A program made the translations under genes and the position numbers. A stretch of 64,000 bases of DNA from Candidatus Gastranaerophilales bacterium. GTDB lineage: Bacteria > Cyanobacteriota > Vampirovibrionia > Gastranaerophilales > Gastranaerophilaceae. The notes below the pieces were generated by a model. That model worked only from the letters and a program-made list of their open reading frames with translations. It was not told the DNA's origin and ran no database searches. The stretch lies in contig CALUXX010000004.1 in assembly GCA_944324845.1 (NCBI GenBank), forward strand, positions 1-64,000, written 5' to 3'. Below are positions 1-64,000 of the stretch, piece after piece. The first letter of the stretch is position 1, and every line of letters starts with the position of its first letter.

Positions 1-2
1 AA

Positions 3-62
3 GTGATGGAACAGAAGTTCGTGGATATTATAGAGCAATCTAAAATAATTTTAGATTTTTAA
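3..62 (+). CDS. possible C-terminal tail of a gene cut by the window edge
   Basis: Frame 3 stays open from the window edge to a TAA at 60-62 and encodes about 19 residues ending in IILDF. It is followed at once by a strong hairpin, as expected of a gene end. A second frame also ends nearby, at 43, so the choice of frame is uncertain. If the phased boxes at 178-283 mark the end of an integrated element, this could be the tail of its integrase, but nothing in so short a stretch proves that. Confidence 0.25.
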   Translation: MMEQKFVDIIEQSKIILDF

Positions 63-65
63 TAT

Positions 66-105
66 AAGAATAGAGCCATTATAAAAAGGCTCTATTCTTA
101 TTGAT
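66..105 (+). terminator. hairpin terminator
   Basis: A perfect 12-bp stem (AAGAATAGAGCC at 66-77 with its complement at 88-99) has a 10-nt loop and is followed by a T-rich stretch. It lies right after the possible gene end at 62 and would stop rightward transcription. The U-tract is interrupted, so its strength is uncertain. Confidence 0.55.
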
Positions 106-177
106 ATTTTCAAATTATATAAATATCTAAATCTCATTGATAATTTTGGGTATCCCAATTTGCAAGTAAAAATAAAA

Positions 178-283
178 TTGCACTTTTTTGCACTTTATTG
201 CACTGGACTTAACTTCAAACACAAAGCCGATTTTAGCCTAATGTGGTCTTAAAATTTTGCAAATGGAGTGCAAAAGAGTGCAA
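178..283. repeat. 10-bp-phased TTGCAC direct repeats with inverted copies
   Basis: TTGCAC occurs at 178-183, 188-193 and 198-203, each exactly one helical turn apart. The reverse complement GTGCAA occurs at 268-273 and 278-283, again 10 bp apart, and a degenerate GTGCAG lies at 299-304. Clusters of this kind on one face of the helix are typical of arm-type recombinase sites, replication-initiator iterons or cooperative repressor operators. The bound protein is not identifiable here. Confidence 0.6.
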
Positions 284-328
284 GAAAAGAGTACTTAAGT
301 GCAGCGGATTTTCGGTAGGGCGATGTGA

Positions 329-381
329 GGCTTGACGAGCAAGCCCGTAAGGTGTCGGGAAGCTGAGAACTTTCCGACACC
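329..381 (+). other. GC-rich tandem hairpins (possible structured RNA)
   Basis: Hairpin 1 pairs GGCTTG (329-334) with CAAGCC (340-345) across a 5-nt loop. Hairpin 2 pairs GGTGTCGGGAA (351-361) with TTTCCGACACC (371-381) with one G-U pair and a 9-nt loop. The block is far more GC-rich than its surroundings. I recognise no Rfam family. It could be a small RNA, a recombination site or part of a mobile-element end. The strand is assigned arbitrarily. Confidence 0.4.
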
Positions 382-504
382 CCGAATAATCCAAGACGAA
401 AAGACCCATACATCTCAATACTAAAAAACAGCCTCAATCGTGCTGTCTGTTTGATTTTTTACTAAATTTTCTCTGTCTCAATGTCCCAGAAACCTATTAA
501 TAAA

Positions 505-534
505 ATAAAGGACAGACTTAACATCTGTCCTTTA

Positions 535-535
<1 letters not shown>
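505..535 (-). terminator. terminator of tRNA-Ile
   Basis: On the minus strand the tRNA 3' CCA runs directly into AAAGGACAGA, a short loop, TCTGTCCTTT and a T-rich tail. This is a textbook intrinsic terminator. Confidence 0.8.
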
Positions 536-611
<76 letters not shown>

Positions 612-700
612 ATTTCGCCATCCGATTGGCTTAATTTAACTCTACTATAAACATTTTTGGAAATCAAGTATTCTTTTTAAATTTCTTTCGGTTTATTTGA

Positions 701-735
701 AAAAAACAGGATATTTATATATCCTGTTTTTTGAG
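701..735 (-). terminator. terminator of adk
   Basis: A stem AAAAAACAGGATAT / ATATCCTGTTTTTT around a 4-nt loop lies about 30 nt after the adk stop codon. On the minus strand it ends in a run of T, as expected for intrinsic termination. Confidence 0.8.
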
Positions 736-759
736 TTTTATTTATTGGTTCCGATTTTA

Positions 760-1473
760 CTAATCATTTATTACGTTCAATAATCTTTCCCATACTTCAT
801 CGATTGAACCTTCTGCATTTATTGTGCGCAAAACACCCTTGTTCTTATAATATTCAATCAATGGAGCTGTTTCTTTAAAATATGTTTCAAATCTAACTTT
901 TGCTACTTCTTCTGTATCATCTTTTCTTTGAGTTAATGCAGAACCACATTTGTCACATATGCCTTCTTGTTTAGTCGGTTTATATTTTAAATTATAGATT
1001 TCGCCACATATTGGGCATGAACGTCTATTTACTATTCTTGAAATTAGAACATCTTGATTTAAGTCAAAATATATTGCTCTAAAATCTGTTGCTACATCAC
1101 CATTTATTGAAGAATTAATTTCTTCCAACATTTCAGCTTGTTCCATACTTCTTGGGTAGCCATCCAATATATAACCTTCGTGACAATCTTCTTGGGATAA
1201 TCTATCTTTGATTATTGATGCTACTAATTCTACTGGTACCAAATTTCCTTTATCAATAAATGATTTTGCAATTTTACCATTTTCTGAACCACTTGCTATT
1301 TCTGCTCTAAGTAATGAACCTGTATCTACATGAGGAAATCCTAAATATTCTGCTAATTTAGCAGTTTGAGTACCTTTTCCACATGCCGGCGGTCCCAAGA
1401 AAATAAGTTCTTTTTTCATAATTTTACTCTTTTCTATGTTCAAATATGTTTTCTTACTATCAAGACTATTCAT
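760..1473 (-). CDS. adk: adenylate kinase
   Basis: Adenylate kinase interconverts ATP, AMP and ADP in the cytoplasm. The P-loop GPPACGKGT, the AMP-binding segment HVDTGSLLR and the DGYPRS motif are all present. The lid carries a four-cysteine zinc site (CPIC followed by CDKC), found in many bacterial enzymes. The first ATG (1473) has a good GAGGG ribosome site 7 nt upstream but adds 18 residues before the usual family start MKKELIFLG at 1419, which has only a weak AAGAG site. I keep the longer form because of the ribosome site, with doubt. A promoter (TTGAAA-17-TAAAAT) lies just upstream and a terminator follows, so it looks monocistronic. In many bacteria adk sits in a ribosomal-protein operon instead. 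Confidence 0.95.
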   Translation of the reverse strand: MNSLDSKKTYLNIEKSKIMKKELIFLGPPACGKGTQTAKLAEYLGFPHVDTGSLLRAEIASGSENGKIAKSFIDKGNLVPVELVASIIKDRLSQEDCHEGYILDGYPRSMEQAEMLEEINSSINGDVATDFRAIYFDLNQDVLISRIVNRRSCPICGEIYNLKYKPTKQEGICDKCGSALTQRKDDTEEVAKVRFETYFKETAPLIEYYKNKGVLRTINAEGSIDEVWERLLNVIND

Positions 1474-1508
1474 ATTTATACCCTCTTTCTACTTGTATTT
1501 ACATGTCG

Positions 1509-1537
1509 ATTTTACATCAATATATTTATATTTTCAA
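1509..1537 (-). promoter_or_regulatory. probable sigma-70-type promoter of adk
   Basis: The minus strand reads TTGAAA, a 17-nt spacer, then TAAAAT, about 35 nt before the first adk start codon. The AT-rich background makes chance matches likely, but the spacing and position are good. Confidence 0.5.
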
Positions 1538-1552
1538 TGATTACAACTGTAT

Positions 1553-2545
1553 TTATTCCTCTGACAACTTTTGAAGTCCTTTCACATCATTTCTGATTTC
1601 ATTTGATGCTTTGGATAATGAAGCCTTTAATTCAGGATGGGCATGCCAAAATTTCTTGAAAAAACCATTCAAAACAATAGTTTCATTTGGAGTTAGATGT
1701 TGTTTTTTAGCATGCTTTGCAAGAACGACCGAAAGATATGTTCCCTGAGTTTTAGCAAATTCAAACATTGCTCTTTTAACATCAGGACATTTATCCCACA
1801 TTTGTTGTGATTTTCTTGAAATCTTTTGGCGCCGTTCAGGATGCAATATGTCATATGCGTACATTCTTTGAGATTGAGCCCTTCTATATTCTTCGGTTTT
1901 ACAACCTTGTGCGGCACGTTTATTAAGTTCGCGCCTCAATTCAGGATTTGCCTTATTCCAGGCTTTGGTTTTGTCGGCTATAATTTTATTTCCTTTTGCA
2001 TCTGATGCTTTTAAAAGCATTTTATAATTATGAGAAAAACCTATAAAATTTATCTTTTCCAAAGAAAAATCTAACGTACCTCTTGCTGGCATACCAAACA
2101 TTTGAGCAATTTCATTTTTAGTTTTAAGATTAGCCCAATATTCTTGAAGAACTTTTAAACCAAAATTTTCTGTTGTTCTACCTTTACTATTTACAGACTT
2201 TTTTTGACAGGGCACAACAGGCAAAACATTTATAAATTCAGGATATTGTTGTTTAACTTCTGCCAAAGTTTTACATTCCAAAAGTGGTTCATAAAGTTTT
2301 TTATGAACATCTAAAAGTGATACTCCTGAATCTTTCCCTTGATCTATCAATTTCTGTACATATTTTTGGACACGTACAGGTAAAAAGTTCTTCCTTTTTT
2401 GCATAATATATTTCAAACTTATAGGCTGACCTTTTGAACCAAAAGTTTGAGTATCGTAAGAAGAAGAATTATTATAATTAAAATTATATGGCAAAAAATT
2501 TATATGCATGTTCATCTTAAAACACGTAAAAAAATTTTTTGCCAT
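1553..2545 (-). CDS. uncharacterised protein with W-x-P-E helical repeats
   Basis: I do not recognise this 330-residue basic protein. The N-terminal 40 residues are Asn/Ser/Tyr-rich and probably disordered. The C-terminal half repeats a helical unit built around Trp and Pro-Glu/Asp: WNKANPELRREL, MWDKCPDVKRAM and FWHAHPELKASL, with a related HPERRQKI. Such units resemble small nucleic-acid-binding helical modules, but I would not assign a function. It starts 28 nt after the lipid-operon phosphotransferase on the same strand, so it may be the last gene of that transcript. No clear ribosome site precedes the first ATG; ATGs at 2515 and 2509 are alternatives. No signal peptide or membrane segment is evident. 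Confidence 0.7.
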   Translation of the reverse strand: MAKNFFTCFKMNMHINFLPYNFNYNNSSSYDTQTFGSKGQPISLKYIMQKRKNFLPVRVQKYVQKLIDQGKDSGVSLLDVHKKLYEPLLECKTLAEVKQQYPEFINVLPVVPCQKKSVNSKGRTTENFGLKVLQEYWANLKTKNEIAQMFGMPARGTLDFSLEKINFIGFSHNYKMLLKASDAKGNKIIADKTKAWNKANPELRRELNKRAAQGCKTEEYRRAQSQRMYAYDILHPERRQKISRKSQQMWDKCPDVKRAMFEFAKTQGTYLSVVLAKHAKKQHLTPNETIVLNGFFKKFWHAHPELKASLSKASNEIRNDVKGLQKLSEE

Positions 2546-2573
2546 ACTTAAACAAAAAAAATAATTTATTTAG

Positions 2574-3245
2574 TTACTGTTCTGAATTTTTTTCTTTTAA
2601 ATCTCTTGCAATATAACTAACCCTTCTCCATACAGTAACAATACATCCTGCAATAATTACCGCAAGTGCTATAGGATAAACTTGCAAGTTTATATCAGGT
2701 TTTATCGGAGAAATAACACAAATTAATGTAAAAACAGTTAAAAGTGCCATTCTATGTTGTTTTGCCATAGGACCGCTAAAATACTGTTTAACTCCGACAG
2801 CCCCACCCAAAAGTCTTGTATATGCCGTAAACATAGCTAAAAGGGCTGCTACAAGTGATAATATTAATGAAGTTTCTGTACCTCCGGCAATTCCTGCACC
2901 AATAATAATAAAACTATCGGATAATCTATCAGGAAACTCATTATATATATCACCAACCGCAGATTTTTTACCGCCTTCTATAGCTACCATTCCGTCAATC
3001 AAATTACAAAGTAAACGTAATTGCATAAATAATATTGCTAAAATGGGAATAATAAAACTATATTTAACAGGAATAAAATCTGTACGATATAAGCAATAGG
3101 CACCACATGCCAGTATTGCAAAAAATACACTCAATACAGAAATCATATTTGGGGTAAGATTTGTTTTTGTCGCAACAAATTTTGCCAAATTTTTTGCCCA
3201 TTTTTTATCTCGTGTTTTAATCTCTCTTCTTGGTGATGATGACAT
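2574..3245 (-). CDS. CDP-alcohol phosphatidyltransferase family protein, YnbA-like
   Basis: An integral membrane enzyme of the family that transfers a phosphatidyl group from CDP-diacylglycerol to an alcohol. The signature region NLIDGMVAIEGG...NEFPDRLSD keeps DG, G, PD and D but differs from the canonical D-x2-DG-x2-AR pattern: the first Asp is Asn and the Arg is Ile. The second paralogue at 4887 differs in the same way, so this looks like a subfamily trait, not decay. Several hydrophobic segments follow (about 35-65, 105-140 and 165-200). It ends a run with plsC, cdsA and another phosphotransferase, recalling the E. coli ynbABC region. The acceptor alcohol is unknown. A clear AAGGAG site precedes the ATG. 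Confidence 0.85.
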   Translation of the reverse strand: MSSSPRREIKTRDKKWAKNLAKFVATKTNLTPNMISVLSVFFAILACGAYCLYRTDFIPVKYSFIIPILAILFMQLRLLCNLIDGMVAIEGGKKSAVGDIYNEFPDRLSDSFIIIGAGIAGGTETSLILSLVAALLAMFTAYTRLLGGAVGVKQYFSGPMAKQHRMALLTVFTLICVISPIKPDINLQVYPIALAVIIAGCIVTVWRRVSYIARDLKEKNSEQ

Positions 3246-3265
3246 AATTTCTCCTTTTTTATTAT

Positions 3266-3925
3266 TTATAATTCTTCTTTTTTTCTATGCGTAGTCTTTA
3301 ATTCTTCAACGGCTTTTCTTATTCGTTCGGTAAATTCTTTCGTTGAAGTATTATCATAATATATTGGTTCTGAAACATATACATCTGCAATAAACGGAAC
3401 CCATAATATTTCACCTTTTGGCAAAATTCGATCAGGACCGTTTATATAACAAGGAATTACTGGGATATCAGGATTCATTCTTGCAATATGTGCAACCCCT
3501 GATTTGAATTTATTAAGTTCGCTACTTTCTCCTCTTGTTCCTTCAGGATATATTATAATTGTTTCACCTGCTCGCAATTTATCATTGATATTTTTAAATA
3601 ATTCTTCTTCCTTTGCCTTACGAACTTTTCTTGAAATCGGTATAATTCCTAAAAGTTTTGTAAATATAAATTCTTTAAATTTTGTATTACAAAAATAATC
3701 AGCTGCTGCAACTGGATGTATTTTCAAAATTTGAGAACAATTAAATAAACACATTAAAATAAGCGTATCAATATGGCTATTATGATTGGCAACGATTATT
3801 GATGCTCCCCTATCTACTTTAGGAAGATTATCCACTCCTGAAACATTCACTCCCAAAACCAAATAGATAAATGGCTTTATTATAAATAAAAACAATAAAT
3901 ATTTTAAAATTTTGAAAAATATCAT
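3266..3925 (-). CDS. 1-acyl-sn-glycerol-3-phosphate acyltransferase (PlsC family)
   Basis: The enzyme acylates lysophosphatidate or a related lysolipid at the membrane. The N-terminal 25 residues form a hydrophobic anchor. The catalytic NHNSHID block (H-x4-D) is present, followed by the substrate motif PEGTRG and a downstream IPVIPCYINGP segment, at the expected spacing for a 219-residue family member. It lies 2 nt after cdsA and 20 nt before the first phosphotransferase, so it is translated within the lipid operon. A GAGG site precedes the ATG. A second PlsC domain sits inside the large fusion protein of the same operon, so this may be the de novo enzyme or may serve the same special lipid. 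Confidence 0.9.
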   Translation of the reverse strand: MIFFKILKYLLFLFIIKPFIYLVLGVNVSGVDNLPKVDRGASIIVANHNSHIDTLILMCLFNCSQILKIHPVAAADYFCNTKFKEFIFTKLLGIIPISRKVRKAKEEELFKNINDKLRAGETIIIYPEGTRGESSELNKFKSGVAHIARMNPDIPVIPCYINGPDRILPKGEILWVPFIADVYVSEPIYYDNTSTKEFTERIRKAVEELKTTHRKKEEL

Positions 3926-3927
3926 AA

Positions 3928-4884
3928 TTAATGTCCTCTTGATATAACTATTGAATTAATATATGCAAAATAATGGAAGAATAATGGTGCGGTAAATATT
4001 AAACTGTCAAATCTATCTAAAATTCCACCATGGCCAGGAATTAGTGAACTTGTATCTTTAACACCCATATCTCTTTTTACAGCAGACATTGTTACATCTC
4101 CAAAAAATCCGGCAATAGATAAAACGAACCCTGCAAATGCAGCCTGAGGAAGAGTGAATGAAGTTAGAACAGGTGCTAACAAAGTTGATAATACTGTTGT
4201 TCCAATTACACCACCGATAAAACCTTCCCAAGTTTTATTAGGACTTACCTTTGGAATAATTTTATGTTTTCCAAAAGCCTTCCCGCTAAACATTTGCATA
4301 AAATCATTTGCTACAGTTATCAACAAAATAAAAAATAATAATCCCAAACTTCCGCCAACAGGATTGTATTTAAATGGAATTGCTAAAATTAGCGCTAAAT
4401 AACCTAATGAATATACTGATGTCATCAAACCCCATTGGATTGTTGCTAATGACTTCAAAAATCCGTCAGTATTTCCTACCATAACCATTCGCATTGATAT
4501 TAGCAAAAATACATATAACGGTATAAATAAATAGAATAATGACACCCAATTTATATATATAATATAAAACTGTATCGGAATTGACCAATATGCCCATAAC
4601 AAAACTCTTCTATCAGTTTTTCTCGTTGGTGTTAGCGAGAAAAATTCCTTCAACGCCAGATAACTTAGTAATGTCATTAAAATATAAGCACCTATTTTAT
4701 TTGTACAAAATGCAATCGTAAATATTATTGTCAAAAATATAAATGATCGTGTTCTGATAAGCCAGTTATCTACATCTTTTTTCTTAAATTGCATAAACTT
4801 GAAAATTCCCATCAATGCAAAAAGAAATACATACAAACCAACAATCATTATTTTTACATTATTGGTAATTACAAAATGTTCCAT
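3928..4884 (-). CDS. cdsA: phosphatidate cytidylyltransferase (CDP-diacylglycerol synthase)
   Basis: CdsA makes CDP-diacylglycerol from phosphatidate and CTP, the shared donor for the two phosphotransferases around it. The 318-residue protein has many membrane segments. Its C-terminal half carries SPNKTWEGFIGG, FFGDVTMSAVKRDMGVKD and HGGILDRFDS, the family signature with its metal-binding acidic residues. It stands between the two CDP-alcohol phosphotransferases, 2 nt from each neighbouring gene. Family membership is clear. Whether this is the only cdsA in the genome cannot be judged here, and a YnbB-type paralogue is possible from the context. Confidence 0.92.
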   Translation of the reverse strand: MEHFVITNNVKIMIVGLYVFLFALMGIFKFMQFKKKDVDNWLIRTRSFIFLTIIFTIAFCTNKIGAYILMTLLSYLALKEFFSLTPTRKTDRRVLLWAYWSIPIQFYIIYINWVSLFYLFIPLYVFLLISMRMVMVGNTDGFLKSLATIQWGLMTSVYSLGYLALILAIPFKYNPVGGSLGLLFFILLITVANDFMQMFSGKAFGKHKIIPKVSPNKTWEGFIGGVIGTTVLSTLLAPVLTSFTLPQAAFAGFVLSIAGFFGDVTMSAVKRDMGVKDTSSLIPGHGGILDRFDSLIFTAPLFFHYFAYINSIVISRGH

Positions 4885-4886
4885 CC

Positions 4887-5534
4887 TTATTCCCCTTCAA
4901 TTTCTTTTGCTTCTTTTACAATTCCGCCAACTCTTCTTAATACTGTTATTTGACCTAATACGAAAAATAATAACATACATATTTCAAGATAAGATAAATC
5001 GTATTTATAAAGATGAACTTCAGGTGCATTATGAGTATAACCATAATATTGAAGTCCTGCAAAAATTATAAATAAAAATAATCGCTCAACTTTATCTAAT
5101 GGTCCATGACCTTGCCAAGTTACTCCTAATGCCTTACCTAACATTCCTGAATAACTAACCAAAAACATTGTACCCAAACCCATTAAACCTATAAATGAAT
5201 TACAAATCGGCGTTAGCATAACCCCTCCGCATACAAACAAATCTCCATACCTATCAGGCAAAGCATTTATTATCTTGCCATGAATTTTATTATCATCCCC
5301 TCTTTGTATTGCTACAACTCCATCTAATGTGTTTAATGTCATTCTTATAAAAATTAACAAAATTGCGTATAAATATAATTTCGGATTTTGATATCCATAA
5401 TAAAAGCAATATCCCGTTATAAACGTTACAACAAAAGCTATCCAACTAAATACATCCGGATGTATAAATGATATTTTCTTTGCCATTGGTAATATAAATT
5501 TTCTATAGGGATATTTTAATTGATGTAATGCCAT
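4887..5534 (-). CDS. second CDP-alcohol phosphatidyltransferase family protein
   Basis: A 215-residue membrane protein, paralogous to the gene at 2574. The signature NTLDGVVAIQRG...NALPDRYGD again has Asn for the first Asp and lacks the usual Arg after Ala, while keeping DG, the Pro-Asp pair and the last Asp. Hydrophobic segments cover most of the protein outside this loop. Two members with the same altered motif flanking cdsA suggest either two head groups or a two-step head-group pathway; that is inference. A GGAGAG ribosome site precedes the ATG. It lies 20 nt after the large acyltransferase fusion. Confidence 0.85.
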   Translation of the reverse strand: MALHQLKYPYRKFILPMAKKISFIHPDVFSWIAFVVTFITGYCFYYGYQNPKLYLYAILLIFIRMTLNTLDGVVAIQRGDDNKIHGKIINALPDRYGDLFVCGGVMLTPICNSFIGLMGLGTMFLVSYSGMLGKALGVTWQGHGPLDKVERLFLFIIFAGLQYYGYTHNAPEVHLYKYDLSYLEICMLLFFVLGQITVLRRVGGIVKEAKEIEGE

Positions 5535-5554
5535 AATTTCTTAACTCTCCTTTT

Positions 5555-8500
5555 TTATGCTACAACCTCTTTAGCTTCATACCATTGTAATAAATCTCTA
5601 CGTTTAACCTTTCTTGTAGATGTTTTAGGAAGTTCTTCTCGATGTAAAACAACTACAGTCGGAGTTTTGTATGGTGCAAGATTTTCACTGCTTAATCTTT
5701 TTACCTCACCTTCTAAAAGTTTTTGAAGTTCTTCATCTGTTTTGGTTTGAAGTTCATCCACAGGAACTATTATTGCTCCGACCTCCTCAGTTCCTGCTTT
5801 ATTTCCTGATTTTATCTTTAAAGACATTACACAAACTTCTTTTATTATTGAAGAAGTTTCTAATACCGCTTCTACTTCTTCAGGAAATATTTTTTTCCCT
5901 CCACCTAAAACTATCATATTCTTGATTCGTCCGGTAATTTTTATATAACCTTGCTTATCTATTTCACCAATATCTCCTGTATGGAACCAGCCGTCTTCAT
6001 CAATAACTTCGGCTGTCGCTTCCGGTCTATTATAATATCCTTGCATTACATTGGAACCTGAAACTAAAATCTCTCCATTTTCTGCAAGTTTTACATTAAC
6101 AGAAGGTAGAGGTTGACCTACAGTACCAATTTTTGAATGTCCATATCTGTTCGTTGAAATTGTTGGACTGGTTTCTGTTAAACCATACCCTTGGAATACA
6201 GGAATGCCAAGCCTTTCAAAAAACTCTGCCACCTCATTTTCTAATGGTGCACCTCCACAAATAAAACATTCGAACTTCCCGCCTAAACCATCTATTACTG
6301 ATTTAAATAAAATTCTTCGAACCTTTCTTGGTGCATATTTTGATAATTTATATAAAATCGAAAACATTTTCTGTGCATAAGCCGGTTGTTTTTTTATTTG
6401 TTTTTCTATACTGTTTTTTAACATTTTAGCCACTAAAGGAACAACTATCATATTAGTTATTTGTTTTTCCTTCATTGTTGTTGTCAATTCTTTAGGGTTA
6501 AGTGATTTTATATAAACAATCTTTGCACCCATATAAAGCATTCCAAAAAATCCACAATCCAATTCTAACAAATGATTTATAGGTAAAATCGAAAGTAGAG
6601 TATTTTTGCTTGATAATTTGAACATTTTTTCAAAATCTTTCAACTGGGAATAAATATTGCCAAAGCTTATCATAACTCCTTTAGGATTTCCTGTTGTGCC
6701 TGAGGTATATACAATAAGTGCGGTTTCATCAAGTGATCTTTCCTTACATAAAGATTTATCAATATCAGCTTCTAATTGTGAAATTGAAGGAATTTCAGGA
6801 TATTGTCGCGGCTCATCATCCAATACAAAAATCTTTTCTATTGATGGAACCTGATTTTTAACCTCTATTGCATGTTCCAAATAATGACTTGAACATAACA
6901 AAAATCTCGGATTACAATCGTTCAAAATATGAGTGTGCTCAGGTACGGTTAATTTTACATCCAATGGAACTGTTATTGCACCTGTTTGAATTATTCCAAA
7001 TATACCAATACCAAATTCTGGACGAGATTCCGAAATTATTGCAATTCTATCGCCTCTTTCAACATTTTCTGTTTCTACTAAATAATTTGCCAGATGTTTT
7101 GCCTCTCTTGAAAGCTCAATATACGCTAATTCTTCATAACCTTCTTTTGTCTTTAATGATAATGCTTTTACCTGACCATATATATCACTTTTGGTTTGCA
7201 TAAGCTCAAGGAAGTTTGAATATTGGCTTTTATTAATGCTGTAACGAGAACGGCGATCTAAAGAATGTTTTATAAAGTTAACTCTTTTTTGTAATTCTCT
7301 TGTTACCTCTTTTTCATCTTTATCTTTTGCGTATAATGGTTGTCCAAATTGAATAACAATATGCTTAAATAATCTAGGTAATCTTTTACCTTTTCCCCAA
7401 GTTTCAAATCCTCCTTTTATGGCAAAAGGAATAATCGGACAATCAGCCTTTTGTGCCATAATACTGACACCTCTATTAAATTTGCATAAATTCCCATCAA
7501 GAGTAAATCTGCCTTCCGGAAATATTACAACAGCTTCACCACTTTTTAATTTATTAACTCCTGCTTCTATTGCATCAAGCCCATGACCAAATTGCAGCGG
7601 TAATACATTATAAAATTTCAATAAATGTTTTATAATAGGAACCTTAAATGCAGCAGGGCCTGTTACAAACCACAAATACCTTTTTGTTGCCATCTGAATT
7701 ATAATAGGATCAAGATGCCCTGTATGGTTTCCGGCAATAATAACTTTACCATTTTTCGGAAGATTTTCTATTCCTTCAACTTTGTATCTAAATAAACATA
7801 AAAATAATTGTCCAATGGTTGCTTTCAATAAGAAATAACGAAAATCTTTATCAAACAAAATAAGAAATACAGCCATTAAAACACATACATAAGCAATTAC
7901 TTGCACAATAGCTATAGCTTCAACATTGAAATCTAATCCCAAAGAAACAACTAAAGTTCCTGTTAAATTGGCAAAAGTAGAAACCATTCCCTTAAATGCA
8001 AATACCTTGCCCCTAATACTATCATGTGTTGATTTTTGAATAATAGTATCAAGAACAACCTGCAAACAAGTTGCAAAAAATCCGATAACTCCAAGCCATA
8101 ATACAGCTCTATTATATGTAGAACATAATCCTCCTGTTGCAAAAGCTATTGCTAAGCCAAAGAAAGAAAAAGCTAAAAATTTATGAAATTTAAGCCTTCT
8201 TGCAAGGAAAAATGTAAAAATCGTTCCAATACATCCACCGGTACCAAGTAAACCTTGTAATTTAGTCAATCCTTGAATACCTATTTTGAAAGTATCAGTT
8301 GCTATTGCATTCATACTACTATAAAAAGTTGCATTGATTAAAGACAAAATAACAACCAAACCTATTATATCACAGGCTTTTTTGTGCTTTTGCAAAAATC
8401 TTATTGCACCTATTTCTTCAGTTTGACCTTCTTTTTTGTCGTCTTTTTTAATAGATACAATACCTAATAAAACTATTGATAATACATAACAAATCACGCA

Positions 8501-9058
8501 TAAATAAGCACAATTAACAATTCCATAATTAGAAATAAAAGATCCAGCAAAAACAGCTCCGGCAGTCATCGTCATACTTCTGGCAGATGAAACTAATGAG
8601 TTTGCTCTTTTTAATTCACTCATTGGTACAATATTAGGCAAAGCCGCCATTTTAGCAGGATAGAAAAACGCTGTTCCTATACCTAATAATAGAAAACTTA
8701 CATATACAAATAAATTACTTATTGGAAAATGCAATTTAAGAGTTGCATATAAAAATAATAAAAGAATCCCCAAACGATAAAATGTACTAAGAATCATCAT
8801 TTTTTTTCTTGAAATTTTATCAACAAGCATACCTGCTATAGGTGCACATACAAGAGATGGTAAATAGAAAAAGAAAAACACTAATGCAATAGCAGCACCA
8901 GGAGTTTCTGTTTTTAACATAATCAAAGCGATTGTCAAAATTAAAATAAACGCATCACCTAAATGCGATAATAATTGTCCAAGAAAAAAACTTATAAAAT
9001 TTCTTGTAAAAACTCTTGTTCCATCTTGATACATCCTAGCAATATTACCCATATTCAT
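5555..9058 (-). CDS. aas: LplT-like transporter / PlsC acyltransferase / acyl-ACP synthetase triple fusion
   Basis: A 1167-residue membrane protein with three parts. Residues about 1-410 are a major-facilitator transporter like lysophospholipid flippase LplT. Residues about 420-620 are a PlsC acyltransferase with NHTGHLDP near 440 and PEGRFTLDG further on. Residues about 640-1167 are an AMP-forming acyl-ACP synthetase with YTSGTTGNPKG near 781, GYGLTETSP near 954, FHTGDIG, and a C-terminal catalytic-loop Lys in LPKTSTRKVKRR. In E. coli lplT and aas are two genes that import lysophospholipid and re-acylate it; here they are one chain. It heads the lipid operon. A GGGG site lies 8 nt before the start, and a palindrome AATGATATCATT at 9096-9107 may be a control site. 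Confidence 0.92.
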   Translation of the reverse strand: MNMGNIARMYQDGTRVFTRNFISFFLGQLLSHLGDAFILILTIALIMLKTETPGAAIALVFFFFYLPSLVCAPIAGMLVDKISRKKMMILSTFYRLGILLLFLYATLKLHFPISNLFVYVSFLLLGIGTAFFYPAKMAALPNIVPMSELKRANSLVSSARSMTMTAGAVFAGSFISNYGIVNCAYLCVICYVLSIVLLGIVSIKKDDKKEGQTEEIGAIRFLQKHKKACDIIGLVVILSLINATFYSSMNAIATDTFKIGIQGLTKLQGLLGTGGCIGTIFTFFLARRLKFHKFLAFSFFGLAIAFATGGLCSTYNRAVLWLGVIGFFATCLQVVLDTIIQKSTHDSIRGKVFAFKGMVSTFANLTGTLVVSLGLDFNVEAIAIVQVIAYVCVLMAVFLILFDKDFRYFLLKATIGQLFLCLFRYKVEGIENLPKNGKVIIAGNHTGHLDPIIIQMATKRYLWFVTGPAAFKVPIIKHLLKFYNVLPLQFGHGLDAIEAGVNKLKSGEAVVIFPEGRFTLDGNLCKFNRGVSIMAQKADCPIIPFAIKGGFETWGKGKRLPRLFKHIVIQFGQPLYAKDKDEKEVTRELQKRVNFIKHSLDRRSRYSINKSQYSNFLELMQTKSDIYGQVKALSLKTKEGYEELAYIELSREAKHLANYLVETENVERGDRIAIISESRPEFGIGIFGIIQTGAITVPLDVKLTVPEHTHILNDCNPRFLLCSSHYLEHAIEVKNQVPSIEKIFVLDDEPRQYPEIPSISQLEADIDKSLCKERSLDETALIVYTSGTTGNPKGVMISFGNIYSQLKDFEKMFKLSSKNTLLSILPINHLLELDCGFFGMLYMGAKIVYIKSLNPKELTTTMKEKQITNMIVVPLVAKMLKNSIEKQIKKQPAYAQKMFSILYKLSKYAPRKVRRILFKSVIDGLGGKFECFICGGAPLENEVAEFFERLGIPVFQGYGLTETSPTISTNRYGHSKIGTVGQPLPSVNVKLAENGEILVSGSNVMQGYYNRPEATAEVIDEDGWFHTGDIGEIDKQGYIKITGRIKNMIVLGGGKKIFPEEVEAVLETSSIIKEVCVMSLKIKSGNKAGTEEVGAIIVPVDELQTKTDEELQKLLEGEVKRLSSENLAPYKTPTVVVLHREELPKTSTRKVKRRDLLQWYEAKEVVA

Positions 9059-9095
9059 AAAAATAACCCCAGCTCTTATAATTTAATACTCAAAT

Positions 9096-9107
9096 AATGA
9101 TATCATT
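9096..9107. promoter_or_regulatory. 12-bp perfect palindrome upstream of the lipid operon
   Basis: AATGATATCATT lies 38 nt before the aas-like start, between that gene and the rpoC2 terminator. Its position suits a repressor operator, but short AT palindromes also occur by chance. Confidence 0.3.
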
Positions 9108-9144
9108 TATTTATTATTATTGCTAATATGTAACGTTTTCAATA

Positions 9145-9175
9145 AAAAAGTTCCCATCAAAGACGGGAACTTTTT
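9145..9175 (-). terminator. terminator of the rpoBC operon
   Basis: The minus strand reads AAAAAGTTCCC, a 9-nt loop and GGGAACTTTTT followed by more T, about 20 nt after the rpoC2 stop. It separates rpoC2 from the lipid operon. Confidence 0.85.
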
Positions 9176-9195
9176 ATCATTTTAGCCTCTAAAGA

Positions 9196-12100
9196 TTAGT
9201 GCTCATCATCTACATCAAAATCAGGAGCGCCAAACATTCCTTCAATTTCTTCCAAAATTGCAGAAGGTTTTCTTGCTTGATTTCTTTGCGCTACTGCACG
9301 TTTTCTTTCTTCTCTATCACGTTCTTCATCGGCATTGATTAAGTGATGGAAGCCTGTACCTGCTGGGATTAAACGTCCGATAATTACGTTTTCTTTTAAT
9401 CCTCTTAGCATATCTCTCTTTCCTTCAACTGCTGCTTCTGTAAGAATTCTTGTTGTTTCTTGGAAAGATGCTGCTGAAATGAAACTTTCAGTATTCAATG
9501 ATGCTTTAGTAATACCTAATAGCATGTATTCACATACTGCAGGTTCTTTACCAGCTTCTTGTGCTAATTTGTTTTCTTTTTCGAAAGTTTGCATTTCAAT
9601 CAATTCGCCAGGTAACAAGTTTGTTCCACCTGCATCAATTACCTTAACTTTCTTAGTCATTTGACGAACAATGATTTCAATGTGCTTATCTGCAATTTCA
9701 ACACCTTGTGAACGATATACACGTTGTACTTCATCCACCAAATATTGTTGTGCAGCTTCCGGTCCGCATAATCTCATTACATCATGTGGGTTCATTGGAC
9801 CTGATGTTAATGGTTGACCTTTTGTAATCTTTTGTCCGTTTGAAACTATTACGTTTGAATCTATCGCGTATTTAATTTCTACAGATGATCCATCTTCGTC
9901 AACTAAGAACAATCTTGGTAATCCATCATCATCAATTTCGATTTTTGCTGTACCGTCATATTCTGCCAATATCGCACAATCTTTTGGTTTTCTACCTTCA
10001 AGTAATTCTTCTACTTTCGGAAGACCTTGAACGATATCGCCTGTTTTTTCTCTTTCAAATACCAATGTTGCAAGCAAATCGCCTCTTAGAACTAATGCTC
10101 CTGAGCCAATCTGTAACATTGTACCTGGGCTGATTAAGTATGGTCGTCCATTTCTTACTGAAACTGAACCCTTATTAACCGCGGTTACAACACCTGATAC
10201 AGGAGTTGTTTCACCACTTTCGGCTAAAACTTTATCAGTTGTTACAAAATCGCCTTTCTTAACGATTGCTTTACCTGATACAGAAACTACTGTTTCTGAA
10301 TTATCAGAAATTAAAAGAAGTCTTCTTACATCTTCTTCATTGCTCTTTATTGATGCTACCGCACTATTTACTGCTAATACTTGAGTTTTTGCAACCGGTG
10401 TTTTTGCATCAATAGTTTCACCATCTTTTACAAGTAGTTCTGTTTGAAGTGAAGATACTTTTGATGAACCTTCCATTTCACGACGAACTATCAAGTTTTC
10501 TAATACGACAATTCTTAAATTGCCTTGAGCATCAAGTTCTACCATACCTTTTAAGTGTGATAGATATCCTTGCATTTGAAGAACCAGACTTGTTCTTGTT
10601 ATTGTTGCACCATCAACATTTCTAACTCTTGCTCCGTCTTTGTATTGAAGTTGTGTTACTGGGATAATATCAATTAATTCATCTGTTGTATTGAAATGAA
10701 TTGATACATCTTTTTGTTCTACTTCTAATACTTGAACAGGTCTGATTAAAATTTGAATAGGTTGATTTGCGATAGATTCTTCATCTAGTGATAATGTAGA
10801 ATCTATTTCTTCATCCAAGTCATCAATTGGTAAATCATCTGCTAAAGAATCCATTATTGAAACAATTGATGTTTCTTTAACTTTAATACCTTCTGCAATC
10901 ACTGTACCTTTCTTAACTACTTCACCTTCATCAACTTTCAATTCGGAAATGCTTGATAATGTATGAACTTCACCAGGTCTGATTGTTATTTCATGAATTA
11001 CATCGTTGTATTCTTTAAATTCAACAACACCGTCAATATGGCAATAAACGTCTTTTACAATTTCAGTACCTGCTGTAACTGTTGCACCGTTTTCTACCAT
11101 TTTTAGTGTGCTGTCTTTATTAATTTGATGTATTTCTTCAGGTATAAATACAACCTTACCAGGTTTTGTAATAATTTGATTTTCATCAACTTCAACATCA
11201 ACATATCTTATTTCACCTGATGAAGAAACTGTACAATCATCATCAATAAGTTCGGCGATAATCATACCGTTTTCTACTGTTGTATCTACAGGTGCTTTTA
11301 CAATATATTTTTCGCCTGTTGAATCAACTGTCCATATTTGTTCTTTCTTAGTTTGTTCAAATACAGCATTTTCAGGTTGTAATGAAGCAATTACGATAGT
11401 TAATTCTTTACCTTGTACTATCTTTTTAATTGTCTTGCCATGAGATTTTACATCTTCAATAACAAGATCTTCACCAACTCTTACTTCACCACCGTGTTCT
11501 GATATTGTTAAAGTTTCAGCTAAAACGTCACCTTCTGCAACCTTTTCGCCATCTTTTACAAGAACTTTTGAACCACCAGGTAGTGTATATACATCGCCAC
11601 CTAATACCCAAATTACACCTTGTTTGTTAGTTGTTCTTGATACGTTTCCTTGTCTGTCTTTCTTTTCATCAGCTTTGAAGTCTTCAAATACGATTTCACC
11701 GCTTATATCAGCAAAGATATCTTTTGTTGCTTTTTCTGTTACACCTTGAGTTTGAGGTGAATGTTCTGCCATTTTATAGCCTTTTGCAACTTCCATACCA
11801 TCCTTGATGAACAATGTTGCCCCTGCTGGAATATGATATTTTGTTGTTCTCTTTTCACCTTTAACTTCGATATCTGCTTCGTACATAGAAACTTGTACGA
11901 TATCACCGTGACGTGTTCTCAATTCTCTTGCTTTAATCTTTGAACTTACAACACCGGCTTCACGTGCAACGATTTCTTTCTTTGCTTCTTTTACACCAAC
12001 CGCACCACCTGTGTGGAAGGTTCTCATTGTTAACTGTGTTCCAGGTTCACCAATTGATTGAGCTGCAATAATACCGATTGCTTCACCTATATCTACAAGT

Positions 12101-13041
12101 TTTTGAGTGGTCATCGCCCAACCATAACATTTTTGGCATACACCGTATTCCAAACCGCAAGTTAAACCTGAACGTACTTTTAATTCTTGCAAATCAAGAT
12201 TTGAAATTTTCTTGATTGCATCTCTGTCCATTGTAGTTCCTTTAGCTACTAGAACATTTCCGTCTGCATCTAATATATCTTGCGCTACAGTTCTGCCTAA
12301 CAATCTGTCAATCAAAGGTACTATTACCTTATCTCTTTCTGTGATTGCTTTTAAGTTAATATATTTTTCAGTATGGCAATCGTCTGCTCTGATAATTACA
12401 TCTTGAGCAACGTCAACCAAACGTCTTGTTAAGTATCCTGAGTCAGCTGTTTTCAACGCTGTATCTACAAGACCTTTTCTTGCACCGTATGATGAAATAA
12501 TATATTCGGTTACTGACAAGCCTTCTTTAAAGTTTGATTTAATCGGCAAGTCGATAATCTGTCCTTGTGCGTCTGCCATCAAACCACGCATACCTACTAA
12601 TTGTGATACCTGTGATAAGTTACCTCTCGCACCGGAGAATGCCATCATATATACCGGGTTTAATTTATCAAAGTTCTCTACCACTTGTTCTGTCAATTTT
12701 GCTGTTGTTTCTGACCAAGTATCGATAACCTTTGTATATCTTTCTACTTCTGTAATTTCACCCTTTAAGTATCTGTTTGTTGATTTTTCAATTTCATTTT
12801 CTGCTGATTTCAACAAATCCTTCTTGATTGACGGAACTGATAAGTCAGCTATTGAAATTGTTGTACCGGATATGGTTGCGTATTTATAACCAAGGTTTTT
12901 TAATGCGTTAGCTAATGCTGCTGCTTTTGCGCCACCGTATTCCAAATACATTTGACCCAACAATTTCTTCAAAGAACCTTTGTCCATTTGTTTGTTGATG
13001 AAATCAGGAGTTTTCTTTGTGTTTGTATATGTTTTTTCCAT
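9196..13041 (-). CDS. rpoC2: RNA polymerase subunit beta'' (RpoC2)
   Basis: This is the C-terminal part of the bacterial beta' subunit as a separate 1281-residue chain. The start corresponds to the secondary-channel region (LLGQMYLEYGG). A four-cysteine zinc site is made by Cys near 220 and CGLEYGVCQKC near 292-303. The trigger-loop region MRTFHTGGA lies near 337. A long insertion rich in beta-hairpin (barrel-sandwich hybrid) repeats fills about 370-1050, as in cyanobacterial RpoC2. The conserved end GRLIPAGTGFHHL is present near 1226. The rpoC1/rpoC2 split is a cyanobacterial-lineage trait. The ATG has an AAGGA site and lies 42 nt after rpoC1. Confidence 0.97.
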   Translation of the reverse strand: MEKTYTNTKKTPDFINKQMDKGSLKKLLGQMYLEYGGAKAAALANALKNLGYKYATISGTTISIADLSVPSIKKDLLKSAENEIEKSTNRYLKGEITEVERYTKVIDTWSETTAKLTEQVVENFDKLNPVYMMAFSGARGNLSQVSQLVGMRGLMADAQGQIIDLPIKSNFKEGLSVTEYIISSYGARKGLVDTALKTADSGYLTRRLVDVAQDVIIRADDCHTEKYINLKAITERDKVIVPLIDRLLGRTVAQDILDADGNVLVAKGTTMDRDAIKKISNLDLQELKVRSGLTCGLEYGVCQKCYGWAMTTQKLVDIGEAIGIIAAQSIGEPGTQLTMRTFHTGGAVGVKEAKKEIVAREAGVVSSKIKARELRTRHGDIVQVSMYEADIEVKGEKRTTKYHIPAGATLFIKDGMEVAKGYKMAEHSPQTQGVTEKATKDIFADISGEIVFEDFKADEKKDRQGNVSRTTNKQGVIWVLGGDVYTLPGGSKVLVKDGEKVAEGDVLAETLTISEHGGEVRVGEDLVIEDVKSHGKTIKKIVQGKELTIVIASLQPENAVFEQTKKEQIWTVDSTGEKYIVKAPVDTTVENGMIIAELIDDDCTVSSSGEIRYVDVEVDENQIITKPGKVVFIPEEIHQINKDSTLKMVENGATVTAGTEIVKDVYCHIDGVVEFKEYNDVIHEITIRPGEVHTLSSISELKVDEGEVVKKGTVIAEGIKVKETSIVSIMDSLADDLPIDDLDEEIDSTLSLDEESIANQPIQILIRPVQVLEVEQKDVSIHFNTTDELIDIIPVTQLQYKDGARVRNVDGATITRTSLVLQMQGYLSHLKGMVELDAQGNLRIVVLENLIVRREMEGSSKVSSLQTELLVKDGETIDAKTPVAKTQVLAVNSAVASIKSNEEDVRRLLLISDNSETVVSVSGKAIVKKGDFVTTDKVLAESGETTPVSGVVTAVNKGSVSVRNGRPYLISPGTMLQIGSGALVLRGDLLATLVFEREKTGDIVQGLPKVEELLEGRKPKDCAILAEYDGTAKIEIDDDGLPRLFLVDEDGSSVEIKYAIDSNVIVSNGQKITKGQPLTSGPMNPHDVMRLCGPEAAQQYLVDEVQRVYRSQGVEIADKHIEIIVRQMTKKVKVIDAGGTNLLPGELIEMQTFEKENKLAQEAGKEPAVCEYMLLGITKASLNTESFISAASFQETTRILTEAAVEGKRDMLRGLKENVIIGRLIPAGTGFHHLINADEERDREERKRAVAQRNQARKPSAILEEIEGMFGAPDFDVDDEH

Positions 13042-13083
13042 TCTAATTTTCCTTCAATTAGTTAATTTACACTGTTTTCACAC

Positions 13084-14793
13084 TTACGCAAGTGCTTTTC
13101 TGACTTCTTCGTTGAATATAATTCTACCAACTGTTGTTTCCAATCTTGCACCTTTTTCATCTCTTACAATGATCTTATCGTGAAGTTTGATTACTCCAAC
13201 TTCCAATGCTGATATTGCATCTTGGAAATTATAGAAATAACCTTTTACTTCTTGGTTTGCATCTTTGATTGTTGTCAAATAATACATTCCCAATACCATA
13301 TCTTGAGATGGTGTTACAATTGGTTTTCCGTTTGCAGGTGCCAGCAAGTTGTTTGTTGCTAACATCAACATTCTTGCTTCTGCTTGAGCTTCTATTGATA
13401 GAGGCACGTGAACCGCCATTTGGTCACCGTCAAAGTCAGCGTTGAATGCTGTACATACTAACGGGTGAAGTTGGATTGCTCTACCTTCCACCAATTTAGG
13501 TTCAAATGCTTGAATACCTAATCTGTGAAGGGTCGGTGCACGGTTCAACATTACCGGATGTCCGTCAATTACTTCTTCTAGAATATCCCAAACGATGTGT
13601 TCTGAACGTTCTATCTTTTTCTTCGCAGACTTGATATTTTGTACATAACCTCTTTCGATAAGTTTGTTTACTACAAACGGTTTGAACAATTCGATTGCCA
13701 TTTCTTTTGGCAAACCGCATTGGTTCAATTGAAGCGTAGGGCCTACTACGATTACTGAACGACCTGAGTAGTCTACACGTTTACCTAACAAGTTTTGACG
13801 GAAACGACCTTGCTTACCTTCAATAATGTTAGATAATGATTTCAATGCTCTGTTGTTTGGACCAACTACGGTTCTGCCGCGTCTGCCGTTATCTATCAAA
13901 GCATCTACTGCTTCTTGAAGCATTCTCTTTTCGTTTCTAACAATAATTTCAGGTGCACCCATTTCCAACAATCTTTGTAAACGGTTGTTTCTGTTTATTA
14001 CACGTCTGTATAAGTCATTCAAATCAGATGTTGCAAAACGTCCACCGTCTAATTGTACCATTGGTCTTAAATCTGGCGGAGTTACCGGTAGTACATCCAT
14101 TATCATCCAAGTTGGGTCTGTTTCTGATGAAATTAAGCTGTCTAATAATCTTAATCTCTTTATCAACTTAGATTTTTTCTGTACAGATGTTACATTTCCT
14201 GCTAATTCTGATCTGATTTCTTCTGCTAGAACTTTTATATCTATTTCTGATAACAATTCTTTTATGGCTTCTGCACCGATTCCAACTTTTAATGTTGATT
14301 CTTCGTTGCTTTCCATATATTCATCGTATTCATCTTCAGTTAGTAATTGTAATTTTCTGAAATCACTGTCACCACCATCGATTACTACGTAACTGTTAAA
14401 ATAGATAACTTGTTCTAAGTCTTTTAATGACATATCTAGTAGTAAGCCAAGATATGATGGAATACCTTTTAAGAACCAAATATGTGATACCGGTGCTGCT
14501 AATTTGATATGTCCCATTCTGTGACGACGTACTTTTGAATCTGTTACTTCAACTCCGCAACGTTCACAGATTATACCTTTGTGTCTTACTCTTTTATATT
14601 TTCCGCAATAACATTCCCAGTCCTTTGTTGGCCCGAAAATTCTTTCGCAGAATAAACCGTCTCTTTCCGGTTTCAAAGTACGGTAATTTATTGTTTCCGG
14701 TTTTGTTACTTCGCCGTGTGACCATTGAAGTATTCTCTCCGGAGATGCCATACTTATTCGTATATAATCAAAATAATCAATACTTGTAGACAA
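13084..14793 (-). CDS. rpoC1: RNA polymerase subunit gamma (RpoC1)
   Basis: This is the N-terminal part of beta' as a 569-residue chain, carrying the catalytic centre. The zinc-binding segment [19 protein letters not shown] is near residue 61, the switch/rudder region follows, and the absolutely conserved metal-binding [12 protein letters not shown] is near 448. Translation appears to start at TTG (14793), which has an AAGGAG site 8 nt upstream. It lies 18 nt after rpoB and is co-transcribed with it. The chain is shorter than the 620-680 residues usual in photosynthetic cyanobacteria but complete over the core, and rpoC2 follows. Confidence 0.97.
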
Positions 14794-14811
14794 TTTTAAT
14801 TCTCCTTATAT

Positions 14812-17800
14812 TTATAGATCGCCGCCAAAAGTAGTTGGTGTTTCAAAGAAGTTGATATTCAACAACTCTGAATCAACGTCAGATAATGTACGTTTTGGTG
14901 CTGATTTTCTCAAATCGTCCATATCTGTCATCAAGTCTACTTCTTGACCATCTTTTTTAGCTACTGTTATATCTAATCCGATACTTTGCAATTCTCTTAC
15001 AAGTACCTTGAATGATTCAGGAATTCCCGGTCTAGGAATATTGTCGCCTTTTACGATTGCTTCATATGCTCTGTTTCTTCCGTTAACATCATCTGATTTG
15101 ATTGTTAACATTTCTTGTAATGTATATGCTGCACCGTATGCTTCCAATGCCCAAACTTCCATTTCTCCAAATCTTTGGCCACCAAATTGAGCTTTACCAC
15201 CCAATGGCTGTTGTGTAACTAGTGAATAAGGACCGGTACTTCTTGCGTGAATCTTGTCATCTACAAGGTGAACAAGTTTCAAGAAGTATGTTAATCCTAC
15301 TGCTACCGGTCTATCAAATGGTTCACCGGTTCTTCCGTCGATTAACAATACTTTTCCGTCTTCGCCAACCCAATCACAACCAGATTCCTTGATTCCTCTA
15401 AGTAGTTCTGCTTTTGTTGCAATTTCTGATTGGTTTTCACCGTACATTTCATCGAACGCCGGAGCTTCGTAGTGATCACCGGTTAAGTATGATGCCAAGC
15501 CCAACAATAATTCATATGTTTGACCTACGTTCATACGTGATGGTACACCAAGTGGGTTCAATACGATATCTACAGGTGTTCCGTCTGGTAAGAAAGGCAT
15601 ATCTTCTCTTGGTAATATTCTTGATACGATACCTTTGTTTCCGTGACGTCCTGATAATTTATCACCTACTGATACCTTACGTTTTTGAGCGATATATACT
15701 CTGATTACTGTATTTGCACCTGGTGGTAATTCATCACCTTTTTCTCTGTCAAATACCTTAACGTCAAGTACTCTACCACCTTCTCCGTGAGGTACTCTTA
15801 GTGAATTATCTTTTACATCTCTTGCTTTTTCTGCAAAGATTGCTCTTAATAATTTTTCTTCTGGCGGATGTTCTGATTCACCTTTTGGTGTAACTTTTCC
15901 TACCAATATATCGTCTGCATAAACTCTAGCACCGATACGAACAATTCCGCGTTCATCCAAATGTCTCAATGCGTCTTCTGATACATTCGGAATTTCACGA
16001 GTAATTTCTTCCGGTCCTAATTTTGTTTGACGTGCTTCGATTTCTAATTTTTCGATGTGTAATGATGTAAATACATCATCGTGAACACATCTTTCTGATA
16101 ACAATATAGCATCTTCGAAGTTATAACCTTCCCAAGGCATATATGCTACCAAAATGTTTTTACCTAATGAAAGTTCTCCACCACATGTTGAAGCACCATC
16201 GGCAATTACATCGCCTACATGAACCTTATCGCCTTCGTGAACGATTGGTCTTTGGTTAATACATGTATCTTGGTTACTTCTTACATATTTCATTAATGTA
16301 TATATGTGTGGTTTGCCTTGAAGATCTCTTACTACGATTTCTTCACCAACAACTCTTTCAACCGTACCGTCTACATCTGCTACAATTACCATACCAGAGT
16401 CTTTTGCTACACGTGATTCAAGTCCTGTTCCTACTCTCGGTCTTTGTGTAATCAAAAGAGGTACCGCTTGACGTTGCATGTTTGATCCCATCAATGCACG
16501 GTTAGCATCATCGTGTTCAATGAATGGAATCATTGATGTCGCAACTGAGATAATCTGAATTGGACATACACCGACAAAGTCAACCTTTGATGCATCCGTC
16601 ATAATAAATTCAGAACGATATCTTGCAGGAACCATTGTTTCTACAAATCGTCTATCTTTTGTTAATTTAACGTCTGCAGGTGCGCAACGATAGTTTTCGT
16701 CAGCATCAGCTGTCATATATACAACTTCATCTGTTACAACACCGTCTTTTACTACAAAGAATGGTGATTCAATGAAGCCGTAATCGTTAACTTTTGCGTG
16801 TGTTGCTAATGAACCGATCAAACCTGCGTTTGGACCTTCCGGTGTTTCAATAGGACAAATACGTCCGTAGTGAGATGGGTGAATATCACGTACCGCAAAT
16901 CCGGCTCTTTCTCTTTGTAAACCACCAGGTCCTAATGCTGATATACGTCTTTTGTGTGTTAATTCAGCCAGTGGGTTTGTTTGATCCATGAACTGTGATA
17001 ATTGTGAACTTCCGAAGAATTCTTTCAATGATGCTACTAATGGTTTTGTGTTAAGTAAGTTCAATGGGGTTAATGTTTCTGAATCTTGAAGTGTCATTCT
17101 TTCTTTTACAATTCTTTCGATTCTTGATAAACCAACTCTGAATTGGTTTTGTAATAATTCACCTACTGAACGAATTCTTCTGTTTCCTAAGTGGTCAATA
17201 TCATCTAATTGACCTTCATCATATGTTAGGTTGATTAAATATTCGATTGTAGAAACAATATCTTCTACTGTCAAAGTTCTTTGGTTCTTTGGAATATTTA
17301 AGTTCAATTTTTTGTTTAATTTGTAACGACCTACACGACCTATATCATATTTCTTTTCATCAAAGAATCTTGATTCAAGAATTTGACGTCCGCCTTGTGG
17401 AGATGCAGGATCGCCCGGTCTTAATTTTTTATATAATTCAATTAATGCTTCATCGGTTGTTTCTGTAGGGTCTTTTTCAAGAGTTTTCTTTAAAAATTCA
17501 AAGTGAGTGAATTTAGACTCCATTTCAGAAACAGAAATACCCATAGCTTTTAACAAAGTTGTTGCTAAAATTTTTCTGTTTTTGTCAATCTTAACGTGAA
17601 TAATATCGTTAGAATCTGTTTCTATTTTTAACCATGCACCACGGTTTGGAATCATTGTTGCGTTATATAAACGTTTTCCGGTTGGTGATGGATCACACTT
17701 GAAGTATACACCTGGAGAACGTACAATCTGTGATACTATTACACGTTCTGCTCCGTTTACAATGAATGTACCTTTGTCTGTCATTGTAGGGATATCTCCA

Positions 17801-18132
17801 ATGTAAACTTCTTGTTCTTTAATTTCACCGCTGTCACGGTTTACTAATCTAATCATTACACGTAATTGCTTTGCATATGTTGCATCATGAATACGTGCTT
17901 CTTCTACTGTATACTTCGCATTGTCGAAAGTATAGTTAGGTAAGAAATGCAATTCTAATCTGCCTGTATAGTCTTTTATCGGAGAAAATGAAAGTAATTC
18001 TTCTTTCAAACCCTCTTTTAAGAACCATTCAAATGATTTTTTTTGCACTTCAATAAGGTCCGGTAAATCGTCCAATCGAGTATGTGGAATACCCATTGGC
18101 GTTACTCTTTTTGCATATTTTGTCTCAGACAT
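14812..18132 (-). CDS. rpoB: RNA polymerase subunit beta (RpoB)
   Basis: The 1106-residue beta subunit, about the cyanobacterial length and without the large insertions of proteobacterial RpoB. Recognisable blocks include the rifampicin region ([18 protein letters not shown]), the [14 protein letters not shown] block, [10 protein letters not shown] and the C-terminal [20 protein letters not shown]. The start is taken at ATG 18132, which has GAGG 7 nt upstream, and not at the preceding TTG. The promoter at 18321-18348 gives a leader of roughly 180 nt. The rplJ-rplL genes that usually precede rpoB are not here; an unrelated unknown gene lies upstream instead. Confidence 0.98.
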
Positions 18133-18135
18133 CAA

Positions 18136-18314
18136 TTCACCTCATTTTAATAATGATGTACTACTATAAACGAATTTTCTAACTTAAGGCTGTTAACCCT
18201 CTACCTTTTCGGTAAATAACTGCAATTTCAGGGACTTGTAAAATCTTGCGAGTTGTACTTTATTTCTTGTTTTCGCAATTTAGGCACACTTCGCCCAACT
18301 TTACTTTTGCATGT
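18136..18314 (-). promoter_or_regulatory. long 5' leader of rpoB
   Basis: This gene-free leader precedes rpoB. Stems visible on the minus strand are AGTTG...CAACT enclosing GGC...GCC, TTGCGA...TCGCAA, and TACC-GAAAA-GGTA. I do not recognise a ribosomal-protein L10 leader or any riboswitch. The length suggests post-transcriptional control, but no run of T marks an attenuator. Confidence 0.35.
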
Positions 18315-18320
18315 TACTCC

Positions 18321-18348
18321 ATCTTATTACATCAATATTTGTAGTCAA
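18321..18348 (-). promoter_or_regulatory. probable rpoB operon promoter
   Basis: The minus strand has TTGACT, a 16-nt spacer and TAAGAT. The start site would fall near 18314, giving a leader of about 180 nt that contains several weak stems (TTGCGA/TCGCAA, TACC/GGTA, AGTTG/CAACT). Confidence 0.55.
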
Positions 18349-18416
18349 GTTAACACTCATTATTTTTGACAAAATTTTTGTAAAATTTGTAATAAAAATT
18401 TACACTAGGAGGTGCG

Positions 18417-18584
18417 ATTTATATACTTACACCTGAACATTTGATTATCACTGGGTTTCAGTGTCAAGTACCCGACAATATTATAGAAATTTGCCAAAAA
18501 CAAAAGGAACAGGAAAAATATGTTCCAATCCCTTTTGTAATCAAATATTCAGACCTTTTTATCAATAAAATGGATTTTATATAA
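18417..18584 (+). CDS. possible cryptic small ORF with a non-ATG start
   Basis: A strong AGGAGGT (18407-18413) is followed by an open frame of 55 codons to a TAA at 18582. No ATG, GTG or TTG lies at a proper distance: the frame offers ATT 4 nt after AGGAGG, ATA after 10 nt, or TTG at 18441. The predicted product (from the TTG: IITGFQCQVPDNIIEI, then a charged Lys/Glu/Gln stretch and a hydrophobic end) has protein-like composition. ATT starts are known for infC, where they serve autoregulation. It may instead be a gene remnant or chance; a hairpin CACTG/CAGTG lies inside it. Confidence 0.3.
   Translation: MYILTPEHLIITGFQCQVPDNIIEICQKQKEQEKYVPIPFVIKYSDLFINKMDFI
18501..18537 (-). terminator. 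possible terminator of the 18633 gene
   Basis: On the minus strand GGAACA pairs with TGTTCC across 9 nt, with outer CAAAA/TTTTG pairing interrupted by a bulge, and a T-rich tail follows. It lies about 100 nt after the stop of the upstream minus-strand gene and overlaps the possible small ORF. Confidence 0.4.
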
Positions 18585-18632
18585 ATTTAACAAAATTTTG
18601 ATTATATTTTATGCAAAATTTTTATATTTTTA

Positions 18633-19127
18633 TCAGATAATTCCCATGCCAGGAGTTGTCATTTGTACTGCTGTCATGTGTGCTTGTTGAGCCATATCAT
18701 GCATTTGTTGTGCAATGAATTGATTTTGCATCATATCATTTTGAGAATTTATCATTTGCAGATTCTGCATACTATTTCTTCTATTTGCCATATACATACT
18801 AGCTAGTGCTAAATTACGCATAAATTTTCCATATAGCGAAAGCTCTTCTTCCTTATTAGCATTATCATCTTGTTTTGAATTATATATTTTTTGAGGCGGC
18901 ATATGTTTTTTATTAAATTCTAAAAGTCCTTTATAATCAGTATGAATTGTTTTAACTTCATTACCATCATCAATTTTTATTGTTACTTTTCCTTTTGGAT
19001 CTTTTTCGATTGAAGCTATTTGTTTTTTGCCGTCAACTTCAACCATATACTCATATTTTTCATATTCTTTTGGAGGTTGAACATGAATTGTTGTAACACC
19101 ATTTACTCCATTTACACCACTTACCAT
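18633..19127 (-). CDS. uncharacterised protein with a Met/Gln-rich tail
   Basis: I do not recognise this 164-residue protein. The first 15 residues repeat Val-Asn-Gly. Residues about 20-75 have short alternating strands with many charged residues (VEVDGKKQIASIEKD), suggesting a small beta domain. Residues about 95-164 are very rich in Met, Gln and Asn (MQNLQMINSQNDMMQNQF), probably a helical or coiled segment. There is no signal peptide. An AAAGGAG site is 5 nt before the ATG. It is flanked by the rpoB promoter region and a toxin-antitoxin pair and seems monocistronic. Probably a lineage-specific protein. Confidence 0.7.
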   Translation of the reverse strand: MVSGVNGVNGVTTIHVQPPKEYEKYEYMVEVDGKKQIASIEKDPKGKVTIKIDDGNEVKTIHTDYKGLLEFNKKHMPPQKIYNSKQDDNANKEEELSLYGKFMRNLALASMYMANRRNSMQNLQMINSQNDMMQNQFIAQQMHDMAQQAHMTAVQMTTPGMGII

Positions 19128-19275
19128 ATTTTCTCCTTTTTAACTCACACTATATTATTTTTAAAACATATTTTTTAAAATAATTGCTAAAGGATTGTAT
19201 ATATTTTTAGGCAAAATAGTAAATAACATTAAATTTTAGGCACATAAACAACACATTTACATAACGTTACAATTT

Positions 19276-19302
19276 ATGATACATAATAATTTATGTTATC
19301 AT
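19276..19302. promoter_or_regulatory. inverted repeat before hepT (possible operator)
   Basis: ATGATA (276-281) and TATCAT (297-302) form an imperfect inverted repeat ending 6 nt before the hepT ATG. TATCAT could also be the -10 box of a leaderless transcript, because no ribosome site precedes the ATG. Autoregulation is common for toxin-antitoxin pairs. Confidence 0.35.
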
Positions 19303-19308
19303 TAACTT

Positions 19309-19701
19309 ATGATTGATTTAACACCACTTGAAAATGCACTAAAAACTTTGGATGAAATTATTATCCGCTATGATAAAGAAAGTTATGATAATGCAATACG
19401 TGATGCAGTTATTCAACGATTTGAATACACTTATTCTCTAAGTATCAAAATGCTTACGCGTTTTCTTCAGCACCAAGCACCGGAATTACCTGATACTTTG
19501 ACTTTTAATGAAATAATAAGAAAATCAAATCAAATGGGACTTTTATTATCTGACTTGGAAAAATGGACAGAATACAGACAAAAAAGGAATCTGACTTCCC
19601 ATACATACGAAGAAACTATTGCTAATGCGGTTGTGAGTGTTGTTAAAGATTTTCAAAAGGATGCCCAATTCTTATTAAACCAAATAAAAAAACACCTATG
19701 A
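19309..19701 (+). CDS. hepT: HEPN-domain toxin, HepT / HI0074 family
   Basis: A 130-residue all-helical HEPN protein of the nucleotidyltransferase-substrate-binding family. It keeps the RNase motif R-x4-H-x-Y as R93-NLTS-H98-T-Y100. In characterised systems of this family the HEPN partner is the toxic RNase and its motif Tyr is AMPylated by the MNT partner. Its stop overlaps the start of the nucleotidyltransferase by 4 nt (ATGA), the usual order for this pair. No Shine-Dalgarno sequence is evident. A role as a type VII toxin is inferred from family and pairing. Confidence 0.88.
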   Translation: MIDLTPLENALKTLDEIIIRYDKESYDNAIRDAVIQRFEYTYSLSIKMLTRFLQHQAPELPDTLTFNEIIRKSNQMGLLLSDLEKWTEYRQKRNLTSHTYEETIANAVVSVVKDFQKDAQFLLNQIKKHL

Positions 19702-19985
19702 TTGATTTACAAGAAAAATACATAAATTTCATCAAAAAATTGATAATAAAATATCTGCCAAATTGCACTATATATCTTTTTGGTTCGCGCGTAAAAGGAA
19801 CGGCTAAAAAATATTCCGATATAGATATTGCACTGGATTGTTGTGATTTAGATGAAAGAATATTACTCAAAATTAAAAATGAATTTAACGAATCAACAAT
19901 TCCTTATGAAGTTGACGTTATTGATTTAAAAAATATCTCAGAAACTTTTAAAAATCATATAAATAATGATTTAACAAAAATTTAA
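19698..19985 (+). CDS. mntA: minimal nucleotidyltransferase antitoxin, MntA / HI0073 family
   Basis: A 95-residue MNT-fold protein. The catalytic signature GS-x10-D-x-D is exact (G29 S30 ... D41-I-D43), with the third acidic residue probably in VDVID near the C-terminal third. In type VII systems this enzyme AMPylates and silences the HEPN toxin. Translational coupling with hepT through a 4-nt overlap supports a shared operon. It is somewhat short for the family but keeps all catalytic parts. Confidence 0.88.
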   Translation: MIDLQEKYINFIKKLIIKYLPNCTIYLFGSRVKGTAKKYSDIDIALDCCDLDERILLKIKNEFNESTIPYEVDVIDLKNISETFKNHINNDLTKI

Positions 19986-20014
19986 AGAAATTTATTTGAA
20001 CTACCCTAACAAAT

Positions 20015-20221
20015 TTACTTATGACGCAAAACTAAATCAATTAATTGCGAAACTGTCATATTTGTTCCATTACATTTTTTCATTGAATTTGGCAACAAAC
20101 CGGTTACTAAATTCTTTCTTTCCATAAGTTTGTCTGCTTTTGAATTAAGATAGTCTATTGATTGGTTTAATTTCTTTATTCCGCTGGGGATTCTATAACT
20201 TTCGATTCTAAATATTTTCAT
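20015..20221 (-). CDS. short uncharacterised protein
   Basis: A 68-residue basic protein I do not recognise. It has a helical middle (IKKLNQSIDYLNSKADKLMER) and a C-terminal TVSQLIDLVLRH segment. The start is placed at the ATG at 20221, which has GGAG 5 nt upstream; a longer frame begins at 20236 but would contain that ribosome site. It converges on the HepT-MntA pair and lies downstream of a large helicase. It has no signal peptide or membrane segment. Confidence 0.55.
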   Translation of the reverse strand: MKIFRIESYRIPSGIKKLNQSIDYLNSKADKLMERKNLVTGLLPNSMKKCNGTNMTVSQLIDLVLRHK

Positions 20222-20305
20222 ATTTTCTCCACTCATATAATATCCCGTAAAAAATATTTTTGCTAATATATTTCATTTTTTAACAAAAAATTTTTACATA
20301 AATTA

Positions 20306-23300
20306 TTAATCAACAGAGAAAATTTCTCTAATATCATCCATAGTAAGTGATTTAGTAATATTTCTATCTACAGAAATTACGCTATCAACAAGGTTTCTTT
20401 TAATAGTTTTAAGTTTTTGAATTTTTTCTTCAACCGTATTTTTAGTAATAAGTCTATATACAAACACTTTCTTAGTTTGTCCGATACGGTATGCTCTATC
20501 TGTTGCCTGATCTTCAACCGCAGGGTTCCACCATGGGTCATAGTGAATTACATAATCTGCTCCGGTTAAGTTCAAGCCTGTACCGCCGGCTTTCAAACTG
20601 ATTAAGAAAATCGGTATAGTTGGATCTGTATTAAATCTTTCAACAGCACCTTGTCTATCTTTTGTTTTACCTGTCAAATATTCATATTTAATGCCTGATT
20701 TATCCAACCAATCTTTTATGATATCAAGCATATCTACAAATTGGCTGAATAACAAAATTCTATGTTTTTCGGCAATGATTTCTTCCAACATCCCTTTAAG
20801 TTTTTCAAATTTGCCTGATGAAATAACGTTTTTAACATTATTCTTATCATACAATCTTGGGTGACAGCAGATTTGACGCATTCTAAGAAGTGCTGAGAAT
20901 ATTGATAATCTGCTTTTTTCAAGTCCGTTTTGTTCGATTGATTTGAACAATTCTTCCTTCGTACTATCAAGAACTTGTAAATAGAAGTCTTTTTGATCGT
21001 CTGTTAATTCACAGTATGCAATGTTTTCTACCTTATCAGGAAGATCTTTTGCTACATCTCGCTTCATACGGCGAAGGATAAACGGATAAATTTGCAATTT
21101 TAAACGTTTTTCAACAATTTTATCCTGATGTTCCATAATCGGATTAACATATCTTGAATTGAAATCCGCCATCGAGAATAAAAATCCCGGCATTAAAAAG
21201 TCAAATACTGACCATAGTTCTTCTAATTTGTTTTCTATCGGCGTTCCTGACAAGGCAAGTTTGTGTTGGGAAGTTAATTGTTTTACTGCTTGAGCAGTTT
21301 GAGATGTTGCGTTTTTAATATTTTGAGATTCATCAAGAATGATATAACGGAAATTTATATCTTTTAATTTTTTAATATCTCGTCTTAAAAGTGCATAACT
21401 TGTTATTACAACATCATATTCAGGAATTTTATCGAAAAATTGTTTTCTTTCTCCGCCTTGCAATTTCAAACAAGAAAGTGTTGGTGCAAATTTCTGAATT
21501 TCTGCTTCCCAGTTAAATACAACCGTAGTTGGTGCAATTACCAAAGATGGCATTGTTCCGTCTTCTTCTTTTGCCTTTTGCAAAACTGTCAATGCCTGCA
21601 AAGTTTTTCCAAGACCCATATCGTCTGCCAAAATTCCGTTAAGACCATATTTATACATAAACCATAACCAGCCAAAACCTTTTAGCTGATATTCACGAAA
21701 TTCTGCATTGATACCTTCAGGAAGTTTCAATCCTTCCACTGTTGAAAACGTTGACATTTGCTCCCAGAAAGTTTTAAATCTTTCACTTAATATCAATTCA
21801 ACATCTAAGTTTTTAAGTTCGTTAATTAAACCTGCTCGATATGTTTTTACCGTAAATCGGTTATCAGGGTTTCTATATACATCAAATGAATTGAATGCTC
21901 TCATCATTGCATATATATTTTGTGCAGGATATTCTACAAAACCAAGACTTCTTATTCTTGAATATTTTTCTCCGCTTTGAATAGTTTCATATATTTCGTC
22001 AAAATTAATAATTTCTTCACCAACCTGACCATATATGCTTATATCAAAGCTATCCGGCTGCTCCTCTGAGAAATCTATTTTGGCACACATCCTGAATGGT
22101 TCTTCTATTATTTTGAAAAATGACATATCATCTTTTTCTTCAAAACGCCAGCCTTCTCCTGCTTGTTTTAAATAATAATTATAAAAATCTATTGCATTTT
22201 CTTTCTCTAATGCTAAATTATTTGTCTGCATCGGTACAAATTTACAAGCCAAAAGCATTGCATAAGCTTCGTTCTCATGCTTAATATTTCGTTTTACCCA
22301 ATATATTAAATCTTCATCAGGCTTTTTAACCGCAATATATTGAGCCTTATCTGACGATGTTTTTGAATATGGAACTCTTACTCCATCATATTCAAAATCC
22401 AAAAATGCTTTTAACGATTGATCATAATCAATTCCCATCGTTACAACATTGACTGGCGGACGTTGCTCTAACATTAATTTTGAAATTTTTTCATCTACAA
22501 CAACATCCATTATCTCACGCAAATTCGGCAAATCTTCGTAAATAAATTTTCCGCAATCTGAATCTTTTAAATCAGTAAACGAAGATTTTATAATATTTTG
22601 AGGAATATTTTGAATTGCAACATTTGTTGGGAATATTATATTCTTATATCTTCCCCATTTTAAATGTCTTGAAAAATATCTTACCTCTTCAAAAGGATAA
22701 ACATCATCGACATCAGGTCTTTGCCATTCCAAAGAAAGTAAAAGCGTTCCCGGGGTATTAGATGTGTTTACATATAAAACTAATTTCCATTCTTCATCCG
22801 TAAATTTAAGGCGCTCTTTTGTCTTTTCATCAAGAACTTCATCCGCTTTAGCTAACAATGAAAACATTGGTCCAAATTTTGAAATAGGAATATCATACCA
22901 ACCGGCTTTTTTATCTTGTCTGGAAATCTTCAATAACTGTTGGAATACCAATACTTCAATCTTTTGTGATGAATTAAGTTCAAAATCAGGATTTTGTTTT
23001 TGAGCTTCAATTACACTGCGCAATATAGGTTCTATCTGACGAACAACCTTACCGGTTTCTCTTGAGCGAACTAATATAGAAAAGAAATTTGCCTTTCTTT
23101 TTGGGTTAAAGTGAAAAATATAACTGCCCTGTGGTTCTTCTTTCAATTCGGTATTTTCGTCAGGAAAATCAAATTCCATTCCGAATTTTGTTTCTAACCA
23201 GTCTTCGTATGCGTGTTCATCTATTGCTTTTAATGCTACTGCAACTGCGTGTTTACACCATTCTTCTTTTAGTGGACAGTTGCAACGTGCTTCTACTTTA

Positions 23301-23488
23301 TTCTTTTTAAATATTAAATCTGTATTATAATGATCCTGAAAATTTCCCTTAACTTTACCCATATAGAAATTCTTTTCAGGATAATTATCAAACACCATAT
23401 CCTTTGTATGATATTCGTAACCTCGGCGCCAACTGCCTGCACTTGCATTTTCTTTTATAAATTTGTAATTAAATTTCGTGTTACTCAT
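20306..23488 (-). CDS. SNF2-family ATPase with N-terminal SWIM zinc finger
   Basis: A 1060-residue Swi2/Snf2 (HepA/RapA-like superfamily) DNA translocase. The N-terminus has a SWIM zinc finger C69-x-C71-x6-C78-x-H80. The middle 450 residues are a family-specific extension. The ATPase core has Walker A DDMGLGKT near 616, DESQ near 719 (the DExH-like box), SGTPIENKL near 750, and C-terminal motifs GGTGLNLT and DRAYRIGQ near 993. Such proteins remodel DNA-protein or RNA polymerase complexes, but the specific role is unknown. It seems to be transcribed alone. Confidence 0.93.
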   Translation of the reverse strand: MSNTKFNYKFIKENASAGSWRRGYEYHTKDMVFDNYPEKNFYMGKVKGNFQDHYNTDLIFKKNKVEARCNCPLKEEWCKHAVAVALKAIDEHAYEDWLETKFGMEFDFPDENTELKEEPQGSYIFHFNPKRKANFFSILVRSRETGKVVRQIEPILRSVIEAQKQNPDFELNSSQKIEVLVFQQLLKISRQDKKAGWYDIPISKFGPMFSLLAKADEVLDEKTKERLKFTDEEWKLVLYVNTSNTPGTLLLSLEWQRPDVDDVYPFEEVRYFSRHLKWGRYKNIIFPTNVAIQNIPQNIIKSSFTDLKDSDCGKFIYEDLPNLREIMDVVVDEKISKLMLEQRPPVNVVTMGIDYDQSLKAFLDFEYDGVRVPYSKTSSDKAQYIAVKKPDEDLIYWVKRNIKHENEAYAMLLACKFVPMQTNNLALEKENAIDFYNYYLKQAGEGWRFEEKDDMSFFKIIEEPFRMCAKIDFSEEQPDSFDISIYGQVGEEIINFDEIYETIQSGEKYSRIRSLGFVEYPAQNIYAMMRAFNSFDVYRNPDNRFTVKTYRAGLINELKNLDVELILSERFKTFWEQMSTFSTVEGLKLPEGINAEFREYQLKGFGWLWFMYKYGLNGILADDMGLGKTLQALTVLQKAKEEDGTMPSLVIAPTTVVFNWEAEIQKFAPTLSCLKLQGGERKQFFDKIPEYDVVITSYALLRRDIKKLKDINFRYIILDESQNIKNATSQTAQAVKQLTSQHKLALSGTPIENKLEELWSVFDFLMPGFLFSMADFNSRYVNPIMEHQDKIVEKRLKLQIYPFILRRMKRDVAKDLPDKVENIAYCELTDDQKDFYLQVLDSTKEELFKSIEQNGLEKSRLSIFSALLRMRQICCHPRLYDKNNVKNVISSGKFEKLKGMLEEIIAEKHRILLFSQFVDMLDIIKDWLDKSGIKYEYLTGKTKDRQGAVERFNTDPTIPIFLISLKAGGTGLNLTGADYVIHYDPWWNPAVEDQATDRAYRIGQTKKVFVYRLITKNTVEEKIQKLKTIKRNLVDSVISVDRNITKSLTMDDIREIFSVD

Positions 23489-23639
23489 CTATGGAGTATA
23501 TCTCTTTCTTTCCGGCGAGGGAACAACTTTCATACAGAGCTTTTCTGTAACCCCTCCGCTTCTGTGCTCATTATACACAATAAAATTTAAAAACGCAATA
23601 CTATAATCTTAATAATAAAAATTTATACAAATTAAAAAA

Positions 23640-25205
23640 CTAAGATTCAACTTTATTTCGTTTAAATAATAGTAATAAAGGTATCAGCACAAAACACAAA
23701 AGACCAAATATTCTAAAAGAATCCATAAACGCCCATAAACTTGATTGTTTTAGCAGTTGTCCATACAGAGAATATTGCGCCATATAATGAGCAACAGAAG
23801 GACTTGTATATTGCGACAACATTGCAGCTGTTGCCTGAACGCGTTCAATAAACGCTTCATTCAATTCGCTTAAATTTCCAACCATCATATATTGGTGAAC
23901 TTGGCTAAATCTTGTCAACATCGTTGCTACAAGTGATGTACCTATTGCACTTCCGATATTTTTCAATAAATTCTGTAAACCTGTAGCATTTGTCATCTGT
24001 TCATTTGTAAGAGTTTCCATAGACAAGTTTATAATAGGAACCATTGAAAGCCCCATTCCAAGACCCATTACATAATTTGGGATCATAATATTTATACTTG
24101 AAATCTGTAGATTTAAAAATCCAAAAAATAGACCTGCAAAACCCAACAATGCTAAACCGATACAAACTAATGCTCTTTTATCAACTTTATCAGCAATAAA
24201 AGCACATATAATCATAGCTGTCATACTACCCAAACCTCTCGGCATCATAGAATATCCGCTTAAAAACGCAGTATATCCCATCATACTTTGTAAAAATTGA
24301 GGCAATATCGCTAATGATGCATATAATACAGCCTGCATTACAACCTGAATAATTGTACCAATTACAAAATTTCTATCCTTAAAAACACTTAAATCTACTA
24401 AGGTATTTTTACGCTTTAGTTGGGAGATAAAAAAGCAAATTCCTGCAAAACAAGAAATACCAAAAACCCAGCAAATCCAAGTTGCATTAAACCAATCGGC
24501 ATTATTACCCTTATCAAAAAATACCTGCAAACACAACAACCATATAGTTAAGAAAAAGAATCCTAACCCATCAATTTTTACATCTTTTTGACGGCGAGAA
24601 TACGGAGGATTAAACAAAAGTTTAGCAGACAAAATCGCCGCCAAACACCCAAACGGAATGTTTATAAAGAAAATCCAAGGCCAAGACCAATTATCCGTAA
24701 TCCATCCCCCTAAAACAGGACCGATAATAGGAGCAATAATTACCCCCATACCAAATAAAGACATTGCAGTCCCTCTTTTTTCTTTAGGAAAACTTTCCAT
24801 CATTAATGCTTGCGATATCGGTAAAATTCCCCCGCCACCTGCGCCTTGCAATATTCTAAAAAGAACCATTTCGCCTAAATTTCTGGCAAGTCCGCATAGC
24901 ATTGATGCTATTGTAAATAACAAAATACTTATTATATAAAAGTTTTTTCTTCCCAATAACTTACTAAAAAAACTTACAGAAGGGATTATTATACCACTTG
25001 CAATTAAGTAGCTTGTTAAAATCCACATACTTTCATCTCTTGTAGCCGAAAAACTTCCAGCCATATGCGGCAAAGCAACGTTAGCAATAGTTCCGTCTAT
25101 TACATAAATAAATACCGCAAGTAATGTCGGAATTGATGAAATCCATGGATTTTCCGGTAAGTATTTATTCTCATCTTCTGCATTTACAATAACGTTTTCT
25201 GACAT
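23640..25205 (-). CDS. emrB: DHA2-family multidrug MFS exporter, EmrB-like
   Basis: A 521-residue, 14-helix major-facilitator drug:proton antiporter. The first helix region has YVIDGTIANVALPHMAGSF, the DHA2 hallmark, and GAGGGGILPISQALM and GPVLGGWITDNWSWPWIFFINIPFG follow, the latter being antiporter motif C with its neighbour. It pairs with the membrane-fusion protein 69 nt upstream and with the divergent TolC-like gene to form a tripartite pump across both membranes. The substrate is unknown. Control by the MarR gene of the same operon is inferred. Confidence 0.92.
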   Translation of the reverse strand: MSENVIVNAEDENKYLPENPWISSIPTLLAVFIYVIDGTIANVALPHMAGSFSATRDESMWILTSYLIASGIIIPSVSFFSKLLGRKNFYIISILLFTIASMLCGLARNLGEMVLFRILQGAGGGGILPISQALMMESFPKEKRGTAMSLFGMGVIIAPIIGPVLGGWITDNWSWPWIFFINIPFGCLAAILSAKLLFNPPYSRRQKDVKIDGLGFFFLTIWLLCLQVFFDKGNNADWFNATWICWVFGISCFAGICFFISQLKRKNTLVDLSVFKDRNFVIGTIIQVVMQAVLYASLAILPQFLQSMMGYTAFLSGYSMMPRGLGSMTAMIICAFIADKVDKRALVCIGLALLGFAGLFFGFLNLQISSINIMIPNYVMGLGMGLSMVPIINLSMETLTNEQMTNATGLQNLLKNIGSAIGTSLVATMLTRFSQVHQYMMVGNLSELNEAFIERVQATAAMLSQYTSPSVAHYMAQYSLYGQLLKQSSLWAFMDSFRIFGLLCFVLIPLLLLFKRNKVES

Positions 25206-25274
25206 TTTTATCCTTTTACAAAAGAATACCGACTGACTTCAGCCGATATTCTTTTTAGCCTACTACTTAATATT

Positions 25275-26285
25275 TTACTTTACTTTTACCTTAGGGACAA
25301 CTGACATACCGGGAACTATATTATATTTATCAGTGTCAATTTCTTCAGTAAATACTATCTTAACAGGTATTCTCTGTACAATCTTTACAAATGAACCTAC
25401 CGCATTTTCAGGTGGGAACAAGCTTGATTTTGCACCTGATGCCCTTTGAATACTATCAATTTTACCCTTGAATACTTTATTTGGATATGTATCAACTTTT
25501 ATCGCTACAGGTTGACCAGGGTGCATATGTCTTAATTGATTTTCTTTAAAGTTTGCAACTACCCATACTTCCTCCGGTACCAAAGTAAATAATGGAGAAC
25601 CTGCCGTTACGTACATTCCTTTTTCAACTCTGCGTGATGATACTGTACCTGATTGCGGTGCGTATATTTTTGTATATGACAAATCCAACGCTGCCTTATC
25701 TTTAGCTGCTTTTGCAGTTCTTAAATTAGCATCTGCAACTGTCTTTCCTTCATTTTGTGAAAACAATGCTTGATTTGCTTGTGTCAATCCCGCTTGTGCT
25801 TGGTCATATTTTACTTGTGCTGCATCAAATGTCTGCTTTGAAACCGCTCCTTGTTCATATAAATTTCTATAACGATCTAAATCTTTTTTCGCTAATTCAA
25901 TAGCTGATTCTGATGCTACTAAATTTGCCTTAGCATTCGCTTGATCTAATTTAATCTTTTCATACGCTGATTCCGCTTGTTCTAATTTAACCTTGTAATC
26001 AGCATCATCTATTACTGCAACTAAATCTCCTGCTTTTACATGTTGGTTATCTGTTATATAAACTTCCTCAATCTGTCCTGATACTCGTGGTGATACATTT
26101 ACTGTCGTTGTTTCTACATAAGCATCATCTGTTGATTGATATTGCATTTCATTTACAATATAAAAACCTGCACCTACCAATAAAATAGCAATTATTACAC
26201 CTGCTATTGTTCTTTTTAAACCCTTTCTATGAGGTTTTTCTGCTGTTTCTTCTGTCTTTTCTTGTTCTTTAATATTCTCTTCCAT
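25275..26285 (-). CDS. emrA: membrane-fusion protein, EmrA/HlyD family
   Basis: The periplasmic adaptor of a tripartite efflux pump. It has a short cytoplasmic N-terminus, one membrane helix at about residues 25-46, a lipoyl-like half near 60-90 (YVETTTVNVSPRVSGQI), a coiled-coil hairpin at about 95-195 (Ala/Gln-rich), the second lipoyl half (IYAPQSGTVSSRRVEKG) and beta-barrel domains. The 336-residue length is typical of EmrA. It lies 14 nt after the MarR gene and before emrB. Confidence 0.92.
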   Translation of the reverse strand: MEENIKEQEKTEETAEKPHRKGLKRTIAGVIIAILLVGAGFYIVNEMQYQSTDDAYVETTTVNVSPRVSGQIEEVYITDNQHVKAGDLVAVIDDADYKVKLEQAESAYEKIKLDQANAKANLVASESAIELAKKDLDRYRNLYEQGAVSKQTFDAAQVKYDQAQAGLTQANQALFSQNEGKTVADANLRTAKAAKDKAALDLSYTKIYAPQSGTVSSRRVEKGMYVTAGSPLFTLVPEEVWVVANFKENQLRHMHPGQPVAIKVDTYPNKVFKGKIDSIQRASGAKSSLFPPENAVGSFVKIVQRIPVKIVFTEEIDTDKYNIVPGMSVVPKVKVK

Positions 26286-26299
26286 ATTTTTATAACCTC

Positions 26300-26761
26300 T
26301 TATATATTCATTTGTACTTCTTTTTCTATATTGTGTCTAAAACTTATTATTGATTCTATTAATGCCGCTTTATCTTCCTCTGATAATATCTTTGGAAGTT
26401 TATCTATATATACCTTCAACTTGTGCGTTACCTCAACTAAAAGTTCTCGACCTTTATCTGATAATTTCATTTTTCGAACTAATCTGTTATTCTTTGTATC
26501 TACAAAACGCTCAACATATCCTTTTTCTTCCAAAGAACTAAGTAATCTGCCTGTACTTGCTCTGTCTTTTAATATTAATTTAGCAAGTTCTCGCTGACAA
26601 ATACATTCATTAGCATCTATTGTATCAAGCGTTATAAATTCGTCAAATGTTATTCCTAAATCCATTTTCTGAAACAATTGCACCGATAAACATCTGCAAT
26701 ATTTCGCCGTTTGCTCAAATTGATAAAATATAGAGTCTATATAATGTTTCGCTTTTTCCAT
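26300..26761 (-). CDS. MarR-family transcriptional regulator
   Basis: A 153-residue winged-helix regulator. The DNA-binding core includes CQRELAKLILKDRASTGRLLSSLEEKGYVER and the wing VDTKNNRLVRKMKLSDKG. It is the first gene of the pump operon and is divergent from the tolC-like gene. The palindrome GTTGCA-TT-TGCAAC in the 114-nt intergenic region covers the -35 box of that gene and is the likely operator. Repression relieved by a small-molecule ligand is the usual mode for this family. Confidence 0.92.
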   Translation of the reverse strand: MEKAKHYIDSIFYQFEQTAKYCRCLSVQLFQKMDLGITFDEFITLDTIDANECICQRELAKLILKDRASTGRLLSSLEEKGYVERFVDTKNNRLVRKMKLSDKGRELLVEVTHKLKVYIDKLPKILSEEDKAALIESIISFRHNIEKEVQMNI

Positions 26762-26802
26762 AACCTTCGTCTAGATATTTCTATATGTTGTAAAAATAAT
26801 AT

Positions 26803-26816
26803 GTTGCATTTGCAAC
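26803..26816. promoter_or_regulatory. probable MarR operator
   Basis: GTTGCA-TT-TGCAAC is a perfect inverted repeat with AT-rich flanks that nearly continue the symmetry. It overlaps the -35 box of the tolC-like gene and sits 42 nt from the marR start. Confidence 0.65.
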
Positions 26817-26832
26817 AATATTATGCTATCAT
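26804..26832 (+). promoter_or_regulatory. probable promoter of the tolC-like gene
   Basis: TTGCAT (804-809), a 17-nt spacer and TATCAT (827-832) lie 44 nt before the TTG start. The -35 box is inside the palindrome, so regulator binding would block polymerase. Confidence 0.55.
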
Positions 26833-26875
26833 ACTATCAGATAAATTGCAAGTATTATTTTGAAGAGGTATAAAA

Positions 26876-28273
26876 TTGAAAAAGAAGATTATTACACTGC
26901 TGTTAGCCAGTTTTATAATTAATACTTTATCTCCTGTTGCATGCTTTGCAATAAAAAATAAAAAAAGTGAAGTGAAAAAAGTTTCTATTTCTAAAATTCA
27001 TAAACAGAGAGAAAAAAGTGACGAATTTAAATATAGTTATATTAATTATGACTGGTGGTCAAACTTTAATGACAGCATTCTAACAGGATACATTGATAAA
27101 GCTATTAAAAATAACTACACACTTAAAATGGCAACTATTGCCGTTGACGAATATTATCAAGCTGTAAAAATTCAATTTGCAAGTGAATTGCCGACTGCAA
27201 ATGTTGGTTTTGGTGCAGGATATAGCAAGTTACCATTTGAGACAGGTTCTGATTGGGGCTTTGCAACTCCTGCTATTGCTAATTACGAACTTGATTTGTT
27301 TGGTAAAAATCACAACAAAACTGATGCATCTAAAAAACAATATGAAGGTTCACTGCAAGATGAAAGAGCGGCTTACATTTCTATTGCTTCAGCAGTTGGA
27401 ACTACTTATTTGAACATCGTAAAACTTGATAAAATGATAGAATTACAAGAACAAATAGTTCAAGATAGAAAGTTAATATATGAATTAATGTTAGCAAGAA
27501 ATAAAGAAGGATTAACTTCTACTGCTGACACGGTAAAAGCAAACAAATCTTATATTGCCGGAAATACAGACTTAATTGAATACAAAAAGAATAGAACAAA
27601 ATTATTAAACCAATTAGCTGTTCTTATAGGAGAAAATCCTAACAACTCTGAAAAACTTCAAAGAGCAAGTTATGATAGTTTGAATTTTTCAGGAGCTATA
27701 CCGTCAGAAATTTCTTCTGAGGTGATTATGCAAAGACCTGATTACATTAAGGCAGAAAAAATGGTTGAAAAATCAGGGATTGATGTTAAAGTCGCAAGAA
27801 AAGAATTTCTTCCAAGCATAAACATCAGTGCTATAGCATTATTCTTAGCAAACGATTTTGGAAGTATATGGTCCACTAAAAATGCTTTAGCTATGATTGG
27901 CGGAGGGTTAAATTTACCGATATTTACAGGCGGTAGAAGACTTGCTAATTTAAGAATGAAAAAAGATGTTTATGAAAGAGTTTTAAATAATTATTACCAA
28001 ACTAATTTAACTGCAATTCAAGAAGTTAATGATGCGTTGGTTTCTATAAAACTTGACGAAGAAAAATATGCTGACACTAAAAAACAATCAATTCTTGAAA
28101 AAGAAGATTTTGGTTACAGCACTAATAAATACAATGAAGGAACTATTTCTAAATTAGATTTAGTTCAAGTTAAAGAAAATGTACTTTATACAGATCAAAA
28201 AGTTGTTAATGATAAAGTTAACTGCTTGGTAAATTACATTGAGCTATATAAAGTTACAGGAACTCAACTATAA
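26876..28273 (+). CDS. TolC/NodT-type outer-membrane efflux protein
   Basis: The outer-membrane channel partner of the EmrAB-like pump. The 465-residue protein starts at TTG with a GAAGAGG site. It has a signal peptide of about 25 residues ending near ACFA, with a Cys at position 24 that is not in a good lipobox. Two related efflux-protein repeats follow, with long helices (VDEYYQAVKIQFASELP; ATIAVDE) and typical blocks such as RPDYIKAEKMVEKSG and GGGLNLPIFTGGRR. It shows the organism has an outer membrane. It diverges from the marR-emrA-emrB operon. Confidence 0.9.
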   Translation: MKKKIITLLLASFIINTLSPVACFAIKNKKSEVKKVSISKIHKQREKSDEFKYSYINYDWWSNFNDSILTGYIDKAIKNNYTLKMATIAVDEYYQAVKIQFASELPTANVGFGAGYSKLPFETGSDWGFATPAIANYELDLFGKNHNKTDASKKQYEGSLQDERAAYISIASAVGTTYLNIVKLDKMIELQEQIVQDRKLIYELMLARNKEGLTSTADTVKANKSYIAGNTDLIEYKKNRTKLLNQLAVLIGENPNNSEKLQRASYDSLNFSGAIPSEISSEVIMQRPDYIKAEKMVEKSGIDVKVARKEFLPSINISAIALFLANDFGSIWSTKNALAMIGGGLNLPIFTGGRRLANLRMKKDVYERVLNNYYQTNLTAIQEVNDALVSIKLDEEKYADTKKQSILEKEDFGYSTNKYNEGTISKLDLVQVKENVLYTDQKVVNDKVNCLVNYIELYKVTGTQL

Positions 28274-28314
28274 CATATTAAATAAAATCTTAATCATATT
28301 TTTACTTACTAAAC

Positions 28315-28350
28315 GCCAGTATCACTTCGGTACTGGCCTATCTTTATCTT
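28315..28350 (+). terminator. terminator of the tolC-like gene
   Basis: GCCAGTA / TACTGGC with a 9-nt loop is followed by a T-rich tail, about 40 nt after the stop codon and just before the convergent recJ end. Confidence 0.75.
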
Positions 28351-28359
28351 TTTATGAGT

Positions 28360-30717
28360 TTAAACTTGCAAAACTTCTTTTAATTCATCTTCTAATAAAG
28401 TTTTTTGAAATTCTTCACATTCTATCATCTTGTCATAAATATTTGCATAATTCGGACTATTCCAAATCTTTGAAATATCATCAATTCCAATCATTTCTAT
28501 TGTGTAAGATAAAGTATTTTTATCAATAATATTTATAAAACCAAGTTCTGAATACAAATTCAAAATCATTTCTATAACTTCTATTGATTTACCCAAAAAA
28601 CTTGCACATCTTATAAGCTCAACTTTCCCATTGTTATTATGACAAGCATACTTTAACATTTTTGAAAATATATTAAAAAATTCTTGTTCATCATATATTT
28701 TTTGCTCATAACTCATAAAGTGAAGTCTTTTAGCATGAGTTTTATCCAAAATCATATTAAGAGTTTGTCTATCTGCAGGATAATCAAAAAAGATTAAATC
28801 TTCACATTCCGGAATATCTTGACGTGTAAAGATATTTTCAAAAATTGCAGCAAAAGATTTTAAGCTGTCTTTAATCGGTTTACTTTCTGCAAAAATTTTT
28901 ATTTTTTTACCCGAAGTTTTTATATAATCATTTACATTAGCCAAAATTCCTGTTTTTGTTCGACAATCATTAATTTTATAAGAACAAGTATTAACAGGTT
29001 CATTCACATCTAAAATTTCTGAATGAATATCATCGACAATTAATTGAACAGAAACATTCCCATTATATTCATTAATTTGAGGATGAAATGCGATATCTAA
29101 ATTATCACCTGATTTCAAGCAAATATCTCCTCGCTTCCACCATATTGCAGTAAATTCATTACTGCCGGATGAAATATTCAATCTCAAATGCGAATTATCT
29201 GAACCCATAAGTCTTTTTTGAGTAACTTTTAAATTATTCATTGCAAAAATCGGACTTCTATTTGACGCTCCAAAAGGTTCAAGTTGAGAAATTTCTTCTA
29301 CTAATTCTACTGTTACATCTTTTGGCTCAACCATTAAATCAATATTTACAAAAGGTTTTAATTCTTTGGTTGATGTATATTCTCTAACAGTGTCATTAAG
29401 TGCTTTTTTAACAGTTTCAAAAGAAACTTTTTCACCCGTAAACCCAAGCCCTGCAGCAAGTTTATGTCCGCCAAAATTATCAAACAATTCTGCATTAGAC
29501 GCTAAAACATCATATAATGGAACACCTTCGATACTTCTTGCCGAACATCTGAACTGATCTTTTTCTTTTACATAACTCATTAAAAATACAGGTTTATAAT
29601 ATTTTTCAACAAGTTTTGATGCTACAATTCCAATAATTCCAATATGCCAATCTTCACTATACAAAACGATTGCAGGATTTCTGTTGCCTTCTTTTTGAAC
29701 CATTTCATCTGCTTGTAAGAATGTATCTTGACATAGTGTTTGTCTGATTTTATTGAAATCATTTAACGCTGCAACAGACATAATAACTTCTTGAGGGTTT
29801 TCGGAAATTAAAACTTTTAATGCCGCATCAACAGTATCCAATCTGCCTGAAGCGTTTATTCTCGGTGCAATTCCAAATGCAATATGTTCTGAAGTTACAC
29901 CTTTAGTTATATCATACCCTGCACTTTCCAAAAGTAATTTCAAACCTTCATGCTTTCCTCTTGAAATTAACTCTAAACCCTTTGTTACAAAATATCTGTT
30001 TTCACCCAATAACGGCACTACATCAGCTACTGTTCCAACCGCTACAAAAGGTAAAATTTCATATATAAATTCAGGTTTTTCATATTTCATAAGAAGTGCT
30101 TGCGCAACTTTGAAAGCAACTCCGCAACCTGCAAGATATGTTAAATTTTCAATTTGTTTTGCACTCAAAGATGAATCCAATGCATCAGGAGCTTTAGGAT
30201 TTATTATTGCATAAGCCTCAGGCAAAACTTCCGGTGCTTCGTGGTGATCGGTTATTATAACATCAATAATTTTAAAACTGTTTATGAATTTTACAGAATC
30301 AACATCAGAAATTCCACAGTCCACAGAAATTATTACCTTTGGTTTTGTTGTTGTCATTAATTTTATTAATGCTTTATTATCAAAACCATGACCTTCATTT
30401 TCTCTATCAGGAATAAAATAAAATACATTTGCGCCAAGATATTTTAATGTTTTGTATAAAACAGATGTTGATGTAACTCCATCAGCATCAAAATCACCAT
30501 ATATTACAATAACTTCGTTTTTCGCTATCGCATCAGAGATTCTGTTAACTGTTTTTTCCATGCCTGTAAATACATATGGAGAAGTTAATTTCATCTCTAA
30601 TGGGTTTAAAAATTCCTGAATTTCTTCTTCTGTCTTTATTCCGCGTGTATATAATAATCTTTTTATTAAAGATTTTTCATTACAATTATTATTTTCTATA
30701 ATCCATTCTTTTTTCAT
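28360..30717 (-). CDS. recJ: single-stranded-DNA-specific exonuclease RecJ
   Basis: RecJ degrades single-stranded DNA 5' to 3' in recombination and repair. The DHH phosphoesterase core has GDFDADGVTS near residue 67, SVDCGIS near 110 and TDHHEAP near 152. The DHHA1 block (FGGHKLAAG) and an OB-fold follow. An extra C-terminal region of about 200 residues, including a helical segment, is present as in several cyanobacterial and Firmicute proteins. The start is placed at ATG 30717, after GGGAAGA; a longer frame from 30744 adds nine residues not typical of the family. Confidence 0.94.
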   Translation of the reverse strand: MKKEWIIENNNCNEKSLIKRLLYTRGIKTEEEIQEFLNPLEMKLTSPYVFTGMEKTVNRISDAIAKNEVIVIYGDFDADGVTSTSVLYKTLKYLGANVFYFIPDRENEGHGFDNKALIKLMTTTKPKVIISVDCGISDVDSVKFINSFKIIDVIITDHHEAPEVLPEAYAIINPKAPDALDSSLSAKQIENLTYLAGCGVAFKVAQALLMKYEKPEFIYEILPFVAVGTVADVVPLLGENRYFVTKGLELISRGKHEGLKLLLESAGYDITKGVTSEHIAFGIAPRINASGRLDTVDAALKVLISENPQEVIMSVAALNDFNKIRQTLCQDTFLQADEMVQKEGNRNPAIVLYSEDWHIGIIGIVASKLVEKYYKPVFLMSYVKEKDQFRCSARSIEGVPLYDVLASNAELFDNFGGHKLAAGLGFTGEKVSFETVKKALNDTVREYTSTKELKPFVNIDLMVEPKDVTVELVEEISQLEPFGASNRSPIFAMNNLKVTQKRLMGSDNSHLRLNISSGSNEFTAIWWKRGDICLKSGDNLDIAFHPQINEYNGNVSVQLIVDDIHSEILDVNEPVNTCSYKINDCRTKTGILANVNDYIKTSGKKIKIFAESKPIKDSLKSFAAIFENIFTRQDIPECEDLIFFDYPADRQTLNMILDKTHAKRLHFMSYEQKIYDEQEFFNIFSKMLKYACHNNNGKVELIRCASFLGKSIEVIEMILNLYSELGFINIIDKNTLSYTIEMIGIDDISKIWNSPNYANIYDKMIECEEFQKTLLEDELKEVLQV

Positions 30718-30856
30718 TCTTCCCAGTCCTATATTAAAAATCATATCACATAAAGAAAAGAAATTTGCATATTAAATTATGTAAATTTCTTTATATTTTG
30801 AACGGAATATATTAAAATATTAAAAAGGTTTACAACACATATTGGGAGGGAAATAT

Positions 30857-31282
30857 ATGAAAAGATTATCTAAACTATGCACAGTTGCATTAGGATTAGT
30901 TTTTGTAAGCAATGTTGCATTAGCTGAAACAACTCAATTTACACCGCTAAACTTTAGCGATAGTACAACAGTAACTCCAACAACAAAAACAACTATCATA
31001 ACTGATACAAAAGGTAATGTAATGTTAGATCCAAGCCAAGTAACAGGCGGAACAAAAATGCAAAATGCAATATTACAAATTGATAATGCCCAAGTTGAAG
31101 TTCGTAACAAATTACTTGAATATAGAACTGAATATGCAAAAATCGACAGCCAATATGAAGTAACTAAAGCTGAAAGAAAAAATGCTAAAAAGAAAATTAA
31201 ACAAGAAGAAAAGAAAATTAAAAATTTAGAAAAAGTTAAAAAGAATATCAGAAAAAATTTCGAACAAAAAAATAATATCTAA
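30857..31282 (+). CDS. small secreted coiled-coil protein
   Basis: A 141-residue protein with a Sec signal peptide of about 22 residues (basic start MKRLSKL, hydrophobic core, cleavage after ALA). The mature part has a Thr-rich linker (about 25-55) and a long, very Lys/Glu-rich helix at about 75-141, probably a coiled coil. I recognise no family. The start is set at ATG 30857 with GGGAGG 7 nt upstream; a frame from 30842 would overlap that site. A promoter-like TTGAAC (30798) lies upstream. It may be a periplasmic or envelope structural protein, which is inference. Confidence 0.75.
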   Translation: MKRLSKLCTVALGLVFVSNVALAETTQFTPLNFSDSTTVTPTTKTTIITDTKGNVMLDPSQVTGGTKMQNAILQIDNAQVEVRNKLLEYRTEYAKIDSQYEVTKAERKNAKKKIKQEEKKIKNLEKVKKNIRKNFEQKNNI

Positions 31283-31307
31283 ATTTTTAGATCTTTCAAA
31301 TATTCAA

Positions 31308-31341
31308 AAAAAGTGGCAGTAATATAAAACTGTCACTTTTT
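31308..31341. terminator. bidirectional terminator
   Basis: AAAAAGTGGCAGT pairs with ACTGTCACTTTTT (one G-U pair, 8-nt loop) between the convergent secreted-protein gene and eno. It carries A and T runs on both sides, so it can serve both. Confidence 0.85.
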
Positions 31342-31351
31342 CATTTATAAA

Positions 31352-32623
31352 TTACTTTGGATTAAAAGCTGCAACACCAAGATATGAAGATTTAATTCCT
31401 AAAAGTTCTTCTATTTTCAATAACCTGTTATATTTTGCAACCCTTTCACTACGAGCAAGTGAACCTGTTTTTATCAAACCGCTATTAACCGCAACTGCAA
31501 GATCCGCAATAAAAGTATCTTCTGTTTCACCTGAACGATGAGAAATGATTGTTGTATAATTTTTACTTTTTGCATAATTTATAGCTTCTAAAGTTTCTGA
31601 TACTGTTCCGATTTGATTCAATTTTATCAATACAGAATTAGCAGAACTTTTTTCAACACCTGTTCGTATTCTAAAAATATTTGTCACAAATAAATCATCC
31701 CCAACAAGTTGACATCGATTGCCAATTTTTTGAGTAAGAAGTTTCCAACCATCCCAATCATCTTGGCTCATTCCATCTTCTATGGATATTATAGGATATT
31801 TATTCACTAAACCTTCTAAGATATTAACAAATTCTTCACTTGTATAAGCAAAATCATTTATAAAATAACGGCCGTTATTATAAAATTCACTTGCCGCAAC
31901 ATCTAAACATATTTTGATATCATTTGTTGTGTATTTAGCATCTTTTATGGCTTCTATAATTAATTCTATAGCTTCAGAATTTTTGGTTAAATTAGGCGCA
32001 AAACCACCCTCATCCCCAACACCTGTTGATAAGCCGTTTTTTATTAGTAAAGTTTTTAAGGAATAAAAAACTTCAGCACCCATTTTTAATGCTTCAGAAA
32101 AACTTTTCGCACCTACCGGTGCTATCATAAATTCCTGCATTGCAAGATTATTGCCAGCATGAACTCCACCGTTTAAAATATTTATCATCGGAACAGGCAT
32201 AGTACAAGCATTCAATCCGCCTAAATACATAAATAACGGAATTCCATAATAATTTGCACCCGCTCTTGCGCATGCCATTGATACTCCTAATATTGCATTA
32301 GCTCCAAGACGACTTTTATTTGGTGTTCCGTCCATTTTTATTAATGTTCTGTCTATTAAATATTGATTTAAAATATTCTTATTAACCAAAACAGGTGCAA
32401 TAATTTGATTAACATTATTTATTGCAGTTTGAACACCTCTGCCATTATATTCCTGCTCATTATCTCGAAGTTCTATCGCTTCATATTTTCCACGTGATGC
32501 TCCGGATGGAACTGACGCAATTCCGCTTATGCCTGAAAATAATTTAACCTCAACTTCAAGTGTCGGATTTCCACGAGAATCAAGTATCGGACGGGCGTGA
32601 ATTTCTTTTATTTGTGTTGTCAT
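31352..32623 (-). CDS. eno: enolase
   Basis: Enolase converts 2-phosphoglycerate to phosphoenolpyruvate in glycolysis. The 423-residue protein begins [17 protein letters not shown] and carries GAIL[G]VS, the GDEGGFAP loop, metal ligands in [14 protein letters not shown] and GDDLF, and catalytic-site [10 protein letters not shown]. The start is ATG 32623 with GGGGG upstream; the 11 residues in front of it are not family-like. It follows the HAD phosphatase gene on the same strand. Confidence 0.97.
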
Positions 32624-32681
32624 TATTTCCCCCATTTTTTGTAAAATATAATCCAAAAATTAAATGGGGAAATTATATTAT

Positions 32682-33344
32682 TTACCTAGCCGAATGTTCC
32701 AGTATTGAAATTATTTCATCAGGGGAATTTACAATTATTTTTGCATCATTTGCTATTAAAAATTCTTTATCTTTAAATCCCCATGTGACACTGATACAAT
32801 CCATATTGGAATTTTTTGCAGTCATAATATCAACTTCAGAATCCCCAATATAAATTGCTTCTTCGTTTGAAATATTAAAATTTTTCAAAACTTGATTAAC
32901 CGTATCAGGTGCAGGTTTTTTCTTTATTCCTGCTTTTTCATTTTCACCTATTGCAATATCTACTAAATCAGCAAAATATCTTGCACATAAACCTTTTACA
33001 GCAAGATCAAATTTGTTCGATACAACAGCAATTTTATAATTTTTAGATTTTAATTCTTTTAAAAGATCCATTATTCCTTCATAAGGAGATGTCTTATTAT
33101 TCATATTTTCAGCATAATTTTGTTTGAAAACTTCAAGACAATCTTCAAAATTTTCATTTTCTCTACCATTTGGAATTGCTCGTTCAATCAATTTTGCAAC
33201 TCCATTACCTACAAAATTCCTAACTTCGTTTATTGTTCTTTGGGGAAAATTAAATTTTTTCAAAGCATAATTTGTACTATCCGTTAAATCTTCCAATGTG
33301 TTTAAAAGAGTTCCGTCTAAATCAAAAATCAATAATCTAATCAT
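32682..33344 (-). CDS. HAD-family phosphatase, phosphoglycolate-phosphatase-like
   Basis: A 220-residue HAD hydrolase. Motif I is FDLDGTLLNT at the N-terminus, motif II is VVSNK, and motifs III/IV are KKPAPD and YIGDSEVDI. A helical cap lies between. It resembles Gph (2-phosphoglycolate phosphatase) or PpaX, but HAD substrate cannot be read from motifs. The start is ATG 33344 with GAGG upstream. It is 58 nt before eno and probably shares its transcript. Confidence 0.85.
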   Translation of the reverse strand: MIRLLIFDLDGTLLNTLEDLTDSTNYALKKFNFPQRTINEVRNFVGNGVAKLIERAIPNGRENENFEDCLEVFKQNYAENMNNKTSPYEGIMDLLKELKSKNYKIAVVSNKFDLAVKGLCARYFADLVDIAIGENEKAGIKKKPAPDTVNQVLKNFNISNEEAIYIGDSEVDIMTAKNSNMDCISVTWGFKDKEFLIANDAKIIVNSPDEIISILEHSAR

Positions 33345-33418
33345 AATAAATCCTCTTAAATAATTATATCTCAATTTATAAAATAGTGATAAAATATTAT
33401 TGAGGTTTGAACAAAATT

Positions 33419-33811
33419 ATGAAAATGTTTAAAATTTTAGCAGTAATCATTTTTATTATAATCGTTATTTTAATCGGCGGTTTAACAAATTATAAAAGTG
33501 AAACATTATATTGTTCAAAAAAACTCAACAACTGCCATGTCGAAAAAATTAACTTATTCGGCGGCAAATCAAGCAAAAATATCGTTAAATATTCGGATAT
33601 TCAAAAAGTTAGCTATATAAGACAAAAAGTAAAAGGTAATCTCTATGCAAAAGGTTATAAAGATTATCAACTGGTTTTTATAACAAAAGATAACTCAAGA
33701 AAAATAATTTTTTCAGGAATTTATTTGGAAAAGCCCCAAATTATCAGTAAAATCAAGGAAATAAAAAAAGAATTACTATCAAATTCTGATAGTTTTGTCA
33801 TTAAGAAATAA
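33419..33811 (+). CDS. uncharacterised single-pass membrane protein
   Basis: A 130-residue protein with one strong N-terminal membrane helix (IIFIIIVILIGGL, about residues 9-24) and a soluble domain of about 100 residues rich in Lys and beta-strand patterns (KYSDIQKVSYIRQK; YQLVFITKDNSRKIIFSG). The domain resembles a small PH-like fold in pattern only. Two cysteines (CSKKLNNC) could pair outside the cytoplasm. The exact start is unsure among ATG 33419, ATG 33425 and TTG 33407. It diverges from the HAD gene. Confidence 0.6.
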   Translation: MKMFKILAVIIFIIIVILIGGLTNYKSETLYCSKKLNNCHVEKINLFGGKSSKNIVKYSDIQKVSYIRQKVKGNLYAKGYKDYQLVFITKDNSRKIIFSGIYLEKPQIISKIKEIKKELLSNSDSFVIKK

Positions 33812-34166
33812 AAATTTGAACAAATTTGCCGAAATGAAAATTTTTGTATAATTATAATTAGGATATCCGGTTAGATATCTTATAAAATGAGCTTTTCACA
33901 AAAAAATTATTGAAAAATTATCGGAAAAATTTTCCAAAATTTTGCAAAAAACATACAAAAAAACTAAAAATTACAAAAAAAATCAAAAAAAATACTCTAT
34001 ATTGATGAATTTTTTTTCAAATTTTTTTATATAATATAAGAAAGTTTAGAAATGTTAAGTCCTAAAACACAGTACCCAAGTGGATTTTGGGAATTAACCT
34101 AAAAATATATTCCATTAATTATAAAATAGTAGTATTATAATTTTGTAGAAAAAGGAGGAAATGAAC
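33812..34166. other. A-tract-rich upstream region with a small folded leader
   Basis: These 355 bases hold no gene. From 33895 to 34030 the plus strand is mostly A and T runs, with palindrome GGAAAA-A-TTTTCC at 33923-33935 and GGATATCC at 33861. A -10-like TATAAT lies at 34030-34035 and another at 34136-34141. Between them, GTTAA (34054) pairs with TTAAC (34094) around an inner CCCAA/TTGGG hairpin (34075-34091). This looks like a curved, UP-element-like promoter region with a structured leader for the winged-helix gene. Confidence 0.4.
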
Positions 34167-34397
34167 ATGTTCACATCTAGCAAAAAAGAACAAAAAGAAA
34201 TGCAAACTCAAATTATTGAATCAGCAGGTAAAATTTACAATTACCTATCAGACAAGGGTGAAGTAACTATCAACAAACTAAGAAAAGATATGGATTTGGA
34301 TGATAATTTCACTTATATGGGTCTTGGCTGGTTATCAAGAGAAGACAAAATTTCTTACACTCAAAAACCAAAATCAGTTACTGTTAAATTAGTTTAA
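34167..34397 (+). CDS. small winged-helix protein, DUF2582 family
   Basis: A 76-residue protein matching the small winged helix-turn-helix family DUF2582 (IIESAGKIYNYLSDKGEVTINKLRKDM; MGLGWLSREDKISY). Members have an unknown role and may bind DNA. The ATG at 34167 has AGGAGG 8 nt upstream; the ATG at 34161 is too close to that site. Strong ribosome site, A-tract promoter region and strong terminator together suggest high expression. Confidence 0.8.
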   Translation: MFTSSKKEQKEMQTQIIESAGKIYNYLSDKGEVTINKLRKDMDLDDNFTYMGLGWLSREDKISYTQKPKSVTVKLV

Positions 34398-34421
34398 TTT
34401 ACAAAACTGAACAAAGTTTTT

Positions 34422-34457
34422 AAAAAGGATTGAATTGTATAATTCAATCCTTTTTTT
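34422..34457. terminator. bidirectional terminator
   Basis: A perfect 15-bp stem AAAAAGGATTGAATT with a GTAT loop ends in a T run, between the convergent DUF2582 gene and the repeat-protein gene. Confidence 0.9.
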
Positions 34458-34473
34458 ATTTATATTATTCAAT

Positions 34474-35046
34474 TTAGCCTAAAAATCCTTTTACAACGGT
34501 TCTTGGAGTATTTTTATTTTGTTCTATCGGTTTATAAATTTTATTTGCCGAATTTCCGCCAAAACCTTGAACTACAACTCTTTCTGTCGCAACTTCAGGC
34601 GGTTTTAGTGGAGTGTTCGGAGTTGGCATTTTTGTTCCACTTGTTACAAATTTTGATTTAACTAAATCATTTACATTAAACCCCGGAACAACCCGTCTTG
34701 TTGTCCGAACATCATATACCACATGACGAGTCATCATAGGAGTTCTAAAATTAGGGAAAAATATTAATCGCGCTTTATCAAGCGATGCTGTTATAGGTTT
34801 TAGATATACCTTACCAGGTTGACCGGCAAATCCCATTACTACAGGTCTTAAAAATGGTGAATTCATTAGTTGTCCGGATTTGCCAGGAGTATGAGTTCCT
34901 AAATTAGTACCTCCAAAACCTTTAACAATCACTCTTGGCTGTCCGTTACCTACTCGTTTTATTGTACGTCCTATCATCGGTGCCATTGGCTTTACTGCTT
35001 TTTTGACAGCTTTTATCCCGAAATTTAGTAAATCTTTCTGCCACAT
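34474..35046 (-). CDS. uncharacterised protein with five R-x-V-V-x-G-F-x-G repeats
   Basis: I do not recognise this 190-residue very basic protein. It repeats a short motif at residues 38-46 (RVIVKGFGG), 67-75 (RPVVMGFAG), 117-125 (RRVVPGFNV), 156-164 (RVVVQGFGG) and 182-190 (RTVVKGFLG, the exact C-terminus). The regions between are Pro/Thr/Lys-rich and probably flexible. The first 30 residues may form an amphipathic helix. There is no signal peptide. Repeated beta-strand/turn motifs separated by linkers suggest binding to a multivalent partner or self-assembly, which is inference only. Confidence 0.7.
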   Translation of the reverse strand: MWQKDLLNFGIKAVKKAVKPMAPMIGRTIKRVGNGQPRVIVKGFGGTNLGTHTPGKSGQLMNSPFLRPVVMGFAGQPGKVYLKPITASLDKARLIFFPNFRTPMMTRHVVYDVRTTRRVVPGFNVNDLVKSKFVTSGTKMPTPNTPLKPPEVATERVVVQGFGGNSANKIYKPIEQNKNTPRTVVKGFLG

Positions 35047-35112
35047 TTTTGATTTCCCCTTTTACTTTCTTTTATCCCCTATATAGAGATAAAAACATTT
35101 CAGAAATCTTAA

Positions 35113-35141
35113 TTGATTAATTTTATTTTATTTCCTATAAT
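35113..35141 (+). promoter_or_regulatory. probable promoter of the DAHP synthase gene
   Basis: TTGATT (113-118), a 17-nt spacer and a consensus TATAAT (136-141) lie 37 nt before the start codon. No T-box or attenuator is seen. Confidence 0.65.
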
Positions 35142-35177
35142 TTAGTTAATATTTGTTAATTTAATGAGGTAGAATTT

Positions 35178-36227
35178 ATGATTATAATTATGGAACGTGA
35201 TGCTACTGCTGATAATATTAAAGCAGTAACTGATTTACTGGAAGAACACGGATTTAGAGTAATAGTTCACCAAGGAGATGTTCATACTGTTATTGATGCA
35301 CTTGGAGATAAAACAACACTTTCTCCGGGTAGAATTGAAGCTTTGGATGGCGTTAAACAAATTAAATTTATTCGTGAACCTTTTAGGTTGGCATCTCGTG
35401 ACAGACAATCAGAAGATACAGTCATTGAATTTGAAAACGGAGTTAAAATAGGCGGAGCCAACAGACCTGTTGCAATGGTTGGACCTTGCTCTGTTGAAGA
35501 TGATTATGAAGGACTTTTAAAAGTTGCTGTTGCTGCTAAAGAAATGGGATGTCAATTCTTACGCGGCGGTGCATTTAAGCCAAGAACATCACCATATGAT
35601 TTTGATGGGCTGGGAGAAAAGGCATTACAATATCTTGCAAAAGCAAAAGAAGAAACAGGATTGCTTGTAGTAACAGAACTTATGGATTCTGCTGATTTGG
35701 ATTTAGTTTGCCATTATGCAGATGTTATTCAAATCGGTGCAAGAAATATGCAGAATTTTAAATTGTTAAAAGCTGTTGGAAAATGTAATAAACCTATCAT
35801 TTTGAAACGTGGTCCGTCAAGTACAATTAGAGAATTTTTACTTGCCGCAGAACACATTATGTATAACGGTAATGAAAAAGTTATACTTTGTGAACGAGGA
35901 GTAAGAAGTTTTGATAATGCTTTCACTCGTAATTTACTTGATATTTCAGCAGTTCCTGTAATAAAAAAATATTCGCACTTACCAATCATTGTTGACCCAA
36001 GCCACGGTACAGGACAAAGATACTTAATCGAACCGATGGCTAAAGCAGGACTTGTTGTCGGGGCTGATGGTATTATGGTTGAAGTTCACCACAATCCTGC
36101 ATGTGCGCTGAGTGATGGTAAACAAAGTTTATCTATTCCTCAATTCAAAGAAGTATTCACAAGATTAAATAATCTAATCGATACTCTACACTTAGAAAAA
36201 ACAGTAACTATGTCTTGTATGGAATAA
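35178..36227 (+). CDS. aroF: 3-deoxy-7-phosphoheptulonate (DAHP) synthase, type I-beta
   Basis: First step of the shikimate pathway, joining phosphoenolpyruvate and erythrose 4-phosphate. Residues 1-70 form a ferredoxin-like regulatory domain (IIIMERDATADNIKAVTDLL), as in Thermotoga-type enzymes that tyrosine or phenylalanine inhibits. The TIM-barrel core has GPCSVE, FLRGGAFKPRTSPY, LKRGPSST, CERGVRSF and VDPSHGTGQR. The 349-residue length fits. It stands alone between its own promoter and terminator; tyrA is about 800 nt away on the other strand. Confidence 0.96.
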   Translation: MIIIMERDATADNIKAVTDLLEEHGFRVIVHQGDVHTVIDALGDKTTLSPGRIEALDGVKQIKFIREPFRLASRDRQSEDTVIEFENGVKIGGANRPVAMVGPCSVEDDYEGLLKVAVAAKEMGCQFLRGGAFKPRTSPYDFDGLGEKALQYLAKAKEETGLLVVTELMDSADLDLVCHYADVIQIGARNMQNFKLLKAVGKCNKPIILKRGPSSTIREFLLAAEHIMYNGNEKVILCERGVRSFDNAFTRNLLDISAVPVIKKYSHLPIIVDPSHGTGQRYLIEPMAKAGLVVGADGIMVEVHHNPACALSDGKQSLSIPQFKEVFTRLNNLIDTLHLEKTVTMSCME

Positions 36228-36256
36228 AAGAAAATTTACATATATTACAATTTGTA

Positions 36257-36292
36257 AAGCACTTCAAATCCTTGAAGTGCTTGTTTTTTATT
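36257..36292 (+). terminator. terminator of aroF
   Basis: AAGCACTTCAA / TTGAAGTGCTT with a 4-nt loop is followed by GTTTTTTATTTT, 30 nt after the aroF stop. Confidence 0.88.
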
Positions 36293-36395
36293 TTATCAGT
36301 AATAAAAATTTTTAAATTATCTGCAAATTTTTCTAAAAAAAATACTTTATAACTATGTAGGTTATATTTCAAAGTGGTAGAAAGGAAAAGTTATT

Positions 36396-37004
36396 ATGTC
36401 AATTCAAGGTTTAAATTTCAACACAATTCGTCCTCATGGTATTGGTGTAGATTCAAATGGTAATCCGGTTTATTATGATCCAAATAAAGCTCAAAAATAT
36501 AAAAAACAACCAATCTTTATCGATTTTGCTCCAACAACTACTCCCGAACAACGTGAACAAATCGCTAAACTCGTAGAAGCAAAAATTAAACAACAACAAG
36601 CTATTATGGAAGCTTTAAAAGAAAAAGGTAAAATTGATCCTCGTCACGATAAAGTATTTATAGATCCCAAAACAGGTGAATTAACAACTTGGAAACCTGG
36701 CATTTATGATCCGAAACAAAGAGAAAAAGCAAACAAAGCCGGTAAAACTCTTGGTACTGTATTAGGCGCTGCACTTGCTCTTGGCTTAGCATTTATTTTC
36801 AGAGGCAAACTTAAAACCTTGGGAACAAAAGCTATTGAAACCCTAAAACCTTATTTAAAAACTGCTATGACAAAAGGACAAGGTTTACTAAATAAAGGTA
36901 AAGAAGTTCTAACTAAGGGTGTTGAATTAGCAAAACCTACTCTTACAAAAGCTAAAGGTCTTGTAAATCAAGCATATACTTATGTTAAAAATTTAGTTAA
37001 ATAA
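36396..37004 (+). CDS. uncharacterised membrane-anchored protein with helical tail
   Basis: A 202-residue basic protein I cannot assign. The first 40 residues are Asn/Gly/Pro-rich, then a helical Gln/Lys segment at 50-70 and a Lys/Asp/Pro-rich linker. A hydrophobic stretch TLGTVLGAALALGLAFIFRG at about 119-138 can cross the membrane. The last 60 residues repeat Lys-Gly-x-x-Leu/Ala units (LLNKGKEVLTKGVELAKPTL) that form an amphipathic helix. There is no signal peptide. It looks lineage-specific and may act at the inner face of the membrane. An AAAGGAAAAG site precedes the ATG. Confidence 0.7.
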   Translation: MSIQGLNFNTIRPHGIGVDSNGNPVYYDPNKAQKYKKQPIFIDFAPTTTPEQREQIAKLVEAKIKQQQAIMEALKEKGKIDPRHDKVFIDPKTGELTTWKPGIYDPKQREKANKAGKTLGTVLGAALALGLAFIFRGKLKTLGTKAIETLKPYLKTAMTKGQGLLNKGKEVLTKGVELAKPTLTKAKGLVNQAYTYVKNLVK

Positions 37005-37023
37005 TAATATACAAACGACCCCA

Positions 37024-37776
37024 TTATAAATTCATCGATTGGCGTTTTGATTTAATTTCATTTATCTGTTCAAGATATTTAGATTTAGTCAAATCGCCAA
37101 TTGATTTATATAATTTTAAAATACTTGTTTGAATATTATCAGAATTCATCAGAATCATATCATTCGCCATTTCAGGATTGGACATCGCAAGTCTTGTCAT
37201 ATCACGAAAACCTGAGGATGCCATTTTTATTGCTAATTCATTATCCTGAGCTGTTTTAAATATTGCTTGTGCAATTAACATTGGCATATGAGAAATTAAT
37301 GCTGCTGCTTCATCATGTTTTTGAGGAGTTGTTATAATAGGTTCTGCACCTAATTGTTTTATAATATTTATTAAAAGTTCGCTTTCTCCAAATACCGGTG
37401 TAATTACCCACTTGGCTCCCTTAAACAAACCATCAAAAGAATTTTCAAAACCTTTATGTTCAGTTCCTGCCATTGGATGGGACGGAACAAATTTATAAGG
37501 TCTTTTTTTCTTTGTAACAAATTCTTTTAGCGAACAAACATCACTAACAACAGCAGTTGAAGGTAAAATATTTTCTAATTCATCAAGAATAGCCAATGTT
37601 TTATTCATTGCAGAACATACAAAAACAAGTTCACAATCTTTTAATACAGAATAATCTTGGTAAATATTTTCACCACTTTGAGAATTGGAAACTCCAACAA
37701 CTTCATAATTTAATTTGATTAAATCTTTAAAAATTGAACCGCCAATTAATCCAAGACCGACTACACCAATTTTCAT
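37024..37776 (-). CDS. tyrA: prephenate dehydrogenase family protein
   Basis: Oxidative decarboxylation of prephenate or arogenate for tyrosine synthesis. The 250-residue protein starts MKIGVVGLGLIGGS, a Rossmann NAD(P) motif, with SDVCSLKE, HPMAGTEHKGFENS (catalytic His) and a helical C-terminal domain with SSGFRDMTRLAMSNPEM. The Arg-rich specificity cannot be read, so arogenate dehydrogenase is also possible, as in many cyanobacteria. The start is ATG 37776, with GAGG 6 nt upstream; the GAGG lies just past the proA stop. Cotranscribed with proA and proB. Confidence 0.9.
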   Translation of the reverse strand: MKIGVVGLGLIGGSIFKDLIKLNYEVVGVSNSQSGENIYQDYSVLKDCELVFVCSAMNKTLAILDELENILPSTAVVSDVCSLKEFVTKKKRPYKFVPSHPMAGTEHKGFENSFDGLFKGAKWVITPVFGESELLINIIKQLGAEPIITTPQKHDEAAALISHMPMLIAQAIFKTAQDNELAIKMASSGFRDMTRLAMSNPEMANDMILMNSDNIQTSILKLYKSIGDLTKSKYLEQINEIKSKRQSMNL

Positions 37777-37788
37777 AAGATACCTCAT

Positions 37789-39042
37789 TTAGTTTAAGTC
37801 TTTGTGATGAAAAGTTTTTCTTCCTTTTGCATAATCATCAACAATTTGTCCGTTACCAATCAATTTATATTTATATATAGTCAAACCTTCTAATCCAACA
37901 GGTCCTCGAGCGTGAGTTTTATTCGTTGAAATTCCGACTTCCGCACCAAAACCGTATCTAAATCCATCTGCAAAACGAGTTGAAGCATTGAAATATACTC
38001 CTGCGGAATCTACTTTATTCATAAATTTTTCAGCATTTTCAATATTTTTTGTAATAATACTATCTGTATGCCCTGAACCATAAGTGTTTATATGTTCTAT
38101 CGCTTCATCCACAGAATTTACAAATTTATATGATAAAGTTTTTTCACCATATTCAGTTGACCAACTTTGAGGATTTGGTATTAGTTGAATTTCATTTAAT
38201 TGCAATGAGGCTAATAATTCATCTTTTTTTGCAAAGTCTTTATGAATTAACAAAGTTTCAACAGCATTACAAGCACTTGGATATTGAGTTTTAGCATCCA
38301 CAACAACACTTGATGCCATATTTATATCTGCACTTTCATCTACAAATATATGACAAATTCCGCTTGCATGACCTAATACCGGAATTGATGTATTTGCTTT
38401 GATATATTTTACTAAATTATTTCCCCCGCGAGGAATAATTAAATTTATATATTGGTCACACTTCAACATTTGTGCAACATCTTCTCGATTAAACACTTGT
38501 TGTATAACGTTTTTCGGAAATCCTTGAACCTTATCAAGGGCATTGTTTATTATTTCAAGAATTTTTTTATTGGTATTTTTTGATTCTTTTCCACCTTTTA
38601 AAATTACAGAGTTTGAGGATTTTATTGCAAGTGATGAAATCTGTGAAATTACATCTGGTCTTGCTTCAAAAATTATTCCCAAAACTCCTATCGGACAAGA
38701 TACTTTTTGCAAAACTAAATCTTCGTCAAGTTGACGTTTTAATAAAATTTTCCCAACAGGATCTTCCAATTTTGAAATATCACGTATCCCTTGAATCATA
38801 TCACGCATTTTGTTTTCATCAAGTTTTAATCTGTTAAATACAGATTTTGATATTTCACCATTGGAAAGCATTGTTTCTGCTTCTTCTAAGTCTTTTTTAT
38901 TACTTTCAAAAATCTCTTGCTTATTTTCTTCTATCATATCTGCAATAGAATTTAGTGCAGAATTTTTAATCTCAGAACTTAAATCAGCAATCTCCAAAGA
39001 GGCTTGTTTAGCGTTTTTTGCAATTTCTATAAAATCTTCCAT
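37789..39042 (-). CDS. proA: gamma-glutamyl phosphate reductase
   Basis: Second step of proline synthesis, NADPH-dependent reduction of glutamyl phosphate. The 417-residue aldehyde-dehydrogenase-fold protein has GVLGIIFEARPDV, KGGKES, PRGGNNLV, the catalytic Cys in YPSACNAVETLL, and the end HARGPVGLEGLTIYKYKL. It lies 18 nt after proB and directly before tyrA. Confidence 0.96.
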   Translation of the reverse strand: MEDFIEIAKNAKQASLEIADLSSEIKNSALNSIADMIEENKQEIFESNKKDLEEAETMLSNGEISKSVFNRLKLDENKMRDMIQGIRDISKLEDPVGKILLKRQLDEDLVLQKVSCPIGVLGIIFEARPDVISQISSLAIKSSNSVILKGGKESKNTNKKILEIINNALDKVQGFPKNVIQQVFNREDVAQMLKCDQYINLIIPRGGNNLVKYIKANTSIPVLGHASGICHIFVDESADINMASSVVVDAKTQYPSACNAVETLLIHKDFAKKDELLASLQLNEIQLIPNPQSWSTEYGEKTLSYKFVNSVDEAIEHINTYGSGHTDSIITKNIENAEKFMNKVDSAGVYFNASTRFADGFRYGFGAEVGISTNKTHARGPVGLEGLTIYKYKLIGNGQIVDDYAKGRKTFHHKDLN

Positions 39043-39060
39043 AATAATTTTTCTCCAAAT

Positions 39061-40206
39061 CTAAAGCAGGGTTATATTATCCCTTGTTATAATTGCATCA
39101 TAATTTTTAAACCCTAAAATTTCTGCAATATTATCTGAATGATGTCCTATAACTTTTTGACAAGAGTTTGAATCATAATTAACAATTCCTCTGGCAAATT
39201 CATTTTTATCTTCATCCAAAATTGAAATAACATCACCTTTTTGGAAAGTATTTATTACATCTATTACACCAATCGGTAAAAGACTTTTTTCAGCCAATAA
39301 CGCTTTTTTAGCTCCATTATTAACAACAATTTTCCCAATAATATTTGTTGCATAGCCAATCCATCTGCGTTTATCAGACATACTGCGATTTTCAGGTAAA
39401 AACATTGTTCCTAAATCTTCACCTTCAAAAATTCTTCTGATAACATAAGGTTCTTTACCGTTTGCAATCAGAACTTTTCCACCAAATCTTGTTACCTGAC
39501 GTGCAGCTTTCAATTTGGTTTCCATACCGCCTCTGCCGCCACTGGAAATACCTGAGGCAAGTGCTAAGATGCTATCGTCAACTTTTTCTACACATTTTAT
39601 AAGTTTTGCATCTTTATTAGTTTTAGGATTGTCATCATACAAGCCTGCAATATCTGATAAAATTATTAATAAATCTGCATCCAGTTCACTTGCAACAAGA
39701 GCTGACAACTTATCGTTATCAGAAAAACATACTTGCATATCTTCTATACCATCTCTTAAAACTACATTCCTTGTTGAAACAGTATCATTTTGATTAATTA
39801 CAGGTATTGCTCCAAGTTCAAGTAATTTATTTAATGTTGTTCTTAAACTTAAATATCTTTCTCTTACTGAAAAATCATCTTCGGTTAATAGAATTTGTGC
39901 TGCGACTAACCCGTATGCTTCAAAACCACCTTCATATATTGCCATTAATTTACCTTGACCAATAGCTGCACATGCCTGTTTAAGTGCAGTCCCTTGAGTG
40001 TCTTGAAGGTTTAATCGTTTTTTACCAAGACCAACAGCACCTGAAGTTATCAAAATAACTTCTTTTCCTGCCATTACTAACGATGCCATATTTTCTATAA
40101 ATGAATATATTCTCGGCAGTGATACATATCCTTCATCATTTCTTAATACATTTGTTCCAAGTTTTACAACTACACGTTTTGCATTTACAAATTCTAATCT
40201 ATCCAT
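39061..40206 (-). CDS. proB: glutamate 5-kinase with C-terminal PUA domain
   Basis: First step of proline synthesis, forming glutamyl 5-phosphate from glutamate and ATP; proline usually inhibits it. The amino-acid-kinase domain has VVKLGTNVL, LITSGAVGLGKKRL, NQNDTVS, FSDNDKLSALVA and SGGRGGMETKLKAA. Residues about 285-375 are a PUA domain (IVVNNGAKKALLAEKSLLPIG). The start is uncertain between ATG 40206 and TTG 40212; neither has a good ribosome site, and it sits 4-9 nt after plsY, so coupling is likely. Confidence 0.95.
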   Translation of the reverse strand: MDRLEFVNAKRVVVKLGTNVLRNDEGYVSLPRIYSFIENMASLVMAGKEVILITSGAVGLGKKRLNLQDTQGTALKQACAAIGQGKLMAIYEGGFEAYGLVAAQILLTEDDFSVRERYLSLRTTLNKLLELGAIPVINQNDTVSTRNVVLRDGIEDMQVCFSDNDKLSALVASELDADLLIILSDIAGLYDDNPKTNKDAKLIKCVEKVDDSILALASGISSGGRGGMETKLKAARQVTRFGGKVLIANGKEPYVIRRIFEGEDLGTMFLPENRSMSDKRRWIGYATNIIGKIVVNNGAKKALLAEKSLLPIGVIDVINTFQKGDVISILDEDKNEFARGIVNYDSNSCQKVIGHHSDNIAEILGFKNYDAIITRDNITLL

Positions 40207-40215
40207 TGTCAAGTT

Positions 40216-40860
40216 TTATCTAACCTTATTTTCATTTCCTGCGATTAATCTTTTAATATTTTCTCTATGTAGAAAAATTACATAAATTGCTGCTATCACT
40301 GTATAAATAATATACGCTGAAGGGGTTTTTAATAACCACATAATAATCGGAGCAACAGCAAGCGCAATAATTGAACCAACTGAAACATATTTAGAAAACC
40401 AAGTTACTAAACTCCATATTACAGCAACGCTTAAACCAACTATCCAATTTAGCGCAAACAAAGTTCCAACTCCTGAAGCTACAGATTTACCTCCGGTAAA
40501 TTCCAAATATACAGATTTGCTGTGTCCTAAAATAACACAAACTGCAGCAACAACCGGTAAAATTCCGTTATTATAGATTACAGGCGGAATTATATAATCA
40601 TGTGTCAAATATTTAGCAAAGAATATCGCCAACAACACAGGAACAGCACCCTTTAGCGCATCCAATAACATTACAACAAAGAACCATACTTTGCCCATAA
40701 CTCTTTTTACATTTGTAGCTCCGGTCGAACCTGAACCTACTGTTCTGATATCTTGTCCGGTAAATAATTTAACAATAATATACCCTGTCGGAATTGAACC
40801 AATTAAATATGCAAGTATCGCAACTATTGATATCTCTCTTATAATTTCCATATAATTCAT
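40216..40860 (-). CDS. plsY: glycerol-3-phosphate acyltransferase PlsY
   Basis: Membrane acyltransferase that uses acyl-phosphate to acylate glycerol 3-phosphate, the first step of phospholipid synthesis. The 214-residue protein has the cytoplasmic loops GSGSTGATNVKRVMG, VILGHSKSVYLEFTGGKSVASGVGT and HRENIKRLIAGNENK, and five or more membrane segments. A GGGGAG site precedes the ATG. It heads the proB-proA-tyrA run, an odd pairing with amino-acid genes. Confidence 0.95.
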   Translation of the reverse strand: MNYMEIIREISIVAILAYLIGSIPTGYIIVKLFTGQDIRTVGSGSTGATNVKRVMGKVWFFVVMLLDALKGAVPVLLAIFFAKYLTHDYIIPPVIYNNGILPVVAAVCVILGHSKSVYLEFTGGKSVASGVGTLFALNWIVGLSVAVIWSLVTWFSKYVSVGSIIALAVAPIIMWLLKTPSAYIIYTVIAAIYVIFLHRENIKRLIAGNENKVR

Positions 40861-40966
40861 AATTTTCTCCCCTTATAATTTATTTAATTATAACACATTT
40901 AATATCTCGAATAACCTTTGTTACAGAATGTTAATCCCCTAAAAAACTTTCACTCCAAGAAAAATA

Positions 40967-41872
40967 TTATTTTAAAAACAATTTAAAACACAAATTTTCT
41001 ACAACAGTTTGAAGATTCATTTTTGATAAAGTAACTTGCTGCATAGCCTCTTCTACATATCGTAAATCTTCCAAAACCCTATAGTACAAATGTTTATTAT
41101 TAAAATTGGCAACAAGAACATCAAACATATAATTCTGAATTTGATTAAAAACTTCTTTAGGTTCATTATCTGTCATTACTATGAGCAATTCATTTTCAAT
41201 ATCAAGAACTTTATTCTTATCAATCATCCAATAATTTGTAATAAGATTTTCTACAAGTGAATAATCCCCGTTATTTGAAATAACAGAAGGAACAAAAAAT
41301 GATTGTGCTCTTGATACTATGGTAGAAATAACATCGGTTTTATCTTTTGTTAAAAAAATGAATGTTGTATTTTGAGGTGGTTCTTCAAAGGTTTTTAATA
41401 ATGCGTTAGAAGTGGCTTCAGGGAAATTTATTTTATTAAGAGGAAGTAAATTTCCATCTTCGTCCCTATCGCAAAATATATAAACTCTATGATAATCACT
41501 TGAAATTGATAATTCATTGATAATAGATTTTGCTTGGTTAATATTTATATTTCTTTTGCCTTTTGAAGAATCTTCATCATCAGAAGAATTTGTATCAGCC
41601 TCTTTAAAATCTAATCTTGTATAAATTTTTATCGCAGGATGAGTTTGTTCTCTTATCCATTTACAGTTTAAACAATTACAATCAAGACTTTTATCTTCTT
41701 TGCAATTCAAAAGTCTTGCAATTTCAAGAGCCAATTCGCACTGCAATTTTATATCCGGTCCCCACAATAATAAACAGTGACTGATATTTTTACTTTCATC
41801 AGTTATTCCTTTTTGAAAGTAATCTATCAACTTTGGAACTTTTTGCACAACAGAACTATCGTAATATTGCAT
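40967..41872 (-). CDS. holB: DNA polymerase III subunit delta'
   Basis: Clamp-loader subunit. The 301-residue protein is AAA+-like but has LLWGPDIKLQ in place of a functional P-loop, as expected for delta'. The zinc module is C57-x7-C65-x-C67-x2-C70. FEEPPQNTTFIFLT and the STIVSRAQSF segment are present; the usual SRC arginine-finger motif reads SRA. The start is ATG 41872, preceded by GAGAGG, and overlaps the end of holA by 17 nt. The longer frame to 41893 lacks a ribosome site. The two clamp-loader genes are adjacent and coupled. Confidence 0.9.
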   Translation of the reverse strand: MQYYDSSVVQKVPKLIDYFQKGITDESKNISHCLLLWGPDIKLQCELALEIARLLNCKEDKSLDCNCLNCKWIREQTHPAIKIYTRLDFKEADTNSSDDEDSSKGKRNININQAKSIINELSISSDYHRVYIFCDRDEDGNLLPLNKINFPEATSNALLKTFEEPPQNTTFIFLTKDKTDVISTIVSRAQSFFVPSVISNNGDYSLVENLITNYWMIDKNKVLDIENELLIVMTDNEPKEVFNQIQNYMFDVLVANFNNKHLYYRVLEDLRYVEEAMQQVTLSKMNLQTVVENLCFKLFLK

Positions 41873-42824
41873 ACTCAACCTCTCTATCCACATCCAATGA
41901 TGATTGTCCTGTTTTTATTTTATATTCTGCTTCGGTAATATTTTCTTTTAATCTTACAAGATTTTTTAACGAAATATTTTTAACCTTTTGAACTTCTAAT
42001 TTTGCACGATAAGGGTGCATATTCAAAATTTTTGCAATCTCATCAGGAGAATATTTAACCGAATTAACCTTAATTTGAATTTTGCCATGAATGAGTGTTT
42101 GCAATACTGATAATATTTCAAGAGGGTGTTTTTTAGATAAAAGTTTGTGATATTCTTCAAGTGCTTTAACTTTATTCTCAGCAATCAGATAATCTGCAAA
42201 AGTAAAAATATCTTCATTTATTACACAAATTTCTTTTACCATTTCCTTTGTAATAGGATTTTGCCCTGCATAAATTTTCAGTTTTTCAAGCTCCGAATCA
42301 AGCAAACGTAAATTTGAACCCACTTGAAGTAAAATAGTTGCTGCAACATCATCTGAAATTTTAATATCTTTTGATTTTGCTCTTTGCTTTATCCAAGTTT
42401 TAAGTTCGGCGGTTTTATATGACGGAATTTTTAAAAATTCTTTGGCATTATATTTTGAAAAAAGTTTAAATATTTTTCTGCGTTTATCTATTTTTTTCTG
42501 ACTATCCTCAGGAATAACCGCAGTTAAAATTATATCAAGATTTTCCCCGCAACTATCCAATGCTTCTGCAATTTGAGAAAGCTGCTTATCATCAAATGAT
42601 TTATCTTCAGATTTGCCGCATAAATAATTTAAACAATTAATTTCTATGAGCATTTTCCCAAACATCATAGGTTGAGTTTTTAAAACCGCTACAAAATCAG
42701 GAAATTTAAGATTATTATAATATTTATAACTCATTTCAATAAAATTTTGATCAAGTTGTTCTTTAAACTTCTTGACTTCATTTGAAATATTAAATTCCTC
42801 ATCCCCATAGAAAAAATAAATCAT
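41856..42824 (-). CDS. holA: DNA polymerase III subunit delta
   Basis: Clamp-loader delta subunit, which opens the beta clamp. The 322-residue protein begins MIYFFYGDEEFNISNEVKKFK, the usual N-terminal block, with AAA+-like domain I and II and the C-terminal collar domain (QTLIHGKIQIKVNS; HPYRAKLEVQKVKNI). It overlaps holB. A divergent promoter region of about 150 nt separates it from murC. Confidence 0.9.
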   Translation of the reverse strand: MIYFFYGDEEFNISNEVKKFKEQLDQNFIEMSYKYYNNLKFPDFVAVLKTQPMMFGKMLIEINCLNYLCGKSEDKSFDDKQLSQIAEALDSCGENLDIILTAVIPEDSQKKIDKRRKIFKLFSKYNAKEFLKIPSYKTAELKTWIKQRAKSKDIKISDDVAATILLQVGSNLRLLDSELEKLKIYAGQNPITKEMVKEICVINEDIFTFADYLIAENKVKALEEYHKLLSKKHPLEILSVLQTLIHGKIQIKVNSVKYSPDEIAKILNMHPYRAKLEVQKVKNISLKNLVRLKENITEAEYKIKTGQSSLDVDREVEYAILR

Positions 42825-42926
42825 ATTCCAATTATATAGAAAAATACTGCTAAAGCAATTTATTGTAAACAGAATTATGTTAAAAAAATATAATATTCGA
42901 ACAGAAATTCTATTTTAGTAATATAA

Positions 42927-42955
42927 TTGTAAAAAGAAGTAGAGAATAATATAAA
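42927..42955 (+). promoter_or_regulatory. probable promoter of the mur-fts operon
   Basis: TTGTAA (927-932), a 17-nt spacer and TATAAA (950-955) lie 16 nt before the murC TTG start. The leader would be short. Confidence 0.45.
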
Positions 42956-42971
42956 TAGTAGGGATAAAGAA

Positions 42972-44369
42972 TTGAAAAAGAAATACCATTTTATTGCCAT
43001 AGGTGGCGTAGGGATGAGCGGACTTGCTAAATTCTTATTACAAAAGGGTTTTGAAGTTTCAGGCTCAGATATTAGTGACAGTAAATATGTTCAAAAAGTA
43101 AGAAAATTAGGGGCAAAAGTTTCTATAGGACACGATGCCAAAAATGTTCCTGATGATTGCGTAGTTGTTGTTAGCACAGCAATTAAAGAAAACAATCCGG
43201 AACTTCAAAGAGCAAAAGAACTTGGATTACCAATTTGGCACAGATCAGATTTATTGGTTGAAATTGCACAAAATGAAAAATATTTTATCGGATTTTCAGG
43301 CACACACGGAAAAACCACTACAAGCGGTTTAGCTTCTTATGTATTAGATAAAGCAGGTTTAAAACCTTCTTACGTTGTCGGCGGCATAATTCCTGAACTT
43401 GATTCTAACGCTAATGCAACTAATGAAAAATATTTTATTGCAGAACTTGATGAAAGTGACGGAACTATTGTTAAATATTCAGCAAATCTTGTTGTAGTTA
43501 ATAATCTTGAACCTGACCATCTTGATTTTTATAAAAATGGTTTAGATTCAATATTAGAAACATTTGAAAAATTTATATCAAACATTCGTCAAAATGGCAT
43601 AATTCTTGCCAATACAGATAATGACGGTGTAAAAAGACTTGTTAAATATTTCACTGAACACGAACTTACAAACAATGCTAAATTTATAACATATTCAATC
43701 GGCGGTAACACTGATTATTGCGCAAAAAATATAAATTATGCCGAAGATTATACAAGTTTTGATATTTATTACAAAGGCGAATTACAAACGAATTTAAAAA
43801 TCTGCCTAAAAGGTGTCCATAATGTTTATAATTCTCTTGCAGTATGGGCAAGTTTACACCAAGCAGGAATTGAAATGGAACTTGTTAATCCGCATTTTGC
43901 AACATTTATCGGTATGGGCAGAAGATTTCAAAAAGTTGGTGAATTTGAAGGTATTACAATCTATGATGATTATGCACATCACCCAACAGAAATTAAAGCA
44001 ACATTATCTGCTTCAAAATCATTCAAAGACAGAAATGTTATTGCAGTATTTCAACCACACAGATACACAAGATTACAAAATCTTTGGAATGAATTTATGA
44101 CAGCATTTTCTGATGTTGACAGAATTGTTGTGACAGATGTATATGCTGCAAGTGAAGAACCTATTGAAGGTGTTAATTCCGTTGCATTTACAAACGAATT
44201 AAAAGAAAAACTTGATATTCCTTGTGAAAATTTATCAGGCGATATGCACGAGGTTGCTAAACAATTATTACCAACATTAAAATCAGGTGATGTAGTAATT
44301 GGACTTGGAGCAGGCTCTATTACAAATTTAGGAAAAGAATTACTAAATTTAAGCGAAGCAAAGGTATAG
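42972..44369 (+). CDS. murC: UDP-N-acetylmuramate--L-alanine ligase
   Basis: Adds L-Ala to UDP-MurNAc in cytoplasmic peptidoglycan synthesis. The 465-residue Mur ligase starts at TTG and has the N-terminal IGGVGMSGLA, the ATP loop SGTHGKTTT near residue 112, ELDESDGT, NNLEPDHLDFY, GMGRRFQ and DDYAHHPTEI. It is the first gene of a plus-strand wall operon with murB 3 nt downstream. Putative ribosome site AGGGATAAAG is weak. Confidence 0.96.
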   Translation: MKKKYHFIAIGGVGMSGLAKFLLQKGFEVSGSDISDSKYVQKVRKLGAKVSIGHDAKNVPDDCVVVVSTAIKENNPELQRAKELGLPIWHRSDLLVEIAQNEKYFIGFSGTHGKTTTSGLASYVLDKAGLKPSYVVGGIIPELDSNANATNEKYFIAELDESDGTIVKYSANLVVVNNLEPDHLDFYKNGLDSILETFEKFISNIRQNGIILANTDNDGVKRLVKYFTEHELTNNAKFITYSIGGNTDYCAKNINYAEDYTSFDIYYKGELQTNLKICLKGVHNVYNSLAVWASLHQAGIEMELVNPHFATFIGMGRRFQKVGEFEGITIYDDYAHHPTEIKATLSASKSFKDRNVIAVFQPHRYTRLQNLWNEFMTAFSDVDRIVVTDVYAASEEPIEGVNSVAFTNELKEKLDIPCENLSGDMHEVAKQLLPTLKSGDVVIGLGAGSITNLGKELLNLSEAKV

Positions 44370-44372
44370 AAA

Positions 44373-45278
44373 ATGAACGTTGTTTCTGAAAAAAACTTTG
44401 ATATTAGGAAATTAACTTCTTTTAAAATCGGAGGAAAAATTAAAGAAGTTTTTTTCCCTGAAAATGTTGAAGATTTTGAAAATATCTTAAACACATATCC
44501 TAATGCCAAAGTTTTCGGGAACCTTTCAAACACATTGATTTCATCTGACGGATATGATGGAGTTGTTATAATAACAACTCACATGGACAAAATAGAAATT
44601 GAAGGTAATACTGTTATTGCTGATGCAGGAGTAAAAGGTCCTAAATTAGCACAAATTGTTTGTGAACAAAGTTTATCAGGACTTGAATTTATGATAGGAT
44701 TTCCGGGTTCGGTTGGCGGCGAAGTTTTTATGAATGCTTCTGCTAATTCTCAAGCAATTAGTGACAGTTTAACTTCTGTACTTTGCTATTCAAAAGAAAA
44801 AGGAATAGTAAAATATTCAAAAGATGAAATGGATTTTTCATACCGTCATTCAAGATGCAAGAAAGACAATTTGATTGTTTTACAAGCTGAATTTAAATTA
44901 CTGTCTAAAAATCAAGCTGAAATAAAACAACAAATGGAAAACAATTTACAATTTAGAAAAGCACATCAACCATCTTTAGCACTTCCAAATTGCGGAAGTA
45001 TCTTCAAAAACCCACAAGGGGATTCAGCAGGAAGATTACTTGATTCAATAGGTGCAAAATCAATGACTTGCGGGGGGGCAAAAGTTTGGGAAAATCATGC
45101 GAACTTTATTGTAAATAGCAACAACGGCACATCGCTTGATGTTTTGACGTTAATGTATAATCTACATACAAAAGTTAAAGACAAATACGAGATTGAACTG
45201 GAACCTGAAATAATCTTTTTAGGCGGAAAAAATGAAAAGGAAAATGAATTATGCAAAATACTATACAAAGTAAAATAG
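44373..45278 (+). CDS. murB: UDP-N-acetylenolpyruvoylglucosamine reductase
   Basis: FAD-dependent reductase that makes UDP-MurNAc. The 301-residue protein has LTSFKIGGKI, FGNLSNTLISSDG, GLEFMIGFPGSVGGEVFMNA, SYRHSRCKK and PNCGSIFKNP with GDSAGRLLD. It is type II-like by length. It lies 3 nt after murC and overlaps ddl by 28 nt, so translation is coupled. Confidence 0.95.
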   Translation: MNVVSEKNFDIRKLTSFKIGGKIKEVFFPENVEDFENILNTYPNAKVFGNLSNTLISSDGYDGVVIITTHMDKIEIEGNTVIADAGVKGPKLAQIVCEQSLSGLEFMIGFPGSVGGEVFMNASANSQAISDSLTSVLCYSKEKGIVKYSKDEMDFSYRHSRCKKDNLIVLQAEFKLLSKNQAEIKQQMENNLQFRKAHQPSLALPNCGSIFKNPQGDSAGRLLDSIGAKSMTCGGAKVWENHANFIVNSNNGTSLDVLTLMYNLHTKVKDKYEIELEPEIIFLGGKNEKENELCKILYKVK

Positions 45279-46207
45279 ATAAAAATTCAAAAATCGCAGT
45301 ATTATGCGGAGGAATGTCATCAGAAGCAGAAGTTTCAAGACGTTCAGGTAAAGGATGTTATGAAGCATTACAAAGATTAGGTTATAAAAATTCTGAACTT
45401 GTAGAAGTTGATGAAAATATTGCACAAAAATTAAAAGACGGAAAATTTGACTACGCCTACAACGCACTACACGGAAAATACGGAGAAGATGGCTGTATCC
45501 AAGGACTTTTGGAAATTTTAAAAATTCCATATACAGGATGCGGAGTTATGTCATCTGCAATTTGCATGAACAAGGAATACACAAAAAGAATTTTAGCCGT
45601 TAATTCAGATATTCCGCTTGCAAAATCAGTTTTCGTAAGAAAAGGTCAAAATGTAAAAGAAATGGTAAAAGGTTTAACATATCCTGTATTTACTAAACCT
45701 GTATCAGAAGGTTCAAGTTTTGGAATGACAAAAGTTAACACTCCTGACGAACTTGAAAAAGCATACGAAGAAGCAATAAAATATAATGATGATGTTTTGA
45801 TTGAAGAATTTATAGAAGGAGCATTTGTAACTGTAGGAGTTCTTGAAAAAGACGGCAAAAATTTTGCAACAGAAATTCTTGAAATCAGACCTAAAAATGA
45901 ATGGTATGATTATGAATCAAAATACACACCGGGAATGTCAGAATTTGTTTTGCCGGCTGAATTAAGTCCTGAATTAACACAAAAAACAAAAGAAATTGCC
46001 GTAAAAGCTCACGAAGCAGCAGGCTGTAGAGGTGTTTCAAGAGTTGATTTTATGATAAGCAAAGATGGTATTCCTTATGTTATTGAAATCAATACTTCAC
46101 CGGGAATGACTGCTACAAGTGATTTGCCGGCACAATCAAAAGTTATGGGAATAAGTTATGATGATTTAGTCCAAATTATTATGAACGGAGCCGGATTAAA
46201 CAAATAA
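45251..46207 (+). CDS. ddl: D-alanine--D-alanine ligase
   Basis: ATP-grasp enzyme making D-Ala-D-Ala for peptidoglycan. The 318-residue protein has LCGGMSSEAEVSRRSG, ALHGKYGEDGCIQGLLE, PYTGCGVMSSA, KPVSEGSSFGMTKV and EINTSPGMTATSDLP. The Tyr of the terminal specificity loop is not clear from motif alone, but typical D-Ala specificity is likely. AAGGAAAATG ribosome site precedes ATG 45251, inside murB. The stop TAA overlaps the ftsQ ATG by one base. Confidence 0.95.
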   Translation: MQNTIQSKIDKNSKIAVLCGGMSSEAEVSRRSGKGCYEALQRLGYKNSELVEVDENIAQKLKDGKFDYAYNALHGKYGEDGCIQGLLEILKIPYTGCGVMSSAICMNKEYTKRILAVNSDIPLAKSVFVRKGQNVKEMVKGLTYPVFTKPVSEGSSFGMTKVNTPDELEKAYEEAIKYNDDVLIEEFIEGAFVTVGVLEKDGKNFATEILEIRPKNEWYDYESKYTPGMSEFVLPAELSPELTQKTKEIAVKAHEAAGCRGVSRVDFMISKDGIPYVIEINTSPGMTATSDLPAQSKVMGISYDDLVQIIMNGAGLNK

Positions 46208-47091
46208 TGACAGAATATAACGACATTAATAAACCTAAATATGACGATACACAGGATGATTTTACTTCGGTAAAACATTCTGTGCGTTATAAAAAACGGG
46301 AAAGAAAAATAAGAAAAAAGCGTAAAAAACTTTCACAATTAAAATCTTTCCTAAGATTTGTCGTTGTCGTTGTACTTATTGTATTATCATATTTCATAAT
46401 AAAAATGCCTCAATGGTATTTTCCTAGTGATGCATTTAATCATCCTGAAAATCATATCGAAATAATTAATAACAAAATTATTCCTGATTATGTAATCTAT
46501 GATTCTATAAGAGATTTAAAAATCCCAAAACGTCCGATATTTTTAGTAAAAACAAAACCAATAATGAAAAAACTTTACAAAATACCGGTTATTAAAAAAG
46601 CCTACGTCAGACGTTATGGTTTTCCTGCCAGATTACAAATTATTATTAGAGAAAGAGTTCCTATTGCAATAATAAAAACAGATTTCAAAAAACCACCCGT
46701 AGCATTTTTCACCTCCGATGGTGTTCTTGTAACAAACAAGAGATATATGAATATTCCTGATCAAAATATCTTGAAAATAATTACAACACCAAAAGATTTA
46801 CAGAAAAATATTACAGTGAAAAAAATTCAAGAAATTGAACGTGTCGTGAAAGCTGTTGAAACTTATTCAAATGAAAAAGTTGAATATATTGATATCAGAA
46901 AATCTAATGATGTTTTCGTTAAAATTCATACAATCAATATTCGTCTTGGAGTATTAGATAGTACAGTATATGAAAGAATAAAACGAATTTATACTATCCT
47001 GCCTCAAATTTCTAACGTAGATAGCCGTATCAAGTATATAGATTTGAGCTGGGATAAGGTAAACTATTTAAAACTGCAAAAGGTTAAATAA
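46207..47091 (+). CDS. ftsQ: cell-division protein FtsQ/DivIB
   Basis: Bitopic divisome protein. The N-terminal 45 residues are charged and cytoplasmic, then one membrane helix at about 48-66 (FVVVVVLIVLSYFII). A POTRA domain follows (PIFLVKTKPIMKKLYKIPVIKKAYVRRYGFPARLQIIIRERVP is the region, residues about 105-150), then the FtsQ beta domain. Length 294 is typical. The start overlaps the ddl stop. Position after murC-murB-ddl matches the dcw cluster of many bacteria; ftsZ does not follow here. Confidence 0.88.
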   Translation: MTEYNDINKPKYDDTQDDFTSVKHSVRYKKRERKIRKKRKKLSQLKSFLRFVVVVVLIVLSYFIIKMPQWYFPSDAFNHPENHIEIINNKIIPDYVIYDSIRDLKIPKRPIFLVKTKPIMKKLYKIPVIKKAYVRRYGFPARLQIIIRERVPIAIIKTDFKKPPVAFFTSDGVLVTNKRYMNIPDQNILKIITTPKDLQKNITVKKIQEIERVVKAVETYSNEKVEYIDIRKSNDVFVKIHTINIRLGVLDSTVYERIKRIYTILPQISNVDSRIKYIDLSWDKVNYLKLQKVK

Positions 47092-47092
47092 A

Positions 47093-47977
47093 ATGAGTTT
47101 TAATGAACAATACAAAAATATAAAACAACTGGCAATATCTGAAATCAACATAATCGAACAAAAAATGATTGAAGATATTAACCTTCAAGAACCGCTAAAT
47201 TCGTTTCTAAAAGATTTCTTGCTCGCACCATCAAAAAGAATTAGAGAAGTCTTACCCGTTTTGTATTTCAAAGCACTAAACAAAAACTTATCTCAAAAAC
47301 AATTAGACATGCTCTCAATTATAGAAATAGTCCATAATGCTTCGCTAATTCATGATGATATTATTGATGAAAGTACCCTAAGACGAGGCAACAAAACCGT
47401 TTCTTATCAATTCGGAAATAAATTAGGCGTAATTACAGGCGATTATTTACTATCTCTGGCACTTGGCAAACTGTGCAAAATAGGTAATATTCCAGTGATT
47501 GAAAAATGCTCCGATACCATAAAAAAAATGTGCATCGGTGAAGTTAACCAAAATTTTTCACGTTTCAAAATAGGTACCCTCGATGATTATATAGAAAAAA
47601 CTAAAAATAAAACCGCTTACCTTTTTGAATTGTCACTTCTATCAGTCGCAATGCTCGATGAAACTTCTAAATACAATATGGAAAATCTCAGCAATTTTGC
47701 ACTAAATACAGGTATAGCCTTCCAAATTCGTGATGATATCTTAAACATGCTAAATACTGATAAATCTAAACCAAATAACAACGATATCGAAAACGGAATA
47801 TATAATGCACCCGTAATCTTAGGTAACAAAGAGGATAATTATACCTCCGGTATTGAAAAAACAAAAGGTTTGTTAAATAATTATATAGAACAGGCAGGTA
47901 ATGAAATAAAACTGCTGCCTGATAATAAATATAAGTTAGCACTAGAAGAGTTTTTGGAGTTATTGTGCAATGTCTGA
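47093..47977 (+). CDS. trans-polyprenyl synthase family protein
   Basis: A 294-residue all-helical isoprenoid chain-elongation enzyme. The first Asp-rich motif is complete (IHDDIIDESTLRRG). The second reads FQIRDDILNML, where the third Asp of the usual DDxxD is Asn. In cyanobacteria such enzymes make the side chain of quinones, or geranylgeranyl/farnesyl diphosphate. Product length cannot be read. It follows ftsQ by 1 nt and overlaps lepB by 8 nt, an unusual place; undecaprenyl carrier supply might be the link but that carrier is made by an unrelated cis-synthase. Confidence 0.85.
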   Translation: MSFNEQYKNIKQLAISEINIIEQKMIEDINLQEPLNSFLKDFLLAPSKRIREVLPVLYFKALNKNLSQKQLDMLSIIEIVHNASLIHDDIIDESTLRRGNKTVSYQFGNKLGVITGDYLLSLALGKLCKIGNIPVIEKCSDTIKKMCIGEVNQNFSRFKIGTLDDYIEKTKNKTAYLFELSLLSVAMLDETSKYNMENLSNFALNTGIAFQIRDDILNMLNTDKSKPNNNDIENGIYNAPVILGNKEDNYTSGIEKTKGLLNNYIEQAGNEIKLLPDNKYKLALEEFLELLCNV

Positions 47978-48752
47978 TATAAAAGGGATGTGGGAAAATT
48001 TTAAGGCAAATATAAATGAGAAGAAAGCAGCAATGTGGCTCGCTTTTAAATCAAAATTACCCGCTAAAATACAATCGTTCTTAGATGATTTTGAACCAAA
48101 ATACGCTGAATATAAAAAAAGCGCACTCTGTGACACCATAGAAACCGTTTTATTCGTTTTGATAATGGTCATTGTTATAAGATTTTTTGTTTGCGAAATT
48201 CGTTGGATTCCATCAGGCTCTATGAACCCAACACTTGTAGAAGGTGATAGAATTATCGTTGAACGTTATTCACGCTTCTTTAAAGGTCCAAAACGCGGCG
48301 ATATTATGGTATTTTATCCACCGTCAACTCAATTATCTAATAGCCCAATTCCTCTATTATCAAGACTTACAGGAATTTTCTGCAAAGATGTGGCTTACAT
48401 AAAAAGAGTTATAGGACTTCCGGGCGACAAAGTAGAAGTGAAATTTGATGATGATGGCGCTGCTTACGTTTATATAAACGATGAAAAACTTGAAGAATCA
48501 TACATCAAAAGCCCTTACGAATATACACCTTGTGTGAAATCGGATGAAGCTAATGAATTTATGCTAATGAATACAGCCGTTGCTAAATGCGGTCCGATTA
48601 TCGTTCCTAAAGACAGTTATTTTATGATGGGTGATAATCGTGGAAATTCATTCGACAGCCGCTATTGGGGAACCCTAAAACGTGATAGGTTCGTTGGTCG
48701 TGCAGTCTTTGTTGCTAGATTTTTTAAGTTGAAAAATAACGACAAAAAATAA
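47970..48752 (+). CDS. lepB: signal peptidase I
   Basis: Membrane serine protease that cleaves Sec signal peptides. The 260-residue protein has a 50-residue charged N-terminus, one membrane helix (TVLFVLIMVIVIRFFV), the catalytic Ser in PSGSMNPTL near residue 83, the catalytic Lys in KRVIGLPGD near 145, and MGDNRGNSFDSRYWG. A GGAG site lies before the ATG. It ends the wall operon and its stop is directly next to the convergent gene at 48753. Confidence 0.95.
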   Translation: MSDIKGMWENFKANINEKKAAMWLAFKSKLPAKIQSFLDDFEPKYAEYKKSALCDTIETVLFVLIMVIVIRFFVCEIRWIPSGSMNPTLVEGDRIIVERYSRFFKGPKRGDIMVFYPPSTQLSNSPIPLLSRLTGIFCKDVAYIKRVIGLPGDKVEVKFDDDGAAYVYINDEKLEESYIKSPYEYTPCVKSDEANEFMLMNTAVAKCGPIIVPKDSYFMMGDNRGNSFDSRYWGTLKRDRFVGRAVFVARFFKLKNNDKK

Positions 48753-49136
48753 CTAAAATAAATGATAATACTTCATATAATCAGCCATAATCATTGAACT
48801 TGTCGCATTGGCAACATTCGCTTTTATGACTTGGTCTTTGTCTTGTGAAGTTTTTTCATCAAGTTTTGTATTCTCACCATTTTCAGCCTTCAACTCCTGT
48901 TGACGCTGCGTTTCTTGAACCTCTTGAATATAGTTTTCTATCTTGTCTATAATCTGCGATTGCAGTCTGACATCACCTTCATAACTGCCGGTTGATTCAA
49001 TTCCTGCTGTTTGCAAATTCTCTAAAATCTCCGCCCATTGATTATAATTCGGTACGCTCCCGCCTTGCATCTGTGATGCCGCTTGTGCTTTTCTTAATTC
49101 GTCTATAGATTTGATTTCTTCTACATTATCACCCAT
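48753..49136 (-). CDS. uncharacterised acidic helical protein
   Basis: A 127-residue acidic protein I do not recognise. It is rich in Gln and Glu, predicted mostly helical, with a coiled-coil-like stretch DKIENYIQEVQETQRQQEL and a C-terminal ANATSSMIMADYMKYYHLF. There is no signal peptide or membrane segment. GGAGA lies before the ATG. Its stop abuts the lepB stop. It has the low-complexity style of other lineage-specific proteins in the window. Confidence 0.6.
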   Translation of the reverse strand: MGDNVEEIKSIDELRKAQAASQMQGGSVPNYNQWAEILENLQTAGIESTGSYEGDVRLQSQIIDKIENYIQEVQETQRQQELKAENGENTKLDEKTSQDKDQVIKANVANATSSMIMADYMKYYHLF

Positions 49137-49238
49137 AATATACTCTCCTTATAAGATCTTCTTACTATCTATATAAAGGTTTTATTTATGGCGAAATTTC
49201 AATTTGTCCTATTTTTGTAACAAATGTTTATATTCTAT

Positions 49239-49490
49239 CTATTTGTTATATAACTTGACTAAATCTATAAACTCAAAAAATGTCATCCCAAATGCTGATG
49301 CAATCTTTTCTACCGTTTCTACACTCGGAACACTCGTTCCGCGCTCTATAGCTCCAATAGAATTCTGGCTTAAATTTGATTCTAATGCCAAATTTTCTTG
49401 AGACCAACCTCTTTTAACTCTTTCAAGTTTTATTGTTGTACCTATTAAACTTGTTATTTTAACAACTTTTCTATCGTTCATAACAAGCAT
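49239..49490 (-). CDS. XRE-family helix-turn-helix regulator
   Basis: An 83-residue Cro/CI-type repressor. The HTH core is GTTIKLERVKRGWSQENLALESNLSQNSIGAIERGTSVPSV by region (residues about 16-56), with SIGAIERG as recognition helix. The C-terminal MTFFEFIDLVKLYN helix may be the dimer interface. It diverges from the small gene at 49590, and the 99-nt gap holds a nested inverted repeat. The start is either 49490 or ATG 49481; neither has a clear ribosome site. Confidence 0.88.
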   Translation of the reverse strand: MLVMNDRKVVKITSLIGTTIKLERVKRGWSQENLALESNLSQNSIGAIERGTSVPSVETVEKIASAFGMTFFEFIDLVKLYNK

Positions 49491-49504
49491 TCTACGCTAT
49501 TGAC

Positions 49505-49546
49505 ATAGTTGATTCAATGAAGTACACTTCTCATATAAACAACTAT
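49505..49546. promoter_or_regulatory. nested inverted repeats between divergent genes (possible operator)
   Basis: ATAGTTG (505-511) and CAACTAT (540-546) form an outer inverted repeat, and GAAGT-AC-ACTTC (519-530) is centred within a base of the same axis. This nested symmetry between the XRE gene and the divergent small gene suggests control of both by the regulator. Confidence 0.5.
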
Positions 49547-49589
49547 ACTTGTTTAATTAAAAAGAATACTATGTAACACGGAGAAATAT

Positions 49590-49826
49590 ATGAAAAATAA
49601 ATCAGAAATTTCGACTGAGGAACTTAAAGAAAAAATGACACAGCACGCTATGCGATTAGGGATTATAGAAGACGGGATTTCGGTATATTGTTGTTGTTTA
49701 GAGCAAGAAACTTATAAAAATTCGATAACAGAACTTTGGAACTTGGGGGTAATATTGCAAGAATACATCGCGCATACAAAGGAAGAATTCAGAGAAATTG
49801 CTGACGAGATAGGATTGTTAGATTAG
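49590..49826 (+). CDS. small uncharacterised protein divergent from XRE regulator
   Basis: A 78-residue acidic helical protein, not recognised. It contains a Cys-Cys-Cys run (VYCCCLEQETY) in the middle and charged helices on both sides (STEELKEKMTQHAMRLG; HTKEEFREIADEIG). GGAG precedes the ATG. Its placement across a shared operator from the XRE gene is like small accessory or toxin-type genes, but no toxin family is recognised. The stop overlaps the convergent gene at 49823 by 4 nt. Confidence 0.65.
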   Translation: MKNKSEISTEELKEKMTQHAMRLGIIEDGISVYCCCLEQETYKNSITELWNLGVILQEYIAHTKEEFREIADEIGLLD

Positions 49827-50437
49827 TTTTGTACTTTATTATTTATGAGTTTTTGTAATTTATTAGCAGGAGCGTATTCAGGAATAAGATTTAGACAAGC
49901 AGACAGTGATTTTTGACATTGTTCAAGGTCTTTGTCTTCATAGTAGGCGATATATGCTAATAGATAATGAAGTTCGGGGTCTTGATAGAATTTATCTTTA
50001 GCTTTTCTAAGGAACAATTTTGCTGCGGGAATAAAACCATTTGCCCAGAACACTCTGCCTATAAATTTGTAGCATTCCGGATTGTAATAGGACATAAAAT
50101 CTGCGTATTTTACGATTTTTTCGATATAATCACCTTTACAATAAAGCAAAAGGATATTCAAATCTATTTCCAAAAAATTTCTTAATTGGAAATAGGTTGG
50201 GGAAATTGTTATCGTACCATTTATAAGACTCAATAGAAAAAGTCCCCAACATGCACGATTATCGTAATCTTTTACACGTTTGAAGGACTTTTCTGCTTTA
50301 TCTAATTTGTCTAATACCAAATAGCAATAACCTGCTTCAAGGTAGTAGTTATGATTTTCAAAGTAAGTAGCGCAACCTTTTATTCTGCCGGACAAAAAAT
50401 CAGTTTTAACTCTTTCGTACTCATTTTTATAATCCAT
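49823..50437 (-). CDS. TPR-like helical repeat protein
   Basis: A 204-residue protein of tandem helices with TPR-like alternation (YYLEAGYCYLVLDKLDKAEKSF; ELHYLLAYIAYYEDKDLEQC). No signal peptide. It probably mediates protein contacts; the partner is unknown. The start is unsure: ATG 50437 is favoured, while TTG 50449 lies only 1 nt after the GAGG. It is 18 nt after the secreted TPR protein gene and may share its transcript. Confidence 0.7.
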   Translation of the reverse strand: MDYKNEYERVKTDFLSGRIKGCATYFENHNYYLEAGYCYLVLDKLDKAEKSFKRVKDYDNRACWGLFLLSLINGTITISPTYFQLRNFLEIDLNILLLYCKGDYIEKIVKYADFMSYYNPECYKFIGRVFWANGFIPAAKLFLRKAKDKFYQDPELHYLLAYIAYYEDKDLEQCQKSLSACLNLIPEYAPANKLQKLINNKVQN

Positions 50438-50467
50438 AAAAAGCTGCAATCCTCTTTAAGTTTTGTA

Positions 50468-51874
50468 CTATAGAGTCAAATCATTCATCATTGATTGCAT
50501 CATCAAAGTTTGAATAACTTCAGGAGATAATTTTTTATCACCTTGTTCTGTCATGTATGGAAGCAAATCTGCCATATCATCTTTTTGATTAGAATTTGTT
50601 CCTAACATTTGAGTTATTTGCTCATATTCTCTTTGTTGTTGAATATATTCAGGGTCATTTTGAATTTTTTCAAATTCTGATGATGGTTCATAGGCAAGTT
50701 TGATTGTGCCTAAATCTGATTTTTTATCAGGATTTTCAGCTTCTTCTTTTGCTGGCGCTGGAGCTTGATTTTCTTGAAGTTTTGAACCTGCATTCATTTT
50801 CTTTTGAATTGTTCTTAACTGAATTTCTTTATATTCTTTGTTAAATTCAGGAGATAAACCATTTCCGTATGGTGCATTGATAAATTCATCAAGTGCAGCA
50901 TCTTGTTTTCCGAATGGAAGATTCAATGGTTTTTCTTCTGTTTGTGTTTTATCTCCTTCTTTTTTGTCACTTGCAGGATATAATTTCTTATATTGATTTC
51001 TCATATTTCTATCAATCAATGTTTGCGGATCAATAGGAATTAAATCTTCAGGGCTCAATTCAGAACCTAGATTAGCATTTGGATATACAAGTTCCGGAAC
51101 ATTAACATCCTGATAGCATGCTGATCCAGCTTCCATTTGATTATATTCCGGCATAATTTTTTTGTTAGTTGTTTCAGGAGCACCTCCTGATAGCATTACA
51201 CAATTACGTCCATTTGTTGCATATTTTACAATCATTGGACAATCATTTAATGAAATAACTTTTTCGTATGCTCGTATTGCGTTATCTTTTTGTCCGCATT
51301 TTGTATAACTCATTGCTAAATAGTAGTATGCAATAGTTTTTTGTTCATTTGTTAGTGTTTCAAAACCTTTGTGGTTAACTAATGAAATACATTCTTGTAG
51401 GGCACCTGCAAAATTGCTTTTACGATAGCTTTCTTTTATTCCTTCTAAAGAAGGTCTTTCATAGTATGATTTTTCTGAAGCCCAAGGTTCAGGTTTTGAT
51501 AAATCACTATATACATTGCGAGAAGATTCACGTAGAGCTTTGTTTCTTGGTCCAACCATTTCCCCTGTGTTTACGGATTCAAGAACTTTTTCAATATTTT
51601 GTGCGCGCTCTTGACGTTTTACTTCTGCTGCTTCAGCTTGTTTTTCTTCTTCTGCAGCTGCTGCATTTAAAGTTGCAGCATCACTTCCAGGACGCATTGA
51701 ATTATTATAAAAATCTTGAGTTACACGCTCACGCTCTTGGTTTTGTGAGCCGCCACCACCCATTACATCATCATATAGATTGTACTTTTCCAATGGGCTT
51801 GCCGCAAATGATACAGAACCTGCTACGTTCATTACCATCATAACTGCCAATAATAATCCTAAATGCTTTTTCAT
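50468..51874 (-). CDS. secreted TPR-containing protein
   Basis: A 468-residue protein with a clear Sec signal peptide (MKKHLGLLLAVMMVMNVAGS, cleavage near FAA). Residues about 55-105 are Ala/Glu-rich and helical, then a TPR block at about 150-215 (YYYLAMSYTKCGQKDNAIRAYEKVISL). The C-terminal half is rich in Gln, Glu, Lys and Pro and probably disordered, ending in a Met-rich helix. No enzymatic motif. It most likely acts in the periplasm as a scaffold. An AAGAGGAT site precedes the ATG. Confidence 0.75.
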   Translation of the reverse strand: MKKHLGLLLAVMMVMNVAGSVSFAASPLEKYNLYDDVMGGGGSQNQERERVTQDFYNNSMRPGSDAATLNAAAAEEEKQAEAAEVKRQERAQNIEKVLESVNTGEMVGPRNKALRESSRNVYSDLSKPEPWASEKSYYERPSLEGIKESYRKSNFAGALQECISLVNHKGFETLTNEQKTIAYYYLAMSYTKCGQKDNAIRAYEKVISLNDCPMIVKYATNGRNCVMLSGGAPETTNKKIMPEYNQMEAGSACYQDVNVPELVYPNANLGSELSPEDLIPIDPQTLIDRNMRNQYKKLYPASDKKEGDKTQTEEKPLNLPFGKQDAALDEFINAPYGNGLSPEFNKEYKEIQLRTIQKKMNAGSKLQENQAPAPAKEEAENPDKKSDLGTIKLAYEPSSEFEKIQNDPEYIQQQREYEQITQMLGTNSNQKDDMADLLPYMTEQGDKKLSPEVIQTLMMQSMMNDLTL

Positions 51875-51974
51875 TATGTTATCCTCTTCGTATTCTTATT
51901 AGTAAACTATCTTCTCCTCTACGCTATTATATGATAATTTTTATATTCATACATAGTACAAACGGAGGATATTT

Positions 51975-52538
51975 TTATAAATTTGTTTGAGCATATTTAC
52001 AGCCACAATATTTTTGTCGATATAAATTCAACTCTTTTGCTATTCTGTTAGTTTTCAAAAATCCGTCTTGTTTTCTGAAATTAATCGGTATGTATTTAAT
52101 ATTATTTTTTTGCGCAACTTCGGCACCTATTTGGGTCAATTTTTCATAGTTTTTGTGAGGACTGATAACGATGGAAGTTGTAAATTCTTCTATTCCTAAT
52201 TCTTTTGCTTTCAATGCTGCATTATTAAGCCTTAGTTCAAAACATTTGTCACAACGCAAACCTTTTTCCGGCTCTGTTTCTAATCCTTTTACATAATCAT
52301 AATATTCATCAGGATTATATTCGCCAATTATCAATTCTGCGCCTAAATGTTTACATAAAATTTTTTGAGCTTCTAATCTTCTTTGATATTCTTCTTGAGG
52401 GTAGATATTGGGATTATAAAAATATACAATAACAGAATATCCCATATTCTGTAATAATTCTATGGGATATCCTGAACATATTGCGCAACATGCGTGTAAT
52501 AATATTTTAGAACAATTTGTGTTTTGGCTTTCCACCAT
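51975..52538 (-). CDS. queH: epoxyqueuosine reductase QueH
   Basis: Last step of tRNA queuosine synthesis in organisms that lack QueG. The 187-residue protein has the QueH cysteine pattern: HACCAIC (C17, C18, C21), RCDKC in the middle and YCGCKYA near the end, which bind an iron-sulfur cluster and metal. PHKNYEKLTQIG is another family block. The start is inside the end of the VKOR-DsbA gene (32-nt overlap), so translation is coupled. Confidence 0.92.
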   Translation of the reverse strand: MVESQNTNCSKILLHACCAICSGYPIELLQNMGYSVIVYFYNPNIYPQEEYQRRLEAQKILCKHLGAELIIGEYNPDEYYDYVKGLETEPEKGLRCDKCFELRLNNAALKAKELGIEEFTTSIVISPHKNYEKLTQIGAEVAQKNNIKYIPINFRKQDGFLKTNRIAKELNLYRQKYCGCKYAQTNL

Positions 52539-53739
52539 TTTCTTTTACCATTTGTTTTAACGCCGGATATCCGCCTCTTGGAATACCCATTTCAAATTTT
52601 CCATTTATTATCATAGCAGGAGTTCCCATTTGGTCTTTTTCTACTGCTACTTTGATATCATCTTGAATTTGTTTCATGATTTTTGGATCAACTGCATCTT
52701 TTTTTAGTTGCTCCATATCTAATCCAAATCCTGAATTTTCTAATAGTTTTATGATTTCTCCTTCAGATTCAGGTTTCTTTTCGAAAAATAATGAATTTAC
52801 TTCCCAGAATTTGCCTTGTCTGTATGCAGCTTCTGCATATCTTGCCATATCACAAGAACCATAATGGAATGGCTGACGTAAATATGGATTACATTTTTGA
52901 TCCAGCGGAAGACTGTGATGCTCTATTCTAACATTATCAAATTCGGTAACTATTTTGTGTATCATCATATTAAATACATTACACATTGGGCACATATAAT
53001 CTGAATATACCTTAATTACCATTGCATCTTCAGCCTTGGATCCTAATATATTACCTTTAACGGCATATTTATTTGTTTTTGCATCCAAAAATTCACCAAA
53101 TGCTCTATTTGATTTTAATGGTGGTGAAAATATTGCTGTCGTATATGTCCAACTTAAAAATCCTGCTGCACATAACATTACAACAATAAATGCAACTCTG
53201 TATGGTATTGGTTTTAAGGCATCTACAAAATCAAGCCAACTTTGTTTTATTGCACCTATAAAACCGCCTTCTATTCCTCTTACAGCTACTAATCCGATTA
53301 GTAAATTTAAACAGTATGTAATAGCACACATTACACATATTTTGTGAATTCCAAATAAACTTACGCACAATAAAATCATTGATATTGTGAATGAAATTAA
53401 TCCTAATGATGCTATATAGTGAAATTTGTTTTTAAATACTTCTAAAAATTTTAAAAACGGAATTTTTTTCAATACATCTACACTCAATAACATAGTTATA
53501 AATGAATATAAAAATAATCCCCAATATGCTAATGGAACACCAAAAAATTGTGATTCTGTTGTTCGCGCAACACCATCACAATCAACCAGTTCGTTTACTG
53601 AACAGAAACTTGGCAGTGCATATTGATTAAAATTCGCTTGATAATAAATATATGCTAAATCAATAGTCACTACCACTGCAATTAAAAGAATTACTGATAT
53701 AATAATGGTTTTTGTTAATTGACTTCTATCTTTTTCCAT
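52507..53739 (-). CDS. VKOR-DsbA fusion: disulfide-bond-forming membrane protein
   Basis: A 410-residue inner-membrane protein that makes disulfides in the periplasm and returns electrons to quinone. A membrane helix (about 11-31) leads into the VKOR domain with loop cysteines C46 and C54 (CSVNELVDC) and the active CVMC near 133-136. After the last helix a DsbA-like thioredoxin domain has YMCPMC near 248-251 and the cis-Pro loop MGTPAMII. Fused VKOR-thioredoxin proteins are known in cyanobacteria. It overlaps queH. Confidence 0.93.
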   Translation of the reverse strand: MEKDRSQLTKTIIISVILLIAVVVTIDLAYIYYQANFNQYALPSFCSVNELVDCDGVARTTESQFFGVPLAYWGLFLYSFITMLLSVDVLKKIPFLKFLEVFKNKFHYIASLGLISFTISMILLCVSLFGIHKICVMCAITYCLNLLIGLVAVRGIEGGFIGAIKQSWLDFVDALKPIPYRVAFIVVMLCAAGFLSWTYTTAIFSPPLKSNRAFGEFLDAKTNKYAVKGNILGSKAEDAMVIKVYSDYMCPMCNVFNMMIHKIVTEFDNVRIEHHSLPLDQKCNPYLRQPFHYGSCDMARYAEAAYRQGKFWEVNSLFFEKKPESEGEIIKLLENSGFGLDMEQLKKDAVDPKIMKQIQDDIKVAVEKDQMGTPAMIINGKFEMGIPRGGYPALKQMVKENGGKPKHKLF

Positions 53740-53876
53740 TTACTTCTCTCCATTTCTTATATTATATAACATTATTTTATAGTCGTTAAAAAAATTAATC
53801 AACCAACTTAATAACTAGATTACTTGAAGAAAATTGTAATTAATGGTAATATGCCTATTATTTGAGGAATAAAAAA

Positions 53877-54593
53877 GTGAATCGCAGGAACTTTAATCAG
53901 TATTTGGGGAAAATATCAAAATTTCCAAGTTGGATAAAAGATATCTTATCTAAAGAAATTTCAAACCAAAACACCAATGATACAATATATACTTACACCA
54001 CATACAGACCTGTCTTAACATACAAAGGCGGTTGTGAGTTAACTGCAAAAAAAGATGGGTTTGATAGAAATATTTATAATATTTTAGACCTGATAGAAAA
54101 AGATTATAGCATTGGCGAAATTTCTATGGATACTTATTTAACATTGGAAGAAATTTCTTCATATCTATTATTATGTATAAATTCAAATTACATAGAAAAA
54201 CCTCAAAATCCTTCAATTATAAGTCTTGCAAATTTCATTGCCGGAAAAACCAGAACCGGTGAATTTTTGAAAGATAATAATATTATTACAAATGAACAGT
54301 TATCAGAATCAATCAATGTTGATAATCAAGCAAAATCTAATCGAAAATTTGGACAAATTCTTACTGATATGGGTTTTGTAGACAAATCATATATGGAAAA
54401 TTTATTCAACTTCAAAGAAGATTCCAAAAAACGATTTATTGCAGATTACAATGAAATACCTGAAAGTATTCAACAATACTCAAAAAAAGAAGACAAATAC
54501 AAAAAGGAAATAGAAGATTTACAACTGGAGAATAAAAAACTAAAAAAACAGTTAAATCAACTATTATTATTGGTGAAATCAAATGATGAATAA
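53877..54593 (+). CDS. uncharacterised protein with GspE/PilB N-terminal-like domain and coiled coil
   Basis: A 238-residue protein. Residues about 115-190 resemble the N-terminal domain of type II secretion/type IV pilus ATPases (GEFLKDNNIITNEQLSESI; KFGQILTDMGFVDKSYMENLF), but no ATPase domain follows. The last 40 residues form a Leu-zipper-like coiled coil. The first 110 residues are unassigned. MshEN-type domains can bind cyclic di-GMP, which is a possibility, not a claim. GTG 53877 is taken as start, with GAGG 9 nt upstream; TTG 53862 is too close to it. It overlaps the asparaginase gene by 11 nt. Confidence 0.65.
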   Translation: MNRRNFNQYLGKISKFPSWIKDILSKEISNQNTNDTIYTYTTYRPVLTYKGGCELTAKKDGFDRNIYNILDLIEKDYSIGEISMDTYLTLEEISSYLLLCINSNYIEKPQNPSIISLANFIAGKTRTGEFLKDNNIITNEQLSESINVDNQAKSNRKFGQILTDMGFVDKSYMENLFNFKEDSKKRFIADYNEIPESIQQYSKKEDKYKKEIEDLQLENKKLKKQLNQLLLLVKSNDE

Positions 54594-55539
54594 AAATACT
54601 GAACCCGCTAAACTCGTTGTTTTTAACAGAGATGGCTTAATAGAAAGAGAACATTTCGGATATGTCGTAAGATGCGACAAATATCACGTAATTGAAAAAA
54701 TCGGTGACGATAAACATTATCCGTTTTATATGAGATCATGTGCAAAACCTTTGCAAGCTGCATTATTAATAGATTATGAATTAGATACAAAATTTGATAT
54801 GACAGAAGAAGAAATTGCAATATGTTCAGCATCTCATGCCGGGGAAAATGTTCATATTAATCTTGTTCAAAATTTATTAAACAAATTAGGTATCAGTAGT
54901 AAAAAATTAAAATGCGGAGTTCATGAACCAATATCAAAATCTGCTCAAGATGAATTACTAAAAACAAATACCCCACCAAGTGCAATTCATAACAACTGCT
55001 CAGGCAAACATGCTATGATGCTTGGATTGTGTAAAATAAACGACTGGGATATGGATAATTATGAAAGCATAAATCATCCGCTGCAAAAAGAAATTAAGCG
55101 AAAAATATATGAACTTTGCGAAATTAAAACAAATTACCCTGAAACAAAAGACGGTTGCGGAGTTCCAATATATTCAATGCCGCTTGAAAATATGGTAAAA
55201 GGTTATTTGAATTTATTCTCTAACCCCAAATATGAAAAAATTAAAAAAGCTTTCCTAAATCACGCATACGAAATTGGCGGTGAAAACAGAACCGATACAA
55301 AAATTATCGCTAACTCTAAAAACCTGATTGCAAAAGTTGGTGCGGAAGGTCTTTGTATTGTTATAAATACAGAACTTGAAGAAGGTTTTATTGTTAAAAT
55401 TTGCGATTCAAATATGCAAGCTAGAGAAATCGTTACTATCGACTTAATAAACAATTTGAATTGGGCAAAAATAGATGTTTCCCACGATATCAAAACAATT
55501 CATGGAGATAAAATCGGAGAAGTTATTACTTTGTTATAA
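54583..55539 (+). CDS. asparaginase II family protein (PF06089 type)
   Basis: A 318-residue member of the bacterial asparaginase family typified by Rhizobium etli inducible asparaginase, unrelated to E. coli AnsA/AnsB. Conserved blocks are RSCAKPLQ, CSASHAGE, HNNCSGKHAMML and DGCGVPIYSMPL, which contain the family's Ser-Lys and Cys residues. It likely hydrolyses L-asparagine to aspartate and ammonia in the cytoplasm. The start ATG ATG at 54583/54586 lies inside the upstream gene. The 3' end overlaps the convergent lysozyme gene by 14 nt. Confidence 0.88.
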   Translation: MMNKNTEPAKLVVFNRDGLIEREHFGYVVRCDKYHVIEKIGDDKHYPFYMRSCAKPLQAALLIDYELDTKFDMTEEEIAICSASHAGENVHINLVQNLLNKLGISSKKLKCGVHEPISKSAQDELLKTNTPPSAIHNNCSGKHAMMLGLCKINDWDMDNYESINHPLQKEIKRKIYELCEIKTNYPETKDGCGVPIYSMPLENMVKGYLNLFSNPKYEKIKKAFLNHAYEIGGENRTDTKIIANSKNLIAKVGAEGLCIVINTELEEGFIVKICDSNMQAREIVTIDLINNLNWAKIDVSHDIKTIHGDKIGEVITLL

Positions 55540-56599
55540 GTTTTAATTTCAGTCTGTTTCCGAAATAACTCTGAACATCTTTATTATAACCGGCAAGTTG
55601 ATTTGCAAAATTTAAGTTTTTTGCCTTACATTCTTGTCTTAAAAGTTCAACTCCACGATTATAAACATGTTGTGCAGTATTTATGTTTGATTGCGGAATA
55701 TTTTTGCCATACATTTTTGTTGCAAGAGAAATATCAAATAATCTTCTTTTGCTTAAACCACTCATTTCTTTTTTGGTTTTTATTGATTTGTTATAAGTCA
55801 GCTTATTTATTGCAGCTTCCCATTTGCCATTTTTAAGACAGTATATTAAACCTTTGAAACTTTCATCATCTATAACACCTTTATTAAAAGTTAAATCCAA
55901 TACACTCTCTTTCAAGGATTGAGGAATTCTATCATAATACTTCTGACCACCCAGCAATAATACTAAATGTTCTTCGGCTTTTAATAAATCTTGAGCACAT
56001 AATGTACAAACTTCTGCATTGGTTAATTTTGCTTTATCTCCAGGCAAAAATTTATGCCCAATACCTATTGTTTTGACACCATTATCATCTAGGTACGGAG
56101 TATTATGAAATGAATTTTCAGGAAGATGCGCACTATCTTCCGCTTTTTTCAATTTCTTTATAAAATCGACACTCACTCCCATTGCGTTGGCTATATCAGA
56201 TAGATTATTAACATTTTTAACCTTGCGTGATGTAGGAATTTTTAATACTTGTCCTATACTAAGGCTTTGGGCTGTTGCTTCATTAAGATTATTTGCCGCC
56301 AAAAGCGCTCGTGTTGTTACTCCGTATTTTTTAGCAATAGTTTCAGGATTTTCATTCCTTTTTACTTTATGATTAGGATTTTTAACTGTTGTAATATATT
56401 TTGAACGAGTATTATTTGTTTGTATTTGCTCGTCTGATATCTCCGGCATCATTTGTATCTCATTCGGTTTAACCTCTGTTTTTGGATTATTGAACAATGG
56501 TTGTTTACCGGAAGCAGTAGCAGCTTTCAAACTGCTTCCAGACTGAACGCCCAAAATATTAACCTTTATATAATTATATAAGCTTGTAAGCCAATCCAT
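55526..56599 (-). CDS. LysM and GH24 lysozyme-like protein
   Basis: A 357-residue protein with a LysM domain at about 75-123 (HKVKRNENPETIAKKYGVTT...) and a partial second LysM-like stretch, then a T4-lysozyme-type GH24 domain. The catalytic Glu is probably in KKAED near 153, the Asp in PYLDDNG near 170 and Thr in TIGIGH near 178, although the Glu-Asp spacing is longer than in T4. It would cut glycan strands of peptidoglycan. There is no visible signal peptide. It lies 16-nt downstream of the LysM-amidase gene, so both are one unit. Confidence 0.83.
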   Translation of the reverse strand: MDWLTSLYNYIKVNILGVQSGSSLKAATASGKQPLFNNPKTEVKPNEIQMMPEISDEQIQTNNTRSKYITTVKNPNHKVKRNENPETIAKKYGVTTRALLAANNLNEATAQSLSIGQVLKIPTSRKVKNVNNLSDIANAMGVSVDFIKKLKKAEDSAHLPENSFHNTPYLDDNGVKTIGIGHKFLPGDKAKLTNAEVCTLCAQDLLKAEEHLVLLLGGQKYYDRIPQSLKESVLDLTFNKGVIDDESFKGLIYCLKNGKWEAAINKLTYNKSIKTKKEMSGLSKRRLFDISLATKMYGKNIPQSNINTAQHVYNRGVELLRQECKAKNLNFANQLAGYNKDVQSYFGNRLKLKLITK

Positions 56600-56614
56600 A
56601 TATTTTCAACCTTT

Positions 56615-58390
56615 TTATTTTTTCAAAAGTGTTTCTTCTAAAGCATCTGCAAGTGCTGTTGTATATTTATCACGGTCATTTGAAGATAGTAAACTTGCAG
56701 CAACATCTTTATTCGCAATATTACCAAGTTCAACAAGAACCGCTGGAATTTCAGGTCCCATAGCTCGCGTTACATAATAATTATTTGTTTCTACATCAGG
56801 TTTTAATCCGTAAATATTACGGCCAACATGTTGTTGAACTTTTTGTGCTAGAGTTTGATCTCCAGGATCTCGATTAGCTCTTACAGTACATGCTTTTTCA
56901 GATGGATCATTTTTCACTGATTCTACGTGAATTGAAATAAATGCCATATCTGATTTGTCTGTATTTTTAAATAATTCTTTTATTTCTTCTGAACCTCTAT
57001 TGCCTTTTAATAGGTTTTCAAGATATTTTGTTTCAAACATTCCGCCTGTACCTTTTTTGACAGGACCTGAAACAACTACAACTGTTGCTCCTTTAGCCTG
57101 TAGTTTTTGGGTTAATTCATCTGAATAAGAACCGGCAACTCTCCATTCTTCAATCGGCATTTCTTTGCCTTCTGCATTCTTAACCGAAAGAACTGTTCCT
57201 GCATCAAAATAACCGTTCGATGGATTATATCCGCCATGACCTGCGTTTACTATTACAACCTTACCTTTTAATGGGGCATCAGGATTTGTATTAGTCGGTT
57301 GATGAATTTCACTTGCGGCTTCTATGTGCCCCTTGTCGTTAACATTTGGCAATGGTCTTACTATGTATGGTTTTTCAACCTTAGAAAAACCTTCGTCTTT
57401 CTTCGCTCCTGCAATCGCGCCAGTACGAAGTTCTCCGGCAGTGAAAACTTTTCCATTATAAAGCTTAACTTTTCTTGCTCTTTCTTCTGCTGTGCCTTCA
57501 TAGTTTTGTGAATTTATTGAAGAAGACCCATTTGATTTTGAATCAAGCATTTCATGAATCATTGTATCAAGTTTTTTAGTGCTGGCCATACCCCAAGAAT
57601 CATATAACTGTTCATGAAGTTCGTTATAAAATTCTTCTCTTTTTGAAGCTGGAGTGTTTTTGGCTTTTGCTAAAGCATCATATACATGCATTACCGCATC
57701 TTCTCTTGCTTTTTTACCACTCATTATTTCACTTGTTATTGTATTGATTAAGCTTTCTTCGTCAGTATAGGCTTTCAAAACTTTTTCTACATTATTTGGA
57801 TTGATTTCATTGATTAACGCATCAAAATCAGGTTTTCCAACTGCTGCAATCTTTTTAGAGCCATCATAAATCTTAGTTGCTAATTCTTCAGGGGTATAAC
57901 CTGCTGAAGATTTTTGTTTTTCTTCGCCTTTTGGTGGAGTTGGGGTAACTTGTTTTTGTTTATCTTTTACTTTGGACTTTTTCTGTTCTTCAATTGTCTT
58001 ATCCGCATTTTGTTTTGGGGCTTCAGATTTCGATTTATTTTTTACATAAAATCTCTCGCCCTTTTTAGCGGTATAGTCTTTATAAGGTTTTGGAAGATTG
58101 TTTAATTTCCCAAATTCTTCTAAAGACATATTGTATTTCTTGGCTAATGCAAATATGCCTTTACCTTCAGGAACTGTATCATTTGGAAGATTTATTGATA
58201 AACCGGGTTTTAAATTATTAGTTTTTAAGCCTACCCATTTTTTAAATTCTTCAGGTTTCATCCCGAATTTTTTTGCAAGCGAATAGACTGTATCACCTTG
58301 TTTAACTTCTATTTTTACTGGTCTTCCATTAGTTTTCGTTTGAGCATCAGATACTTTATTAGACACACGTCCAACAATTGGTCCTGGCAT
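56615..58390 (-). CDS. LysM N-acetylmuramoyl-L-alanine amidase (Amidase_3)
   Basis: A 591-residue wall amidase. Two LysM domains at about 25-70 and 75-115 bind peptidoglycan. A Lys/Gln/Pro-rich linker and a helical region of about 170 residues follow, then the Amidase_3 zinc domain: NAGHGG near 383, the SIHVE His near 482 and VLVELGN near 548. The helical region (ESLINTITSEIMSGKKARED) is unassigned. No signal peptide is visible. The start is ATG 58390 with AAGGAG 9 nt upstream; a longer TTG frame would contain that site. Confidence 0.88.
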   Translation of the reverse strand: MPGPIVGRVSNKVSDAQTKTNGRPVKIEVKQGDTVYSLAKKFGMKPEEFKKWVGLKTNNLKPGLSINLPNDTVPEGKGIFALAKKYNMSLEEFGKLNNLPKPYKDYTAKKGERFYVKNKSKSEAPKQNADKTIEEQKKSKVKDKQKQVTPTPPKGEEKQKSSAGYTPEELATKIYDGSKKIAAVGKPDFDALINEINPNNVEKVLKAYTDEESLINTITSEIMSGKKAREDAVMHVYDALAKAKNTPASKREEFYNELHEQLYDSWGMASTKKLDTMIHEMLDSKSNGSSSINSQNYEGTAEERARKVKLYNGKVFTAGELRTGAIAGAKKDEGFSKVEKPYIVRPLPNVNDKGHIEAASEIHQPTNTNPDAPLKGKVVIVNAGHGGYNPSNGYFDAGTVLSVKNAEGKEMPIEEWRVAGSYSDELTQKLQAKGATVVVVSGPVKKGTGGMFETKYLENLLKGNRGSEEIKELFKNTDKSDMAFISIHVESVKNDPSEKACTVRANRDPGDQTLAQKVQQHVGRNIYGLKPDVETNNYYVTRAMGPEIPAVLVELGNIANKDVAASLLSSNDRDKYTTALADALEETLLKK

Positions 58391-58497
58391 AAGTCTTTTC
58401 TCCTTATTCAATTACACACAAATTGCTAAACGGTATCTGGAATATAAATCTTTAATTTTAAATAAGCTTTTGTAACATCCCTTAATAAAACAAAGAA

Positions 58498-59148
58498 TTA
58501 AGTATTAAAAATTCTATCACCTGCATCGCCCATACCAGGAACAATATAACCCTTTTCGTTCAAATGATCATCTACTGCTGCCGTTATTATTTCAATATCA
58601 GGATAATGTTTTTGAATATTTTCAATTCCTTCAGGTGCTGCAATTATGCAAATACATTTGATATTCTTTACAGGAATTCCTTTACTTGCATATAATTCTA
58701 TTGCGGCAAGCAAAGAATTACCCGTTGCAAGCATTGGATCTGTGATATAAATATAAAAATTCTCAGGATTATCAGCATTCATCGGAACTTTGTTGTAATA
58801 CCATACAGGTTTTAAAGTTTTTTCATCACGGTACATTCCGATATGACGAATGGTTGCTTGTGGAAGAATATCAATCGCTTCATCTGTAAATATTAATCCT
58901 GCTCTTAATATTGGAGAAATAATTAAATTGATATTCGGATCAACTGTTTTAGCTTTGAAGGTTGTTAATGGTGTGGTAACTTCTTTTTCTACAAGAGGCA
59001 AATTCTTTGCCGCTTCATATAAAAGACATCTTGTAATTTTTCTTGTTGCAATACGAACGCCTTGACTATCAGTATTCTTATCTCGCATTGTGCATAAATT
59101 TAATAATACTACAGGATTATTTATTATCCTCACTTTGCTCATGTTCAT
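58498..59148 (-). CDS. upp: uracil phosphoribosyltransferase
   Basis: Pyrimidine salvage enzyme joining uracil and PRPP to UMP. The 216-residue protein has LLNLCTMRDKNT near the start, ISPILRAGL, YRDEKTLKPVWYYNKVP, the PRPP loop ITDPMLATGNSL and GYIVPGMGDAGDRIFNT at the end. The start is ATG 59148, with AAGGGA upstream; ATG 59142 is also possible. It overlaps the mlaD-like gene by about 30 nt and so is translationally coupled to it. Confidence 0.96.
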   Translation of the reverse strand: MNMSKVRIINNPVVLLNLCTMRDKNTDSQGVRIATRKITRCLLYEAAKNLPLVEKEVTTPLTTFKAKTVDPNINLIISPILRAGLIFTDEAIDILPQATIRHIGMYRDEKTLKPVWYYNKVPMNADNPENFYIYITDPMLATGNSLLAAIELYASKGIPVKNIKCICIIAAPEGIENIQKHYPDIEIITAAVDDHLNEKGYIVPGMGDAGDRIFNT

Positions 59149-59788
59149 CTTTTGGCTTCCCTTCGTTATCAAAATTCTTCATAAAATTACCTTTAATATC
59201 CATTATCATATCAACAGTTTTGTCAATATTTGTCAAGTTTTGTTCAGGAGAAACAGGAATAACAACATTGCGAGGAGCAGAACTACCCTGAGCTTCTCGA
59301 ACAAATTGGTTTGAAGCATATCCCACTGTCGTAAAAATAGAATCTAAATCCCTGAATATCTCATTAAATAAGCCCATAACCTTGTTTAATCTTGTTGGTT
59401 CTTTGACTGCAATAATTTTATCTGTCGGATACTTATCAGTTGGCGGGTAAATTTCTAATGCCTTTGAACCGCCTAAACCCGAAAATTCAACAGTTGCAAT
59501 AGAACCGACAGGCAAAACCAAATCTTTTCTTGTTACCACAAACTCTACATATACTTCTGAAGAAATAATCTTTATTTGTCTAATATCACCGATTTGAATG
59601 CCCAAAAACTTCACAGGCGAACCTACAATAAGCCCATCGGCATCACTCATAAAAATTCGATAATGCTTAAACTGCTTTTGCGATTGCTGGTGATGATACC
59701 TTATCCCCAAAATACATATTGCAGCAACTAAAAGCCATATTATAAACTCTGCCCAAGCATATACACGGATATTGATATTTAGTTTCAT
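59117..59788 (-). CDS. MCE/MlaD-domain protein
   Basis: A 223-residue protein with one membrane helix at about 13-34 (AEFIIWLLVAAICILGI) and an MCE domain (FKHYRIFMSDADGLIVGSPVKFLGIQIGDI; VEFSGLGGSKALEI). Such proteins carry lipids between the inner and outer membranes and form hexameric rings. The tail is hydrophilic and acidic. The ABC partners MlaE/MlaF are not nearby. The start is ATG 59788 with a weak GGA; the GTG frame from 59803 is less likely. Confidence 0.87.
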   Translation of the reverse strand: MKLNINIRVYAWAEFIIWLLVAAICILGIRYHHQQSQKQFKHYRIFMSDADGLIVGSPVKFLGIQIGDIRQIKIISSEVYVEFVVTRKDLVLPVGSIATVEFSGLGGSKALEIYPPTDKYPTDKIIAVKEPTRLNKVMGLFNEIFRDLDSIFTTVGYASNQFVREAQGSSAPRNVVIPVSPEQNLTNIDKTVDMIMDIKGNFMKNFDNEGKPKDEHEQSEDNK

Positions 59789-59866
59789 AATTCCATTATA
59801 CACAAAATTTGATTATAATATAAATATATCAGTCCATTTTATGTATTTTTGTAATAGATTAAAATT

Positions 59867-60301
59867 ATGGTAAACCTATTCAAATCAATAATATACGAAA
59901 TCTTATCATATTTTGTTCCTGAAAAAATGTCCTATGAGATTACAGGAGAATGTAAAAAATGCGGCAAATGCTGCAATTATATGTATAGCGTTGATACATA
60001 TACAGAAGAAGAGTTTAAATTTATGCAAAAACTCTTTCCAACATACAAAAGATTTTATATTAAAGGTAAAGATGAAGAAGGAAATTTCATATTCGCTTGC
60101 AAACTTGTTACCCCCGAAGGTTTATGCTCAGATTACAAACACCGTCCAAGAATGTGCAGAAACTATCCTGTGAAAAGAATTTTTTACCCCGCAAAACTTC
60201 ACGATGGCTGCGGATACAAAGTTCATATCAAAAAATTTGACGATTATTTGACAGAACAATCATCTAATCAAAATAAAACAACTTCCAATAATCATAATTA
60301 A
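59867..60301 (+). CDS. YkgJ-family cysteine cluster protein
   Basis: A 144-residue member of the CxxCxxCC zinc/iron-binding family. The cluster is C29-KK-C32-GK-C35-C36, with a second set CSDYKHRPRMCRNYP and later C. These proteins bind a metal and their function is mostly unknown. The last 42 nt overlap the convergent EamA gene on the other strand. No ribosome site is clear. Confidence 0.85.
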   Translation: MVNLFKSIIYEILSYFVPEKMSYEITGECKKCGKCCNYMYSVDTYTEEEFKFMQKLFPTYKRFYIKGKDEEGNFIFACKLVTPEGLCSDYKHRPRMCRNYPVKRIFYPAKLHDGCGYKVHIKKFDDYLTEQSSNQNKTTSNNHN

Positions 60302-61117
60302 TGCACCTATAATTTTCTTTTTTATATGACGCTCACAAAAGAATTTCCACCCCAATATTACAGATACAATGCTGGAAAGTTGAAATAATGCCAATGATAA
60401 CCCAACATCTATCCTTTCAAAAACAATATTGGTCGATAATTGCATCAAGCCTAATCCCACTGCAATTAAAAATGTGTATAATAAATTTTTCCCCCATAAT
60501 CGCTCAAACCTTATTCTAAATCCCAATAATAAAATAATCGAAAATACTAATCCCGAAAAACACCATAATATAAAGGATTCCATCACCGAAGACATCAAAA
60601 TAATCTTTTTTAATATGACTGCTTCACATCCTGTACAAAATAATGCCGCAAATCTTAAAATAACGTCCTTTCTCAATAGAATAGAGGGTTTGAACCCACC
60701 ATCGACAGTATCAAAAATATACCAGCTTCCTAAAATTATCAGCAAAACACCCCACAACTCAACACCAGTAGGGATTTCGCCTAACAAAATCACCGCTAAC
60801 ACCAGTCCGACAACGCATTTATAAGAGTTTATAGGTCCTAACATAGACATTTCGCCATATTGCAACGCTTTAATCAAACACACCGAACCCAAGGTACATA
60901 AAATTCCTGCCAAACATACATACCCCCAATATTCACATCCATATCCACTCCAAGAATAAAGCCTTGCAGCAGGATAAATGCAAAATAAACTTAAAAATGC
61001 ATAAGAATATACATTTATCAAAATAGCCGAATATTTTTCCGCCAAAACCTTCTGTATAGAATTTGCAAAAGGATTAGATAAAATTCTCACAACTAATGCA
61101 AGAATTGCTCCTACCAT
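60260..61117 (-). CDS. EamA/DMT-family membrane transporter
   Basis: A 285-residue protein with about ten membrane helices and two internal EamA repeats (GAILALVVRILSNPFANSIQKV...; LFCTGCEAVILKKIIL...). Family members export metabolites or take up small molecules; the substrate is unknown. It follows corA by 3 nt and so is probably co-transcribed. Its 3' end overlaps the Cys-cluster gene by 42 nt. Confidence 0.85.
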   Translation of the reverse strand: MVGAILALVVRILSNPFANSIQKVLAEKYSAILINVYSYAFLSLFCIYPAARLYSWSGYGCEYWGYVCLAGILCTLGSVCLIKALQYGEMSMLGPINSYKCVVGLVLAVILLGEIPTGVELWGVLLIILGSWYIFDTVDGGFKPSILLRKDVILRFAALFCTGCEAVILKKIILMSSVMESFILWCFSGLVFSIILLLGFRIRFERLWGKNLLYTFLIAVGLGLMQLSTNIVFERIDVGLSLALFQLSSIVSVILGWKFFCERHIKKKIIGALIMIIGSCFILIR

Positions 61118-61120
61118 AAA

Positions 61121-62074
61121 CTACATCATACCTTTTCTGTTAAAGAATACCGCAACTATACAAGTTGCAACAACAGATATTGTTATTACAATCAAAAATC
61201 CAAAATGATTTTGGCCAAACGGAATTGGAACATTCATTCCCCAAAAACTACCTATCATTGTTGGAATAGACATAATAATCGTAATCGCTGCCAAAAATTT
61301 CATCACCAAGTTAAGGTTATTGTTAATGATTGATGCCATACAATCCATCATACTTTCCAAAATTGTTCTGTGCATTTCAACCATCTCGGCAGCCTGTTTA
61401 TTTTCAATAATTACATCTTCTAACATATCGATATCATCTTCAGTGAATTTCAAAATTCTTTGTAATGATTCTGTATGAACCATCCTTAACAGTTTCTGCA
61501 ACACAAGTTGATTATCTTTTAGTGCTGTTGTGAAATATACTAAAGACTTCTGAATTTCCATTAACTGGAATAAAGCTTTATTATGAGTAGTTTTTTTCAA
61601 TGAATTTTCAATGTTTTCTGTTTGTTTATTGATTATGTTCAAATATCTTAAATAAAATTTTGCAGCTCTAAACAAGATATTCAACATAAAGTTTGCTTTG
61701 TTTCTGGTGTCAAAAAACTTTGTTGTTTCTGCGTTAAATGAATTTATAATTTTATTTTCGTGCGAACAAACAGTAATAACACTTTCCGGGGTAAAAATTA
61801 AACCTAAAGGCAATGTATCAAAATTACCTTCATCATCCATCACAGGTACGTTAGTAATTATTAAAAGATTACCATCCTCAAAATCCATACGTGATAACTC
61901 ATCCGCGTCCAGTGAGTTATTTAAAAAACTTTCATCTAATCCTAAAACTAATGAAACTTTTTGAATTTCTTCTCGTGTAGGATTAATCAGGTTAAACCAA
62001 GAACCGGAAACCGCTTCATTCAAATTTAACACTTGTAACTTTCCGTCATCCTGAGTTTTAGTAATTTCCAACAT
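61121..62074 (-). CDS. corA: CorA-family magnesium/divalent cation transporter
   Basis: A 317-residue CorA-type channel. A cytoplasmic domain of about 255 residues with long helices is followed by two C-terminal membrane helices with the ion-selectivity motif GMN in GSFWGMNVPIPF. The last residues KGMM are short. It transports Mg2+ or Co2+; the family is clear but selectivity is not. The gene is the first of the pair with the EamA transporter. Confidence 0.93.
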   Translation of the reverse strand: MLEITKTQDDGKLQVLNLNEAVSGSWFNLINPTREEIQKVSLVLGLDESFLNNSLDADELSRMDFEDGNLLIITNVPVMDDEGNFDTLPLGLIFTPESVITVCSHENKIINSFNAETTKFFDTRNKANFMLNILFRAAKFYLRYLNIINKQTENIENSLKKTTHNKALFQLMEIQKSLVYFTTALKDNQLVLQKLLRMVHTESLQRILKFTEDDIDMLEDVIIENKQAAEMVEMHRTILESMMDCMASIINNNLNLVMKFLAAITIIMSIPTMIGSFWGMNVPIPFGQNHFGFLIVITISVVATCIVAVFFNRKGMM

Positions 62075-62164
62075 AACAACTATTCCTGACTAACCTGTGC
62101 ATATTTATTAAACTACACATTATGATAAAGTGCAATAGTTCAAAAAATGTATATTAATTCTACG

Positions 62165-62195
62165 TAAAAAAATACGGTAATTATTTTACCGTATC
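62165..62195 (-). terminator. terminator of the UDG gene
   Basis: The minus strand has ATACGGTAA and its complement around a 5-nt loop, then TTTTTTT, about 40 nt after the UDG stop. Confidence 0.85.
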
Positions 62196-62232
62196 TTTTG
62201 TTCTTGAATATGAAATAAATTTTATTTTTTGA

Positions 62233-62880
62233 CTAGACCATAGCCAATTCCTTATCGAAAGGGTTACTGGAGGGACACACCTTGTCATCGCCAAGAACTT
62301 CTGATTTAATAACAGCCAAATCTTGCTGCATCAATCTTCTTGGAGAGCCTTCTTCCATTGAATGATTTCTCAATAGATAGGACGGATGGAATATTGCCAT
62401 TGATCTATATTCTTTACCATTTATAGTTACATTGAACCATTTTCCTCTAACCTTGGAAATTTGAACTTTTTTGTCTGACCAAAATGATCTTAATGATGTT
62501 GCGCCGCAAAAAATAATTGCTTTTGGATTCATTATATCAATTTGTGCTGTCAAATATTTTTCACACATTGCTTTTTCAACATCGGTTGGAACTCTGTTTT
62601 CAGGAGGACGACATTTTACTGTATTGATTATATATAAATCATCCTGACGTGAAATTCCTGCTTCTTCTAAAAATTGGTTTAATAATTTGCCTGCTCTGCC
62701 AACAAATGGTGTACCTGTTTCATCTTCTGTTTCGCCAGGAGCTTCACCTATCAATACAATTTTTGCAGTTTCAGGATTTCCATCAGAAAAAACTACATTC
62801 TTACGAGTATTTCCTAACACACAATCCTTACAATTTTCACACTTTGCTTGAACTATATCCAAACATCCCTTTTTAATCAT
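62233..62880 (-). CDS. type-4 uracil-DNA glycosylase (iron-sulfur)
   Basis: A DNA repair enzyme that removes uracil. The 215-residue protein has the iron-sulfur ligands C14-x2-C17 and C-x15-C (KCRPPENRVPTDVEKAMC by pattern), the active-site GEAPGETEDETGTPFVGRAG and HPSYLLRN. It belongs to the UDGa/family-4 group. It is 28 nt after the symporter gene on the same strand and has its own terminator. Confidence 0.94.
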   Translation of the reverse strand: MIKKGCLDIVQAKCENCKDCVLGNTRKNVVFSDGNPETAKIVLIGEAPGETEDETGTPFVGRAGKLLNQFLEEAGISRQDDLYIINTVKCRPPENRVPTDVEKAMCEKYLTAQIDIMNPKAIIFCGATSLRSFWSDKKVQISKVRGKWFNVTINGKEYRSMAIFHPSYLLRNHSMEEGSPRRLMQQDLAVIKSEVLGDDKVCPSSNPFDKELAMV

Positions 62881-62907
62881 TTATCAACTCTCTCCTTACT
62901 AATCAAT

Positions 62908-64000
62908 TTATTCTTTTTCTTGTTTGAAAAATCCTACATTATATTTTTTACAATATCGTTTCAATTCTTTCATTATTATATCAGATAATAAAAATACTGC
63001 AATCAAATTTGGTACTGCAAGAAATAATGTAAACGCATCCGAAAGATTTACTACACTTTTTAAGTTCATTGCAGAACCAATTATTATAAATAAACAATAA
63101 ATTATTTGGAAAGTTCTTGTAGTATATTTAGATTCCCCAAACAAAAATGTCCAACTTTTTGTACCGTAATATGAACCGCATAACATTGTTGATAATACAA
63201 AACAACTTGCCATAAAAGTTAACAATATTGGAAATATCGGACAAACTGTTGCAAATGCTTTTGAAGTTAATTCAATTCCGACAAGTCCGTTAGTATTTAA
63301 ATATGCTCCCGTTACAACAATTATAAATGCCGTAGCAGAACCTACAATAACAGTATCTACAAACGGTTGAAGCATTGCAATAAACGCTTGAGCTACAGGT
63401 TTGCTTGTTTTAACCGCTGAAAAAGCTATCGGAGCAGTTCCAAGACCTGCTTCATTTGCAAACATTGCTCTTCTAAATCCCCACAACATACAAGCAAACA
63501 TTCCACCCGCAACTGATGTTGGTTTAAATGCTTCTTTTACAATTAATACAATAGTTTGAGGTATATGATGAATATTTAACAAACAAATTATAAATGCTGA
63601 GAATACATACAATGTACACATTACAGGAGTAACTTTTGATGTGAATTTTCCAATTGATTTAATTCCACCAATAACAGTTATATAAGTAATTACAGCAACA
63701 ATTAAACCAAAAACCCAACGTTGAGAAGAAAACAATCCTGTAACATTCACAATCTGAGTAGTAATTGCGTTTATTTGGAATAAATTCCATCCCCCAATCA
63801 TTGCAAAAACACAACATATTGCATAAATTTTAGATAAATAAGGTGCAAATGGTTTTATCCAAGGTGCTCGTAATCCGTTTATTATATAATACATCGGACC
63901 ACCTGACGATGTTCCGTCTTTGTTAATTTGTCTGAATTTTATACCAAGTAGAACTTCAGCAAATTTCAAAGCCATTGAAAAAATACCCGCAACAATCATC
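62908..64000 (-). CDS. sodium:alanine symporter (AGCS family), 5' end cut by window
   Basis: A partial membrane protein of at least 363 residues of the alanine/glycine:cation symporter family (usual length about 450). The visible part has GGPMYYIINGL, GFRRAMFANEAGLGTAPIAFSAV and many membrane helices. The start codon lies beyond 64000. It would take up alanine or glycine with Na+. The stop is at 62908 and the UDG gene follows. Confidence 0.92.
   Translation of the reverse strand, partial: MIVAGIFSMALKFAEVLLGIKFRQINKDGTSSGGPMYYIINGLRAPWIKPFAPYLSKIYAICCVFAMIGGWNLFQINAITTQIVNVTGLFSSQRWVFGLIVAVITYITVIGGIKSIGKFTSKVTPVMCTLYVFSAFIICLLNIHHIPQTIVLIVKEAFKPTSVAGGMFACMLWGFRRAMFANEAGLGTAPIAFSAVKTSKPVAQAFIAMLQPFVDTVIVGSATAFIIVVTGAYLNTNGLVGIELTSKAFATVCPIFPILLTFMASCFVLSTMLCGSYYGTKSWTFLFGESKYTTRTFQIIYCLFIIIGSAMNLKSVVNLSDAFTLFLAVPNLIAVFLLSDIIMKELKRYCKKYNVGFFKQEKE

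Follow-up and report, generated by a model that had tools for sequence, protein, structure and literature searches.

The window, the whole 64,000-nucleotide stretch analysed from a Candidatus Gastranaerophilales bacterium, starts at base 1 of contig C4 in a 19-contig assembly, and the DNA to its left is therefore missing. Near this edge, two facing sets of short boxes lie between the tail of a cargo gene and the 3′ end of a tRNA-Ile(GAT) gene (Table 1). Re-reading the positions bore out the 10-bp spacing of the TTGCAC and GTGCAA boxes reported in the preliminary description, and also the solitary state of the tRNA gene, which is the only one in the window and turns its 3′ end towards the array. 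The sixth box is present, as GTGCA(G), but is not degenerate as had been thought: a repeat of ~94 bp has been inserted behind the GTGCA of what was a GTGCAA box, and relatives carry GTGCAAGAAAAGACC at this point. Box density is beyond chance, with five exact boxes in 130 bp, whereas 200 first-order Markov simulations of the window never gave more than three (three in 10 runs; the usual value was two). In the window's own genome, TTGCACN4TTGCAC occurs in this array only (three matches; control, none). The conserved unit is larger than the stretch at 178-304 first singled out, running from ~131 to the tip at 499 and including spaced TCTCA boxes.

Table 1. Features at the left edge of the window (window coordinates)
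Feature	Position	Strand	Remark
3′ tail of DUF6973 cargo gene (not an integrase)	2-43	+	94-97% DNA identity to L111, L112 and L206
Terminator-like hairpin past the cargo gene	66-99	.	direct reading of the sequence
Outer TCTCA box 1 (-67 position)	131-136	+	conserved in 86/145 arrays
Outer box 2 (-46 position)	152-157	+	degenerate in the window (ATCCCA); 50/145 arrays
Three TTGCAC boxes (starting at 178, 188, 198)	178-203	+	10-bp period
Variable centre	204-267	.	mean 0.99 bit/position vs 1.52 and 1.88 in the box blocks
Two inverted boxes, GTGCAA (starting at 268, 278)	268-283	-	10-bp period; 70 bp from the last TTGCAC
Inverted box 3	299-303	-	interrupted by the inserted repeat
REP-like repeat inserted in the element end	304-397	.	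borders approximate
TCTCA-type boxes 3-5	412-417, 432-437, 475-482	+	
Element tip, GTCCCAGAAACCTATTA	483-499	+	commonest tip form, 38/107 tips
Hairpin, probably the tRNA terminator	507-533	.	direct reading of the sequence
tRNA-Ile(GAT), target gene	535-611	-	3′ end towards the array

The repeat that breaks the last inverted box is palindromic and REP-like, and its relatives are numerous in some genomes of the genus. A query bearing it matched 13 places in G031 and 12 in G034; these are counts for the whole query, and the matches lie mostly within the repeat part.

Within the genus, 26 of 46 genomes carried stretches of DNA related to the window. Across the family, the exact pattern TTGCACN4TTGCACN{50,75}GTGCAAN4GTGCAA occurred in 128 of 383 genomes, and the reversed control gave none among the matches listed. 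In a class-wide sample the pattern was found in 104 of 382 genomes, all of them in the window's family (~276 genomes), and in none of the 106 genomes of other families. Named records with the pattern were, among the matches listed, almost all Candidatus Gastranaerophilales, Melainabacteria or gut assemblies; matches in Flavobacterium piscis, Planctomycetes CA13 and UBA6244 were taken as chance because their spacing and flanks differ. Within the genomes searched, nearly all of them metagenome assemblies, the family of elements described below is confined to one Gastranaerophilales family. A phage origin of the array was considered and rejected, the three exact-pattern matches in viral_contigs being an unrelated prophage repeat. 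That prophage (L227-L229, IMG/VR) has phased TTTGCACCAGT repeats, direct and inverted, adjoining a primase-like gene. For initiator iterons, another early suggestion, nothing was found in support.

Array geometry is tightly held. In the 125 arrays that scored 120 or more against the profile and had a usable pair of boxes (lower-scoring arrays being left out), the gap between the inverted halves was exactly 70 bp in 97 and 68-71 bp in 123, and exact boxes stood at -10 in 123, at -20 in 108, at +10 in 122 and at +30/31 in 104. Information content over 106 arrays was 1.5-1.9 bits per position in the box blocks and 1.0 in the 64-bp centre. A second box type, [AG][TC]CTCA, occupies preferred positions on either side of the array (145 arrays).

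As the preliminary description had led us to look for, arrays of this kind recur in many genomes beside tRNA genes. After deduplication there were 162, of which 97 lie within 1 kb of a tRNA or tmRNA gene; in all 97 that gene sits to the same side of the array and points its 3′ end at it, in a single orientation. These genes are of 11 kinds: 54 Ile, 9 Leu, 7 Met, 7 tmRNA, 6 Gly, 5 Ser, 3 Arg, 2 Asp, 2 Lys, 1 Val and 1 Tyr. The others comprise 53 with at least 1 kb of flank lacking a tRNA or tmRNA gene and 12 that reach a contig end; among the 53, many stand as the outer member of a tandem, and several directly adjoin a tRNA 3′ half not called by ARAGORN.

Between array and tRNA gene lies a conserved tip, GTCCCAGAAACCTATTA in the window and GTCCTGAAAACCTATA and others elsewhere. 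Tips finish in TATTA or TATA, and some far ends start TGTAATTTAACA; no TGT...ACA end pair could be demonstrated among the tips and far ends compared. The distance from tip to tRNA was 25-433 bp (median 74, mostly 25-118; 107 tips), and the pattern used found no tip in 23 additional arrays. The window's tip lies outside the tRNA gene, 35 bp from the 3′ end of tRNA-Ile. Comparison across loci shows array and tip to be the constant end of an element, with one orientation throughout past tRNA and tmRNA 3′ ends. Elements often stand in tandem past a tRNA, with toxin-antitoxin units ~1.2 kb apart. New units lie on the tRNA side of resident ones and have cut some of their tips, at variable points; by-eye comparison of tandem junctions gave no constant target-site duplication.

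Several loci show further features at the tip. In L122, L090, L106, L109 and L120, short tip remnants stand in series between tip and tRNA, as if later insertions had cut earlier elements at slightly differing distances. At L110 and L221 the tips abut the end of an apparent glycogen branching enzyme gene (identified by eye), with no tRNA. HigBA units such as L108 and L136 bear CTCAGTGGACTGGGACCATCAGCCCATA at the far end, which shares CAGTGGACT with the 3′ end of tRNA-Ile. A lone tip fragment near a contig end (G000:C3:184270-184352, L003) finishes in G/C homopolymers and is probably an assembly fault.

Complete copies have, on the side of the array away from the tip, an operon encoding a transposase, a TniB-like ATPase, a protein that we call IntN and usually a helix-turn-helix protein, HTH145, all read away from the tRNA. 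Clustering of the ORFs to the left of the arrays recovered the transposase at 62 loci, the ATPase at 36, a ~184-205-aa protein at 34 and a ~145-aa HTH protein at 27; at other loci HigBA-like or XRE genes follow the array instead of the operon. Collected by IntN, 108 of 111 rows had the transposase and 109 the ATPase. Together the four proteins match Mu-transpos_C/phrog_310, TniB/phrog_296, the integrase SAM-like core-binding families and phrog_756. The transposase scored 52.5 bits against Mu-transpos_C (PF09299) and E 1.5e-82 against phrog_310. Its D, D and E residues were seen by eye; its profile touched TnsB in the PDB only at E 0.05, its sequence gave no meaningful PDB match, and its predicted model (pLDDT 35) was too poor for use. 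The ATPase matched TniB (PF05621) at 35.8 bits, over the cut-off, as well as phrog_296, and VchTnsC at E 1.1e-4. A profile search for TniQ (PF06527) was negative in 16 of 16 genomes of the window's family; the same model, applied phylum-wide, matched in 32 of 244 genomes, all outside that family. No TnsA endonuclease was found among the operon proteins named, and no Cas genes or guide array among the annotated ORFs of the element. One variant (L291:3135-4820, minus strand) is an in-frame transposase-IntN fusion of 562 aa that resembles an internal deletion and has an array and a tRNA-Gly beside it.

Because complete copies place the array between the tip and the transposase operon, we consider it likely that Gastranaerophilales harbour a family of Tn7/Mu-like transposons and that the array belongs to their transposase-side end, the one nearer the tRNA. 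The preliminary description was right to place a site of a mobile element next to the 3′ end of a tRNA gene. The main rival, less probable but a serious one, is that the TTGCAC array has no role in transposition and serves only as an operator of the transposase operon, to which a repressor such as HTH145 binds, the true sites of the transposase being the TCTCA boxes. The palindromic array does lie directly before the transposase start, and in the single island whose far end was examined, that of G041, there is no TTGCAC cluster at that end. Against an operator, the array is intact by a strict test in 80 of 106 copies without an adjacent transposase versus 37 of 69 with one, a comparison biased because most transposase-less loci came via the exact box pattern and the loci were not deduplicated.

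The G041 island (contig C19) runs from tRNA-Ile through tip, array, operon and cargo to an older element with its own array. Its cargo includes type I restriction-modification, HamAB (Hachiman), AbiJ-like, KAP/QatA-like and HipBA-like genes; read with the structural and lysis genes of Mu-like phages in mind, ten ORFs of the island were assigned to defence, to toxin-antitoxin systems or to no function. Toxin-antitoxin units spaced ~1.2 kb apart in tandem could also suggest an integron-like cassette array in which the box array is the recombination site. We regard this as extremely improbable, since full units possess a transposase operon, units finish in a conserved tip, integron integrases were not encountered, and new units cut resident tips at variable points; the idea was dropped once the operon and the tips emerged.

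IntN is a ~184-aa tyrosine-integrase core-binding domain that matches Phage_int_SAM_3 (PF14659) above the cut-off. Its predicted model (pLDDT 79.8) had integrase core-binding domains as best PDB matches (probability 1.00, E 0.015-0.09). Both the Pfam scan and the predicted structure lack a catalytic domain, and the Pfam scan gave no zinc-finger family. IntN relatives were absent from viral_contigs and from plasmids. In a sample of 85 unique copies chosen by IntN rather than by boxes, some loci of which are shared with the array sample, the array lies upstream of IntN in 72; 63 copies have a tRNA within 5.5 kb, the nearest of which faces the element in every case, and none is near in the remaining 22.

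Islands and prophages with a tyrosine integrase recombine inside a tRNA gene and leave a copy of its 3′ part, the T-arm region being recognised. The preliminary description took the boxes for possible arm-type sites, which would make the end in the window attL or attR of such an element. The tRNA location and the integrase origin of IntN would suit that reading, as would tRNA 3′ halves broken near the anticodon loop beside the tips of L202, L093, L213, L066, L178 and L198, which suggest tyrosine-integrase elements on the same tRNAs. We nevertheless judge it very unlikely: IntN is without a catalytic domain, the constant partner is a DDE-type transposase with its ATPase, tips are located beyond the tRNA gene, and the element in the window is not bordered by a tRNA copy. 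The 3′ halves are probably att copies of separate tyrosine-integrase elements using the same tRNAs. The boxes might still be arm-type sites in a loose sense only, with the N-terminal domain of IntN as a candidate binder.

IntN apparently acts as the target selector of the transposon. Searching 383 family genomes gave matches in 226 at E ≤ 0.001, weak matches to other integrases included. Scores of at least 150 were obtained for 111 rows, 87 of them with a tRNA or 3′ half on the tip side, and removal of identical copies left 67 elements spanning 22 tRNA species (tmRNA counted as one). Across these 67, identity of the IntN C-terminal half was 0.78 between elements with the same target and 0.39 between those with different targets (AUC 0.927). 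The corresponding values were 0.88 and 0.85 for the transposase (AUC 0.641) and 0.87 and 0.82 for TniB (AUC 0.658); the N-terminal part of IntN had an AUC of 0.736, and HTH145, for which there were few pairs, gave 0.74 and 0.56 (AUC 0.696). When pairs with transposase identity above 0.9 were set aside, the nearest neighbour shared the target in 29.5 of 49 cases by the IntN C-half and in 3.5 of 49 by the transposase; label shuffles of the IntN test reached at most 0.32. Less favourably, target-label changes on trees fell only to 27 for IntN, from 37 for the transposase and 40 for TniB, the minimum possible being 21.

Such covariation might be a by-product of relatedness, if lineages stay at their birth tRNA while IntN evolves fast. 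Elements within one genus do share IntN and target, and IntN is the fastest-changing among the proteins compared. Against this stand pairs of elements from the same genome with nearly the same transposase: among loci whose genome could be paired, five of five pairs at different tRNAs had transposases 0.90-0.95 identical and IntN C-halves only 0.24-0.51 identical. Among pairs with transposase identity below 0.8, moreover, the nearest IntN shared the target in 18.1 of 21 cases and the nearest transposase in 4 of 21, and different isotypes inside a single IntN class have the T-arm, but not the anticodon arm, in common. We regard relatedness as an improbable account.

The T-arm comparison used 38 representatives (L290, which has no T-loop motif, was left out). 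For pairs of different isotype, T-arms were 0.81 identical when both belonged to one IntN class and 0.70 when they did not (0 of 2000 permutations), and T-stems 0.77 and 0.58 (0 of 2000). Anticodon arms gave 0.33 within and 0.34 between classes, and acceptors 0.44 and 0.39 (50 of 2000 permutations). Grouped by transposase class, T-arm identity at different isotypes was 0.71 within and 0.72 between. One IntN class has the GTGGGTTCGANTCCCACC T-arm in most of its tmRNA, Ser and Lys sites, and another the T-arm GCGAGTTCGAGYCTCGTC common to Gly and Asp; the Leu/Thr/Ala/Lys/Met class has only loose T-arm sharing. Exceptions to the matching are L283, with an Ile-class IntN (0.93-1.00) at tRNA-Arg, and also L250 and L240. 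Overall, these comparisons show that the target tRNA tracks the core-binding half of IntN, via the T-arm, and not the transposase.

Sister transposons in the same bacterial family have the transposase, TniB and a longer integrase-type protein in the IntN slot. In L310 this is a 357-aa protein with a Phage_integrase domain (PF00589, 66.9 bits) that, judged by eye against the family consensus, has lost catalytic Arg and His positions. In L308 it is a ~265-aa form in which Pfam no longer detects PF00589; L306, L307, L309 and L311 are alike by eye. The lengths of 357, ~265 and ~184 aa read as a series from an integrase to a bare core-binding domain. The stretches examined of the sister transposons contain no TTGCAC array, and the repeats before their transposase are unlike it. 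These array-less transposons also lack HTH145 and have a divergent HTH gene in its place, a coincidence that speaks for the operator alternative. L306-L311 carry AAA/OLD-like cargo.

In the mechanism that we propose for the transposon, IntN would bind the T-arm DNA of a tRNA gene, as the covariation and knowledge of its protein family suggest, and would load or recruit the TniB-like ATPase. The ATPase would bring the transposase with paired ends, and insertion would take place ~25-120 bp past the tRNA gene, leaving the gene whole. The TTGCAC and TCTCA boxes would form the protein-binding platform of the end, the TTGCAC part being occupied by the transposase or HTH145 (the conserved N-terminal domain of IntN is another candidate), with helix-phased contacts that face each other across 70 bp.

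Like Tn7-like elements, the transposon pairs a TnsB/MuA-type DDE transposase with a TnsC/TniB-type ATPase in an operon and inserts in a fixed orientation past a conserved gene; no TniQ/TnsD selector was found in the family genomes searched. Tn7 keeps a fixed spacing from its target gene, whereas the tip-tRNA distance is loose here. Insertion by phage Mu is almost random, and phage genes are part of its cargo-free genome. Resemblances to Mu are the Mu-transpos_C transposase, the MuB/TniB-like ATPase and an operon that starts near an end with putative binding sites; insertion directed to tRNA genes and the cargo examined, of defence and toxin-antitoxin genes, are unlike Mu. With tyrosine-integrase islands the transposon shares the T-arm region of tRNA genes as the recognised site, but it is a DDE-type system that inserts past the tRNA, without a full integrase and, at the window, without a 3′ duplication.

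Tn7-like and CAST elements of types I-B2 and I-D that home to tRNA genes through TnsD insert downstream of these genes (PMC10293859, PMC11406308), and CyCAST does so 30-33 nt past the tRNA end (PMC10293859, PMC11406308), near the 35 bp in the window. Unlike these systems, the window's family yielded no TnsD or TniQ. The closest parallel for the selector is TnsF of Tn6022, a catalytically dead derivative of a tyrosine recombinase that serves a transposase/ATPase system (Faure et al. 2023, PMC10293859); it has 498 aa, zinc fingers and tandem core-binding domains, works with TniQ and targets comM (PMC10293859). As in TnsF, the IntN family appears to co-opt the core-binding fold of tyrosine recombinases without an active catalytic site, with modular exchange of the selector. 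It differs in its size of ~184 aa, its sole core-binding domain, the absence of any TniQ found and its many tRNA targets in place of comM. The available review passages name only CRISPR guides and TnsD/TniQ as routes to tRNA sites (PMC10293859, PMC11406308), and in the literature covered, which takes in few subscription journals, so that a prior description is possible, no account was found of such a Gastranaerophilales element or of a selector with a core-binding domain only.

On balance we favour the view that this is a third natural route of homing to tRNA genes: a TniQ-free TnsB/TnsC-type system in which a stand-alone integrase core-binding domain reads the T-arm, is swapped as a module between near-identical transposons and has living intermediates from a full tyrosine integrase. 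One selector class would read a T-arm common to tmRNA, Ser, Lys and Arg genes, so that a single protein would open several safe sites. If true, a small swappable integrase domain would reveal how target selectors are recruited, with the intermediates extant in one family, and DNA insertion tools could profit from a ~184-aa selector able to direct large cargo to T-arm sequences of choice. The transposon would also explain the recurring islands past tRNA genes, with their stacks of defence and toxin-antitoxin genes, in gut Gastranaerophilales.

Several observations speak against the transposon-end reading: no TGT...ACA end pair and no target-site duplication emerged from the comparisons, the tip-tRNA distance is loose, some elements depart from selector matching, label changes on the trees drop only modestly with IntN, 22 of 85 IntN copies have no tRNA nearby, and the transposase, detected in 33 of 46 genomes of the genus, was not detected in the window's own. 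In the window, cargo occupies the place at which the transposase operon often starts. Contig C18 of the same assembly carries a terminal truncated array, followed by the apparent far end of a HipA-carrying unit (compared with L042); it may adjoin C4, and the gap between them could conceal a complete element. Because cargo replaces the operon start, no transposase was detected in the assembly and a gap between C18 and C4 is possible, this copy is best described as non-autonomous, as decayed or as severed by the gap. The duplicate of the tRNA-Ile 3′ end expected for an integrase element was absent from the genome (query 100-620, E ≤ 0.001). The gene tail at the left edge, which had been taken for a possible integrase end, is instead the tail of the DUF6973 cargo gene, with 94% DNA identity to L111, where the matching ORF has PF22322.
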